DNA of 49,379 nucleotides from Actinomycetota bacterium. Its GTDB lineage: Bacteria > Actinomycetota > Thermoleophilia > Gaiellales > Gaiellaceae. How positions within the stretch are numbered: position 1 is the first letter of the stretch; the number at the start of each line of letters is the position of its first letter. The DNA lies in assembly GCA_005888365.1 (NCBI GenBank), contig VAWZ01000044.1:1994-51372 (forward strand), in the 5' to 3' direction. Both the position numbers and the translations under genes were made by a program. The notes below the pieces were generated by a model, which was not told the DNA's origin, made no database searches, and saw nothing but the letters and a program-made list of their open reading frames with translations. Shown piece by piece: positions 1 to 49,379 of this stretch.

Positions 1-945
1 CACCTCGGCGAGGTCGGGCTCGGGCCGGGTCGAGCGCCGGACGAAGACCCGGATCGGCGGATCGCTCTCGACCCCGTTGTCCTCGTCGCAGAGCCAGCGC
101 CGAAACCAGCGCACGAGCTCCGGAACGAGGTCGAGATGGGGCCCGGGAAGCGACGCCGCCGGGGACATGTGGCTCCAGGGCCCGAGCAGCAGCTGCTTCG
201 GGCAGCGGAGCGCCTCGAAGGTCCGGAACGTGTTGTTGCGATACCCGTCCGCCCAGCCGGCGACCAGCATGGTCGGGCACGAGATCCGGTCGTAGGCGGG
301 ACGCAGCGAGCCGTGCCGCCAGTACTGGCCGTCGCGCTGCTCCTCGAGCCAGCGCAGGAGCGAGGGCTCGCTACCCTCGATTCGCTGCAGCCACTCCTTT
401 CTCCAGGTCTCGCCCACGAGCGACGGAACGGGCGGCAGGACGACGAGCGCCGCCATGTACAGCACGTAGTCGAGCAGGTCGAGCGCGCGTAATGCGCCGC
501 CGGTGTAGTGAACGTCGTCCGTATACCGGTCGTCCGTTGCATAGATCGCGCAGATCGCGTGCAAAGCGGCCGGCCGCTCCACCGCCATCTGGATGCTGTT
601 GAAACCGGAGTACGAGGTCCCGTACATCCCCACCCGGCCGGTGCACCAGCGCTGCGAGGAGAGCCACTCGATCACCTCGGCGAGGTCGGCCTGCTCCAGC
701 GGCGCGTACTCGTCGGCGGCGACTCCCCCGGACGAGCCCGTGCCGCGGAGGTCGACCCGCGCCACGGCCAAGCCGCCTTCGCGGCAGAGCCTCTCGTACT
801 CCGACGAATACGAGGCCGTGAGATCGTCCATCCGGTACGGAAGCGCCTCGAGGAGCGCGGGAGCAGGAAGCGTCGCAGGAAGCCAGAGTCGTGCGGCGAG
901 CCTGGTGCCGTCGGCGAGCGGAATCCACGCGCGACGGTGCTCCAC
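1..945 (-). CDS. CocE/NonD-family alpha/beta hydrolase (X-Pro dipeptidyl-peptidase type), C-terminus off the window
   Basis: The reverse strand reads as an open frame from a GTG at 945 to the window edge, about 315 residues. An in-frame TAG lies just upstream, so this GTG is the only plausible start. The protein opens with IPLADGTRLAARLWLP, typical of the CocE/NonD serine hydrolases. A full catalytic triad is visible: nucleophile Ser about 110 in VGMYGTSYSG, Asp in AGWADGYRN and His in GPWSHMSP. The C-terminal jelly-roll domain has begun (IRVFVRR) but is cut. The family hydrolyses esters or amides and X-Pro peptides; the substrate cannot be told here. It is last in the operon selD, heme A synthase, PAC2, hydrolase, 54 nt after the PAC2 gene. 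Confidence 0.9.
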   Translation of the reverse strand, partial: MEHRRAWIPLADGTRLAARLWLPATLPAPALLEALPYRMDDLTASYSSEYERLCREGGLAVARVDLRGTGSSGGVAADEYAPLEQADLAEVIEWLSSQRWCTGRVGMYGTSYSGFNSIQMAVERPAALHAICAIYATDDRYTDDVHYTGGALRALDLLDYVLYMAALVVLPPVPSLVGETWRKEWLQRIEGSEPSLLRWLEEQRDGQYWRHGSLRPAYDRISCPTMLVAGWADGYRNNTFRTFEALRCPKQLLLGPWSHMSPAASLPGPHLDLVPELVRWFRRWLCDEDNGVESDPPIRVFVRRSTRPEPDLAEV

Positions 946-999
946 GCGCGGATCCTATGCGGCTCCAGGCACCGAATCGCCGCGTCGAGAGCGTGCTCG

Positions 1000-1902
1000 C
1001 TAGCCGGGGCCGCCCGTTTCCTGGTTGCCGCCGTTCCGCTCTCGCTCCCGCAGGAAGCGGCTGATCTCCGCCGCGAGCGCCTCGCCGGAGGGCAGGTTGC
1101 CCCCTGTCTCGAGCCAGCTGTCCAGCGAGTCCGCACGCTGCTCGAGCTCCTCGACGTAGGCGGCGGTCTCCGAATCGGTTTCGACGGCCTGCGAGACCTG
1201 GTCAACGTACGCGGACTCGGCTTCCGCGAGCTCGCCGACGTCGATCTGCGCGCCCAGCACTCCGGCCAGGCGCTCGCACAACGCACGAGCCGCAGGTGGG
1301 CTGGGGGCGAGCGAGACATAGTGCGGAACCGCGGCCCAGAGGCTCACCGAAGGGATCCCCTGACGCCGGCAGGCGTCGAGGAGAACACCGACGATTCCGG
1401 TCGGCCCCTCGTAGCGGGAGAGCTGGAGCCCGAGCTCGTCGACAAGCCGTTGATCGGTCGCCGCGCCCGTGACCGGCGCCGCCCGCGTGTGTGGTACGTC
1501 CGCGAGCAGGGCCCCGAGGGTGACGATCATCTCGACCCCGAGATCCTGTGCCAGGTCGGCGATGAGCCCTGCGAAGGTCCGCCAGCGGTAGTTCGGCTCG
1601 ACACCGATCAGGAGAACCGCGTCCCGGCTCGTCTCCGGGATGTGAGCGCGGAAGAACGCGGTCTCCGGCCACTCGATCCGCCTCGTCTTCCCGTCCTCGA
1701 GCGAGACGCTCGGACGTGTGGCCTGGAAGTCGACGAAGAGCTCCGGGTCGATGTCAGCGAACTTGTGCGCGCCCCACTGCCGCGCGAGGTAGCCCGTCGC
1801 GAGGGTCGCCGCTTGACCGCCGTCGTTCCAGCCTCTGAAGGCACCGATGAGGACCGGCCGATCGAGGGTCGGGCGCTCGTACATGCGAAGCTCCTCGGCC
1901 AT
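1000..1902 (-). CDS. PAC2-family protein (proteasome assembly chaperone-like)
   Basis: A 300-residue protein opening with RPVLIGAFRGWNDGGQAA, the hallmark N-terminus of the PAC2 family, followed by the alternating beta/alpha pattern of that fold (LLIGVEPNYRW, IVTLGALLADVPHTR). The family is named for a eukaryotic proteasome assembly chaperone. In actinobacteria it is widespread and its job is not settled. The last 60 residues are charged and probably helical (YVEELEQRADSLDSWLE). It starts 9 nt after the heme A synthase stop on the same strand, so it is in that operon. The ATG start fits the family N-terminus. Confidence 0.88.
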   Translation of the reverse strand: MAEELRMYERPTLDRPVLIGAFRGWNDGGQAATLATGYLARQWGAHKFADIDPELFVDFQATRPSVSLEDGKTRRIEWPETAFFRAHIPETSRDAVLLIGVEPNYRWRTFAGLIADLAQDLGVEMIVTLGALLADVPHTRAAPVTGAATDQRLVDELGLQLSRYEGPTGIVGVLLDACRRQGIPSVSLWAAVPHYVSLAPSPPAARALCERLAGVLGAQIDVGELAEAESAYVDQVSQAVETDSETAAYVEELEQRADSLDSWLETGGNLPSGEALAAEISRFLRERERNGGNQETGGPG

Positions 1903-1911
1903 CTGTCCAGC

Positions 1912-2916
1912 TTACTTTCGAGCCAGCGCAGCAGGTGGGCGCCAGAGCGCGTACGCGATCGCGAGTGTGAGCGCCCAGATCGTCGCGGCGAGGAAGACGT
2001 GCACGAGGACGAGACCCCAGGGAAGGGCGTTGCGGTACTGGACCTCCCCGACGATCGCCTGCGAGACGAGCGCGACGAGGAGCGTCGCCCAGATCCGGAG
2101 CAGCCCCGGGTACGCGTCTCGGAGCCGCCACAGGAACCAGCCGACGATCAGGACGCCGATCCCGAACGCCGCGGCAACGCGTACGTGGACGTACACGGTG
2201 TCCGTGATCGCGAGCCCAAGCCGCTTGACGCCGGCACTCGCTCCCGGATGCGGCCCGGAAGCCGTCGCGACGGCACCTGTCGCGAGCAGGGCGGCGCACG
2301 TCGGAAGGCCGGCCCACACCACGAAGTTCCGGAACCAGCGCGGACCTACCGCGGCGGCCCGCCCGTCGAAAAGGATCCACGCCTCGAGCAGGACGATCAC
2401 GGCCAGGCCGAGGACGGTCAGCCCGAGCAGGAAGTGCGCCATCACCGCGAGCGGGTTCAGGTTCAGCGCGATCGTGATCGCGCCGAGTGGGATCTGCGCT
2501 GCCGCCACCAGGAAGGCCGCGAGGGCGGTTAGCCGCGCGTGTCGCGGGAGCCCGTCCATGCGACGCGACGCGAGCCAGGTCACGAGTGTCAACGCGAGCC
2601 CGATCAGGGCGACCATGCGGTTCGAGAACTCCACGAAGGCGTGGTACCCCCGCTCCGGATAGGGCTTGTCGCCGCAGCGCGGCCAGTTGTCGCATCCGAG
2701 CCCGGATCCGCTGAGGCGAACAAACGCCCCGGACGTGACGACGACGAAGAGCGAGAAGCAAGAGGTGGCGGCAAGACGGAGGAAGCCCGCCGGCGACAAC
2801 GTGCGGACCCGTACGGCGACCGCTTCCACGATCAGGAGTGTAGGGACGAGCCGGCGAGGCCAGGAGGACTTGGCGATACGAGCTCTGCGCCGCCGCACGA
2901 GCGCGCACCTCGGCAT
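1912..2916 (-). CDS. ctaA: COX15/CtaA-like heme A synthase
   Basis: A polytopic membrane protein of up to 334 residues with about eight hydrophobic segments. It carries GAFVRLSGSGLGCDNWPRC and YHAFVEFSNRM, the conserved loop Cys and heme-binding His/Glu of the heme A synthase family, and a second His pair in the later half (MAHFLLG). The family oxidises the C8 methyl of heme O to make heme A for cytochrome aa3 oxidases. The first 30 residues are Arg-rich and atypical; a GTG at 2829 could be the true start, although the ATG at 2916 has AGGAGG 16 nt upstream. It lies 20 nt downstream of selD in one operon. The gene symbol is by family homology. Confidence 0.87.
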   Translation of the reverse strand: MPRCALVRRRRARIAKSSWPRRLVPTLLIVEAVAVRVRTLSPAGFLRLAATSCFSLFVVVTSGAFVRLSGSGLGCDNWPRCGDKPYPERGYHAFVEFSNRMVALIGLALTLVTWLASRRMDGLPRHARLTALAAFLVAAAQIPLGAITIALNLNPLAVMAHFLLGLTVLGLAVIVLLEAWILFDGRAAAVGPRWFRNFVVWAGLPTCAALLATGAVATASGPHPGASAGVKRLGLAITDTVYVHVRVAAAFGIGVLIVGWFLWRLRDAYPGLLRIWATLLVALVSQAIVGEVQYRNALPWGLVLVHVFLAATIWALTLAIAYALWRPPAALARK

Positions 2917-2936
2917 GAGGCCGTTCCACCAACCTC

Positions 2937-3959
2937 CTACCGGAGGCTGACGCCTGCGCCTTCCTCCACTGCGCCGATGCGCCGGATGAAGAGGCCCTCC
3001 GCAGCAAAGGTCGCCTCGAGGACAGCTGCCCGCTCTGCGGGAAGCGAGACGACGAGGCCGCCGGCCGTCTGCGGATCGTAGGCGAGCGCCTCGAGAGCCC
3101 CACTCGCGCTGCTTTCGACGTGGCGCCCGACGAACTCGCGGTTCCTGCGGTCGCCTCCGGTGCGAATGCCCGCTTCCGCGAGCTCGAGCGCCGCCGGGAG
3201 GAGCGGAAGCGCCTGCGAGTGGATCGTCGCCCGCACCTCGCTTCTGGAGGCGAGCTCGTGGACGTGTCCGAGCAGCCCGAACCCGGTGACATCCGTGACC
3301 GCGTTCGGAGCGAACGGCCGCAGCGCGTCAGCGGCGGCACCGTTCAGCTCGACCATCGCCTCGACGGCGGAGTCCAGCGCGCCTGCCGGCGCGCTGCCGT
3401 CCCGCCGCGCCTGGAGGACGATCCCGGTTCCGAGCGGTTTCGTGAGGAAGAGCGCGTCCCCCGGCCTCGCCCCCGCCTTCGGCCACACCGCGTCCGGATG
3501 GACCATTCCGACGACTGCGAGACCGTACTTCGGTTCGTCGTCGCGAATCGTGTGGCCGCCGGCGAGGATGGCGCCCGCGGCGCGAACCTGAGCGTCCGCG
3601 CCTTCGAGGACCGCCGCCAGAACCTCGACCGGCAGCTCCTCCGGAAACGCCGCGACGGAGAGCGCGAGCAGCGGGGCTCCACCCATCGCGAACACGTCGT
3701 TCAGCGCGTTCGTCGCCGCGATCGCCCCGAACGCGCGGGGGTCGTCGACGAGCGGCGGGAAGAAGTCGACGGTGAAGACGATCGCGCGGTCCGCGTCGAG
3801 CCGGTACACGGCGGCGTCGTCCGCCGGGTCGAGCCCGACGAGGAGGTCGTCGTCGTCCGCGGGGACGATTCCAGCGAGCAGCGTCTCGAGCTGCGCTGCT
3901 GCGTACTTCGCGGCACACCCTCCGGCGCGGGCCAGCGAGGTCAGCGGGACCGTCTCCAC
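2937..3959 (-). CDS. selD: Selenide, water dikinase (selenophosphate synthetase), Cys form
   Basis: A 340-residue AIR-synthase-fold enzyme. GGCAAK near residues 13-18 supplies the catalytic Cys15 and Lys18 (Cys17/Lys20 in E. coli). DPADDAAVYRLD, VDFFPPLVDDPRAFG, ATNALNDVFAMGG and GGHTI are the ATP/metal-binding blocks. It makes selenophosphate from selenide and ATP, for selenocysteine, selenouridine or the selenium cofactor of some molybdenum hydroxylases. No selA, selB or ybbB is in the window. The GTG start at 3959 has TACAGT 7 nt upstream, fitting a leaderless transcript. It is first gene of a four-gene operon running left. Confidence 0.93.
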   Translation of the reverse strand: METVPLTSLARAGGCAAKYAAAQLETLLAGIVPADDDDLLVGLDPADDAAVYRLDADRAIVFTVDFFPPLVDDPRAFGAIAATNALNDVFAMGGAPLLALSVAAFPEELPVEVLAAVLEGADAQVRAAGAILAGGHTIRDDEPKYGLAVVGMVHPDAVWPKAGARPGDALFLTKPLGTGIVLQARRDGSAPAGALDSAVEAMVELNGAAADALRPFAPNAVTDVTGFGLLGHVHELASRSEVRATIHSQALPLLPAALELAEAGIRTGGDRRNREFVGRHVESSASGALEALAYDPQTAGGLVVSLPAERAAVLEATFAAEGLFIRRIGAVEEGAGVSLR

Positions 3960-4056
3960 GCGGCGAACTGTAGGCGCAACGGGACGGAGGACTCGAGACG
4001 CCGAACGCGAAGGGAGCGGACGGAGAGATCCGTCCCCTTCTCCTCTCCCCTGACGA

Positions 4057-4088
4057 ACAGCGGCCGCCGCCCCCTCGGCGGCCGCTGT
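4057..4088. other. Perfect 13-bp GC hairpin between divergent genes
   Basis: ACAGCGGCCGCCG (4057-4069) pairs perfectly with 4076-4088 across a 6-nt C-rich loop. No T-tract follows on either side. It sits between the starts of selD (minus) and the SDR gene (plus), ending 14 nt before the SDR GTG. It therefore cannot terminate either gene; it could be a leader structure or a protein-binding palindrome. Confidence 0.6.
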
Positions 4089-4102
4089 GTTAGTAAGGGC
4101 GC

Positions 4103-4783
4103 GTGAAGTCGGCGCTCGTCACCGGCGGCTCGTCGGGCATCGGTTTCGCGATCGCGCGGATGCTGAGGGACGAGGGGTACGAGCTGACCCTCGTCGCACG
4201 TCAGCCCGAGAAGCTCGCCGCCGCCGCCGACGAGCTCGGCGCAACGGCCGTTCCTGCCAATCTCGCGCACGAAGAGGAGTGCCTACGTGCGGTCGAGGCG
4301 CACACGGAGCGCTGGGCAGGCATGGACGTGCTCGTGCATTCCGCCGGGCTCGGCGTCGGCGGCTCGTTCGCAGCCCAGGACACGAAGCGCATCGACCTCC
4401 AGCTGGACGTCAACCTGCGCGCCACGATGCTGATCACGAGAGAGTCGCTTCCGTTTCTCCGGGAGTCTCGAGGATCGATCGTCATCCTCGCGTCGATCGC
4501 AGGGACCATCCCGGTGCCGGGGCTCGCCGTCTACGGAGCGACGAAGGCGGCGCTGATCTCGTTGACGAACTCGCTCAACCGCGAGGAGGCGGAGAACGGA
4601 GTCCGTGTCACCGCGATCTGCCCTGCGTTCGTGGCGACCCGAATGACGGACTGGACCGGAATCCCGCCGGAGGAGATGATCCAGCTCGAGGACGTCGTCG
4701 AGCTCGTGCGAGCGGTGCTCCGCCTGAGCCCGCGCGCCCGGGTCCCGTCGATCGTCATCGAGCGAGTAGGCGACACGGTCTGA
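4103..4783 (+). CDS. Short-chain dehydrogenase/reductase (classical SDR)
   Basis: A 226-residue Rossmann oxidoreductase. TGGSSGIG at residues 7-14 is the nucleotide-binding glycine motif. VHSAGLG replaces the usual NNAG, and an ILAS segment followed by YGATK supplies the Ser-Tyr-Lys active site. Its acidic/basic residues do not settle NAD versus NADP. The GTG start gives the standard family N-terminus (KSALVTGG). It is a single gene, divergent from selD and convergent with the lipoprotein gene that ends 9 nt downstream. Substrate unknown. Confidence 0.85.
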   Translation: MKSALVTGGSSGIGFAIARMLRDEGYELTLVARQPEKLAAAADELGATAVPANLAHEEECLRAVEAHTERWAGMDVLVHSAGLGVGGSFAAQDTKRIDLQLDVNLRATMLITRESLPFLRESRGSIVILASIAGTIPVPGLAVYGATKAALISLTNSLNREEAENGVRVTAICPAFVATRMTDWTGIPPEEMIQLEDVVELVRAVLRLSPRARVPSIVIERVGDTV

Positions 4784-4792
4784 GTGCGACGC

Positions 4793-5710
4793 TCAGCGGG
4801 CCACTGCCCGCACTGCGCGCTCGAGCTCGCCGACCGCGAGGGCGCCCTGGAACCGGGCGGAGACGCGGCCACGGCGGTCGACGACGAACGTCCAGGGCTC
4901 CGTCGTCAGGTGCCACTGCTGCATCCAACGGTTGTACCCCTTGGCCGGATCGTTGTCCGTGTAGACCTCGACGTGGATGAAGCGCACTCGGGCGTTCTCG
5001 AAACGACGCGAGACGGCGTCGACCACGTCGACCACAGGGCCACAGGTGCGGCTCGTACAGAACTTGGGCGTCGCGAACGTCACGACGAACGGGGTCTTCG
5101 CGCGCAACGACCCGCCGACGGAGTAGCGCAAAAGCGAGGTGTCTGGCGGAATACGAGTCGTCACCTGCACCGCGTCGCCGCCCGCGCTCGCAAGTGTCGG
5201 CGTCGCCGACGCCGGCGCCCGAACACCGATGCCGGGGACCGGGTCTTCGGAGAGGACGTCGACGTTCCCGACCGCGTGGACAAGTTCGCGACCACCCAGC
5301 GGCTCCGCGAGGAGCCAGTACGTCCCGGGCTTGTTCACCCGGAAGTGGACGACGTAGATATGAGTGACGTCGGCCCTCGCTCCGCCGGGAACGCCGATCG
5401 ACTCGAGCATCGCCGTCGCCTCGAGGAACGGCTTCCCGCCAAGAGCACGGGCGAGCCAGACGTGCGCCCTCGGGCGAATGATCGGACGGGCTTTCGAGTC
5501 GACGACGAGGAACGAGACGCGAACGACTCCCGGAACGTAGTGATCCGTCCCGGGTACCACGGCGACGTCGTCGCCCCCGTCTCGCCAGAGTTGCTCGAGC
5601 GTCTTCCCACCTTCGGGGACGCTTCCCGCAGTCGAAGCGCCCCCGCTCGAGCGGCCGCACGCTGCAAGGGACAGGCACGACACCGAGATCAGTGCCGCAG
5701 CCAGGCGCAT
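4793..5710 (-). CDS. Lipoprotein with C-terminal thioredoxin-like domain (CX4C)
   Basis: A 305-residue exported protein. Residues 1-18 are a lipoprotein signal with lipobox LAAC and Cys18. The middle (about 45-165) is beta-rich and resembles a secreted Ig-like module (FLVVDSKARPI, YVVHFRVNKPGTYWL). From about 195 it is thioredoxin-like, with FCTSRTCGPVVDVVD providing a CX4C pair in place of CXXC and a late WTFVVDRRGRVSARFQG strand. A redox or metallochaperone role outside the membrane is inferred. A TAGACT hexamer 7 nt before the ATG suggests a leaderless transcript, and two CACTCGAGG repeats lie just upstream of the -35 position. It is on the same strand as the HTH-TPR regulator and small peptide, 85 nt after the latter. 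Confidence 0.72.
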   Translation of the reverse strand: MRLAAALISVSCLSLAACGRSSGGASTAGSVPEGGKTLEQLWRDGGDDVAVVPGTDHYVPGVVRVSFLVVDSKARPIIRPRAHVWLARALGGKPFLEATAMLESIGVPGGARADVTHIYVVHFRVNKPGTYWLLAEPLGGRELVHAVGNVDVLSEDPVPGIGVRAPASATPTLASAGGDAVQVTTRIPPDTSLLRYSVGGSLRAKTPFVVTFATPKFCTSRTCGPVVDVVDAVSRRFENARVRFIHVEVYTDNDPAKGYNRWMQQWHLTTEPWTFVVDRRGRVSARFQGALAVGELERAVRAVAR

Positions 5711-5717
5711 CGCAGCC

Positions 5718-5769
5718 AGTCTAGCCGGATGCTCTCGGCGCCCAGCCTCGAGTGACTAGCCCTCGAGTG
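5718..5769 (-). promoter_or_regulatory. Possible activator-type promoter of the lipoprotein gene with two direct repeats
   Basis: On the minus strand, CACTCGAGG occurs twice (5761-5769 and 5746-5754), 15 nt apart start to start. It is followed by no good -35, then TAGACT (5718-5723) 7 nt before the ATG. Tandem sites abutting a weak -35 is the layout of an activator-dependent promoter. No regulator is shown to bind; the neighbouring HTH-TPR protein is one candidate. Confidence 0.4.
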
Positions 5770-5795
5770 CCTGCCCTCGCCGAGCTTGCGGGTGA

Positions 5796-5900
5796 CTACA
5801 TGAACAGGTGGCCGTCAGGCCAGGAATCGGGGAAGACTCCCCCGAACCAGGCCGCAAACAGCGCCAGGTTGGCGAGTAGCAAAAGCAACCGGAGCTTCAT
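5796..5900 (-). CDS. 34-residue signal-peptide-like small protein downstream of the HTH-TPR regulator
   Basis: A short ORF starting at the ATG at 5900 and ending in TAG at 5798-5796. The sequence AGGAGG lies 6 nt upstream of the ATG, the best ribosome-binding site in the region. The peptide has a basic start (MKLR), a run of Leu/Ala/Phe from about residue 5 to 20 (LLLLLANLALFAAW), then a polar, Pro/Asp-containing tail ending DGHLFM. It starts 15 nt after the regulator stop, so the two are very likely co-transcribed. Size, hydrophobic core and position fit a pro-peptide of an RRNPP-type signalling pair; a single-pass membrane microprotein is the alternative. No homologue is known to me. Confidence 0.65.
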   Translation of the reverse strand: MKLRLLLLLANLALFAAWFGGVFPDSWPDGHLFM

Positions 5901-5915
5901 GCGCGACCTCCTCTC

Positions 5916-7280
5916 TTAGAAGCGGATTTCCTGGAGCGCCTCAGCGGCGTTCCGGTATAGGCGTGCGGCCTCGCCGTCCAATCCACGACGCGCCGCAAGG
6001 TCCCCCAGTGCGACCCACGCCTCCGTCCGGTGACTGATCGACGCCAGCTGCTCGGCAGCCGCGTCAGCCGCCCGGAAGCATTCTTCCGCCTCGTCAAACC
6101 GCCCGCGCTCCATCAACGCTCGTCCCAGTACGAGCTGCGACGGGCAGACTTCGTGCAGGAAGTCCTCCCTACCAACGAGCAGAGCGAGTGCTTTGCGGGC
6201 GTCCTCGTCTGCTTCGTCGTACTCGCCACGGCGCAGGTGCACCGTGGCCAGCCCTCCGAGCGCCTGTGCGGCGTCGGCGGGCGAGTCCACTTCGAGCGCC
6301 CTTGCGAAGGACGCCTTCAGATGCTCGACGGCCTGATCCTCGTCTCCGAGAAGGAGCGTCAGACCCCCGAGCGCGAGCAGGAGCCGGCCGACGTTCTGAT
6401 CGTCGTTCAGCCCCTGATACAGCTCTTTCGCACGCTGCGCGTAGTTCCGCGACAGAACCCAGTGGCCCTGTCTTTGAGCGATGAGCGATGCCTGGAAATA
6501 GGTGTTGGCGATCGCGCGCCGATCCCCGAGATCTTGCGCGAGCTCGAGGGCTCGCTCGACGTCCTCGTGCGCGGCTACGTAGTCCCGCTGGCGCCGGTGG
6601 CAGCGTGAACGCCAGCCGAGGATGTCCGCGCGAAGGAGGTCACATGGCAGACCGGAGCGCTCTGCGAGGACGAGCGCTTCGTCGAAGAGCGCGAGTGCGG
6701 TCCCAATGCTCGAGAGCTTGTACCGGCACACGCCGATCCTGAAGAGGACGTCCGCCCGGTCGACGTCGGAGAAACCCGAGAGCTCCGTCAGCTCACGCGC
6801 GTGCTCGAGCAGCACGAGCGCGTCGCGGACCTCGCCGTGTTGCTGAAGGGCCCACGCCTCGCCCGAGAGCAAGCGCACCTCGAGCGTGGGAGCCTCCGTG
6901 CCCGCGACGGACTTCCGCGCGGACCGGAAGGCCTCGATCGCCTCGAGATACTCATGCCCCTCGGAGAGCGCCTCGCCTCGTGTGAGCAGCGCCTCCGCTT
7001 TCGTTCGCTCTTCGGTAGTGACGCCGACCGAGAGAAACGACGGGTCAACGTTCAGCCGATCGGCGAGCCAGGTCACGGTTGCCTCGGTCGGGCGCGTCTT
7101 CCCGCGCTCGATCTGGCTGATGTACTCCTTCGAGAAGCGCCCGCCTGCGACGTCGGTCTGCGTCAGGCCAGCCGCGATCCGCAGCGCCCGAAGCCGCTCG
7201 CCGAGCTGCTTCCCGAGCGGGCGCGCCTGGGTCCCCTCCGGGGGAGAATCGTGCGTGGGCGTGGTAACGGGCTCGCTCAT
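5916..7280 (-). CDS. XRE helix-turn-helix plus TPR regulator, RRNPP-like
   Basis: A 454-residue cytoplasmic regulator. Residues about 24-82 are an XRE-type HTH (LRALRIAAGLTQTDVAGG, SKEYISQIERGKTRP). From about 95 to the end there is a continuous array of roughly eight TPR-like helical pairs (EALLTRGEALSEGHEYLEAI, AHEDVERALELAQDLGD, GRALMERGRFDEAEECF). This order and length match peptide-binding regulators such as NprR, PlcR and Rgg, known mainly from Firmicutes. It is followed by a 34-codon ORF. Upstream it faces repeated GTCAAG/CTTGAC motifs and a divergent promoter. I am sure of the domains and unsure of a peptide ligand. Other HTH-TPR proteins act without one. Confidence 0.85.
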   Translation of the reverse strand: MSEPVTTPTHDSPPEGTQARPLGKQLGERLRALRIAAGLTQTDVAGGRFSKEYISQIERGKTRPTEATVTWLADRLNVDPSFLSVGVTTEERTKAEALLTRGEALSEGHEYLEAIEAFRSARKSVAGTEAPTLEVRLLSGEAWALQQHGEVRDALVLLEHARELTELSGFSDVDRADVLFRIGVCRYKLSSIGTALALFDEALVLAERSGLPCDLLRADILGWRSRCHRRQRDYVAAHEDVERALELAQDLGDRRAIANTYFQASLIAQRQGHWVLSRNYAQRAKELYQGLNDDQNVGRLLLALGGLTLLLGDEDQAVEHLKASFARALEVDSPADAAQALGGLATVHLRRGEYDEADEDARKALALLVGREDFLHEVCPSQLVLGRALMERGRFDEAEECFRAADAAAEQLASISHRTEAWVALGDLAARRGLDGEAARLYRNAAEALQEIRF

Positions 7281-7352
7281 GCCATCGGAGTGAACCTGGG
7301 ATCAGGACTGGACGCACTCCCCCTCCCGGGGGAGGTGGCACCCGCCTTCCCA

Positions 7353-7397
7353 GTCAAGTTGACGATAGCGGAAATCACTTGACCGAGCTACTTGACT
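7353..7397. promoter_or_regulatory. Cluster of CTTGAC/GTCAAG operator-like motifs
   Basis: GTCAAGTTGAC at 7353-7363 is a perfect 11-bp palindrome (GTCAA-G-TTGAC). CTTGAC recurs at 7378-7383 and 7391-7396, with centres about 25 and 13 nt apart. The last copy overlaps the -35 of the rightward promoter. The cluster lies between the HTH-TPR gene and the small-RNA promoter, so binding there could control both. Assignment to the HTH-TPR protein is inference. Confidence 0.5.
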
Positions 7398-7420
7398 TTT
7401 TTGGACACGACTCCTATAGT
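7392..7420 (+). promoter_or_regulatory. Canonical sigma-70-type promoter TTGACT-N17-TATAGT
   Basis: TTGACT (7392-7397) is separated by exactly 17 nt from TATAGT (7415-7420). This is the closest match to a consensus housekeeping promoter that I see in the window. Transcription would start near 7427 and run right into a region without a coding gene. The -35 overlaps a CTTGAC repeat, so it is probably regulated. Confidence 0.75.
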
Positions 7421-7426
7421 CAGGCC

Positions 7427-7606
7427 CACAACCGCACCGGCCGGACGCCAGGTCGGATGCGAGGGCGCCACCGCCGGATCCGCCGGCGAGCGCAGGAAGA
7501 GCGTGGCTGGGCCGCAGAGCCACGATTCTCCGGCTCGCCGCCCCGGGAAGGGGTCGCCTCGAACGGAGAACGCCCCCGGAGCCGCAGCCGGGGGCGTTCT
7601 GTATTT
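7427..7606 (+). ncRNA. Probable structured small RNA, unclassified
   Basis: About 180 nt lie between a strong promoter and an intrinsic terminator-like hairpin, with no supported reading frame. A 7-bp hairpin pairs CGTGGCT (7502-7508) with AGCCACG (7518-7524), with loop GGGCCGCAG. It is enclosed by an 8-bp helix, 7484-7491 with 7533-7540. The inner strand of that helix can instead pair in a local hairpin (7472-7488), so two folds compete. A small CCCC/GGGG hairpin follows (7541-7553). The terminator loop repeats the 7-mer GCCGCAG of the first hairpin loop. I could not match it to 6S, SRP, tmRNA, 6C or a common riboswitch. Confidence 0.6.
7568..7606 (+). terminator. Intrinsic terminator of the small RNA
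   Basis: GAACGCCCCCGG (7568-7579) pairs perfectly with 7588-7599 around the loop AGCCGCAG, followed by TGTATTT. The T-run is short, as is usual at this GC. It could also stop leftward read-through from the TetR gene. Confidence 0.7.
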
Positions 7607-7632
7607 GGCGGGGGGACCCATGGTCCCCCGCC
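7607..7632. terminator. Second hairpin directly after the terminator
   Basis: GGGGGACC (7611-7618) pairs with GGTCCCCC (7622-7629) around the loop CAT. It extends by GGC/GCC with one bulged G. It may be a back-up terminator. The stretch 7633-7761 holds two further short hairpins (GGGCGA/TCGCCC and GCCGCC/GGCGGC) and no gene. Confidence 0.5.
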
Positions 7633-7761
7633 CCCACCCCCTCCTTCAGCGCCCTTCACGGAATAGGCCGCGTGTGGCCTTACGGGCGAATGAATCGCCC
7701 TCCGGCCGCCACGGGCGGCTCAGAGCTCAGCGTTGTTGCGTACTAAGGAGAACGCGAGGCG

Positions 7762-8361
7762 TCACGCAACGCCTGTGAGCCAGCGCTGGCGCTCGGCCTT
7801 GATGGCGGCGAGGTCCTCTGCCGTCAGTGGACCGCCGAGACGGTCGGCGATCGACACGAGCAGGCTCCCCCCGATGAAGATCCAGGCCTCCGCATCGACG
7901 TTGCGGTCGGCCGCGATCGCGCCACTCTCCTGGACGCGTCCGAGACAGCCGGCGAAGAAGTCGTGCACCTCGCGCATGTGTCCACGCACGAAACGGCGGA
8001 TCTCGGGATCCTCGCCCGCCTCTGTGATCGCCTGCATCCACAGGCTCGGGAGCAGCGTCTTCAGATCCCGCATCGCCGACGTGCGCATGCTGCGCCACGC
8101 CTCCGCAGGCCCCAGCTCGTCGATCTTCGCCTCCAGCTTGCAGCGGATGCGACGCCAGGCCTCGTCCAGGCACGCGAAGTAGAGATCGCGCTTCGACGAG
8201 AAGTGGCGGTACAGGATCGGCTCGGAGACACCGGCTTCCCGCGCGATCTCCGCAGTCGTCGCTCCCGCGTAGCTCCCGTCCGAGAAGACGTGGAGCCCAG
8301 CGTCGATGATCGCGGTCCTGCGCTCGGCAGCGGAGAGTCGCGTGGGAGGCGCCTGCGTCAT
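7762..8361 (-). CDS. TetR-family transcriptional regulator
   Basis: A 199-residue protein with an N-terminal TetR HTH (RRTAIIDAGLHVFSDGSY, TTAEIAREAGVSEPILYRHFSSKRDLYF at about 12-60) and a helical ligand-binding domain. The ATG overlaps the MFS stop by 4 nt, so exporter and repressor share one transcript. This is the classic arrangement of a drug-efflux repressor that binds in the divergent promoter. Two matching palindromes are present at 9851-9881. The ligand is unknown. Confidence 0.9.
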   Translation of the reverse strand: MTQAPPTRLSAAERRTAIIDAGLHVFSDGSYAGATTAEIAREAGVSEPILYRHFSSKRDLYFACLDEAWRRIRCKLEAKIDELGPAEAWRSMRTSAMRDLKTLLPSLWMQAITEAGEDPEIRRFVRGHMREVHDFFAGCLGRVQESGAIAADRNVDAEAWIFIGGSLLVSIADRLGGPLTAEDLAAIKAERQRWLTGVA

Positions 8362-9830
8362 GCCGCGAGCTCCGCTGCCTCCCGCTCGGCAGCCTCCTCG
8401 AGCTCGTGGGGACGCACGAGCACGAAGGCGACGATCGCGCCGACGGCCGCGATGACGGCTGCGACCATGAGCGCGCTCTGGAAGCCGTCCATGAAGGCTC
8501 CCTTGAAGGCCGCTTCGGCGGCCGCGCTCAGCGTCGCTCCCGGCTGCGGCTGCACTCCACCAGCCTTGCTCGCCATGATCGCGCCCATGATGGCGATGCC
8601 CATCGAGCCGCCGACCTGACGGAACGCGTTCAACACCGCCGAGCCCACGCCGGCCTTGTCCACGGGGACGCTGCGGGTGGCGGCGGCCGCGCTCGGCGTC
8701 ATCGTCGAAGCCATTCCGATTCCGCCGATGAGCATCGCCGGCAGGAGCTCCCAGTAGGTGGCGTTCTGGCCGAGCCGCGAGAAGTAGACGAGCTGGACCG
8801 CCAGCAGCCCCATCCCCACGGTCATGAAGGCCCGCGACCCGACGCGATCGGTCATACGGCCGGCGATCGGAGCCACGAGAACGATAAGCACCGTCATCGG
8901 TAGGAACGCCGCGCCGGCCTGCACCGCCGAGTACCCGAGGATGTTCTGCATGTACAGGGAGACGAAGAAGAACACCCCGAACATCGCGAGCGCGACGAGG
9001 AGGATGACCGTGTTCGCCCCCGTGTATGTGCGGTTCTTGAAGAGCTCGAGCGGCAGCATCGGCGCCCGCTGGTGGCTCTCGAGATAGACGAAGACGAGCA
9101 ACGCCGCAGCCGCGATGGCGAAGGACCCGACGATGCGCGGAGAGCCCCAGCCGTAGGTGTTCGCCTCGATCAGCCCATACGTCAGCGAGAAGAGACCGAC
9201 GGCCGACGTCGCGAGTCCTGGAATGTCGAGTCGAACGTGGGTCTCGTCACGGGACTCGTCGATGAAGAGGAAGCTGGCGACGATCCCGAGGGCTCCGACG
9301 GGAACGTTCACGAAGAAGATCCAGCTCCACGTGAGGTGCTCGGTGATCAGCCCTCCTGTGAGTGGCCCGATCGCGAGCGCGAGTGCCGAGACGCCGGCCC
9401 AGATCCCGATCGCCGTGCCGCGCTGCCGCGGAGGGAAAGTCGCCGCGATGATCGACAGGGTCGCAGGATTCATGAGGGCGGCCCCAGCGCCCTGCACGAT
9501 GCGCGCAGTGATGAGCATGGAGCCCGAGCTCGCGAGTCCGCACCAGAGCGACGCGAGCGAGAAGATCGCGATTCCGATGACGAAGATCAACCGTCGCCCG
9601 TACGCGTCGGCGACCTTGCCGCCGATGAGCATGAGCGCGGCGAACGTCAGCGCGTAGCCTGTGACGATCCATTCCAGCTCCGACAGCCCGACGCCGAGGT
9701 CGCGCTGAATCGACGGGAGCGCAACATTCACGACGGTGTTGTCGAGCATGATCATGAACAGCCCAAAAGAGACCGCGCCGAGGGTGAACCACTTGCGCGT
9801 CTCAGGTGCGAAGATCTTCGCCCGCATCAT
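8358..9830 (-). CDS. MFS multidrug exporter, DHA2 (EmrB/QacA) type, 14 TM
   Basis: A 490-residue polytopic protein starting with a short cytoplasmic tail. It has motif C-like and motif A-like stretches (LDNTVVNVALPSIQRDL, GKVADAYGRRL) and the DHA2 signature ALMNPATLSIIAATFPPRQRGTA. The hydrophobicity pattern fits 14 helices. Members export drugs or lipids by proton antiport. AGGAGG lies immediately before the first of two ATG codons, so the second ATG (9827) is a slightly better-spaced start. It is co-transcribed with the TetR gene and divergent from an acyl-CoA synthetase. Confidence 0.92.
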   Translation of the reverse strand: MMRAKIFAPETRKWFTLGAVSFGLFMIMLDNTVVNVALPSIQRDLGVGLSELEWIVTGYALTFAALMLIGGKVADAYGRRLIFVIGIAIFSLASLWCGLASSGSMLITARIVQGAGAALMNPATLSIIAATFPPRQRGTAIGIWAGVSALALAIGPLTGGLITEHLTWSWIFFVNVPVGALGIVASFLFIDESRDETHVRLDIPGLATSAVGLFSLTYGLIEANTYGWGSPRIVGSFAIAAAALLVFVYLESHQRAPMLPLELFKNRTYTGANTVILLVALAMFGVFFFVSLYMQNILGYSAVQAGAAFLPMTVLIVLVAPIAGRMTDRVGSRAFMTVGMGLLAVQLVYFSRLGQNATYWELLPAMLIGGIGMASTMTPSAAAATRSVPVDKAGVGSAVLNAFRQVGGSMGIAIMGAIMASKAGGVQPQPGATLSAAAEAAFKGAFMDGFQSALMVAAVIAAVGAIVAFVLVRPHELEEAAEREAAELAA

Positions 9831-9850
9831 CCTCCTGTCTTCTCGACGTG

Positions 9851-9881
9851 GTTAGTGCGCACTAAGTTAGCAGACACTAAC
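9851..9881. promoter_or_regulatory. Double TetR-type operator between MFS and acyl-CoA synthetase genes
   Basis: Two 16-bp palindromes follow the pattern GTTAGTNNNNACTAAC. Site 1 is GTTAGTGCGCACTAAG (9851-9866) and site 2 is GTTAGCAGACACTAAC (9866-9881), sharing one base. They lie 20 nt upstream of the MFS start and overlap the only plausible start codon of the rightward gene. Paired overlapping sites suit a TetR dimer pair. Confidence 0.8.
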
Positions 9882-11804
9882 AGGGCCCGGAGCGAGTTCG
9901 CCTGGACGCCGAGCGCGGAGCTGCTCGAAACCGCGAACGTCGTCCGACTCGCGAAGACGCTCGGCTGCTCCGACTACCCCGGCCTCCACCGGGTCTCCGT
10001 CGCCGAGCCGGACCGCTTCTGGCGGGCCGTTCGCGACGATCTCACTATCCCGTTCGCCCGCGACTGGACGGAAGTCCTCGACGACACACAGGGCGTCGAA
10101 TGGACGACCTGGTTCACGGGCGCGCGGCTGAACCTCGCCCATGCGTGCGTACACCGCTGGGCGAACGAGCGGCCCGGGGCCGAGGCGGCGGTGTGGCAGG
10201 CGGAGGACGGCAACCGCAGCTCGCTCTCGTGGGCCGAGCTGTCGCTCGAGACGACGAGGCTCGCCGAGGCCTTCGCCGCACTCGGAATCCGGAAGGGCGA
10301 CGTGGTGGGGATCTTCCTGCCCATGGCGCCCGAAGCCGCGATCGCCTCGCATGCGTGCGCCCACATCGGTGCGATCCAGGTGCCGATCTTCTCCGGCTTC
10401 GCGGCACCGGCGATCGCAACCAGGCTCGCCGACGCGGGCGCGAAGGCACTCGTGACCGCGGACGGCTCGTTCCGACGCGGCACGGTGGTTCCGATGAAGC
10501 AGATCGCCGACGAGGCGCTCGCCCGAGCGCCGGCCGTCGAGCACGTCGTGGTCTGGAGGCGGCTGGGAGGCTTGGAGACGCCGATGACGCCCGGACGCGA
10601 CCACGATTGGGGCGAGCTCGTCGCGGGCTCGCCGGGAGAGCTCCCGGCGGAGGTGGTCGACAGCGAGACGCCATATCTCCTCGCGTACACGTCCGGAACG
10701 ACCGGCCGGCCCAAGGGCGCGCTCCACGTCCACGGAGGATTCCTGCTCTCGATCGCGCGTGAGGCCGCCTACCAGGCCAACTTGACCACCGAAGACCGCG
10801 TTCTCTTCGCGACCGATATGGGCTGGATCATGGGGCCGTGGACGGTCGTGGGAGCGGGTGCGCTCGGGGCGACCACCGTCTTCATGGAGGGCGCGCCCGA
10901 CTGGCCCGTCGACCGGATCTGGAAGCTCGTCGACTCCGAGCGCGTGACGATGCTCGGCGTCTCGCCGACACTCGTGCGCGCATTGATCCCACGCGGCGAG
11001 CCGACAACAGACCTCTCGTCGCTCCGGGCCGTGACGACCACGGGCGAGCCCTGGAACCGAGGCCCATACGACTGGCTGAACGAGAACGTGTGCGGCGGAG
11101 GCCGGATCCCCATCGTCAACATCTCGGGCGGAACCGAGGTCGGGGCGTGCTTCCTCTCCGTGACGCCCATGGCGCCCACGAAGCCGTGCTCGCTCGGATT
11201 CCCGGCGCTCGGCCAGGACATGGACGTGCTCGACGAAGCGGGCCGATCGGCGCGAGGCGAGGTCGGCGAGCTCGTCTGCCGGAAGGCGTGGCCCGGGATG
11301 ACCCGCGGTCTCTGGCGGGATCCCGAGCGCTACCTGGAGACGTACTGGCGCCGCTTCCCGGGGGTCTGGACCCACGGCGACTGGGCGTCCGTAGACGAGG
11401 ACGGCTACTGGTACCTGCACGGCCGCTCCGACGACACGCTGAACGTGGCCGGCAAGCGGATCGGCCCCGCCGAGCTCGAGTCCGCCGCCGTGAACCATCC
11501 CGGAATAGCCGAGGCGGCCGCAATCGGCGTTCCGCACCCGGTCAAAGGGGAGGTTCCCTGGCTCTTCTGCGTTCCCAACCCGGGAGCGACCCCGAAGCCC
11601 GACGAAGTCGCGCGTGCGGTGACGGACGAGCTCGGGAAGGCCTTCAAGCCCGAGCGCATCTTCTTCGTGTCGTCCCTGCCGAAGACGAGGAGCGCGAAGA
11701 TCGTCCGCAGGGCCGTCCGGGCAAAGGCTCTCGGAGAGGATCCCGGCGACCTTTCCACCCTTGAGAACCCCGAGTCGCTCGAGGAGATCGCGCGTGCCGT
11801 CTGA
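9855..11804 (+). CDS. AMP-forming acyl-CoA synthetase (acetyl/propionyl-CoA synthetase-like)
   Basis: A 649-residue adenylate-forming enzyme. YTSGTTGRPKGALH is the P-loop-like A3 motif. GGTEVG, HGDWASVDEDGYWYLHGRSDD and the terminal LPKTRSAK with catalytic Lys complete the set. The N-terminus (FAWTPSAELLE) matches acetyl-CoA synthetase relatives. It activates a short or medium carboxylic acid via the acyl-AMP and loads CoA; the acid is not determined. The start is the GTG at 9855 inside the TetR palindrome; no later ATG or GTG precedes the conserved N-terminus. It overlaps the following SDR by 11 nt. Confidence 0.88.
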   Translation: MRTKLADTNRARSEFAWTPSAELLETANVVRLAKTLGCSDYPGLHRVSVAEPDRFWRAVRDDLTIPFARDWTEVLDDTQGVEWTTWFTGARLNLAHACVHRWANERPGAEAAVWQAEDGNRSSLSWAELSLETTRLAEAFAALGIRKGDVVGIFLPMAPEAAIASHACAHIGAIQVPIFSGFAAPAIATRLADAGAKALVTADGSFRRGTVVPMKQIADEALARAPAVEHVVVWRRLGGLETPMTPGRDHDWGELVAGSPGELPAEVVDSETPYLLAYTSGTTGRPKGALHVHGGFLLSIAREAAYQANLTTEDRVLFATDMGWIMGPWTVVGAGALGATTVFMEGAPDWPVDRIWKLVDSERVTMLGVSPTLVRALIPRGEPTTDLSSLRAVTTTGEPWNRGPYDWLNENVCGGGRIPIVNISGGTEVGACFLSVTPMAPTKPCSLGFPALGQDMDVLDEAGRSARGEVGELVCRKAWPGMTRGLWRDPERYLETYWRRFPGVWTHGDWASVDEDGYWYLHGRSDDTLNVAGKRIGPAELESAAVNHPGIAEAAAIGVPHPVKGEVPWLFCVPNPGATPKPDEVARAVTDELGKAFKPERIFFVSSLPKTRSAKIVRRAVRAKALGEDPGDLSTLENPESLEEIARAV

Positions 11805-12558
11805 CCTCCTGCAGGGCGTGGCGCTCGTCACGGGCGGAGGACGCGGTATCGGCGCGTCGATCGCCCGCGAGCTGGCAGACGCGGGAATGACAGTCGCGGT
11901 CTCGGCTCGCACCGCCGAGCAGGTCGAGTCGGTCGCAGCCGAGATCGACGGTCTCGCGCTCGTCGGCGACGTCTCCCAGGCAGAGGACGTCGGAAGCTGG
12001 GTGCGTCGGGTCGAAGCCGAGCTCGGCCCCGTCGAACTGCTCGTCGCGAACGCCGGCATCGGCAACCAGGGCGGCGCCACGTGGGAGATCCCGGCCGAGT
12101 CGTGGTGGCGCATCCTCGAGGTGAACGTCCTCGGCGTACACCTGTGCTGCAGGGCGGTCATTCCCGGCATGCTCGAGCGTGGCCAGGGACGAATCGTGAT
12201 CACGGGCAGCGGCGCCGCCTACCTTCCGGGCGCACGGCACACGGCCTACCCCGCGAGCAAGGCTGCCGTCTACCGCTACGGCGAGACCCTCGCCCAAGAG
12301 CTCGAGGGGCGGATCCCTGTGTTCGTCTTCAGCCCGGGCCTCGTGCGCACGGAGATGTCCTCGGACGACTTCGCCGACGACGCGCCGTGGACTCCGCCCG
12401 AGCTCGCGCCGCGTCTCGTGCGAGTGCTCGCGTCGAGCCGCGCGGACCCTCTCGCCGGACGGTATCTGCACGCCGAGCACGACGACATCGAGGATCTCAT
12501 CCGTCGAGCGGACGAGATCCGGGCGAACGATCTGAACGCGATCCGGCTTCGCCGCTGA
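11794..12558 (+). CDS. Short-chain dehydrogenase/reductase
   Basis: A 254-residue SDR starting at a GTG inside the end of the acyl-CoA synthetase gene. LVTGGGRGIGASIA is the cofactor motif, LVANAGIGNQGG the NAG motif, and the catalytic YPASK follows ITGSGAAYLPG. The longer frame back to 11761 would add an Arg-rich tail not seen in the family. The overlap with the synthetase implies translational coupling, so the pair probably works on one acyl or hydroxy-acyl substrate, possibly one exported by or sensed with the divergent TetR/MFS pair. Confidence 0.87.
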   Translation: MPSDLLQGVALVTGGGRGIGASIARELADAGMTVAVSARTAEQVESVAAEIDGLALVGDVSQAEDVGSWVRRVEAELGPVELLVANAGIGNQGGATWEIPAESWWRILEVNVLGVHLCCRAVIPGMLERGQGRIVITGSGAAYLPGARHTAYPASKAAVYRYGETLAQELEGRIPVFVFSPGLVRTEMSSDDFADDAPWTPPELAPRLVRVLASSRADPLAGRYLHAEHDDIEDLIRRADEIRANDLNAIRLRR

Positions 12559-12624
12559 CGGGGGGCCCCCGGTTGTAACTCCCCCTGAACACGGCTGATC
12601 GACCCGCGTCCCTACCATCACGAC

Positions 12625-13059
12625 GTGCCGATCTACATCTGTCCGAACTGCAAGCGGCGGTCGGTCGACCTCGACGGCTACGAGGGCTTCTCGACCCAGG
12701 CTGTGCAGTGCCGCGACTGCGGCTTCGGCTTCCTCTTCGAGCTTCTCGAGGACTACTACCCCGCTCCCGGCACAGGGTTCGTCGTCTGCGACGCCGACGC
12801 GAGAGTTCTCGCCGCCGGGCGAGGCGTGTTCGAGCTGACGGGATTCGCGGACGCAGATCTCCTCGGCCGGGACGTGGCCGATGCGCTGGCGCTCTCCGAC
12901 GCCTCTCCAATCGCCGTGGTGCGCGAGTGGGGCGTCCGCAAGCTCGGTCAGAAGATCGAGATCCGGACGAAGGCCGGCCTCGAGAAGAGCGTGACGGCGG
13001 ACTTCTTTCCCGCCTACGACGAAGACGGCGGCCTCCTGCTCGCGCTGACGCCCCGCTGA
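12625..13059 (+). CDS. Zinc-ribbon plus PAS-domain small protein
   Basis: A 144-residue protein. Residues 1-35 hold two CXXC knuckles (CPNCKRR and CRDCGFGF), a zinc ribbon. Residues about 45-144 look like a single PAS fold (FVVCDADARVLAAGRGVFELTGFADADLLGRDVAD, ending in a beta strand LLLALTPR). There is no output domain, so it probably acts by protein contact or as a small sensor. The GTG start has TACCAT 6 nt upstream, fitting a leaderless mRNA. It is a monocistronic gene followed by a strong hairpin. Confidence 0.7.
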   Translation: MPIYICPNCKRRSVDLDGYEGFSTQAVQCRDCGFGFLFELLEDYYPAPGTGFVVCDADARVLAAGRGVFELTGFADADLLGRDVADALALSDASPIAVVREWGVRKLGQKIEIRTKAGLEKSVTADFFPAYDEDGGLLLALTPR

Positions 13060-13079
13060 AGGCCCCCGGGGCCGGTTCG

Positions 13080-13108
13080 ACGCCTTGTGACGATCCGTCA
13101 CAAGGCGT
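13080..13108. terminator. Bidirectional hairpin between convergent genes; unit shared with 31838-31866
   Basis: ACGCCTTGTGACG (13080-13092) pairs perfectly with 13096-13108 around the loop ATC. It lies between the convergent zinc-ribbon/PAS gene and the hotdog-like gene, whose stop is inside the right arm. There is no T-tract. The core CGCCTTGTG and CGTCACAAGGCG recur at 31838-31866. Confidence 0.6.
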
Positions 13109-13781
13109 GAGGGCGTGGTTCGATCCAGGTCTGTCGCGCAAGTGCGAGCGGCGCACCGTCCTCCGAGAACAGCGCCGTTCCCGCATAGAGCTTGCGCCCG
13201 TCCTCGCCGAGCGGCCACGCCACGACGACACAGCGGTCGCCGACCGCCGGGAGACGGTAGACGCGGGCGGCCATGCGACCCAGGACGACATCGCCACGCC
13301 CCGCGGCCCCCACCGCATACGCGCCCGAGCAGTCGATCGCCGCCCAGACGAGCTCCGCCGCCGACTCGCGCACGTCCCAGGGAGCGGCATGCAACGGCTC
13401 GCTCCCGGCCACGGGACCGGCGTGGATCTCGAGGCCGTCCCGGTCCGGGCGGATGCCACACGAGAAGCACTCGCGGAAGCGTTCGTCTCCGACGCGCACA
13501 TGGCGAGCCGCTGCAGCGTCAGCTTCCGCCAAAGAGGGCACGCGAGGTGGCTCGAGGTCGAGCTCGACCGGTCGCGCCTCTCCCACGAGCGCGTCGCCTT
13601 CGTAGAGACGAGCGAGCTCGCGCTCCACGCGGACCTCGAGCGACGTGTCGAGTGAAGGCGGTAGCCGCAATGTCACCTCGACTGCGTCCGCGTCGACGAA
13701 CGCAGCGAGACGACCGCTTGCATAGCCTCCGTTGGCCGACGTCAGCGGTCCGCGGAAGCGTCTCGAGAGGGTGAGCTCCAT
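13098..13781 (-). CDS. Hotdog-fold thioesterase-like hypothetical protein
   Basis: A 227-residue protein with two halves that each look like a hotdog domain. The N-half has FRGPLTSANGGYASGRLA (the substrate-loop Asn-Gly-Gly region). A linker CFSCGIRPDRDGL carries a CXXC pair, and the second half ends in RQTWIEP. This matches actinobacterial PaaI/acyl-CoA-hydrolase-like hypotheticals. Whether it hydrolyses acyl-CoA is unknown. The ATG has TAGTGT 7 nt upstream, likely leaderless. It is divergent from nadE, with the two -10 elements only 2 bp apart. Confidence 0.6.
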   Translation of the reverse strand: MELTLSRRFRGPLTSANGGYASGRLAAFVDADAVEVTLRLPPSLDTSLEVRVERELARLYEGDALVGEARPVELDLEPPRVPSLAEADAAAARHVRVGDERFRECFSCGIRPDRDGLEIHAGPVAGSEPLHAAPWDVRESAAELVWAAIDCSGAYAVGAAGRGDVVLGRMAARVYRLPAVGDRCVVVAWPLGEDGRKLYAGTALFSEDGAPLALARQTWIEPRPHAL

Positions 13782-13788
13782 GGCCCGG

Positions 13789-13802
13789 ACACTAGTTAGA
13801 CT
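13789..13802. promoter_or_regulatory. Back-to-back -10 elements of divergent hotdog and nadE genes
   Basis: TAGTGT on the minus strand (13789-13794) and TAGACT on the plus strand (13797-13802) are 2 bp apart. Each lies 6-7 nt from a start codon (13781 minus; GTG at 13809 plus). The two promoters should exclude each other. Confidence 0.5.
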
Positions 13803-13808
13803 AGGTTT

Positions 13809-13832
13809 GTGACTGTGAGGCGAAAACCTTGA
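13809..13832 (+). CDS. Possible 7-codon leader ORF coupled to nadE
   Basis: GTG at 13809 opens a 7-codon frame (VTVRRKP) ending in TGA at 13830-13832, which overlaps the nadE TTG (13829-13831) as TTGA. TAGACT lies 6 nt upstream. A leaderless mini-ORF could deliver ribosomes to the weak TTG start. It may be chance. Confidence 0.35.
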   Translation: MTVRRKP

Positions 13833-15541
13833 GGATCGCCCTGGCGCAGCTCAACACCGTCGTCGGCGACCTCGAGGGAAACCGCGACAGGATCCTCTCC
13901 TCCCTCGATGACGCGCGCAGCGCAGGCGCCGACCTCGCCGTCTTTCCGGAGCTCGCGGTCACGGGCTACCCGCCCGAGGATCTCCTCCTCCGTCCCGGCT
14001 TCGTGACGGCCGCGCACAGAACGCTCGAGGAGGTCGCCCGCGCCTCGACCGGCATCGTCGCCCTGGTGGGCACGCCGTGGTTCGACCGCGACCTCGCGAA
14101 CGCCTGCGCCGTCTGCGCGGACGGCACCCTGCGAGCGATCTACCGTAAGCACTTCCTTCCGAACTACGGCGTCTTCGACGAGCACCGCTACTTCGCGTCG
14201 GGTCGCGACCTGGTCTTGCTGCGCCTCGGCGAGGTCTTCGTAGGTCCCACCATCTGCGAGGACGTGTGGCAGCCGGGTCCTCCCGCGACCGACCTCGCGC
14301 TGGCAGGCGCGCAGCTCCTGGTGAATCTCTCCGCGTCGCCGTTCCACGTCGGGAAGGCGGAGGAGCGCGAGGAGATGCTCGTCACGCGGGCGCGCGACGC
14401 GAGCTCGTACCTCGCGTTCTGCAATCTCGTCGGCGGACAGGACGAGCTCGTTTTCGACGGTCACTCTGTCGTGCTCGACGACGCGGGTGAGGTCGTCGCC
14501 CGTGCTCCGGGTTTCGAGGAGGAGCTGCTCGTCGTCGACATCGAGCCTGCATTCGCAATGGGTCGGCGTCTGAGCGACGTCCGTCGCAGGGAGCTGGAGC
14601 GATCGCGCGGAACCGTCCCTGAGCTCGAGCTCTTCGAGCTCGGCCCCCTCACGGAGCACGACGATCGGCACTCCGCAACGATCGTCCCGTTCGAGACCGA
14701 GCTCGAGCAGATGCGGCTCGCCCTCACGCTCGGGCTCAGGGACTACGTCGACAAGAACGGCTTCGTCGAAATCGTCGTCGGCGCGTCGGGTGGAATCGAC
14801 TCCGCGGCGACCGCGGCGCTCTGCGTCGACGCTCTCGGCGCGAACCGCGTCCACTGCGTGTCAATGCCGTCGAGGTTCACCTCGGAGGGGACGCGGAGCG
14901 ACGCGCGCAAGCTGGCAGAGAACCTCGGCTGCGGCTTTCGCGAGATCCCGGTCGAAGAGGTCGTCGAGGCGTTCCATTCGACCCTTCGAGCCGGCAGCGG
15001 AGACGAGCTCGAAGGGCTCGCCGCGGAGAACCTGCAGGCGCGGGCCCGGGGAACCCTCCTCATGGCGCTTTCGAATGCCCACGGCTGGCTCGTCGTCTCG
15101 ACGGGAAACAAGTCGGAGCTCGCGGTCGGCTACTCGACGCTCTACGGAGACATGGTCGGCGGGTTCGCACTCTTGAAAGATGTCCTGAAGACCGACGTCT
15201 TCCGGCTCGCGCGCTACCTCAACGAACGGGCGGGACGCGAGCTCGTCCCCGCATCGACCATCGAGCGCGCGCCCAGCGCCGAGCTCAAGGAAGGCCAGCT
15301 GGACGAGGACTCGATTCCTGCCTACGCGCAGCTCGACCCGGTCCTCGAGGCCTATGTCGAGCTCGACCGCTCCCGCGAGGAGCTCCTCGACGAGTTCGAC
15401 GCGGACGTCGTGGAGCGCGCGCTCGCTCTCGTGGACCGCGCCGAGTACAAGCGGCGCCAGGCGCCGCCGGGCGTAAAGCTCCGTCCGAAGGCGTTCGGCC
15501 GCGATCGACGCACCCCGATCACGAACCGCTGGACCGGGTGA
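13829..15541 (+). CDS. nadE: Glutamine-dependent NAD(+) synthetase
   Basis: A 570-residue two-domain enzyme. Residues 1-265 are a nitrilase-type glutaminase with triad Glu (FPELAVTGYPPEDLL), Lys (YRKHFLPNYGVFDEHRYF) and Cys (GPTICEDVW). From about 285 the synthetase domain has the ATP P-loop VGASGGIDSA and STGNKSELAVGYSTLYGDMVGG. It converts NaAD to NAD using ammonia from glutamine. The start is TTG at 13829, which gives the standard N-terminus LRIALAQLNTVVGDL; no ATG or GTG is better placed. It is a single gene convergent with mug. Confidence 0.95.
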   Translation: MRIALAQLNTVVGDLEGNRDRILSSLDDARSAGADLAVFPELAVTGYPPEDLLLRPGFVTAAHRTLEEVARASTGIVALVGTPWFDRDLANACAVCADGTLRAIYRKHFLPNYGVFDEHRYFASGRDLVLLRLGEVFVGPTICEDVWQPGPPATDLALAGAQLLVNLSASPFHVGKAEEREEMLVTRARDASSYLAFCNLVGGQDELVFDGHSVVLDDAGEVVARAPGFEEELLVVDIEPAFAMGRRLSDVRRRELERSRGTVPELELFELGPLTEHDDRHSATIVPFETELEQMRLALTLGLRDYVDKNGFVEIVVGASGGIDSAATAALCVDALGANRVHCVSMPSRFTSEGTRSDARKLAENLGCGFREIPVEEVVEAFHSTLRAGSGDELEGLAAENLQARARGTLLMALSNAHGWLVVSTGNKSELAVGYSTLYGDMVGGFALLKDVLKTDVFRLARYLNERAGRELVPASTIERAPSAELKEGQLDEDSIPAYAQLDPVLEAYVELDRSREELLDEFDADVVERALALVDRAEYKRRQAPPGVKLRPKAFGRDRRTPITNRWTG

Positions 15542-15555
15542 GCTAGAGCGCCTTC

Positions 15556-16074
15556 TCAGCCGACGAGGTCCTTCAGCTCCCTGAACCAGCGCAGACGCTC
15601 GTCCCACGACACGGCGGCGTTCGCCGGCGAGGTCGACGGGAGGACGAAGAGCGCTGTGCTCCCGAGGCGCCGGTCCTGCAGCCCGTGCTCGGCCCGGCCT
15701 CCGAAGACGCCGGTGTAGGCGACCTTGCCGACGAAGCCGATCGCCCGCGGAGCGAGGGTTTCCGCGATCTCTTCGAGTCGCGCGCTCGCGCCGGCGAAGT
15801 CCGTCTTTCTGAGCTCGCTCGAGCCTCGCGTCGTCCTCCGCACTGCGTTCGTGAGGCCGATTCCGTAGCGCAGCAGCTCACTCTGCTCCCGCGGTTGCAG
15901 CTGTCTCTGAGTGAAGCCAGCGGCGTGTAGCAGACGCCAGAAGTCGTTCCGCGGGTTCGCGAACGCCGCGCCGGCAGCTGCGCTCCACCGGCCCGGATTG
16001 ATTCCGCAGAAGACGACTCGGACGCCCGGCGCGAGGACGTCGGGAACGGCGCCTGCCGCGGCCCTCGCGCTCAC
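15556..16074 (-). CDS. mug: Mug/TDG-type G:T/U mismatch-specific DNA glycosylase
   Basis: A 172-residue glycosylase of the uracil-DNA glycosylase superfamily. VVFCGINPGRWSAAAGAAFANPRNDFW is the family block with the catalytic Asn in GINPG. Later STSPANAAVSW corresponds to the DNA-intercalation loop. It removes U or T mispaired with G and related adducts. The GTG start at 16074 overlaps the HAD stop (GTGA), so the pair is translationally coupled. Confidence 0.9.
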   Translation of the reverse strand: MSARAAAGAVPDVLAPGVRVVFCGINPGRWSAAAGAAFANPRNDFWRLLHAAGFTQRQLQPREQSELLRYGIGLTNAVRRTTRGSSELRKTDFAGASARLEEIAETLAPRAIGFVGKVAYTGVFGGRAEHGLQDRRLGSTALFVLPSTSPANAAVSWDERLRWFRELKDLVG

Positions 16075-16733
16075 ACGAGCTCGAGGATCTGCGGGATCGC
16101 GGTGATCCGGAGGCCGTCCCAGCCTTCGAGCCCGTCCCACACGGGCGCCTCGTCCGGGGGATGGACGAGAACGGGCGTCATGCCGAAGCGCGCCGCGCCA
16201 CCGAGCTCGTCGTTCGCACCGTCGCCGACGAAGAGACAGTCGGCGGCGGCGACTCCCAGCTTCTCGCACGCAAGCCCGAAGATCCTCCGCTCGGGCTTCA
16301 CGCAGCCCGCGGTCGCCGAGAAGACGGCGACATCGAGGGCACCCGCGAACGGCGACTGCTCCCACACGAGAGCGACCTCCTCGGTGCAGTTCGAGATGAG
16401 CCCGGTCGCGATCCCGCGCCGGCGGAGCCGGCCTAGCGTCTCGAGTGCCCCGGGGACCGGGACGAGCGAGCGTCGGGTCAGGTCGAGGCGCCAGCCGAGC
16501 ACCTCGTCGACGTCCGCGCTGCTTCCGAGAACCACGCAGAGCTCCTCGAGCAACGCGCGGATCGGGCCACTCTCGCGCCGGCGGTAGAAGTCAGGATCGA
16601 ACCAGATCTCGTCGAGGCGCTCCGGGGAGACGCCCAGGCTGTCCGACCAGCGGCTGCGGAGCTCGCGCGACTCCTCGTCCGGCCAGCGGGCGAGCGTCTG
16701 CCAGAGGTCGAATACGACTGCGCGCGGCGTCAC
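16071..16733 (-). CDS. HAD-superfamily hydrolase (subfamily IA)
   Basis: A 220-residue HAD protein. Motif I is FDLWQTLARW: the nucleophile Asp is present but the usual second Asp is Trp, as in some HAD-IA and dehalogenase-like members. Motif II is GLISNCTEEVAL, and motif III/IV is KPERRIFGLACEKLGV, LFVGDGANDELGGA. The substrate is unknown, probably a small phosphorylated or halogenated molecule. The GTG start at 16733 is chosen because VTPRAVVFDLW begins the domain; the upstream extension is Arg-rich and untypical. Coupled to mug. Confidence 0.85.
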   Translation of the reverse strand: MTPRAVVFDLWQTLARWPDEESRELRSRWSDSLGVSPERLDEIWFDPDFYRRRESGPIRALLEELCVVLGSSADVDEVLGWRLDLTRRSLVPVPGALETLGRLRRRGIATGLISNCTEEVALVWEQSPFAGALDVAVFSATAGCVKPERRIFGLACEKLGVAAADCLFVGDGANDELGGAARFGMTPVLVHPPDEAPVWDGLEGWDGLRITAIPQILELV

Positions 16734-16767
16734 CGCCTCATCTTGCCCGCGTCGTGTCGGCGCTCGG

Positions 16768-16977
16768 TCAGTCAGGGACGAGCTCGAGAGGCTGCAGCGC
16801 ATCGATCCGTAGCCCGAGCACCCGACGCAGGCGCTCCCCTGCCTCCGACTGCTCGCGGCGACGATCGGGCTCGTGGCGGAGCGAAGAGGCGACGAGCTTC
16901 ACCGTGTCGCCGCCACCACTCCACCCGTAACAGCGGAGGTAGCACTCCTGCTCGCTGAGCGACCGCAGGCGCTCCAT
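16768..16977 (-). CDS. Small conserved-looking hypothetical protein (69 aa)
   Basis: The ATG at 16977 opens 69 codons. Cys-Tyr-rich ECYLRCYGWSGGGDTVKLV at about 10-28 is followed by a charged helix (RREQSEAGERLRRVLGLRIDAL). TACGGT lies 7 nt upstream of the ATG, supporting this start over the longer frame. I recognise the ECYLRCYG-type opening from short actinobacterial hypotheticals but know no function. It lies alone between the HAD and OsmC genes and is divergent from the latter. Confidence 0.6.
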   Translation of the reverse strand: MERLRSLSEQECYLRCYGWSGGGDTVKLVASSLRHEPDRRREQSEAGERLRRVLGLRIDALQPLELVPD

Positions 16978-17026
16978 CGAACGCACCGTAAGCCAGGAGC
17001 CGGATGTCACCGGTACGCTCCTGCGC

Positions 17027-17443
17027 ATGCCGGGCAGGCCGCGCGTCCTCTCGTTCGACGTCTCGGTCGATCGCGACCGCACGGCCCACAGCGGTCTCGG
17101 CGGAGCGCCGATTGCCCGCGACGACGCGTGGTGGGCGGAGCATCTCGTGCTCGCTGGGCTCGCCCGCTGCACGCTCACGAGCCTCGACTACCACGCCCAC
17201 GGCTCCGAGCTCACCTCCACGGGCTCGGCGACGGCCCGCGGGCTCGTCACTCAGCGGGAGAGCGACGGCCGCTACGCCTTCGTGGAGCTCGAGGTCGTGC
17301 TCGACGTCGAGCTCGACCCGGCACCGGACGAGGAATCGGTGCTCGAGCTGGTCTCCAATGCGGAAAGGGACTGCTTCGTCGGGTCCTCGCTCCTCGCCGA
17401 GCCCCGCTACGCGTGGACCGTGAACGGGGAATCGATTCCGTGA
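17027..17443 (+). CDS. OsmC-family peroxiredoxin-like protein
   Basis: A 138-residue OsmC-fold protein with the two family cysteines, LARCTLTSLDYHA and AERDCFVGSSL, which form the peroxidatic pair used against organic hydroperoxides. The ATG has TACGCT 7 nt upstream, fitting leaderless transcription. Its TGA overlaps the GTG of the cupin gene, so these two stress-type proteins are coupled. Confidence 0.85.
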   Translation: MPGRPRVLSFDVSVDRDRTAHSGLGGAPIARDDAWWAEHLVLAGLARCTLTSLDYHAHGSELTSTGSATARGLVTQRESDGRYAFVELEVVLDVELDPAPDEESVLELVSNAERDCFVGSSLLAEPRYAWTVNGESIP

Positions 17444-17808
17444 GCGGCGAAGCTGTCACTGGAGTCCTGGTTCCGCCTGGGAGTGGCGAGAAGGTCCCGC
17501 GGGGACCGCGCTACCACCGCATCCTCGCGGAGCTCCCCGAGCTCGAGGTGGTCGAGCTGCGGTTCGGGCCGGACTTCGAAGGCGTCGGGCCGCACACCCA
17601 CTCCGATCACGTCGACTCGTTCTACGTGCTCGACGGCGAGGCGGAGTTCGTGATGGGCGACGAGGTCGTTCGCGTTGGTCCCGGTACGTACGTCGCCGCC
17701 GCGGTTGGCGTCGTCCACGGCTTCCGCAACGTGGGCGACGGCGAGCTCCGCATGCTGAACGTCCATGCGCCGAACACCGGCTTTGCCCGGCGTCTGCGCG
17801 ACGCGTAA
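17440..17808 (+). CDS. Single-domain cupin protein
   Basis: A 122-residue cupin. Motif 1 is GVGPHTHSDHVDSFYVLDGEAEF, with metal-binding HXH but Asp in place of the usual Glu. Motif 2 is GTYVAAAVGVVHGFRN, with the fourth ligand His. It could be a dioxygenase, isomerase or plain sensor. The GTG start at 17440 overlaps the OsmC stop. The class V aminotransferase follows 4 nt later, suggesting one operon. Confidence 0.82.
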   Translation: MSGEAVTGVLVPPGSGEKVPRGPRYHRILAELPELEVVELRFGPDFEGVGPHTHSDHVDSFYVLDGEAEFVMGDEVVRVGPGTYVAAAVGVVHGFRNVGDGELRMLNVHAPNTGFARRLRDA

Positions 17809-17812
17809 CAGC

Positions 17813-18973
17813 ATGGCTACTACCGCGTTCGACGTCGACGCCGCCCGCGCGCGCTTCAGCGCCCTCGCCCGCCCGCTCGCGTTCTTCGACGGCCCGGGCG
17901 GGACGCAGTGCCCGGACGAGGTGATCGACGCGATCGCCGCCTACCTCCGCGAGTCGAACGCGAACGTCGGCGCTCCCTACGACACCTCCCGGCGCACCGA
18001 CGAGCTAGTCGAGCTCGCGCACGAGCGGGCGGCCGACTTCCTGGGCTGTTCCTCGGCTGAGGTGGCCTTCGGCCCGAGCATGACGGCTCTGAACTTCCTG
18101 CTGACGCGGGCTCTTGCGCGGACTCTGCGCCCCGGCGACGAGATCGTCGTGACCGCACTCGATCACGATGCGAACGTCGCCCCGTGGCTGGAGATCGCCC
18201 ACGACATGGACATCACGGTTCGCGTGGCGCGCCTCACCGACGATCTCGAGCTCGACTACGCCGGCCTGGAGAGCCAGCTATCGGAGCGCACGCGCGTGGT
18301 CGGCTTCCCGGTCGCCGCCAACTCGGTCGGCACCGCTCCCGACATCCGACGCGTTGTCGAGCTCGCCCACGAGGCCGGTGCGCTCGCCTGGGCCGACGCC
18401 GTCCACTACGCGCCGCACGGGCCGATCGACGTCGCCGCCTGGGACGTCGACGTCCTCATCTGCTCGCCGTACAAGTTCTTCGGGCCACATATGGGCCTCG
18501 CCTCCGGTCGGGCCGAGCTTCTCCGCTCGTGGCGACCGTACAAGGTGAGGGCCGCTCCCGACGAGCCCGTCGGCCATCGCTTCGAGCTCGGGACGCTCCA
18601 GCACGAGCTGCTCGCCGGATTCGTCGCATGCGTGGACTACCTCGACTCGATCAGCTGGGACGCGATCCAGGCTCACGAGCGTGCGCTCGGCGAGCGGTTT
18701 CTCGCCGGTCTTCCGGACCACCTCGAGCTGTACGGCCTGACCGGAATGGACAGGCGGGTTCCGACCTTCTGCTTCAATGTTCCGGGCCGCTCGCCGGAGG
18801 AGGTCGCGACCTTCCTCGCTCAGCACGACCTCGCCGTCTGGCACGGCAACTACTACGCCCTCGAGACGATGCGCCACCTCGGGCTCGACGGCACGGTCCG
18901 CGTGGGCATCGTCCACTACAACACCGAGGAGGAGGTCGACAGGCTGCTCGCGACGCTCGCCGAGCTGACCTGA
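17813..18973 (+). CDS. Cysteine desulfurase-like class V aminotransferase
   Basis: A 386-residue PLP enzyme. FFDGPGGTQCPDEVIDAI and NANVGAPYDTSRRTDELVE are typical of the SufS-like family of unknown substrate. DHDANVAPWLE and WADAVHYAPHGPIDV lie around the cofactor, and the PLP Lys is in ICSPYKFFGPHMG. The Cys-bearing active loop of true desulfurases is not evident, so sulfur release from cysteine is unproven. The ATG at 17813 begins the family N-terminus; the upstream frame is cupin read-through. Operon with OsmC and cupin. Confidence 0.85.
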   Translation: MATTAFDVDAARARFSALARPLAFFDGPGGTQCPDEVIDAIAAYLRESNANVGAPYDTSRRTDELVELAHERAADFLGCSSAEVAFGPSMTALNFLLTRALARTLRPGDEIVVTALDHDANVAPWLEIAHDMDITVRVARLTDDLELDYAGLESQLSERTRVVGFPVAANSVGTAPDIRRVVELAHEAGALAWADAVHYAPHGPIDVAAWDVDVLICSPYKFFGPHMGLASGRAELLRSWRPYKVRAAPDEPVGHRFELGTLQHELLAGFVACVDYLDSISWDAIQAHERALGERFLAGLPDHLELYGLTGMDRRVPTFCFNVPGRSPEEVATFLAQHDLAVWHGNYYALETMRHLGLDGTVRVGIVHYNTEEEVDRLLATLAELT

Positions 18974-18977
18974 GCTC

Positions 18978-19292
18978 TTGGCGCAGAAGGATTACTCTGG
19001 AACGCCGCTCTCGAAGAAGCTCGGCGCCGGGCCCGGCTCGGGCGTCGTCGTCTTCTTCACCACAAGCCGCGCCGAGCTCGAGTGCCGCTTCGCGGGACTG
19101 AAGGCGACGCTCGACCCGGCCGACGGTCTCTGGATCGCCTGGCCGAAGAAGGCGGCAAAGATTGAGAGCGACCTCTCGTTCGACGTGGTGCAGGCAATAG
19201 GGCTCGGGCACGGGCTCGTCGACAACAAGTCGTGCTCGGTCGACGAGAGCTGGCAGGCCCTTCGCTTCGTCTTCCGGCTCAGCGACCGCTGA
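18978..19292 (+). CDS. DUF3052-family protein, internally shortened
   Basis: A 104-residue protein. It opens with DYSGTPLSKKLG and ends with LWIAWPKKAAKIESDL and GLVDNKSCSVDESW, the two ends of the actinobacterial DUF3052 family. Between KKLG and VVVFFTTSRAELE the family normally has about 30 more residues that complete its first beta-alpha unit; here only a few remain. The gene may encode a shortened but stable protein or be decaying. The start is TTG, 4 nt after the aminotransferase stop. Confidence 0.75.
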   Translation: MAQKDYSGTPLSKKLGAGPGSGVVVFFTTSRAELECRFAGLKATLDPADGLWIAWPKKAAKIESDLSFDVVQAIGLGHGLVDNKSCSVDESWQALRFVFRLSDR

Positions 19293-19298
19293 GCCCGA

Positions 19299-20171
19299 CT
19301 ATCCGTACGCCCTACGGGCCCGGTCCCAGGGCTCCTCGTCCCAGCGGATCTTGTCCGCGTCGATGCCGCGCGCGTCCGCGAGATCGACTGCGAGGCGCTG
19401 GAAGCGGACGATGTCGACGACAGGGTGTCTGGTCGGCACCAGAGTCGACGGGGAACCGAGCTCTGCGAGGGCGCGCATCGCGTCGGCGGCGCGCTCCGCG
19501 GCCCGGCGGGTGCCCTCGAGCACGAAGCAGCGGACGGTCGCGTCGATCGCGGCCAGGTGGCCGTGGAGGAGCTGCTCCGTGTGGTGCGACTCCACAGCGA
19601 CGTGCGCGCCCTCCCGGAGCTTGAGCACGGCCTCGAGCACGGTCGACGTGTCGGGAGCGCCTCCCACGACTGCGAAGCGCTCGTGCTCGGAGGCGCCGAG
19701 CGGCGGGGCTGCAAGCTCTTGCTCGACGAGCTCGGGCAGCCGGCTGACGTCCTCGTCGAGCAGCGCCCGGCCCGCCGCAATCGCGCACGTGTAGCTGACC
19801 GTGTGGCAATAGCTCTCCTCGATCTCGGGTGTCGCCACGAAGACGTGGTCGACGACCTTTGCGATCGCGCTGTCGGCCGCGCCCGTAATCAGCCACGTCT
19901 CACCCGGGAACGACTCGACCGCCTCGAGCGTCAGACGCGTTCCGCCCTCGTGGCTCACCGCGACGAGTACGTCCGCCTCCGGCCCGAGACCCTGGACGAG
20001 GTCGAGCGCCTGCGCGGCAGGGCCGCAGGCGAGCGCCGCGTGGAAGGAGGTTCCGCAGCCGGTGAAGAGGACACGCGCGCCCTCCGGAAGGCGGCGGTCG
20101 CCGACGCGCTCTGGAACCTCGCGTAGCCAGGCGGGCTGCGCGGCGATCGCTGCTCGGGTCAGGCCGGGCAC
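19299..20171 (-). CDS. SIS-domain phosphosugar-binding protein (GlmS-isomerase/AgaS-like)
   Basis: A 290-residue double-SIS protein. VLFTGCGTSFHAALACG and VAVSHEGGTRLTLEA are the phosphosugar-binding turns of the first SIS. GASEHERFAVVGGAPDTSTVLEAVLKLREG and ESHHTEQLLHGHLA form the second, the latter resembling the GlmS isomerase active region. There is no glutaminase domain, so it is a stand-alone aldose-ketose isomerase or deaminase-like enzyme. The GTG at 20171 has TATAGA 7 nt upstream. Divergent from the M16 protease with overlapping -10 elements. Confidence 0.8.
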   Translation of the reverse strand: MPGLTRAAIAAQPAWLREVPERVGDRRLPEGARVLFTGCGTSFHAALACGPAAQALDLVQGLGPEADVLVAVSHEGGTRLTLEAVESFPGETWLITGAADSAIAKVVDHVFVATPEIEESYCHTVSYTCAIAAGRALLDEDVSRLPELVEQELAAPPLGASEHERFAVVGGAPDTSTVLEAVLKLREGAHVAVESHHTEQLLHGHLAAIDATVRCFVLEGTRRAAERAADAMRALAELGSPSTLVPTRHPVVDIVRFQRLAVDLADARGIDADKIRWDEEPWDRARRAYG

Positions 20172-20178
20172 GGAGCTG

Positions 20179-20188
20179 TCTATACCAT
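20179..20188. promoter_or_regulatory. Overlapping divergent -10 elements for SIS and M16 genes
   Basis: TCTATACCAT contains TATAGA on the minus strand (20179-20184, 7 nt before GTG 20171) and TACCAT on the plus strand (20183-20188, 7 nt before GTG 20196). The two sites overlap, so only one promoter can be occupied at a time. Confidence 0.5.
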
Positions 20189-20195
20189 CGCGCCC

Positions 20196-21464
20196 GTGTC
20201 CGTGTTCGAGCAAACCACTCTTGGCAACGGCATCCGCGTCCTGACAGCCGAAATGCCGCAGGTGAGCTCCGTTGCGTGCTTCCTCATGCTCGCCGCCGGC
20301 TCGCGCTACGAGACGCCCGGCTCCAAGGGAATCGCGCACTTCGCCGAGCACATGTTCTTCAAGGGAACCGAGCGACGGCCGACCGCGCGCACGATCTCCG
20401 CCGAGATCGACGCGATCGGGGGCGAGTTCAACGCCTTCACGAGCAAGGAGATCACCGGCTACTACGTCAAGTGCGCGTCCGATACACGCGACGTCGCTCT
20501 CGACGTCCTCGTCGACATGCTCCTCCATTCCAGCTTCGACCCGGACGAGATCGCGAAGGAGAAGGGCGTGATCCTCGAGGAGATGAACGTCTACCTCGAC
20601 ACGCCCGCCCGGTACGTGGGAAGCGTCTACGACCGGCTTCTCTTCGGGGACCAGCCGCTCGGCTGGGACATTCTCGGGACGAAGGAGACGATCGAGGCCA
20701 CGACGCGCGACACGTTCGTCACCTACCTCGATGCCTGGTACCGGCCGGAGCGGATCGTCGTCGGAGTGGCCGGCCGGATCGGCAACGGGTTGAACGACCG
20801 CCTCGAAGAGCTACTCGGAGGCGTCGAGCCTCGCGCTACCGGCAAGCCTGCTCCGGTCGAGCCGCCAACGAACGGCTCGCGGATCCTCCTGCACACGAAG
20901 CCCTCGGAGCAGGCCCACCTGCATCTCGGCGTGCGCGGCTACGAGCTCGGACACCCGGATCGGTATGCGCTGCAATTGCTTGCAGTCGTCCTCGGAGGCG
21001 GGATGTCGTCGCGGCTCTTCACGGAGGTGCGAGAACGGCGGGGGCTCGCCTACTACGTCCACGCCGCCAACGGGACCTTCACCGACGCAGGCACGCTCTA
21101 CACCGCCGCCGGAGTCGACGTCGCGCGCATCGACGACGCGATCTCGACCATCGTGGACCAGCTCAGGAGGGTCGCGGCCGAGCCGCTGCCGCACGACGAG
21201 CTCGAGAAGGCCCGTGGGTATTCGAAAGGGAGGTTCGTGCTCCGGCTCGAGAGCCCGCAGGGGTTGATCCAGTTCGGACTCCGTCGCGAGCTCCTCGAGA
21301 ACGAGATCGAGGAGCCCGACGACGTGTTGCGCCATCTGGACGAAGTCACGGCAGAGGACGTGCAGCGGGTCGCGAAGGACCTGCTCGAGGACACCCCGTT
21401 TTACTTGGCGGTCGTGGGACCGTTCGACGATCCCGCGCGCTTCGAGCGGCTGCTCGCAGCGTGA
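20196..21464 (+). CDS. M16-family zinc protease (processing-peptidase-like)
   Basis: A 422-residue single-unit M16 peptidase. The inverted zinc motif is HFAEH in GIAHFAEHMFFKGT, with the third ligand Glu in EEMNVYLD. The second half includes GGGMSSRLFTEVRERRGLAYYVHA, the conserved substrate-binding stretch. It cleaves peptides, perhaps leader or signal peptides. The GTG has TACCAT 7 nt upstream. Its stop overlaps the start of the PLP decarboxylase. Confidence 0.92.
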   Translation: MSVFEQTTLGNGIRVLTAEMPQVSSVACFLMLAAGSRYETPGSKGIAHFAEHMFFKGTERRPTARTISAEIDAIGGEFNAFTSKEITGYYVKCASDTRDVALDVLVDMLLHSSFDPDEIAKEKGVILEEMNVYLDTPARYVGSVYDRLLFGDQPLGWDILGTKETIEATTRDTFVTYLDAWYRPERIVVGVAGRIGNGLNDRLEELLGGVEPRATGKPAPVEPPTNGSRILLHTKPSEQAHLHLGVRGYELGHPDRYALQLLAVVLGGGMSSRLFTEVRERRGLAYYVHAANGTFTDAGTLYTAAGVDVARIDDAISTIVDQLRRVAAEPLPHDELEKARGYSKGRFVLRLESPQGLIQFGLRRELLENEIEEPDDVLRHLDEVTAEDVQRVAKDLLEDTPFYLAVVGPFDDPARFERLLAA

Positions 21465-22843
21465 CGGACGAACGCCGGCTCCTGGCGCGTACCGCCGAGA
21501 TCGCAGCAGACTTCATCGATTCGCTCGATACCCGTCCGGTGCCCGCGCGTGGGAGCGTCGGCGAGTTGAGGGTAGCCCTCGCACGGCCGCTTCCCCAGAA
21601 TCCCACCGATCCCGTATCGGTAATCGAGGAGCTCGCAGCTGCGGGCGAGCTCGGGGTCGTCGGGATCCCGAGCGGCCGATACTTCGGATTCGTCATCGGC
21701 GGCGCCGTCCCGGCGGCGCTCGCGGCGGACTGGTTGGCCTCCACCTGGGACCAGAACGCAGGGCTGTACGCGTGCGGGCCGTCTGCCTCCGTCGTCGAGG
21801 AGGTCGTCGGCGACTGGCTGAAGCAGCTGCTCGGGATCCCCGCACACGCGTCGTTCGCACTCGTCACGGGCTGCCAGATGGCGCACGCGACCTGCCTCGC
21901 CGCGGCGCGCAATGCAGTCCTCGCCGACGTGGGCTGGAACGTCGAGGAGGCGGGGCTCGCCACTGCGCCCCCGATTCGCGTGCTCGCCGGCGCAAAGCGG
22001 CACGCCACGATCGACCGCGCCTTACGTCTGCTCGGACTCGGGACCGGCGCAATCGCGGAGATTGCCGCCGATGGTCAAGGACGCATGGACATTGCGCAGC
22101 TCAGCGCGGCACTCGCCGAGTCCGCCGGGCCTACGATCGTCTGTGCGCAGCTCGGGGAGGTGAACACCGGCTCCTTCGACGCGGCGAGAGAGATCGCCGA
22201 CGTCCTCGAGGGCACCGGTGCGTGGCTCCATGTCGACGGTGCATTCGGGCTCTGGGCTGCAGCCAGCGATGCGCATGCCCACCTCGTGAACGGGCATGAC
22301 CGCGCCGACTCGTGGACGACCGATGCGCACAAATGGCTGAACGTGCCGTACGACTGCGGCATCGCCTTCGTCGCCCATCCGGAACGGCACCGGGCGGCGA
22401 TGACGGTTCGTGCCGACTACCTCGTCCAGGCCCCGGATGCCGTCCGCGACGAGGTCGACTGGACGCCCGAGTTCTCGCGCCGCGCCCGCGGCTTCGCCGT
22501 GTACGCGGCACTCCGGTCGCTCGGGCGGAGCGGCGTCGCGGACCTCGTCGACCGCTGCTGCCGGCACGCCGAGCGCTTCGGCGAGGGACTTGCGGAGCTC
22601 CCGGGCTGCGAGATCCTGAACGAGATCGTCTTGAACCAGGTGCTCTTCCGCTTCAAAGACGACGCGACGACGAGCGCCGTGCTGAGGAAGGTGCAGGAAA
22701 GCGGAGAGGCGTGGATGAGTGGTACGCGCTGGGAGGGGCGAAGCGCGATCCGCATCTCCGTCTCGAACTGGCGCACGAACGAAGACGACGTCGTTCGCAC
22801 TGTTGCGGCCTTCGCTCGCGCCGTCGAGGAGATCGACGCCTAG
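21461..22843 (+). CDS. PLP-dependent group II decarboxylase-like protein
   Basis: A 460-residue fold-type I PLP enzyme of the aromatic/glutamate decarboxylase group. RYFGFVIGGAVPAALAADWLAS and GCQMAHATCLAAARN are the family N-terminal blocks. WLHVDGAFGLWAAAS is the cofactor Asp region, and DSWTTDAHKWLNVPYDCG carries the PLP Lys. It would decarboxylate or transaminate an amino acid not deducible here. The GTG start overlaps the M16 stop (GTGA), so the two genes are coupled. The last 4 nt overlap the convergent M24 gene. Confidence 0.88.
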   Translation: MTDERRLLARTAEIAADFIDSLDTRPVPARGSVGELRVALARPLPQNPTDPVSVIEELAAAGELGVVGIPSGRYFGFVIGGAVPAALAADWLASTWDQNAGLYACGPSASVVEEVVGDWLKQLLGIPAHASFALVTGCQMAHATCLAAARNAVLADVGWNVEEAGLATAPPIRVLAGAKRHATIDRALRLLGLGTGAIAEIAADGQGRMDIAQLSAALAESAGPTIVCAQLGEVNTGSFDAAREIADVLEGTGAWLHVDGAFGLWAAASDAHAHLVNGHDRADSWTTDAHKWLNVPYDCGIAFVAHPERHRAAMTVRADYLVQAPDAVRDEVDWTPEFSRRARGFAVYAALRSLGRSGVADLVDRCCRHAERFGEGLAELPGCEILNEIVLNQVLFRFKDDATTSAVLRKVQESGEAWMSGTRWEGRSAIRISVSNWRTNEDDVVRTVAAFARAVEEIDA

Positions 22844-23979
22844 GCGACGTCGAGGTCGTACGGGAAGTCCGTCAGCACCTCGTGGCCGTCTTCGGTCACG
22901 AGCACGAGATCCTCGAGCCTCACGCCGCCGAATCCGTGTCGGTAGAGGCCGGGCTCGATGGTGATCACGTCGCCCGTCACGAGCTCGTCTCCCAGGCGGC
23001 CGAGCCCGGGAGCCTCGTGGACCGCGAGGCCGACCCCGTGGCCGGTCCCGTGGTAGAAGCCGTCCTCCAGAATCTCTCCCTCGGCCTTGTGCAGCTGCGT
23101 CGGAAATCCATGGTCGTGGAAGAAGTCGCAGACGAGCCGATGCACGTCCTTGCCGTTCACCCCCGGACGGATCTCTGCGACCGCGAGGTCGAGCGCCTCC
23201 TTCACGAGCTCCTGGTACGTCCGGATCTCGTCGGAGGCCTCGCCCACGACGAAGACTCGGGTCATGTCCGCATAGCAGGCGGACTGACGGTCGACCGGGA
23301 ACAGGTCGAGCAGCACGACCTCGTCGACAGCGATCTCGCCCGAACCCATGTCGTGCCCCACCGCGGTCTGCGGGCCGTGAGAGACGATCGACTCTTCAGC
23401 CGAGGCCCCGTGTGCGACGAAGGCCGCGTCGGCGCGGCGCTTGAGAAGCTCGCAGGTGAGCCTGTCGCCGTCTACGGCGAGCCCGCCGTTGCGATGCTCG
23501 GCGCGCGCGAGGACGTCTCGCACCGAGGACATGGCCGCCTCGGCTGCCTGTTGTGCCCGGCGAATTCCCGCCAGCTCTGCGTCCGTCTTCACGCGCCGTC
23601 GAGCCCGGAAGTGCTCGGGATCAGGCATCAGCTCGATCCCGGCCGCGCGCAGGTAGTCCGCGACCCCCGCCGGGAAGTGCTCGGGCACGAGCGCGCTCCC
23701 GAGACCGAGCGCGCGGCAGGCACGGAGCGAGATCTCACGCGAGATCTCGTGGGGCCTGAGGCCCCGGTCGAGGAGCTCGTCGACGCCGAGCTCTTCCAAC
23801 GCCGTCACCTCGATCCCGAGATTCAGCTCCTCGATCCGTCCCTTCTCGAATGAGACCGTCGCGGCGTGCGGATTGCCGTCGACCTCCGCGTAGAGGAACG
23901 GGTCGGGGATGACGAGCGGCACCTCGTGCCGCATCTCCGGCGAGCTACGCGTGTCGGCGACGATCAGGACATCCGCCAC
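22840..23979 (-). CDS. M24-family metallopeptidase (Xaa-Pro aminopeptidase-like)
   Basis: A 379-residue creatinase/aminopeptidase P-type enzyme. An N-terminal domain (residues 1-160) precedes the pita-bread domain with metal ligands Asp (LLDLFPVDRQ), Asp (YADMTRVF), His (FYHGTGHGVGLAVHE), Glu (TIEPGLY) and Glu (GGVRLEDLVL). It removes N-terminal residues before proline. The GTG start at 23979 has TAGGAT 7 nt upstream; the longer frame to 24177 lacks family similarity. Divergent from the M32 gene, 55 nt apart. Confidence 0.9.
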   Translation of the reverse strand: MADVLIVADTRSSPEMRHEVPLVIPDPFLYAEVDGNPHAATVSFEKGRIEELNLGIEVTALEELGVDELLDRGLRPHEISREISLRACRALGLGSALVPEHFPAGVADYLRAAGIELMPDPEHFRARRRVKTDAELAGIRRAQQAAEAAMSSVRDVLARAEHRNGGLAVDGDRLTCELLKRRADAAFVAHGASAEESIVSHGPQTAVGHDMGSGEIAVDEVVLLDLFPVDRQSACYADMTRVFVVGEASDEIRTYQELVKEALDLAVAEIRPGVNGKDVHRLVCDFFHDHGFPTQLHKAEGEILEDGFYHGTGHGVGLAVHEAPGLGRLGDELVTGDVITIEPGLYRHGFGGVRLEDLVLVTEDGHEVLTDFPYDLDVA

Positions 23980-24034
23980 GCGGCCGATCCTACCCACCGC
24001 CTGTGGGGACGACCCGTATGTAGAGTCAACGGAC

Positions 24035-25525
24035 GTGGAGAGCGACCTGCGAAGGCTCCGCGAGCGACTCGCCGAGATCTTCGACCTCCAGCGCACGGGT
24101 GCCGTGCTCGCGTGGGACCAGCGCGTCAGCATGCCGTCCGGCGGCGGGCCTGCGCGGGCGGAGGCGCTCGCGACCATCGGCCGGCTCGCTCACGAGAAGT
24201 TCGTCCACGAGGAGCTCGGTGCGCTCCTCGAGCGGCTTCGCCCGTACGAGGAGTCCCTCGAGTACGACTCGGACGACGCGAGCCTGATTCGCGTCACGCG
24301 GCGCGACTGGGAGAAGGCGTGTCGCGTCCCGGCCGAGCTGCGTGCGGACATGCTCCGCGCCGGCGCCATCGGACACCAGATCTGGGTCGAAGCGCGGGCG
24401 ACGAACGATTTCGCCACGTTCCTGCCGGCGCTCGAGACGAATCTCGAGCTCAAGAAGCGTTACATCGACTGCTTCGAGTGGGACGACTCACCCTACACTC
24501 CGCTCCTCGACGACTTCGAGCCGTTCATGACGACGACCGAAGTCGCAGAGATCTTCGACACCGTTCGCCCCGTTCTGTCGGAGCTCGTACGAGACGCTCC
24601 CGAGATCGACGCCTCCTTCTTCGACGTCCACTTCGACGCCGATCGACAGCGCGAGTTCGCGGAGCGGCTGATCGAGACACTCGGCTTCGAGCGCGGCTCC
24701 TGGCGGCTCGACCCGACCGTGCACCCGTTCTGCACGTCCTTCTCCAATCGCGACGTCCGCCTGACGACGCGCTACCTCGACCAGGGGCTCGACTCCGTAT
24801 GGTCGACGATGCACGAGTCCGGACACGGCCTGTACGCCCACGGCATCGCGGCTTCACTCGAGCGAACGCCGCTCGCCTTCTCCCCCTCGCTCGGCCTGAA
24901 CGAGTCTCAGAGCCGCACGTGGGAGAATCTCGTCGGACGGAGCCGACCTTTCTGGGAGCACTGGTACGAGTCTCTGCAGGAGACGTTCCCGGAGCAGCTC
25001 GGATACGTCAGCCTAGAGGCCTTCCTCGCGGCAGTGAACCGCGCAGAGCCTGGCCTCATCCGCGTCGAGGCGGACGAGACGACGTACAGCCTCCACGTCA
25101 TCCTCCGCTTCGATCTCGAGCGCCGGCTCTTCGAGGGGAAGCTCGAGGCGAAGGATCTCCCCGAGGCATGGCGCGAGGCGATGCACGAGTACCTCGGGGT
25201 CGAGGTCCCGGACGACACGAGAGGCGTGCTGCAAGACACGCATTGGTCGGGAGGCGCCTTCGGCTACTTCCCGACGTACGCGCTCGGCAACGTCATCTCG
25301 CTGCAGATCTGGGCAACCGTTCGGGAGGCGATCCCGGACGTCGACGGGGAGATGCGCGCGGGCGAGCTCAACGGGCTCTCCACCTGGCTGACGGAAAACC
25401 TCTACTCGCTCGGACGCAAGTTCACTCCGAAGGAGACGATCGAGCGCCTGACGGGCTCGCCGACCATCGACCCGCAGCCGTATCTCGCGTACCTGCGCGA
25501 GAAGGTCTCCGCCCTCGCCGCGTAG
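24035..25525 (+). CDS. M32-family metallocarboxypeptidase (Taq carboxypeptidase)
   Basis: A 496-residue helical carboxypeptidase with HEXXH in STMHESGHGLYAHG, PLAFSPSLGLNESQSRTWENLVGRS and YSLHVILRFDLERRLFEG, all hallmarks of family M32. It trims C-terminal residues from peptides. The GTG at 24035 has TAGAGT 8 nt upstream; the frame extends further back but without similarity. With the M16, M24 and decarboxylase genes it forms a block of peptide- and amino-acid-degrading enzymes. Confidence 0.93.
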   Translation: MESDLRRLRERLAEIFDLQRTGAVLAWDQRVSMPSGGGPARAEALATIGRLAHEKFVHEELGALLERLRPYEESLEYDSDDASLIRVTRRDWEKACRVPAELRADMLRAGAIGHQIWVEARATNDFATFLPALETNLELKKRYIDCFEWDDSPYTPLLDDFEPFMTTTEVAEIFDTVRPVLSELVRDAPEIDASFFDVHFDADRQREFAERLIETLGFERGSWRLDPTVHPFCTSFSNRDVRLTTRYLDQGLDSVWSTMHESGHGLYAHGIAASLERTPLAFSPSLGLNESQSRTWENLVGRSRPFWEHWYESLQETFPEQLGYVSLEAFLAAVNRAEPGLIRVEADETTYSLHVILRFDLERRLFEGKLEAKDLPEAWREAMHEYLGVEVPDDTRGVLQDTHWSGGAFGYFPTYALGNVISLQIWATVREAIPDVDGEMRAGELNGLSTWLTENLYSLGRKFTPKETIERLTGSPTIDPQPYLAYLREKVSALAA

Positions 25526-25528
25526 CAA

Positions 25529-26002
25529 GTGTCGGCGATGAACCTCGTCGTCAACGGCGAGCCACGCACACTCGACGTCGAAGCGAGGACGCTCCTCGTC
25601 CACGCACTCCGGGACGGGCTCGGGCTGACGGGAGCCCATATCGGTTGCGACACGAGCCAGTGCGGCGCGTGCACGATCCTTCTTGACGGACGCGCGGTCA
25701 AGAGCTGCACGCTGCTTACTGTGCAGGCGGAGGGCACGGAGGTCACGACGATCGAAGGACTCGCCCGGGACGGCGAGCTCCATCCCGTGCAGCGGGCATT
25801 CATCGAGCACCACGGGCTCCAGTGCGGCTTCTGTACGCCGGGAATGATCCTGACCGCGGTCGATCTACTCGAGCGGCACTCCGACCCCGACGACGAGACC
25901 ATCCGGCGGTCGCTTCGCGGAAACCTCTGCCGCTGCACCGGGTACCACGGGATCGTCGAGGCAATCCGCGCCGCGGCCGGAGAGAGGAACGGCACGTCGT
26001 GA
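25529..26002 (+). CDS. Molybdenum hydroxylase small subunit, two [2Fe-2S] clusters
   Basis: A 157-residue CoxS/XdhC-type ferredoxin subunit. Cluster 1 ligands are [22 protein letters not shown], plant-type. Cluster 2 ligands are [12 protein letters not shown] and GNLCRCTGY. It carries electrons between the molybdenum site and FAD. GTG 25529 or ATG 25538 could start it. It overlaps the FAD subunit as GTGA, and the gene order is small, medium, large. Confidence 0.93.
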
Positions 26003-26820
26003 TCCCGGCCGAGGTCGAGTACGTTCGTGCGGGCTCGCTCGAGGACGCGCTCGATGCGCTCGCGGACCCCGAGGCCAAGGTGCTCGCAGGGGGCCAGTCG
26101 CTCGTCTCGGTCCTGAAGCTCAGGCTCGTCCGTCCACGACTACTCGTCGACATCGGCGGGCTCGAGCTGCGCGGCGTGGAGCTCCGCGACGGTGAGCTCC
26201 GTATCGGGGCGCTTACCGTATGGGACGAGCTCGTCGAGGCGTCCGAGCTGCGAAGACCCGCGCTTGCAGCCATCCCCGAGTGCGCCGCAGGAGTCGGAGA
26301 TCTCCAGGTACGAAATCGAGGGACGATCGGCGGAAGCCTTGCGCACGCGGACCCCGCGTCGGATCTGCCCGCGTTGACGATTGCCCTCGGGGCCTCCTTC
26401 GTGCTTCGGTCCCCCGAAGGCGAGCGTGCCGTTCCAGCCGAGGACTTTTTCCAAGGACCGTTCCTCACTGCGCTCCTGCCACAAGAGCTGCTGACCGAGA
26501 TCGTCGTGCCGCCGCCGCCCGCCGGGTCGGGCTCCGCCTACGAGTCGATCGAGCACCCCGCATCCGGCTTTGCGCTCGCGGGCGCCGGGGCGCTCGTGCT
26601 TCCGGATGGCACGCGCTCGGTGGGCGTCACGGGCGTCTCGGGACATCCGTTTCGTCTCGACTCGCCGGACGAGGCGGAAGCGATGCTTGCTGGCGTCGAT
26701 GTCTTCGGCGACCACTTCGCGTCCGCTGAGTACCGCCGCCGGCTCGCAGAGGTCACCGTCCGGCGGGCGCTCGCGCGAGCCGAGCAACGTAGAGAGGAGG
26801 ACGAGCGATGGACAGCGTGA
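25999..26820 (+). CDS. Molybdenum hydroxylase FAD-binding medium subunit
   Basis: A 273-residue CoxM-type flavoprotein. [19 protein letters not shown] and [20 protein letters not shown] are the two FAD pyrophosphate-binding loops. A C-terminal CO-dehydrogenase flavoprotein domain begins near 170. It passes electrons from the iron-sulfur subunit to an acceptor. It is coupled to the small subunit by overlap and overlaps the large subunit start by 13 nt. Confidence 0.92.
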
Positions 26821-29099
26821 TCGGCGTCCCGCGCCCGCGGACAGATTCGCCGGAGAAGGTGTCCGGGGCGACGCGCTATGCCGGAGACGACGTACTGCCG
26901 GGCCTGCTGCACGGGTGGCTCGTCCTCAGCACGGAGGCGCACGCCACGATCGTGAGCATCGAGAAGGAAGCTGCGCTCGCGGTTCCCGGAGTCGTCGCCG
27001 TCCTCACCGCGGACGACCTTCCCGTCGTCGCGGAAGGCTCCGGCCGGTCGAACGAGCCCCTCGCCCGCAGCGAGGTCGTGTTCTCCGGCCAGCCGATTGC
27101 CCTCGTGGTCGCGGAGAGCGAGGCCGCTGCAGAAGACGGAGCAGAGGTCGTAATGGTCGAGTACGAGTCGCTCGAGCCGGTGCTCGATCTGGAAGGCGCG
27201 ATGAGGCCCGGGGCTCCCTTAGGCCGCCATCCTGGGGAAGAGGACGCGTCGGGGATGGAATCGGTGCACGCAGCCGTCGGCGCGGGCGAGCAAGAGCTGC
27301 CCGAGGAGGAGCTTTCCGGAAACGTGCTGAAGCGCTCGTTCCGCGAAGAGGGCGACCTCGAGGCCGCGTTCGAGACGAGCGACGCAGTCGTCTCGGGCAG
27401 GTTCGAGACGTCGTGGATCTACCAGTCCTACCTCGAGCCGCAGACAGCGACCGCGTGGATCGAGCCCGGGGGCGTGCTCGTCGTCTCGGCAAGCACGCAA
27501 GGTGCGTTCATGAGCCGCAACGAGCTCGCCGATCTCTTCGGTCTCCCGCTCGACAAGGTTCGCGTCCGCGCGGCCCCGCTCGGCGGTGCGTTCGGCGGGA
27601 AGCTCATGCTGGTCGAGCCTCTGGCCGCAGGCGCGGCGCTGGTGCTAGGACGTCCCGTCCGGCTCCTCCTCACCCGGAGCGAGGACTTCCAGGCCTCCAA
27701 TCCCGCACCGGCGGCGATCTTCGAGCTGCGTGTCGGCGCCCGGCGGAGCGGGGAGCTCACCGGCCTCGACGCGCGCATCGTCTGCGACCGCGGCTCGACC
27801 ATCGAATGGGGCCTCGAGGACATCTCCTCCACGCTCGTCGGCGGGCCCTATCGCTGGCGAGCCTTCGCCATCCGCAGCTACGGCGTCCAGACAAACCGCG
27901 TCACCTTCGGCGCCTACCGCGGCCCGGGCGCCCCTCCGGCCGCCTTCGCCCTGGAGTCGCTGTTGGACGAGCTGGCCGCGCAACTCGAGCTCGATCCGAT
28001 CGAGTTCCGGCTGCAGAACGCGGTGGTCGAGGGAGACGTGGGCGTGAGCGGCCGGGCGTTCCCGGTCATCGGGGCGCGCGAGTGCCTGGAACGCGTTCGC
28101 GAGCATCCGATCTGGCTGGAGCGCAACTCCTTGCCGGAGGATGAGGGGGTCGGCGTCGCCGTCGGGTACTGGCCGGGAGGAAACGAGCCCGCGTCCGCCG
28201 CGTGCCGGCTCGACCGAGACGGCCGCCTCACCGTCGTGACGGCCGTCGCGGACATGACGGGGACCGAGACGACCTTCGCGGCGATCGCGGCAGAGGTTCT
28301 GGGAACGACCCCCGAGAACGTACGAGTCGTCGCAGCGGACACCGCATCGGCACCGTTCGCCGGCGTGAGCGGAGGCAGCAAGATCACGTACACGGTCGGC
28401 CGCGCCGTCGAGCGCGCGGCCGAGCAAGCGCGCGAGCGCATCCTGTACGTCGCCTCCGAGGAGCTCGAGATCGCGCCCAGCGACCTCGAGATCGTCGACG
28501 GCGTCGTCCGAGCGGTCGGCTCGCCGGATCGCTCGCTGTCGCTCGAGGAGATCGCCCAGAAGGCGCTCGCCTGGGGCGGAAGATACGAGCCGATCGCCGG
28601 CCAGGGCGGCGTCGCGCAGCCGAGCTCCGCCCCCGCGGCGGCGGCGCATCTCGCACACGTCCGGGTCGACCACGAGACCGGCGAGGTCGAGATCCTCCGC
28701 TACGCGGTCGCGCAGGACGTGGGTCGGGCGCTCAACCCCGCGCTCGTCGAGGGCCAGATGCGAGGCGGCGCCACGCAGGCGATCGGGTGGGCGCTCTACG
28801 AGGAGCTCCGGTACGACGAGCACGGGCAGCTCGTGACGGGATCGTTCCTCGACTACGCGATCCCGACGGCAGAGCGAGTCCCGCAGATCGACACGCTGAT
28901 CGTCGAGGTGCCGGCGCCGTCGGGGCCGTTCGGGGCCAAGGGTGTCGGCGAAGCGCCGGTCGTCGCCGGACCCGCGGCGATCGCCAACGCTGTTGCCGCG
29001 GCGACCGGGATCCGCCCGCGGCAGCTACCGATGACGGCTCCGCGCGTCTGGGCGCTGCTGCAAGAGGCCTCCACGAGGACGGAGACGCCACCGGCGTAA
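26808..29099 (+). CDS. Molybdenum hydroxylase large (Mo-cofactor) subunit, not a form I CO dehydrogenase
   Basis: A 763-residue xanthine-oxidase-family subunit. It has YQSYLEPQTATAWIEPGG, GGAFGGKLMLVEPLAA and VTFGAYRGPGAPPAAFALE. The active-site loop AYRGPG lacks the AYRCSFR signature of form I CO dehydrogenase, so another hydroxylation substrate is likely. The catalytic Glu is in AKGVGEAPVVAGPAAIANAV. It hydroxylates a heterocycle, aldehyde or similar compound. The amidohydrolase 9 nt downstream could act on the same or the product compound. A MobA-like gene lies at 31679. Confidence 0.9.
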   Translation: MDSVIGVPRPRTDSPEKVSGATRYAGDDVLPGLLHGWLVLSTEAHATIVSIEKEAALAVPGVVAVLTADDLPVVAEGSGRSNEPLARSEVVFSGQPIALVVAESEAAAEDGAEVVMVEYESLEPVLDLEGAMRPGAPLGRHPGEEDASGMESVHAAVGAGEQELPEEELSGNVLKRSFREEGDLEAAFETSDAVVSGRFETSWIYQSYLEPQTATAWIEPGGVLVVSASTQGAFMSRNELADLFGLPLDKVRVRAAPLGGAFGGKLMLVEPLAAGAALVLGRPVRLLLTRSEDFQASNPAPAAIFELRVGARRSGELTGLDARIVCDRGSTIEWGLEDISSTLVGGPYRWRAFAIRSYGVQTNRVTFGAYRGPGAPPAAFALESLLDELAAQLELDPIEFRLQNAVVEGDVGVSGRAFPVIGARECLERVREHPIWLERNSLPEDEGVGVAVGYWPGGNEPASAACRLDRDGRLTVVTAVADMTGTETTFAAIAAEVLGTTPENVRVVAADTASAPFAGVSGGSKITYTVGRAVERAAEQARERILYVASEELEIAPSDLEIVDGVVRAVGSPDRSLSLEEIAQKALAWGGRYEPIAGQGGVAQPSSAPAAAAHLAHVRVDHETGEVEILRYAVAQDVGRALNPALVEGQMRGGATQAIGWALYEELRYDEHGQLVTGSFLDYAIPTAERVPQIDTLIVEVPAPSGPFGAKGVGEAPVVAGPAAIANAVAAATGIRPRQLPMTAPRVWALLQEASTRTETPPA

Positions 29100-29108
29100 G
29101 GTGCCTCC

Positions 29109-30257
29109 GTGACACACCTCGAGCGCGCACGGTCGATCGTCGATGCGTACGACGCGTTCCTCCGTGCCGAGCTTCCCCCCGGCGCGCTTCTGTTCGACGC
29201 GCACACGCATCTCGGGGACGACATCGACGGTATGCAGGGCCGCCCCGAGCAGCTGACGGCCATCCTCGACCGCTACGGGTTCGCGCGTGCGAACGTCTTC
29301 TGCCTCGACGAGCCCGATCGCGAGCCTGCCTTCACGGCCGCGAACGACCGCACGCTCGCCTGCGCGGAGCGCTCGGAAGGGCGGTTCGTCCCGTACGTCC
29401 GCCTCGACCTCGCGGAAAGGCCGCTCGAGGAAGCGCGGCGCGCCCTCGATCGGGGCGCACGAGGGATCAAGCTCCATCCGCGCGCGCAGAGCTTCTCGCT
29501 CGACGACGCGCGACTGGCTCCGATCTTCGAGCTGGCAGTCGAGCGGGAGGTGCCCATCCTGATCCACGGCGGCCGTGGTTTACCGCCGATCGCGGAACAG
29601 CTGGAGAAGCTCGTCCGCCGGTGCGACGGCGTGCGGCTGATCATCGCGCACGCCGGGATCGCTGACATGTCCGGGCTGGCAGGACGGCTCGGAGGCGTGC
29701 CTGGCGTGTACTTCGACACGTCGGTGTGGAGCGCGCTCGACCTGCTCGACCTGTACCGGCGGGTATCCCCGGAGCAGATCGTCTATGCCTCCGACTATCC
29801 GTACGGACGACAGCCGAACTCGCTCCTGGCGTCCGTGAGAACTGCACGACTGGCGGGGTTCGACGATCGCCAGCTGCGGCTCATGCTCGGAGAGAACGCC
29901 CACCGCATCGCAGAGCGAGAGACACCGGAGCCCCTCTCGATCCCTCGGGGCGTGGCCTCGCTCGTCCAGCCGCTCACGTTCGCTCGCATCCACCACTACC
30001 TCGCGATGGCAGTGCCGATGCTGTGGCTGCGCCAACGGGACGGACTCGGCGCGCTCGGGCTCGCCCTCAATGCGTCGCTGGAGCGTGACGGGCACGAGGA
30101 GGAATCGTGGCGCGTGCAGGAGCTCCTCTCCACCGCCAGCGACCTGTGGCGGGAGGGCGGCGAGGCCGCTTCGGAGGACGATCGAGACGCCACCTACCGG
30201 TCGGCGATCCAGCTCGTGAACCTCGCAGACCTCATCACGGTCACGACGAGGGCATAG
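29109..30257 (+). CDS. Amidohydrolase (Amidohydro_2 type) with C-terminal extension
   Basis: A 382-residue TIM-barrel metal hydrolase. DAHTHLGDD is the HXH motif, RGIKLHPRAQ gives the next segment, VPILIHGG and LIIAHAG the following His residues, and YASDYPYG the metal Asp. From about 290 there is an extra helical region of about 90 residues (RIHHYLAMAVPMLWLRQRDG) that I do not recognise. The family decarboxylates or hydrolyses ring compounds. The GTG follows the hydroxylase large subunit by 9 nt, so ring opening after hydroxylation is a reasonable inference. It overlaps the convergent tag gene by 17 nt. Confidence 0.83.
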   Translation: MTHLERARSIVDAYDAFLRAELPPGALLFDAHTHLGDDIDGMQGRPEQLTAILDRYGFARANVFCLDEPDREPAFTAANDRTLACAERSEGRFVPYVRLDLAERPLEEARRALDRGARGIKLHPRAQSFSLDDARLAPIFELAVEREVPILIHGGRGLPPIAEQLEKLVRRCDGVRLIIAHAGIADMSGLAGRLGGVPGVYFDTSVWSALDLLDLYRRVSPEQIVYASDYPYGRQPNSLLASVRTARLAGFDDRQLRLMLGENAHRIAERETPEPLSIPRGVASLVQPLTFARIHHYLAMAVPMLWLRQRDGLGALGLALNASLERDGHEEESWRVQELLSTASDLWREGGEAASEDDRDATYRSAIQLVNLADLITVTTRA

Positions 30258-30831
30258 CAGCCGCGAGCTTCGCGAAGCGGAAACAGTCGACAGTGTGGTC
30301 GTTCACCAGGCCTGCGGCCTGCATCAGCGCGTAGCAGATCGTCGGGCCGACGAAGCGGAACCCGCGTCGCTTCAAGTCCTTCGAGAGCGCGCGTGACTCC
30401 GCCGTCTCGGCAGGGATCTCGGCGAGGCTCCGCCAGCTCCCGACGATCGGCGCTCCGTCCACGTGGCTCCAGAGATACGCGGCGAAGCCCCCGACCACCT
30501 CCTCCTTGATACGGAGCACCGCGTGCGCGTTCGAGACCACCGACTCGATCTTGAGCCGATTTCGGACGATGCCTTCGTCGGCGACGAGTCGGGCGAGATC
30601 CCGTGCTCCGAAGCGGGCGACGATCTCGGGCTCGAAGCCCGAGAAGGCCCGGCGATACCCCTCACGCTTCCGCAGGATCGTCGACCACGAGAGCCCCGCC
30701 TGCGCGCCCTCGAGCGTGAGCAGCTCGAAGAGATGCACGTCGTCGTGCGAGGGGACACCCCACTCCTCGTCGTGGTAGGCGACCATGAGCGGATCGCTCC
30801 CCGCGCTCCATGCACAGCGTCGAACGCTCAT
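30241..30831 (-). CDS. tag: DNA-3-methyladenine glycosylase I
   Basis: A 196-residue HhH-superfamily glycosylase. Zinc ligands are visible: Cys6 in RRCAWSAG, His in VAYHDEEWG, and HTVDC near the end. The recognition segment is FELLTLEGAQAGLSWSTILRKREGYR. It removes 3-methyladenine from DNA. The ATG start gives the canonical N-terminus. Divergent from the cyclophilin gene, 24 nt apart. Confidence 0.95.
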   Translation of the reverse strand: MSVRRCAWSAGSDPLMVAYHDEEWGVPSHDDVHLFELLTLEGAQAGLSWSTILRKREGYRRAFSGFEPEIVARFGARDLARLVADEGIVRNRLKIESVVSNAHAVLRIKEEVVGGFAAYLWSHVDGAPIVGSWRSLAEIPAETAESRALSKDLKRRGFRFVGPTICYALMQAAGLVNDHTVDCFRFAKLAAAMPSS

Positions 30832-30855
30832 GAGCCGCCGCTAGCATCGCACGCA

Positions 30856-31491
30856 ATGCGCGGCGCGATCGTCGCTCTCGTGCTCCTCGCGGCGGTCGCA
30901 GCGTCCGGCTGCGGTGGCCACACGAGCGCGTCCGGCGCCGCTGGATGCGAATCGGTCGACAAGCCGGCGCCGCGAAAGGCGCAAACGATCGCCCCACCGC
31001 ACACGCGGCTCGACGCCACGACGATCTATTCGCTGAACATCCTGACGAGCTGTGGCCGGTTCGTGGTCAGGCTGGACACGAAGCTCGCCCCGAACACCAC
31101 CGCCTCGCTCGTGAAGCTGGCTCGGTCCGGGTATTTCGACAACACGATCTTCCACCGGATCGTGCCCGGGTTCGTCGTCCAGGGCGGCGACCCGACACAG
31201 ACGGGCACCGGCGGCCCGGGGTACTGGTTCCTCGACCGGCCTCCGGCCGGGGCTCGCTACACGAGCGGGACGGTCGCGATGGCGAAGACGTCCGACGAGC
31301 CCGCGGGGTTCGCCGGGAGCCAGTTCTTCGTCGTGACCGCAGGTGACGCGGGCCTGCCGCCCGAGTACGCGATCGTCGGCAAGGTCAGTTACGGAATGAA
31401 CGTCGTCGACCGGATCGGAAAGCTCGGGGACGCGTCGGGGCAACCGACGCAGACCGTGGTCATACGCAAAGTGAGCGTCGTCGTCTCGTGA
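30856..31491 (+). CDS. Lipoprotein peptidyl-prolyl cis-trans isomerase (cyclophilin)
   Basis: A 211-residue exported cyclophilin. Residues 1-19 are a lipoprotein signal ending ASGC with Cys19. The isomerase domain runs from about 60, with FHRIVPGFVVQGGDP, GTVAMAKTSDEPAGFAGSQFFV and EYAIVGKVSYGMNVVDRI. It catalyses proline isomerisation outside the membrane. The ATG at 30856 has TAGCAT 8 nt upstream; the longer frame upstream lies over tag and has no similarity. Confidence 0.92.
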   Translation: MRGAIVALVLLAAVAASGCGGHTSASGAAGCESVDKPAPRKAQTIAPPHTRLDATTIYSLNILTSCGRFVVRLDTKLAPNTTASLVKLARSGYFDNTIFHRIVPGFVVQGGDPTQTGTGGPGYWFLDRPPAGARYTSGTVAMAKTSDEPAGFAGSQFFVVTAGDAGLPPEYAIVGKVSYGMNVVDRIGKLGDASGQPTQTVVIRKVSVVVS

Positions 31492-31519
31492 CAACGCTCG
31501 CCTCCGGCCCGCGTTTGCG

Positions 31520-31646
31520 GGGGAAACCATGTTTCCCCACGCATTTCCGCGACCGGGATTCGCGCGAGCGAATTCCGGTCTTGCGAAAACTCAGCGCGAC
31601 CCCCTTCTTCTCGAGTGCGTGGGGAACCTCCCGGTTCCCCACGCAC
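31520..31646. repeat. Cluster of three hairpins including a REP-like unit
   Basis: Three hairpins fill the gap before the MobA-like gene. The first is GGGGAAAC (31520-31527) with GTTTCCCC, loop CAT. The second is CCGGGATTCGC (31553-31563) with GCGAATTCCGG (31568-31578), loop GCGA. The third is GTGCGTGGGGAACC (31615-31628) with 31633-31646, loop TCCC. The middle one shares its flank (TTTCCGCG before, TCTTGCG after) with two units at 35364-35455. They could be terminators for the cyclophilin gene or REP elements. Confidence 0.65.
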
Positions 31647-31654
31647 CTCCCCGC

Positions 31655-31682
31655 TCACAGACCACCAGAGGTTGGTCTGTGA
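31655..31682 (+). promoter_or_regulatory. Start-codon hairpin of the MobA-like gene
   Basis: TCACAGACCA (31655-31664) pairs perfectly with TGGTCTGTGA (31673-31682). The GTG start (31679-31681) is inside the right arm. AGAGG (31667-31671), a possible Shine-Dalgarno sequence, is in the loop. Opening of the stem would be needed for initiation, so translation may be controlled. Confidence 0.45.
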
Positions 31683-32227
31683 GTGTCGCCGCGGTCGTCC
31701 TGGCGGCCGGAGAAGCGTCGCGCTTCGGCGCACCGAAGCAGCAGATCCTGCTCCCCGAGGTCCTGACGCGCCTCCGCGTGGGCCCGGCCGACGACATCGT
31801 CGACGAGATCGTCGTTGTCGAGGGCGCGTACCCCCTCCCGCCTTGTGCTGAGACGTCACAAGGCGGTTCGTCGTGTCGCGTCGTTCACTGCCCCGAGTGG
31901 CGCTCCGGGCCGGGAGCCTCGCTCCGCTGCGGTATCGCCGCACTGAACAGCTCGGTCGAGGCCGCCGTGGTCGTGCTCGCCGACGCTCCCGACCTGTCCC
32001 CCCAATCGGTCGCCCGGGTCCTCGACGTCTGGCGGACCGAGGGTGGCGTCGTCGCGGCTTCCTATGGAGGGCACCGCGGGCATCCGCTCGTTCTCGGGCG
32101 AGATCTCTGGGCCGAGGTTCCGGACGAGGGGCTACACGACCGGCCGGCCCGGCTCGTCCCCTGCGACGACCTCGGAGAGCCGGGCGATGTCGACGAGCCC
32201 GACGACCTCCCCGAGCGCTTTCGCTAG
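31679..32227 (+). CDS. MobA/MocA-like molybdenum cofactor nucleotidyltransferase, irregular
   Basis: A 182-residue protein. AAVVLAAGEASRFGAPKQQ is the nucleotide-binding signature of the family, VVVLADAPDLSPQSV the metal Asp region, and GHRGHPLVLGRDLW the C-terminal motif. The family attaches CMP or GMP to molybdopterin for xanthine-oxidase-type enzymes, which fits the molybdenum hydroxylase 3 kb upstream. It is odd in two ways. The region after KQQ is shortened, lacking the usual PLLEHVL-type stretch. Residues PPCAETSQGGSS are encoded by an inserted palindrome (31838-31866). It may be impaired. Confidence 0.72.
   Translation: MSVAAVVLAAGEASRFGAPKQQILLPEVLTRLRVGPADDIVDEIVVVEGAYPLPPCAETSQGGSSCRVVHCPEWRSGPGASLRCGIAALNSSVEAAVVVLADAPDLSPQSVARVLDVWRTEGGVVAASYGGHRGHPLVLGRDLWAEVPDEGLHDRPARLVPCDDLGEPGDVDEPDDLPERFR
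31838..31866. repeat. Palindrome inside the MobA-like gene, second copy of the 13080 unit
   Basis: CCGCCTTGTG (31838-31847) pairs with CACAAGGCGG (31857-31866) across 9 nt. CGTCACAAGGCG is identical to 13096-13107 and CGCCTTGTG to 13081-13089. Here it lies in frame in a coding region and adds about 10 residues between conserved motifs. Confidence 0.65.
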
Positions 32228-32262
32228 GCCCCTAGGCTTCTAAGCCGTTAGGCCGCTAGGCC
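32225..32262. repeat. Array of short TAGGCC-type repeats between convergent genes
   Basis: TAGGCC, CTAGGC, TAAGCC, TTAGGCC and CTAGGCC follow one another at intervals of about 8 nt between the MobA-like stop and the anti-sigma stop. It contains small inverted repeats (GCCTAGGGGCCTA on the minus strand). It may serve as a weak bidirectional terminator. Confidence 0.35.
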
Positions 32263-32495
32263 ATCGCGTCGAGCCCGCGGAGCTCCTCGAGCTTCGACAT
32301 GAGTCCGGGAGGCATCCGCTCGACCGCGCTCAGCTTCACGTACCGGCGAAGCGTCTCCTCGAAGCGGTAGCGGCGACGGCAGTAGTCGCAGCCTGCGAGG
32401 TGGCTCTCCGCCTCGCGCCACTCGGCGTCCGTGAGCGTCCGGTCGAGGAACTCCTGCAAGAGCTCCTCGCACCGCTCGCAGGGATCGAGCGTCAT
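32256..32495 (-). CDS. Zinc-binding anti-sigma factor (RsrA-like)
   Basis: A 79-residue zinc-finger anti-sigma protein. His32-X3-Cys36-X2-Cys39 (SHLAGCDYC) with an upstream Cys9 in CERCEELLQEFLD is the ZAS/RsrA pattern, in which thiol oxidation releases zinc and frees the sigma factor. The ATG overlaps the sigma factor stop (ATGA), the normal order for such pairs. A role in thiol-oxidative stress is inferred from the RsrA match. Confidence 0.88.
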   Translation of the reverse strand: MTLDPCERCEELLQEFLDRTLTDAEWREAESHLAGCDYCRRRYRFEETLRRYVKLSAVERMPPGLMSKLEELRGLDAMA

Positions 32496-33076
32496 GCGAG
32501 CGTCTCCTCGGCGAGCCGTTGCTTGAGGGCCCTCCGGCCCCGATGCAGGCGCGACATGACCGTTCCCATCGGGATGTCCAGGATCTCGGCCGCGTCCGCG
32601 TAGCTGAAGTCGCCGATGTCGACAAGGACGACGACGTCGCGGAACTGCGGCTGGATCTCGGCGAGCGCGTGCACGATCGAGTCCTGCGAGAGCCGTTCGA
32701 CGACCTGTTCCTGCTCGAGCGCCTCCTCGCCGGCGGACGACGCGAGCTTGTTCGCCAGGTAGTAGTCGCTTTCCTCGAGAGGCTGCATCGGCGGCGTGCG
32801 CTGAACCCTGCGGCCGCGGTCGACGTTCAGGTTGGTCAGGATCCGGAAGAGCCACGCGCGCATGTTCGTGCCGGGGGTGTAGGACCGCCAGCTGCGAAAG
32901 GCTCTCGCGTATGTCTCCTGTACCAAGTCTTCGGCCTCCTCACGCGACCCGACGAGCCGCCGTGCTACCCGGTAGACCTGATCTGCGAACTCGAGAGCCT
33001 CCTCCTCGAACCGGACGCGGTTCCGCGCTTCCGCGGCAATGCGCCTCGCGTCGACGGCGGGCTCCGGCTCGCTCAC
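32492..33076 (-). CDS. ECF sigma factor, SigR/SigH-like
   Basis: A sigma-70 family protein of 194 residues. Region 2 is EEALEFADQVYRVARRLVGSREEAEDLVQETYARAFRSW with TNMRAWLFRILTN. Region 4 is DIGDFSYADAAEILDIPMGTVMSRLHRGRRAL. It resembles the SigR/SigH group controlled by RsrA-type proteins. I choose GTG 33076 because TACGGT is 6 nt upstream; a TTG at 33112 would add 12 residues. It lies 54 nt after the HMA gene on the same strand. Confidence 0.92.
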   Translation of the reverse strand: MSEPEPAVDARRIAAEARNRVRFEEEALEFADQVYRVARRLVGSREEAEDLVQETYARAFRSWRSYTPGTNMRAWLFRILTNLNVDRGRRVQRTPPMQPLEESDYYLANKLASSAGEEALEQEQVVERLSQDSIVHALAEIQPQFRDVVVLVDIGDFSYADAAEILDIPMGTVMSRLHRGRRALKQRLAEETLA

Positions 33077-33130
33077 CGAGCTACCGTACCGCTGCTTTAC
33101 AAGAGCCTGCAAACGCCCTCCCGGAAATTG

Positions 33131-33349
33131 CTATTCCCAGGCGGGCTCCACCTCGCGGAACCCAGCCTTGCGAAGAGCCGCGACGAGCACCTCGCGTGAC
33201 GTCCGCTCCTCGTCCCACGCGAGCGTGACGTCCCCCATCAGATTTGCGTTCGCGAACTCGAGCCCGTCGTGGTTCTCGAGCGCAACGGCGAGCCTGCCGA
33301 CGCAGCGCTCGCACCGTATACCCGACACCCGGATGGTTTCTTGCTGCAC
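33131..33349 (-). CDS. Heavy-metal-associated (CopZ-like) domain protein
   Basis: A 72-residue ferredoxin-like metal carrier with GIRCERCVGRL: CXXC at Cys13 and Cys16 and the usual GMXCXXC pattern with Ile for Met. It probably carries copper or another soft metal. The GTG has TAGCAT 6 nt upstream, so it may be leaderless and head the transcript leading to the sigma/anti-sigma pair. Copper stress and thiol stress could thus be linked. Confidence 0.85.
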   Translation of the reverse strand: MQQETIRVSGIRCERCVGRLAVALENHDGLEFANANLMGDVTLAWDEERTSREVLVAALRKAGFREVEPAWE

Positions 33350-33371
33350 GTTCCCATGCTAGCCCCGAGGG

Positions 33372-33731
33372 TTACCTCCGCCGTACGCCGTGCACCGGCC
33401 TGCCGGCAGCCTCCCACGCGTAGTAGGAAGCACTGGGGCCGAAAGAGAGCTCGTAGCCTACGATCCGCGGGTTGCGTCCGACCTCCTTCGCGCGCTGCGC
33501 ATGCCAGAGGAGGTTCGGGTCGTCGCGCTCCTCCCAGACCAGCACGAGATGAGCCGCGGTCATGAAGTCGGCGACGAAGCCGCAGCTCGGCGCCGGGCAC
33601 GGGAACGGATCGGTCCGCACGCAGAACCAGCCGCTGTGATCGTTGCCATCGTCCTCGTGCCAGAGCTCTTCCTCGGTCTGCTCGTCGAGCCCGGGAGCGA
33701 CGGCCAGGCCCCGCCGAAGCTCTGATTCCAC
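33372..33731 (-). CDS. Hypothetical protein with Cys-rich motif
   Basis: A protein of about 119 residues. FCVRTDPFPCPAPSCGFVADFMTAAHLVLVW contains three cysteines and a His that could bind metal, followed by a charged part and NPRIVGYELSFG, SYYAWEAAGRPVHG at the end. I recognise no family. The GTG at 33731 has TATTCT 6 nt upstream and is preferred over the GTG at 33755, which would overlap the divergent patatin remnant. It precedes the HMA gene by 22 nt. Confidence 0.62.
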   Translation of the reverse strand: MESELRRGLAVAPGLDEQTEEELWHEDDGNDHSGWFCVRTDPFPCPAPSCGFVADFMTAAHLVLVWEERDDPNLLWHAQRAKEVGRNPRIVGYELSFGPSASYYAWEAAGRPVHGVRRR

Positions 33732-33748
33732 CCGGGCAGAATAGCCCC

Positions 33749-34038
33749 GTGACACGCGGCCGAGCCGACGTCGGGGTCGTCCCTTCCGGAGGAGGCATCA
33801 ACGCCGTCCTACTCGAGCTCGGCTTCCTCGAGCGGATCCGAGAAGGCGCGCTCTGGGAACGGGGTGGGCTGGATCTACGGAACGTCCGCCGGAGCGCTAG
33901 CCGGGACTATGGACGCTCATCGAGCACGGCTATCGCCTGACGGACGAGGAGCTTGGACGTAGCTCGGCGTTCGCGGGCTGGAGGAATGAATCGGCACGGA
34001 GTCCGGGCAGGCAGTCGGACCCCGTGCCGAAAGTGCGG
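33749..34038 (+). pseudogene. Remnant of a patatin-like phospholipase
   Basis: The first 40 codons (DVGVVPSGGGINAVLLELGFLERI) match the oxyanion-hole start of patatin-like lipases. The lipase box YGTSAGALAGTMDAH is then found one frame over, from 33870. After that no frame continues the family and the htrA gene ends at 34039. A patatin gene needs about 900 nt or more, so this is a truncated and frameshifted relic. A single sequencing error would not explain the missing C-terminal two thirds. Confidence 0.7.
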
Positions 34039-35226
34039 CTAACCCTGGGGGGAAGTGGGCTGCCGCCCGAGCGTGACGCGCACGCTCGTTCTTTTCGCAT
34101 CGCGGAAGATCACGAGCTTGACCTTGTCGCCCGACTGGTGTGCGGCGACCGCGTCGCGGAGCTGATCGATCGTGGAAACCCGGGTGCGGTTGAGGGCGAC
34201 GATGATGTCACCGCCCAGGACGTAGGTCTCGCCGGCGACGACCACTTGCGTGTGGCCCGCCTTGAGCCCTGCTCTCGCCGCGCCGCTCCCCCTGGTCACC
34301 TTGGCGACGAGCACTCCGCTGCCCACCGGGAGCTTGTAGGTCTGGGCGAGATCGGGTGTGATCGCCTGACCGAGGATCCCGAGGTATGCGTGGTCGACCT
34401 TGCCGGTGCGCAGGAGCTGGGCGGCGACGTTCTTGACTGTGTTGGACGGCACGGCGAAACCGATCCCCACGTTCCCGGTACCGCCGGTCGAGTCCCCGGT
34501 CTCGATCTGGGTGTTGACGCCGATCACCTGTCCACCGGAGTCGAGGAGCGGCCCGCCCGAGTTGCCGTGATTGATCGGAGCGTCGGTCTGGAGGACGTGG
34601 TCGATCGTGAACTCGTTGGGAGACGTGATGTTGCGCTGGACCGCGCTGATGATTCCCGCCGTCGCGGTGCGCGCCAGCCCGAAGGGATTCCCGATCGCGA
34701 CGACCTCGTCCCCGACCTCCACGCGATCGGAGTTGCCGAGCGGGAGGGGGGTGAGGGCGTTCGCAGGCGTCTGCACCCGGAGGACGGAGAGATCGGTCGA
34801 GGGGTCGTTGCCGACCACCTTGGCAGTGACGGTGTCCTGGTTCGAGAAGCTGACCTTGATTGCGTCGGCGCCTTGAACCACGTGGTAATTCGTCACGATG
34901 TGACCGGCTTTGTCGAGGACGAAGCCTGAGCCGAGCGCCTGCTGTGGAGGCGACCGGAACTGACCGGAGAAGCTCGAAGGCGCGCCCCTGATCGTGGACG
35001 TGATCTGGACCACCCCCGGAGCTGCCCGCCGGTAGATGTCCCCGATAGTCATGTTCCCGCCGGCAGCGACCGGCTGCTGGCTCGAGGACGCCGCAGTCTG
35101 GGTAACGACTGTGGTGTCAGATGAGAATCCGCCCAGCAGCGCCGCCGCGCCCACCGCGACGGCGCCGCCAAGGACAGCTGCCGCAACGAGCGCGGCGAAG
35201 GCACGGAGGGGAGAGAGTCCGGGCAC
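34039..35226 (-). CDS. HtrA/DegP-like membrane-anchored serine protease with PDZ domain
   Basis: A 395-residue S1C protease. One N-terminal membrane segment (FAALVAAAVLGGAVAVGAA, about 10-30) anchors it outside the cell. The trypsin-like domain has His in HIVTNYHVVQG, Asp in DPSTDLSVLRV and Ser in INHGNSGGPLLD. A C-terminal PDZ domain (AYLGILGQAITPD to LKAGHTQVVVAGETYVLGGD) recognises substrate ends. It degrades or refolds damaged exported proteins. Its GTG start gives a short basic-free tail; TATAAC lies 10 nt upstream. Confidence 0.93.
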   Translation of the reverse strand: MPGLSPLRAFAALVAAAVLGGAVAVGAAALLGGFSSDTTVVTQTAASSSQQPVAAGGNMTIGDIYRRAAPGVVQITSTIRGAPSSFSGQFRSPPQQALGSGFVLDKAGHIVTNYHVVQGADAIKVSFSNQDTVTAKVVGNDPSTDLSVLRVQTPANALTPLPLGNSDRVEVGDEVVAIGNPFGLARTATAGIISAVQRNITSPNEFTIDHVLQTDAPINHGNSGGPLLDSGGQVIGVNTQIETGDSTGGTGNVGIGFAVPSNTVKNVAAQLLRTGKVDHAYLGILGQAITPDLAQTYKLPVGSGVLVAKVTRGSGAARAGLKAGHTQVVVAGETYVLGGDIIVALNRTRVSTIDQLRDAVAAHQSGDKVKLVIFRDAKRTSVRVTLGRQPTSPQG

Positions 35227-35363
35227 GCGCCCTGCGGTTATAGATGGCTGCGCGTGAATCGGGCGTTAGAGGCCGTTAAGTCCGAGTTCAGCGCGCGGCG
35301 CATGCCGATCGCGACGCGTCGCGGGAGAGCCGCGCCAAGGTCGTGGAGGGGCCGTCTTCAGGG

Positions 35364-35455
35364 ATTTCCGCGCGACCGGCCTCTGCGCGAGCAGATTCCC
35401 GTCTCTAGGGATTTTCCGCGCAGCCGGAATCTGCGCTAGCAGATTCCGGTCTTGC
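35364..35455. repeat. Two tandem REP-like palindromic units
   Basis: Two units of about 45 nt follow each other, each starting TTTCCGCG. The second is a perfect 11-bp hairpin, CCGGAATCTGC (35424-35434) with GCAGATTCCGG (35439-35449), loop GCTA, followed by TCTTGCG. The first has a partly matching stem around the loop GCGA. A third relative is at 31545-31585. They lie between the Grx4 stop and the htrA start. The rest of this gap (35227-35363) holds no gene that I can support. Confidence 0.7.
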
Positions 35456-35462
35456 GCACTAA

Positions 35463-35825
35463 TTAGCCGAGCTCGAGCGCGACGACCTTGACCTCCCGCG
35501 GGCGGTCGCTCCCGAGAGCTCCGTCGAGCTTCTGCACGAGCTCGCCCGAGTCGAGCAGCTCCTCGACGATGTCCGCACCCCCGATCAGCTCGCCTTTGAC
35601 GAAGACCTGGGGGATGGTCGGCCAGCCCGAGAGCGCTGAGAGCTCCTGACGGATTCGCGGGTCGGGAAGGATGTCGACCGTGGTGATTGGAGCCTCCGCT
35701 GCATGCAGCGCGTTCAGGGCCCGCGATGAGTTCCCGCACATGACCATTTGCGGCGTCCCCTTCATGAAGAGCGCGACGGGCTCCTCCTTGATGACACTTT
35801 CGATCTGCTCTCGCAAAGCCTTCAT
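35463..35825 (-). CDS. Grx4-type monothiol glutaredoxin with CGNS active site
   Basis: A 120-residue monothiol glutaredoxin: VALFMKGTPQMVMCGNSSRALNAL, then SGWPTIPQVFVKGELIGGADIVEEL, the glutathione-binding TIPQVF and GGADI elements. These proteins bind a [2Fe-2S] cluster with a partner, often BolA. The conserved CGFS is CGNS here, an unusual Phe to Asn change next to the cluster Cys. The ATG overlaps the BolA stop by 4 nt, so the pair is coupled. I am confident of the family. Confidence 0.92.
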   Translation of the reverse strand: MKALREQIESVIKEEPVALFMKGTPQMVMCGNSSRALNALHAAEAPITTVDILPDPRIRQELSALSGWPTIPQVFVKGELIGGADIVEELLDSGELVQKLDGALGSDRPREVKVVALELG

Positions 35826-36055
35826 GGCGTTCCTTTCGTCTTGATGCGCAGCTCGTGGATGGACCCGTCTGCAAGCGAAGCAGCAAGCGCGGCGTTCACG
35901 CGCCGGTGCTGGTCGACGAGCGGCAGCCCGTCGAAGGTCGCGCTCGTGACGGCTACCTGGAAGTGATCGCCCGTCCCCGTGCGATCCTCGACGGCGAGCT
36001 CGACCGCGTCGGGAAACGCCCGCGCGAGAAGGTCGCGAATCGCCTCTGCCTCCAT
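35822..36055 (-). CDS. BolA-family protein
   Basis: A 77-residue BolA: IRDLLARAFPDAVELAVEDRTGTGDHFQVAVTSATFDGLPLVDQHRRVNAAL with the conserved HR near the end of helix 2 and IHELRIKTKGTP. BolA binds monothiol glutaredoxin through a shared iron-sulfur cluster and acts in iron-sulfur supply. The ATG at 36055 has TACCAT 8 nt upstream. It is divergent from aconitase, itself an iron-sulfur enzyme. Confidence 0.93.
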   Translation of the reverse strand: MEAEAIRDLLARAFPDAVELAVEDRTGTGDHFQVAVTSATFDGLPLVDQHRRVNAALAASLADGSIHELRIKTKGTP

Positions 36056-36130
36056 CGGCGCCCATGGTAACCACGGCTGGGTCGAGCACCGAAGCGGCCG
36101 GGAAGGCGCGACCTGCTTGAATCGAGAGAG

Positions 36131-38902
36131 ATGGCGCACCCGAACAGCTTCGGAGCCCGCTCTCGCCTCACGGTCGACGGGCGAGAGTTCGAGATCTTCA
36201 GGCTCGACGCGCTGCAGCAGCGGTTCGACATCCTGAGGCTCCCTTACACGCTGCGCATCCTGCTCGAGAACGTGCTGCGCCACGAGGACGGCGTCGCCGT
36301 CACGGAGGAGGACGTCGAAGCGGTTGCGGGCTGGGTGGCCTCGGCCGAGCCTTCGCAGGCGATCTCGTTCATTCCGGGCAGGGTGATCCACCAGGACTTC
36401 ACGGGCGTGCCGGCGATCGTCGATCTCGCGGCGATGCGGGACGCGATGAAGGAGCTCGGGGGCGATCCGGGCAAGATCAATCCCCAGCTTCCGTCGGAGC
36501 TCGTGATCGACCACTCCGTCCAGGTCGACGAGTTCGCGACCCCGTTCGCGATCTTCCGGAACTCCGAGCTCGAGTTCCAGCGCAATCGGGAGCGTTACGC
36601 ATTCCTGCGCTGGGGGCAGGAGGCATTCGCGAACCTGAAAGTCGTCCCGCCCGCAACCGGGATCGTGCACCAGGTGAACCTCGAGTTCCTGGGGCGCGTG
36701 GTCGAAGAGCGCGACGGCACGGCGTTTCCGGACACGCTGCTCGGGACCGACTCGCACACGACGATGATCAACGGCCTCGGCGTCCTCGGCTGGGGAGTCG
36801 GCGGGATCGAGGCCGAGGCGGCGATGCTCGGCGAGGCGGTGTCGATGCTCGTCCCGCAGGTCGTGGGCTTCAAGCTCATGGGCGAACTGCCGGAAGGAGC
36901 GACCGCGACGGACCTCGTCCTCACGGTCACCCAGATCCTGCGCGAGACCGGCGTCGTCGGGAAGTTCGTCGAGTATTTCGGCCACGGGCTGGAGAGGCTT
37001 CCCGTCGCCGACCGCGCGACGATCGGGAACATGTCGCCCGAATACGGCGCGACGTGCGGGTTCTTCCCCGTCGACGCCGAGACGCTCCGCTATCTGCGCT
37101 TGACCGGCCGCCCCGACGAACGAATCGCGCTGGTCGAGGCGTACTGCAAGGAGAACGCGCTCTGGCACGACCCGGAAGACCCTCCGACCTACTCGCAGAT
37201 CGTGGACCTCGACCTGTCGACGGTTGAGCCTTCGCTCGCCGGGCCGAGAAGGCCGCAGGACCGGGTTCCGCTGCGCGAGGCGAAGGAGGCGTTCCTCGAC
37301 ACGCTTCCGACCTTCGGCGTCGACTATGGCAACTCGCACGACGAAGCCGTCGCTGAGTCGTTTCCTGCGAGCGACCCGGTTGCGTCGGCGGCGCCCGGCC
37401 ACGAGCCGGCGACCGCGGAAGCAGCCGCAACGGTCTCGTCCGCTGCGCTGCTCGACGCGCAGGCGGGCGTGGAGGTCACGCTCGACGAAGGCACGTTCGA
37501 GCTCGAGCACGGCTCGGTCGTCATCGCCGCGATCACGTCCTGTACGAACACGTCCAACCCGGCGGTCATGGTCGCCGCGGGCCTGCTGGCCAAGAATGCC
37601 GTCGAGCGCGGCCTCGAGCGCAAGCCGTGGGTCAAGTCGAGCCTCGCACCAGGCTCCAAGGTCGTCACCCAGTACTACGACAAGGCGGGCTTGACCAGGT
37701 ACCTCGAGAAGCTCGGCTTCTACACGGTCGGCTACGGGTGCACGACCTGCATCGGGAACTCCGGTCCGCTTTCGGACGCGATCTCGAGCGCGGTGTCCGA
37801 AGGCGATCTGGTCGTATGCGCCGTCCTGTCCGGAAACCGCAACTTCGAGGCGCGCATCCATCCGGAGGTGAAGGCGAACTACCTCGCCTCACCGCCGCTC
37901 GTCGTCGCGTACGCCCTCACGGGGCGCATGGATGTAGACCTGGTGACCGAGCCCATCGGGACCGGATCGAACGGGAAAGACGTGTATCTCGCGGACATCT
38001 GGCCGTCACCCGAGGAAGTCCAGCACACGATCGAGGAGTCGATAGGGGAGGAGATGTTCCGGACGACGTACGCGGACGTCTTCACGGGGGACGAAACTTG
38101 GCGAGAGCTGCCGGTGCCGGCAGGCGACCTCTTCGCCTGGGACGACGGATCGACGTACGTTCGGCGGGCTCCCTACTTCGACGGCATGCCGATCGAACCG
38201 ACTACGGTCGAGGACATCGTCGGGGCGCGCTGTCTCGTCTCGGTCGGCGACTCGGTCACCACCGACCACATCTCGCCGGCCGGGGCGATCAAGCCCGACT
38301 CTCCCGCCGGGCGCTACCTCACCGAGCGCGGCGTCGAGCGGCGCGACTTCAACTCGTACGGGTCGCGGCGCGGGAATCACGAGGTGATGGTGCGCGGAAC
38401 CTTCGCCAACGTCCGACTGCGCAACCTCCTCGTGCCCGGGTCCGAAGGGACCTGGACGGTGCATCTGCCCTCGGGCGAGGAGACGACGATCTTCGAGGCC
38501 GCGGAGCGCTATCGAGACGAATCGGTCCCGCTCATCGTGCTCGCGGGGAAGGAGTACGGCTCAGGCTCCTCGCGCGACTGGGCGGCCAAGGGCCCGAAGC
38601 TCCTCGGCGTGCGGGCCGTGATCGCCGAGAGCTACGAGCGAATCCATCGCTCGAACCTGCTCATGATGGGCATCCTTCCGCTCCAGTACGTATCCGGCGA
38701 GTCGCGCGAGTCGCTCGGCCTGACCGGTCGAGAGGAGTTCTCGATCACGGGCATCGAGAACGCGGACACGGAGGACGTCACGGTTCGAGCGGACAACACG
38801 GAGTTCCGCGCTCGGGTGCGCCTGGACACCGAGCGCGAGCGCGAGTACCTCCGTCAAGGCGGGATCCTGCGCTACGTGCTGCGACGCCTGCTGGCCGACT
38901 AG
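36131..38902 (+). CDS. acnA: Aconitate hydratase A
   Basis: A 923-residue aconitase. Cluster ligands are in [10 protein letters not shown] and [39 protein letters not shown] and [17 protein letters not shown] are further active-site blocks. It interconverts citrate and isocitrate. Before the first cluster Cys there is an insert of about 60 residues containing [16 protein letters not shown], a motif also seen in small actinobacterial proteins. The ATG has GAGAG close upstream. The end overlaps the convergent methyltransferase by 4 nt. The Grx4-BolA pair upstream is a plausible cluster supplier. Confidence 0.95.
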
Positions 38903-39636
38903 ATCGGCCGCTTCCAGCCGACGAAGATCGCCCACCCCATGTAGTCGCGCCCGAAGCGGAGGTAACTCCGCTTGTGCCGCTCCGAGCGCGAGCGGATCTC
39001 CTCTGCTTCCGGATCGTCCGGGTTCGCGGCCAGCCAGCCCGCGACCGACCGCCAGTGGAGCGTCTCGTACCGGTCCCAGTCGTCCTCCGAGGACGCGATC
39101 ACCGAAACGACCGGGAGCCCCTCCGTCTCGAACACCGTCACCGTGCCGTCGAGCGTCGTGAAGAGCTCGTTCCGCTCGTCGTAGTCAGCGGGGAGTGGAA
39201 GCCGGCGCCAGTAGGGCTCCCCGACGGCGACATAACCGCCGGGCTTCACCGAGGTCGCGAGCGCCGCGACGGTCTCCGCGAGACCGCCGTACACGAAGGT
39301 CGCGCCCAGGCAGAGAGCGGCGTCGTACGCGCTCGGCGCCAGGTCGATGCCCGACGCGTCGCCGAGACGAAACGAGACGAGCTCGGAGAGCTCTCGCTCG
39401 TGCGCATGCTCATGCGCGACTGCCTGGAAGGCAGGCTCGATCTCGATCCCGTCCACACTGCAGCCGTAGGTGCCCGCGAGCAGGAGAGCAGGACCGCCGC
39501 GACCGGAGGCGACGTCGAGGACTCGCGAGCTTCGATCGAGCGCGAGTGTCTTCCCGAGCACGAGGAGCTTCTCCTCCGAGATGGGGTTCTGGAGCTCGTG
39601 CTCGCTCTCCGCGACGATGTAGTAGCGGGGGATCAC
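38899..39636 (-). CDS. Class I SAM-dependent methyltransferase
   Basis: A 245-residue methyltransferase. [20 protein letters not shown] is motif [10 protein letters not shown] the acidic loop, and [13 protein letters not shown] with [14 protein letters not shown] later motifs. The small residues in motif I fit SAM binding. The substrate is unknown, possibly a sterol, quinone or small phenol by general resemblance. The GTG start gives a short lead before the domain. Divergent from the NCS1 permease. Confidence 0.85.
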
Positions 39637-39680
39637 CGGGCGTATTCTCGTCGCCGGGCGATCGGTACGCTCGTCCGCGG

Positions 39681-41005
39681 ATGCACGACAAGGTCGAGGG
39701 CAGCTGGGGTATCGACCCTGTTCCGGAGCGACTGCGCGTGCTCGGAGCGCTCGACACCGGGCTGCTCTGGGGCAACCTCGGAGTCTCGCTGCTCGTCATC
39801 GTCGCCGGAGCGGCGCTCGTGCCGGCGCTTTCCCTTCCGGACGCGCTCGCCGCAATCGTCCTCGGGTGCGTGATCGGAAACCTGATGCTCGCGGTCGCCG
39901 CTGCGATCGGCGCCGACGCCCGCGTTCCCGGGATGGTTCTGCTCCGGGCACCGCTCGGACGCCGCGGCTCCTATCTCCCGACCGGGATCAACGTGCTGCA
40001 AGGGCTCGGTTGGTCCGTGTTCGAGCTCCTGATCATCGCGACCGCCGCAGCGGCGCTCTCGGACAAGATCTTCGGCTTCGGCGCACGGTGGCTCTGGACG
40101 CTGGTCTTCGGGCTCGTCACGCTCGCCCTCGCCTGGATGGGGCCTATCGGGTTCGTCCGCCGGTTCGTCCGCCGGATCGCGGTCTGGGCCGTCCCGTTCG
40201 CCGTCATCTACCTCACCTGGTGGGCACTCGACGGGGCCGACCTGCGTGCGCTCTGGGATGCTCCTGGCAAGGGTGGGCTCTCGGTCTGGCAAGGCGCGGA
40301 CGTGGTCGTCGGGATCACCGTGTCCTGGATTCCGTACGCCGCGGACTACACCCGCTTCTCGCGCGATCGCCGAGGCTCGTTCCTGGGCACCGGCCTCGGC
40401 TACCTCGTTCCGGACGCTTGGCTCCTCGCGCTCGGCGCGATACTCGTGCTCTCGAGGAGCCTGAGCGATCCGGCGTCGCAGGAGGCTGCGCAGCGACACT
40501 TGCGCTCTTCGCGCTGCTCGTGACCGAGACGGACGAGGCGTTCGCCAACGTGTACTCGGCCGCTGTGTCCTTGCAGAACCTCGTGCCCCGCGTGCCTCAG
40601 AAGCTGCTCATCGGAGTGGTGACGGCGGTCGCTGTGGCCGGCGCCCTCGTCCTCGACCTCGTCTCGTACCAGAGCTTCCTGCTCCTGCTCGGATCGTTCT
40701 TCGTGCCGCTCTTCGCTGTGCTCCTCGCCGACTGGCTCACCGCTGGACGCCACTACTCGGAGGCCGACGTCTTCGACGCGCCCGAGTGGCGACCCGGCCT
40801 CGTCCTCGCCTGGGTCGCGGGCTTCGCCGCCTACCAGTGGCTCTATCCGACGGGGCCCTCGTGGTGGGTCGACCGCGTCTCGAAGCTCCACCCGCCCGAC
40901 TGGGGCATCGGCGCGACGGTTCCGAGCTTCGTTGTCGCGTTCGCGCTCGCCTCCGCCGTCTGCGTCGTCTCCCGGCGAGTTGCGGAGCGGACCGCGCCTG
41001 CGTGA
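39681..41005 (+). pseudogene. NCS1-family (cytosine/nucleobase) permease with frameshift
   Basis: Two overlapping frames give one permease. The first, from ATG 39681, covers GSWGIDPVPERLRVLGALDTGLLWGNLGVS to ILVLSRSLSDPAS and then turns to nonsense (RHLRSSRCS). The second, one base back, resumes at about 40470-40490 with AATLALFALLVTETDEAFANVYSAAVSLQNLVP and runs to the end. The join has lost one base modulo three. The family imports cytosine, thiamine precursors or nucleobases by sodium or proton symport. TACGCT lies 9 nt before the ATG. Whether the shift is real or a sequence error is open. Confidence 0.8.
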
Positions 41006-41761
41006 GCCGCATCGCGGCCATCGGTCACCTCAGCCGAGACATCGTCGACGGGGCGCCTCCGCGCGCCGGGGGGGCCGTCTTCTACTCCGCCCGGACCCTC
41101 GCGCGAATCGGCGCGGACGCGCACGTTGCCGCATCGTGCTCTGGCGACCACAAGGACGAGCTGCTTCCCGAGCTCGAGACCTTCGGCCTCCCCGTCCGCT
41201 GGTACGAGTCGAAGGCGACGACCGAGTACAGCTTCCGCTACGAAGGCGATGTGGCTTCCGTCCCGGGCGGTCAACGCTGCCGCCGATGCGGCCTGGGTGC
41301 ATGTGGGCGCGCTCACGCGCACGGATTTCCCCGGGGCGACACTGGCTGCTCTTGCAGACGGGCGCCGGCTGCTGGTCGACGGGCAGGGCCTGGTGCGCAC
41401 GGCCGCGCTCGGGGCGCTGCGAACGGACAACGAGATCGGCGACGTCCTGCGCCACGTCACGATCCTGAAGCTCGATGCCGAAGAGGCCGAGGTGCTCGTC
41501 GGAAGCTCCGCCCCGGAGGACCTGCGCTCCCTCGAGCTGCCCGAGGTGATCCTGACGCACGGGTCGCGTGGGGCGTTCGTCGTCACCAAGAAGCTCGTCG
41601 AGCACGTAGGGGCCCACGAGGTTCGGGGCGTGACAGATCCGACCGGAGCGGGAGACATGTTCGCGGCCGCGTATCTGAGCGCGCGGGCCGGCGGAGAGGA
41701 TCCGCTCGCAGCGGCGCGGCGCGCCACCGACGCGGTCGGCGAGTTCTTGTCCTCGGAATGA
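41002..41761 (+). pseudogene. PfkB-family sugar kinase with frameshift
   Basis: The GTG at 41002 overlaps the permease stop (GTGA). The first part (HLSRDIVDGAPPRAGGAVFYSARTLARIGADAHVAASC, SFRYEGD) is a ribokinase-like N-terminus. At about 41250-41275 the frame moves by one base and resumes as AVNAAADAAWVHVGAL. It continues to DPTGAGDMFAAAYLSA, the catalytic GAGD motif with Asp. Permease plus PfkB kinase suggests uptake and phosphorylation of a nucleoside. Both neighbours carry frameshifts within 800 nt, so decay or poor local sequence is possible. Confidence 0.78.
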
Positions 41762-41839
41762 CGGAGGGCCCGTCTCCGGGCCCTCCGCTCAACGCTGCTG
41801 TCCGCCGCCTGGGTCAGCAGCGAACTGGCCGTCCTCGTG

Positions 41840-43969
41840 TCAACAGACCTGCGCGACGACGGTACCCGTGCCCGCATGTCCGGGATTGGCGTCGTAGCCC
41901 GCGTTCGTCTGCACGACGACGATATGCGGCGTGTTCCCGGAGATCTGCGCTCCGGACTTCGAGGACGAGCTCGTCACGATCACCCCCATGAAGGCCGGCA
42001 GCGGTCCCGCAGGCGGCGGGGCGCTGTTGCCCGGATCGGTGCTCCAGTCGGTTCCGCAGCTCGGCACCGACGGGTTCTTGGCGAAGCCCTTGAAGCTCGC
42101 AGGGGCTGAGCCTGCGCTGAGCGAGTTCAGCTTCGACCACTGCGAGCCCCAGAACGTGACCGAGGTGCCGTTGCCGCTGTTCTTGTCTCCGATCACGAAC
42201 GCCCCGCCTCCCGGAGCGAAGGCGAAGATAAGGACGTCGCAACTCGTGTCGGCAGTGCTCCCGCCGACGTCCACGATGTGCACCTTGATCGTGAAGGTGC
42301 CGGTCGACGCGTACGTGTGACTACCGCTGACCGTGAACGGCCCACCGACTGGTCCGGTCACGACTCCGGCCGAGCTCGAGATGTCACCCCAGTCGATCGT
42401 GGCGGTGAAGTCTCCGGTCTCACCGAGCGGGTTCGCGTCGGTGAAAGTGGCGACGTTCCCACTGAACGCTTGTAGCGAGACGGCGGGCGTTGCGCAGCTC
42501 GCGGTCAACGCCGCATCTGCCACGTCGGCCGTCGACGTCGCCGTGCCGTGGTTTGCTGGGAAGTCCGTGTCGGTCACCGTCACCGTGACGGTGTAGGTGC
42601 CCTCTTCGGCGTACGTGTGCGTACCGCTGACGTCGAAGGGGCCGCCGACGGGACCGCTGAGCGTTCCCGCCGAGCTCGTGGTGTCGCCCCAGTCGATCGT
42701 CGCGGAGTATTCAGCTCCAGTAGAAGCGGGATCCGGATCCGTCACTGTTGCGACGACGGCCGTGACGCTGTTCCCCTCCACGGCGTTGAAGGTCGTGCCG
42801 GTCACCGTGATCTGCGCTTCCCAGGTCTTCTGGGCCGTGGCCGTCGGCTCCTCGGGATCACACGAGCCGTTGTTGTTGATGTCGGCGCACGCAGTAATCG
42901 TGTCGTCGCCGGGGTTCGTGCCCGTGTAGCTGAATGACGCCTGCCCCGCGGCATCGGAGGTACCGCTGCCGGAAGCGCTGTTCGCTCCGCTCACGGTGAA
43001 GAGGATCTTCCTCCCGGCGAGCGGGCTTCCGTTCGCAGTGAGCGTCGCGGTGACGGTGTGGGACGTTCCCGTGAAGTTTGTTGCCGTCGGCGGTGTGAGT
43101 CCGAGCTGAAACACGACGCACGTTCCAGGCGGTGCCTCGAGCACGTCGATTCGGCCGCTGAAGAACTCACGGGAGAGGATCGTCTCGACCACGCTCCCGT
43201 CTGCCTTCGTGAAGAGGGGTCCGCACTCGAGGTCCTCGTCACGCCCGCTCACGGAGGCGAACTGGCCGAGGAACGACGGCACGGTTGGATCGAGCTCGAC
43301 GATCTTCCCGAACCCATTCGTGCCCGCGAAGAGCGTCCCGTCGATCCCGATCGCAAGCCCGCTGTTCGGGCAAGGTGAGCCCCCGCACGTCGATCCGGCA
43401 AGCGTCGAAAACGGGATTGGATCGTCGGGAAGTGGACTTCCGGCCTTGTCGAAGTGGCGGATCGTCGGGTTCACGTCCGGGCTCAGGTAAAGCGTGTTCG
43501 TGTTCGTGTCGACCGTGATCCCGTCGTAGAACTCGGCGCTACAGAGTCCACTCGGATCGGTGAAGCTGAACTGCAGCGCCGCGAGGCCGGTGCCCATGTC
43601 GATCTTCCAGATCCGACAATTGCCCGCGCCGTCCAGGTCGCCGCCCCAGAGCTTTGCCTCGTTTTTGTCCCACGCGATCGCGTCGACGGACACCGGATTG
43701 TTGGCGCCATCGTGGATCGCGACCGATCCGAGATTGGCGCCGGCCAGATCGGTCTTGTGGACCGCCGCCTCGTCGGCGCACGTATAGAGGATGTTGTTTC
43801 CGTCGAACGCGACCCCGATGCCGGCGGCGCCGTCGGTGCACGGCGGAGAGGTGGAGATGGTTGCGAGCCCGTCCCCCGGCGCTGCTCCTGCTGTCAAGAC
43901 CTGGAAGAGGAGAACGAGCGCACCCAGGGACAACAGGGCGAGCAACCTCCTCGCTGCAACCCTCTTCAT
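41840..43969 (-). CDS. Secreted multidomain protein with propeller-like, Ig-like and two PKD-type repeats
   Basis: A 709-residue exported protein. A signal peptide (about 1-31) ends in VLTAGAAPG. The region about 35-270 has repeated beta strands with GVAFDGNNILYTC and AIGIDGTLFAGTNGFG, resembling NHL-like propellers. An Ig-like domain follows (LTANGSPLAGRKILFTVSG). Then two near-identical PKD-type units occur, each with ATIDWGD and GPVGGPF and HTYA. A C-terminal domain (GGGAFVIGDKNSGNGTSVTFWGSQW to GTGTVVAQVC) is the kind seen at the end of actinobacterial surface proteins. A GGAAGGAG-like Shine-Dalgarno lies 8 nt before ATG 43969. Divergent from the response regulator. Surface binding is inferred. 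Confidence 0.78.
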   Translation of the reverse strand: MKRVAARRLLALLSLGALVLLFQVLTAGAAPGDGLATISTSPPCTDGAAGIGVAFDGNNILYTCADEAAVHKTDLAGANLGSVAIHDGANNPVSVDAIAWDKNEAKLWGGDLDGAGNCRIWKIDMGTGLAALQFSFTDPSGLCSAEFYDGITVDTNTNTLYLSPDVNPTIRHFDKAGSPLPDDPIPFSTLAGSTCGGSPCPNSGLAIGIDGTLFAGTNGFGKIVELDPTVPSFLGQFASVSGRDEDLECGPLFTKADGSVVETILSREFFSGRIDVLEAPPGTCVVFQLGLTPPTATNFTGTSHTVTATLTANGSPLAGRKILFTVSGANSASGSGTSDAAGQASFSYTGTNPGDDTITACADINNNGSCDPEEPTATAQKTWEAQITVTGTTFNAVEGNSVTAVVATVTDPDPASTGAEYSATIDWGDTTSSAGTLSGPVGGPFDVSGTHTYAEEGTYTVTVTVTDTDFPANHGTATSTADVADAALTASCATPAVSLQAFSGNVATFTDANPLGETGDFTATIDWGDISSSAGVVTGPVGGPFTVSGSHTYASTGTFTIKVHIVDVGGSTADTSCDVLIFAFAPGGGAFVIGDKNSGNGTSVTFWGSQWSKLNSLSAGSAPASFKGFAKNPSVPSCGTDWSTDPGNSAPPPAGPLPAFMGVIVTSSSSKSGAQISGNTPHIVVVQTNAGYDANPGHAGTGTVVAQVC

Positions 43970-44159
43970 GATGCGAACTCCTTCCAATAGAGGGCGTGCT
44001 CGCCGCATGAGCGCGCCGGAACGCGGACGGGCGCAGCCCATCCGACCCGTGCAGGTGTTGGCATGTGCTTCTCCCCCTTGCTCGACGGCTTACGCTCAGA
44101 CCGTATGCCCGCCCGTAGGTGCCCACCAGAGGGAGTCCTACGGACAGCCGCTCGGTCAC

Positions 44160-44173
44160 CCTCCCTAGGGAGG
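44160..44173. promoter_or_regulatory. Perfect palindrome in the divergent PKD/response-regulator promoter region
   Basis: CCTCCCTAGGGAGG is a perfect 14-bp palindrome 56 nt before the response-regulator start. A longer inverted pair CCGTAGG/CCTACGG lies at about 44114-44142. Either may be a regulator site; the rest of the 43970-44229 gap shows no gene. Confidence 0.35.
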
Positions 44174-44229
44174 CGGCCCTAGCCGGGGTCGGATAGAACC
44201 GGGTTGCAGAAAGGGGAGAGGAGGGAGAT

Positions 44230-44838
44230 GTGCTCGAGGCAGGCGGGGGCGACCAGACGATTCTGGTTGTCGACGGAGATGCTGACTTCCAGCGGGAGGC
44301 AGCACGTGTTCTCGCGCCGACGGGTCTCACGATTCGCGCTGCGACGTCCGGGAGCGAAGCCCTCGAGGCGGTGGCGGGCGAGGCGCGCATCGTGCTCGTC
44401 CTGCTCGAGGTTCGCCTCGACGACACGAGCGGCTACGAGGTCTGCAGGCGTCTTCGAGAGGAGCACGGTGAGGCGCTCCCGATCATCTTCGTCTCCCAGG
44501 ACCGAACCGAGTCATCCGACCGGGTGGCCGGCCTGCTGCTCGGAGCGGACGACTACCTCGCGAAGCCCGTGCAGCCGGGCGAGCTCGTCGCGCGCGTGCA
44601 GCGTCATCTGCGACGGCTGCAGACGTGGAACGGCGCGGGTGCCCGGCTCACGAGCCGCGAGCGGGAGATCCTGGGCTTGCTCGCCGACGGGCTCGGACCG
44701 GCGGAGATCGCCGTCGGGCTCGGGATCACGCAGAAGACGGTCGCGACGCACGTCGAGCACATCTACGCGAAGCTCGGAGTCCACACCCGCGCTCAGGCGG
44801 TCGCGAGCGCGTTCCGCCACTCGCTGGTCGAGAGCTAG
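44230..44838 (+). CDS. NarL/LuxR-type response regulator with Glu at the phosphorylation site
   Basis: A 202-residue protein with receiver (about 9-125) and LuxR HTH (about 140-200: LTSREREILGLLADGLGPAEIAVGLGITQKTVATHVEHIYAKLGV). The acidic pair is VDGDAD and the Lys is AKPVQPGEL. The phospho-acceptor position is Glu60 in VLLEVRLDDTSGYE instead of Asp. Glu often mimics phospho-Asp, so it may be constitutively active. AGGAGG precedes the GTG at 44230. There is no histidine kinase nearby. Overlaps the PhzF gene end by 4 nt. Confidence 0.88.
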   Translation: MLEAGGGDQTILVVDGDADFQREAARVLAPTGLTIRAATSGSEALEAVAGEARIVLVLLEVRLDDTSGYEVCRRLREEHGEALPIIFVSQDRTESSDRVAGLLLGADDYLAKPVQPGELVARVQRHLRRLQTWNGAGARLTSREREILGLLADGLGPAEIAVGLGITQKTVATHVEHIYAKLGVHTRAQAVASAFRHSLVES

Positions 44839-45677
44839 AGGCGGAACTCGCCGCGCGCCACGACGACCGAGCGCCCGCCGACCTCCACCTTCTCGATCGT
44901 GCCGTCCCCACCCGAGGCGCGGGCGAAGAGCGTGGACGGCCTGCCGATCTCGGCACCCTGGGCGATCTCGATCCATTCGTCCCAGGCGACGAGGCCATGG
45001 CGGCAAAGATGACCGGCGAGCGGACCTGCTGCAGAGCCCGTCGCCGGATCCTCGGCGACTCCGGCGTGGGGCGCGAACATTCGGGTCTTCCAGCGCGCGC
45101 CGGCGCCGGCCGAGCAGCTCGCCATCACCTCGAGCGCCGCGAGCGCCGCGACGTTCGGCCGCAGATCGGCAACCTCTTGCTCCGAGCGGAGGAGGACGAA
45201 CGTGGGCTGCGCGCCGTTGTCGTAGCGCTCGACCGGTAGCTCCGAACGCGCGACGCCGAGCGCGGCCAGAAGCGACTCCGGGTCCGGATAGGGCTCTACG
45301 GTCGGGACCGGCTGGGTCATACGTCCGAAGACGATCGAGCCCGACTCGTCGCGCTCCAACTCGACCGGGACGATGCCGCTCCCCGTCTCTAGCGACAGGA
45401 CCCCGCGCTGGAGAGGAGCACCCAGAACGAAGGCCGTCCCGAGCACCGGGTGCCCGGCGAAGGGAAGCTCGACGCGAGGCGTGAAGATTCGGATGCGCAC
45501 GTCGCCGTCGGCCTCGGCGGGGAGGACGAAGACAGTCTCAGAGAACCCGACCTCCAGCGCGAGCGCCTGCATGGTCTCCGCGTCGAGCTCTCGCCCGTCG
45601 GTGAACACTGCAAGCTGGTTCCCTGTCAGCGGCGTGTCCGTGAAGACATCGGCCACGACGTAGCGCAGCGAGGGCAC
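44835..45677 (-). CDS. PhzF-family isomerase-like protein
   Basis: A 280-residue PhzF-like protein of two similar halves. VADVFTDTPLTGNQLAVF opens it, GFSETVFV holds the catalytic Glu47, and ELPFAGHPVLGTAFVL and AEDPATGSAAGPLAGHL complete the site. PhzF isomerises a phenazine precursor; most relatives act on other, unknown substrates. No phenazine genes are near. The GTG at 45677 has TAGGGT 6 nt upstream. Divergent from the SixA gene. Confidence 0.92.
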   Translation of the reverse strand: MPSLRYVVADVFTDTPLTGNQLAVFTDGRELDAETMQALALEVGFSETVFVLPAEADGDVRIRIFTPRVELPFAGHPVLGTAFVLGAPLQRGVLSLETGSGIVPVELERDESGSIVFGRMTQPVPTVEPYPDPESLLAALGVARSELPVERYDNGAQPTFVLLRSEQEVADLRPNVAALAALEVMASCSAGAGARWKTRMFAPHAGVAEDPATGSAAGPLAGHLCRHGLVAWDEWIEIAQGAEIGRPSTLFARASGGDGTIEKVEVGGRSVVVARGEFRL

Positions 45678-45731
45678 GGGGCCACCCTACTCGCGGCAAG
45701 GAGCCGGTTCGTGCGGACTATGCTCGAAACG

Positions 45732-46127
45732 ATGCTCGTCTTCCTCGTGCGTCATGCCCACGCCGAGCCGGGCGACCCGGACGATCTCCGGCAGTTGAGC
45801 GAGCGCGGCAAGACGGAAGCCAGGATGCTCGCGGATCGTCTCGCCGCGCACGACATGCCGCCGCTGCTCGTGCTGACGAGCCCCCTGGCGCGGGCCCGGC
45901 AGACTGCGGAGACGATCGCGGCAAAAGTCGGCGCCGAGCTACGGGTCGACGAGCGCCTCACTCCGGGCGCGACCGCCGCCGACGTCCAAGCCGCGGTCGA
46001 CGGCGCGCGGGGGCCTGTTGCCGTCGTCGGTCACCAACCGGACTGCTCCGACGTCGCCCGCGAGCTCACCGGGCACGACCCCGGCTTCCCGACCGGAGGG
46101 GTGTTCGAGCTCACGCTCGGTCCTTGA
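45732..46127 (+). CDS. SixA-like histidine phosphatase
   Basis: A 131-residue phosphatase. The RHA motif with catalytic His is LVRHAHAEPG, and the second His is in VAVVGHQPDCSD. The small size and GHQP fit SixA, which dephosphorylates phosphohistidine proteins. I prefer ATG 45732, where TATGCT lies 7 nt upstream. An upstream ATG at 45720 would add four residues. Confidence 0.85.
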   Translation: MLVFLVRHAHAEPGDPDDLRQLSERGKTEARMLADRLAAHDMPPLLVLTSPLARARQTAETIAAKVGAELRVDERLTPGATAADVQAAVDGARGPVAVVGHQPDCSDVARELTGHDPGFPTGGVFELTLGP

Positions 46128-46179
46128 GACGTCGCGCCGGCTCGCGCCACGCCGAGCCGTGAGCGGCTAGAACACCCGG

Positions 46180-47040
46180 ATGGCCCAACCCGCGATCGCC
46201 GTCCAGGACCTGCGCAAGTCCTACGACGGAAACACCGCGCTCGGCGGCATCAGCTTCGAGGTCGCCGAGGGCGAGGTGTTCGGCCTGCTCGGTCCGAACG
46301 GCGCCGGCAAGACCACGACTGTGGAGATCCTCGAGGGGTACCGCACGCGCGACGCCGGCGACGTCACCGTACTCGGCTTCGATCCCGGCGAAGCGCCCCG
46401 CGCGTTCCGCGAGCGGATCGGCGTCGTCCTCCAGCAGTCGGAGCTCGTGTCCAACCTCACCGTTCGCGAGCTTCTCCGGATCTTCGCCGGCTACTACTCG
46501 CAGCGGCGTGACGTCGACGAGGTCTTGGACCTCGTCGGCCTTGCGGACAAGAAAAACGCCCGCATCAAGACGCTGTCCGGCGGCCAGCGCAGGCGCGTCG
46601 ACCTCGCCGTCGCCCTCGTCGGCGATCCCGATCTGGTGTTCCTCGACGAGCCCACGACAGGATTCGACCCGGCGGCCCGCCGCACGGCCTGGGACATGAT
46701 CCGCTCGCTGCGATCGCTCGGGAAGACGATCCTCCTCACGACGCACTACCTCGACGAGGCCCAGCAGCTCGCCGATCGCGTCGCCGTGATCAGATCCGGG
46801 GCGATCGTGCGGCTCGGGACGCCGGAGGAGCTCATCGGCGCAGGCGGGCCGGTCGAGATCCGCTTTCGCCGGAACGGGGAGCCGATCGTGATCGAGACGG
46901 AGGAGCCGACTCGAGCCCTGCATGAGCTGACCTCCCAGGCCCTAGCCGACGGTCGCGAGCTCGAGCAGCTCGAGGTGCGGAGACCGACTCTCGAGGACGT
47001 CTACCTCGAGCTCGTCCAAGAGGAGGAAGGCGAGGGGTGA
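46180..47040 (+). CDS. ABC transporter ATP-binding protein (DrrA-like)
   Basis: A 286-residue ATPase with Walker A GPNGAGKTTT, Q-loop LQQSELVSN, signature LSGGQRRRVDLA, Walker B LVFLDEPTTGF and H-loop TTHYLDEA. A C-terminal domain after about residue 220 (VEIRFRRNGEPIVIE to EDVYLELV) is typical of DrrA-type drug or lipid exporters. It pairs with the permease at 47207. The intervening 166 nt holds no gene but a hairpin (GCGCTCGC/GCGAGCGC, about 47064-47087). Confidence 0.9.
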   Translation: MAQPAIAVQDLRKSYDGNTALGGISFEVAEGEVFGLLGPNGAGKTTTVEILEGYRTRDAGDVTVLGFDPGEAPRAFRERIGVVLQQSELVSNLTVRELLRIFAGYYSQRRDVDEVLDLVGLADKKNARIKTLSGGQRRRVDLAVALVGDPDLVFLDEPTTGFDPAARRTAWDMIRSLRSLGKTILLTTHYLDEAQQLADRVAVIRSGAIVRLGTPEELIGAGGPVEIRFRRNGEPIVIETEEPTRALHELTSQALADGRELEQLEVRRPTLEDVYLELVQEEEGEG

Positions 47041-47206
47041 GGTCTCCTCACTTTCCCGGGCCGGCGCTCGCAAAGGAGGCGAGCGCGGGGCGCGCAGCAC
47101 AGTACGAGCGGTACGGGCAAGCGCCGAGTGGGAAGCATGTCGCGAGCGGCGTCAGCCTCCGGCGGAGCCGGGCTCTGCCGGGCGGGAGCAGGAGGCGTCC
47201 AGGGAC

Positions 47207-47962
47207 GTGAGGCTGGTCGTTCATCAGCTGGGGGCGGAGCAGCGGATGTTCTGGCGCAGCCGCGAGGCGGCGATCTTCATCTTCATCTTCCCGCTGCTCC
47301 TCTACTCGCTCCTGAGTTCGGTGTATTCGCAGGACATCACCGTGAACGGAGCGAAGGTGGCTTCGGCAGACTTCCTCCTCGCCGGGCTCTTCGGCTACGG
47401 AGCAGCGAACACGGCCTTCGCGGGGCTCGCGATCATCCTCGTCGGGAGACGCGAGACCGGGACTCTCAAGCGACTGCGTGCGACGCCGCTCCCCCCGGCG
47501 ACCTACATCGTCGCCGTGATCCTCTCGACACTCGTCGTCTTCGCGATCCAGGCGGTCGCGCTGCTCGTGCTCGGGAGCGCGCTCTTCGGAGCGAGCATGC
47601 CCGCCAACGTGCTCGGATTCGCCGGTGCGATCGTCCTCGGAGTCGTGTGCTTCGCCGGTATGGGAATCGGAGCTGCCGCACTCATCCGCTCGGCCGACGG
47701 CGCCTCTGCCGTTGTCAACGTCGTGCTACTGCCGATGGCTTTCCTCTCCGGCTCGTTTGGACCGCGGACCGACCTCCCGCGGTTCTTGAAGGCCGTGGCC
47801 GACGTGCTCCCGCTGACGTACTTCCTCGACATCGTGAACGGCGTGTACCTCCACGGCGAGTCGCTGTTCTCCGATCTGCGTGCCGTGGCGATCGTCGCAG
47901 CCTGGGGTGTGGCCGGAGTCGTCGTCGCGCTTCGCCGGTTCAGCTGGATGCCGAACGAGTAG
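47207..47962 (+). CDS. ABC-2 type transporter permease
   Basis: A 251-residue membrane protein with six probable helices (IFIFIFPLLLYSLLSS, AIILVGRRETGTLKRLRATPLPP with the conserved coupling loop, VLGVVCFAGMGIG). A long final segment ends in WMPNE. It forms an exporter with the upstream ATPase. The GTG at 47207 lies 166 nt after the ATPase gene, a wide gap for an operon. Substrate unknown. Confidence 0.87.
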   Translation: MRLVVHQLGAEQRMFWRSREAAIFIFIFPLLLYSLLSSVYSQDITVNGAKVASADFLLAGLFGYGAANTAFAGLAIILVGRRETGTLKRLRATPLPPATYIVAVILSTLVVFAIQAVALLVLGSALFGASMPANVLGFAGAIVLGVVCFAGMGIGAAALIRSADGASAVVNVVLLPMAFLSGSFGPRTDLPRFLKAVADVLPLTYFLDIVNGVYLHGESLFSDLRAVAIVAAWGVAGVVVALRRFSWMPNE

Positions 47963-47992
47963 AGGGCCGAGCCCGTAGGCCCGGCCCTCGCC
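47963..47992 (+). terminator. Hairpin after the ABC permease gene
   Basis: GAGGGCCG pairs with CGGCCCTC around about 13 nt immediately after the permease stop. It lies between convergent genes and lacks a T-tract. Confidence 0.45.
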
Positions 47993-48004
47993 ATGGAAGT
48001 CGTG

Positions 48005-48670
48005 TCAGCGGTTGCTGAAGATCGAGAGGTAGTAGAGCAGCATCGCCACCGCGGCGAGCGCACCGGCGACGTACGTCCAGGCGGCTGCGGTAAGCACGCT
48101 CTTGACGCCGGCAGCCTCAGTCGAGGCCACGAGCCCGAGGTCGTGGAGCTGGTGCTTCGCACGCCTCGATGCGTCGAACTCCACCGGGAGCGTCACAACC
48201 TGGAACAGCACCGCGATCGAGTAGAGCGCGATCGCGATCACGAAGAACTGGAAGACCTGGAAGAAGAGGCCGCCGATCAGGAAGAGAAACCAGATGTTCG
48301 AGGCGAACGACACAGCAGGGAAGAGCGCGCTTCGGAAACGGAAGAACGCGTACGCCTGAGCATGCTGGATCGCGTGTCCGACCTCGTGTGCGCCGACGGC
48401 GGTCGAGGCGATCGATCGTCCGCGATACACATCGGAGGAGAGGTGCACCGAACGGTTGCGCGGGTCGTAGTGGTCGGAGAGAGCGCCCTGCACTTCTTCG
48501 ATCGGCACGTCGTGCAGGCCGTTTGCGTCGAGCACCTGACGGGCGACCTCCGCGCCGCTGAGACCGTTGGCGATCGGTACCTGGAGGTTGCGTGCGAACG
48601 TGCTCTTGACTCGCGACTGCGCCACCAGCCCGATGATCAGCGGGACGATGAAGAAGACGAGGAAGGTCAT
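48005..48670 (-). CDS. YugP-type zinc metallopeptidase
   Basis: A 221-residue membrane peptidase. A hydrophobic start (FLVFFIVPLIIGLVA) precedes the zinc motif HEXXH in VGAHEVGHAIQHA. Two or three helices follow (FASNIWFLFLIGGLFF, FFVIAIALYSIAVLF) and a last helix near the end. The family is PF04298-like; substrates are unknown. The ATG has TACGAT 6 nt upstream. Confidence 0.9.
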   Translation of the reverse strand: MTFLVFFIVPLIIGLVAQSRVKSTFARNLQVPIANGLSGAEVARQVLDANGLHDVPIEEVQGALSDHYDPRNRSVHLSSDVYRGRSIASTAVGAHEVGHAIQHAQAYAFFRFRSALFPAVSFASNIWFLFLIGGLFFQVFQFFVIAIALYSIAVLFQVVTLPVEFDASRRAKHQLHDLGLVASTEAAGVKSVLTAAAWTYVAGALAAVAMLLYYLSIFSNR

Positions 48671-48732
48671 GCGCGGATCGTAGCGTCCGGGGTCGCCGCG
48701 AGCGCCGCGGCCCCAAGCCGCTCAGCCGTCCC

Positions 48733-49311
48733 TTAATCCTGCTCGGAACGCAGTTCTTTACAGGAATCGGCGTCGTTGAAGCCCTGCCGGACCTCGTCCG
48801 CCGAGGAGCCGGCGACGTTCGAGCTCTCGAGTGTCTGGATCGTGCTCGTGATCTGGTCGAGGAGCTTCTGGAACTGTGGCGCGAGCTTCGCCAGACCCTG
48901 AAGGAAGCCGGTAACGCTCTGCGAGTCGAGCGTGCCCTGCGCGCCTGACTTCAGGTCCTCGTAGCTCTGCTCGAGCTCGTCGCCCGACTGCCGGAGCTGT
49001 TGTTTCAGCTGGGTGCCCGAGGCAGTCTCCGGGGGCCCGATGTCCTTGAGGTCGGTGATGAGCTGTTCAGTGGCGACCTGGGCATCGGTCAGCTTCTCCC
49101 GGACAGCGTCGCGCGTCAGCGTTCCGGTCGAGACGTTTGCGAGCGACGTGATCGACGTTCGCCAATCGGAGAGGCTGGTGCAGACCTGCCCGGCCCACTC
49201 GGTGGTCCCGACCGTTTTCGACCCGCTGTCCGACCTTCTCACGAGGACGACGGCGACGAGGATCGCGACCGCCACCACGGCAATCCCCGCGATGAGCCAG
49301 CTCCTCCTCAT
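48733..49311 (-). CDS. Membrane-anchored helical protein of unknown function
   Basis: A 192-residue protein with one N-terminal membrane segment (LIAGIAVVAVAILVAVVLV, about 5-24) and a long extracellular part rich in Gln, Ser and Thr that looks helical (LKQQLRQSGDELEQSYEDLKSG, FLQGLAKLAPQFQKLLDQITSTIQTLE). Cys in VCTSL and DSCKEL could form a disulfide. I recognise no family beyond actinobacterial hypotheticals. TAGACT lies 8 nt before ATG 49311. The last 68 nt of the window hold no gene. Confidence 0.65.
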   Translation of the reverse strand: MRRSWLIAGIAVVAVAILVAVVLVRRSDSGSKTVGTTEWAGQVCTSLSDWRTSITSLANVSTGTLTRDAVREKLTDAQVATEQLITDLKDIGPPETASGTQLKQQLRQSGDELEQSYEDLKSGAQGTLDSQSVTGFLQGLAKLAPQFQKLLDQITSTIQTLESSNVAGSSADEVRQGFNDADSCKELRSEQD

Positions 49312-49379
49312 CGCGGTTGAGTCTAGATGGTTGATCGATTAATGCCCGTAGGCGGTAAGTGCTCGGGGCGGCCGCCGGA

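Follow-up and report, generated by a model that had tools for sequence, protein, structure and literature searches.

A conserved regulator–small ORF pair beside a divergent structured RNA in Actinomycetota looks like an undescribed peptide-sensing switch

The window analyzed here, that is, the whole 49,379-nt stretch of actinobacterial DNA, carries a gene encoding an HTH–TPR regulator whose stop codon is separated by 15 nt from the ATG of a 34-codon ORF, itself preceded by an AGGAGG Shine-Dalgarno (SD) sequence. This is the arrangement described by a previous sequence-only reading, and all its elements were confirmed on the minus strand (Table 1). Pfam assigns residues 25–80 of the regulator to HTH_31 (E 2.1e-14) and covers the remainder of the protein with TPR repeats (TPR_12, E 4.3e-24), while no NCBIfam family matches it at its cut-off. 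The product of the small ORF, 34 aa in length, is MKLRLLLLLANLALFAAWFGGVFPDSWPDGHLFM. Upstream of the regulator, we found two features that are additions to the regulator–peptide pair of that reading, a candidate operator and a divergent structured RNA. The leader of the regulator (window 7281–7340) also contains an inverted repeat made of a C-run and a G-run (CCTCCCCCGGGAGGGGG when read on the minus strand), and similar repeats are present in the leaders of its relatives.

Table 1. Features of the locus, with positions in the window
Feature	Position	Strand	Basis
34-codon candidate propeptide, C-terminal SWPDGHLFM	5796..5900	-	ORF and comparison of relatives
Shine-Dalgarno AGGAGG of small ORF	5907..5912	-	sequence
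HTH–TPR regulator (candidate peptide receptor), 454 aa	5916..7280	-	ORF, Pfam domains, AlphaFold2 pLDDT 93
Third half-site, inverted, GTCAAGT	7353..7359	+	conservation
Double box CTTGAC-N7-CTTGAC, candidate operator (minus-strand reading GTCAAGT-N6-GTCAAGT)	7378..7396	+	conserved
Promoter TTGACT-N17-TATAGT of divergent RNA, -35 within double box	7392..7420	+	conserved
Divergent structured RNA, ends approximate	7426..7606	+	conservation, covariation
RNA hairpin, loop GCCGCAG	7502..7524	+	covariation
3' terminator-like hairpin, loop GCCGCAG	7569..7598	+	covariation

A thioredoxin-like lipoprotein gene downstream and an MFS transporter gene upstream are recurrent neighbors (window 4793–5710 and 7762–9830), and in the window itself a TetR regulator gene lies between them. 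Comparison of the neighborhoods of relatives revealed no conserved peptidase or permease beside the locus, no constant partner gene and no conserved immunity or modification gene. The genome encodes three SBP_bac_5 peptide-binding proteins above the cut-off, in agreement with the presence of an oligopeptide importer, as expected of an RRNPP system.

Scanning genome contigs gave 27 loci, all but a few of which are relatives with 44–82% identity, and the regulator is present in 83 of the 299 genomes of the class that were searched. These genomes belong nearly all to one family (f1), with five from f3, a family of the same order, and three from f7, elsewhere in the class. Among 396 genomes sampled across the phylum, the sole match outside the class is a weak one (L132) that has no small ORF, and the viral contigs searched for relatives of the regulator yielded only one weak HTH match. 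The pairing was counted in 95 distinct loci (f7 and contig-end cases excluded), with a small ORF defined as encoding 25–80 aa with a hydrophobic core, having an SD with at least six matches, and lying at most 60 nt from the regulator stop codon. Such an ORF follows the regulator in 83 of these 95 relatives, which come from two families and share 38–83% identity, versus 1 of 950 dinucleotide shuffles and 0 of 951 ends of other long ORFs. When [DSEN]G was additionally required within the last nine residues, 69 of the 95 relatives still qualified, versus none in either control. In most of the remaining 12 loci the ORF is present, but its SD is weaker, its start is unusual or it lies further from the regulator. 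True absences are limited to the three f7 loci (34–37% identity), L075 and L088, and in L045 the small ORF is reduced to a 15-codon remnant, MKARLILHRSWTDGH. Hence, the small ORF does occur behind the regulator across two families and many genera, as the sequence-only reading had anticipated. Its further expectation, that relatives would not lack the ORF, held for the 83 loci and failed for f7 and a few others, so the pairing is confined to a subfamily of the regulators. Ten close relatives preserve the frame, with none of the stop codons or frameshifts that were looked for, and a pN/pS of 0.385 (at pS 0.55) indicates that the small ORF is under purifying selection, that is, coding constraint.

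The C terminus is the conserved part of the small-ORF product, again as anticipated, and mostly retains an aromatic/Met…(D/S)G motif (tails WPDGH, WSDGH, GFWDGPG, GMSDGGGF, GMHDGGEI, GFFDGH, FSDGRD and GFYDGA). Variants are GFSSGG or GFSTGN in one paralogue clade and GHGGGHMNW in genus g12, and the f3 tails are mostly GFHEW or GFHQW. The motif also varies between regulator clades, and paralogues within one genome differ in their tails, e.g., in genome G293, GFWDGPR (L116) versus GFSSGG (L085), as would insulated receptor–peptide pairs. The products, about 28–68 aa long in relatives, nearly all display a basic start and a hydrophobic core, and these basic N termini predict a C terminus facing outward. 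A-x-A sites after the core are found only in long-tailed members, and most short members have no clear signal-peptidase site. Tandem copies of the motif are a feature of multi-copy pheromone precursors, and five of the products (L046, L048, L049, L050 and L051) contain them (SMFDGGSAFDGG…; in L046, SMFDGGSAFDGGSAFDGGSMFDGGSMFDGH). These copies are unlikely to be an assembly artefact because they occur in separate genomes and differ in number, and such products would look like a precursor giving several copies of one short peptide. Two other arrangements were observed: in L086 (1889–3266), regulator and peptide are naturally fused in a single frame ending in GKLYGFSSGG, and in L112 the regulator is immediately followed by two tandem small ORFs, both with the tail GHFDGR.

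The AlphaFold2 model of the regulator, built on 84 sequences (pLDDT 93.2, pTM 0.83), exhibits stacked pairs of TPR helices behind an HTH. VIA-align superposes the whole TPR domain (347–353 residues) on RapI, NprR and RapJ with a Z score of 28.2, a match of limited specificity since TPR folds are generic and LGN scores above Rap (Z 31.6 over 317 residues). Foldseek retrieved PlcR–PapR7–DNA (E 2.5e-7), and a profile search of PDB sequences returned RapJ, RapH, ComR and PlcR among many other TPR/HTH proteins, these matches spanning the TPR or HTH parts and not the full length. The predicted fold is compatible with an RRNPP receptor and is not proof of one. We also modeled, with AlphaFold2, an in-frame read-through fusion (regulator, stop codon read as Gly, five codons, peptide), in which the tail has a pLDDT below 50 and is not placed relative to the TPR groove.

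The candidate operator, GTCAAGT-N6-GTCAAGTGATTT in the sense of the regulator, is common to sixty loci, and in most of these a third, inverted half-site lies further on; part of the conservation of the first half-site could stem from the -35 of the RNA promoter, because this half-site contains its complement. The exact double box occurs once in the genome of the window, where a version with one mismatch also occurs once, and usually once per f1 genome, at the regulator locus. A broad regulon was rejected, since double boxes with up to two mismatches (47 forward and 44 reverse) are as frequent as in the control (50 and 38). The f7 homologues retain a similar double box, though they have no small ORF.

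The TTGACT-N17-TATAGT motif is the sole promoter-like site in the 2.1 kb between window positions 5700 and 7800, where 0.1 would be expected. Beyond it, upstream of the regulator and in the opposite direction, lies a conserved sequence of ~180 nt that was aligned in 51 loci. Its two hairpins covary, with 91% of cells paired and 120 cells changed on both sides versus 40 in shuffles, and none of 500 shuffles scored as high, while slid versions of the hairpins score far lower. The invariance of GCCGCAG in these alignments is partly by construction, because two copies per locus were demanded for entry; in a scan made before this selection, nearly every main-clade locus had the 7-mer once or twice. 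No family of Rfam 15 matches the RNA at gathering score (the best sub-threshold one is CrfA, with 20.9 bits versus 38 needed), which rules out a known Rfam family. A covariance model detects a single copy in the genome of the window, with no credible paralogue there, and one copy each in 81 of 129 genomes of the order. Within the family, the RNA is present in 65 of 75 genomes with the regulator versus 1 of 7 without it. Owing to its short U tract, the 3' hairpin is absent from the list of a strict terminator scan, and the ends of the RNA are therefore inferred. In f3, the divergent sequence at the equivalent place is also conserved but is a different one, and it contains a strong hairpin; in loci L065–L069 this hairpin, upstream of the regulator, is GCGCGTCGGAGTGG-ACTGGAGC-CCCACTCCGACGCGC, and it follows a TTGAC promoter accompanied by related boxes.

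Genome G138 (L134, 4000–4700) has lost the regulator and the peptide and has kept an RNA remnant together with the downstream lipoprotein gene. All three half-sites, the -10 and one of the RNA loops have decayed there, which, in this single case, is what would be seen if the box were maintained by the regulator.

We judged RRNPP membership by the five criteria of the main survey of such systems (PMC10075063). The candidate propeptide is 34 aa long (10–100 aa asked for), the receptor has 454 aa (250–500 aa) and contains TPRs, according to both Pfam TPR_12 and the fold match, and the two genes are adjacent, 15 nt apart, in an arrangement kept in 83 of 95 relatives. As for the fifth, a Sec signal (SignalP), the basic start and hydrophobic core occur nearly throughout and A-x-A only in long-tailed members. 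The locus would work like an RRNPP system and agrees with four of the five published criteria, all but the Sec signal, and the conserved tandem, the conserved tail and the TPR fold match to Rap and NprR support the RRNPP-type layout proposed by the sequence-only reading. As in PlcR–PapR and NprR–NprX, an HTH–TPR receptor is adjacent to a short ORF with a hydrophobic start and a variable, motif-bearing C terminus, and the predicted TPR domain superposes on that of NprR (Z 28.2). In contrast to these systems, the locus is actinobacterial and restricted to one order, its regulator has profile matches to validated receptors in the TPR or HTH parts only, the peptide tail conserves (D/S)G, some precursors repeat the motif in tandem, and a structured RNA is divergently encoded. 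Rap–Phr is similar in its TPR domain (~350 residues aligned with RapI and RapJ, Z 28.2) and in the small regulator peptide encoded downstream, which is exported in Rap–Phr and would be exported here. Rap proteins are not known to carry a DNA-binding HTH, unlike our regulator, which has an HTH and a conserved box. PrgX–PrgQ of pCF10, in which an RRNPP receptor and a short hydrophobic peptide are combined with RNA-level control, likewise unites receptor, peptide and RNA. However, it governs plasmid conjugation and its antisense RNA overlaps the peptide transcript, whereas here the RNA is clear of the peptide. In Arbitrium, from SPbeta-group phages, AimR activates aimX, a nearby short transcript that is its main target (PMC6536502, PMC9232636), and here also a candidate peptide receptor lies beside a short transcript, its proposed target. 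Arbitrium is nevertheless a phage lysis–lysogeny switch in which aimX is not divergent from aimR, while our locus is chromosomal, in fixed synteny, and among viral contigs has a single weak match, to the HTH.

We consider that the locus is probably a peptide-sensing switch of an RRNPP-like kind, acting directly on its own operon and on the small RNA. This is supported by the conserved tandem (83 of 95 relatives, close to 0 in controls), the purifying selection acting on the small ORF, its C-terminal motif with five tandem-copy precursors, the basic N terminus, hydrophobic core and long-tailed A-x-A sites, and the different tails of paralogues in one genome. The fold aligned with RapI, NprR and RapJ over the TPR domain and the PlcR–PapR7–DNA match, the double box found exactly once in the genome, RNA covariation above every shuffle with one copy in each of 81 genomes, the joint loss or decay of regulator, peptide, box and promoter in G138, and the three SBP_bac_5 proteins also argue for it. 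Against it stand the short members with no clear signal-peptidase site, the unplaced tail of the fusion model (pLDDT below 50), the generic nature of TPR folds (LGN above Rap), the f7 homologues with regulator and box but no small ORF, and the failure of the RNA to match a strict terminator. In such a switch, the small ORF would be a propeptide, exported through its basic start and hydrophobic segment, and from its C terminus a short peptide with an aromatic/Met-x-(D/S)-G motif would be freed outside the cell. This peptide would come back via an oligopeptide permease, occupy the TPR groove of the regulator and alter its occupancy of the GTCAAGT boxes, which overlap the -35 of the RNA promoter and closely precede the operon of the regulator itself. 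Judging from this overlap, the bound regulator may repress the RNA, whose GCCGCAG loops could act on target RNAs or on a protein. The fuller picture of a peptide-gated riboregulator, i.e., a chromosomal, family-wide actinobacterial RRNPP-like system whose receptor would have hardly any targets besides its own operon and a single dedicated small RNA, hitherto unknown, that carries the response, is one to which we give a little under an even chance.

The genetic evidence would be identical if the peptide served the regulator as a ligand within a single cell, be it as internal cofactor or as export–import timer, with no signal between cells, and many members do resemble plain membrane-spanning peptides with no clear cleavage site. 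We find this unlikely, since the basic N termini predict an outward C terminus, and the tandem copies and A-x-A sites of some members fit export and processing. More doubtful still is a small membrane protein whose outer tail has its own job, the co-operonic regulator sensing something else: its hydrophobic core, basic start and outward tail, and the regulator homologues with no small ORF, would suit it, but the tail motif varies among paralogues of one genome and among regulator clades, regulator and peptide vanish together in G138, and there is no constant partner gene. A toxin–antitoxin or bacteriocin-like unit, in which the divergent RNA and an XRE-type regulator would restrain a toxic hydrophobic peptide, is very improbable despite the co-occurrence of small hydrophobic peptide, HTH protein and RNA, because the RNA is divergent rather than antisense to the small ORF, conservation in the peptide lies in its polar tail, and no immunity or modification gene is a conserved neighbor.

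Small-molecule signals are regarded as the rule in this phylum, and the locus and its relatives look like a peptide-sensing switch that has so far gone undescribed. Actinobacterial signals are typically small molecules, HTH–TPR peptide sensing has been described from Firmicutes and their mobile elements, and the main RRNPP survey, with its five criteria, covers only Firmicutes and viruses (PMC10075063). A review of quorum sensing in Actinobacteria mentions neither oligopeptides nor PlcR nor Rgg (PMC4748050), and our search of the open-licence literature found no report of an actinobacterial RRNPP system, in line with the earlier suggestion that such a pair would be undescribed in this phylum. 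The locus provides concrete candidate peptides that can be synthesized, SWPDGH and GFWDGPG among them, a structured RNA family that is new and associated with a putative switch and, in G138, a natural deletion linking the candidate operator to the regulator. In a family represented here almost only by metagenome-assembled genomes, such a conserved pair would shift the Firmicutes boundary of peptide sensing.
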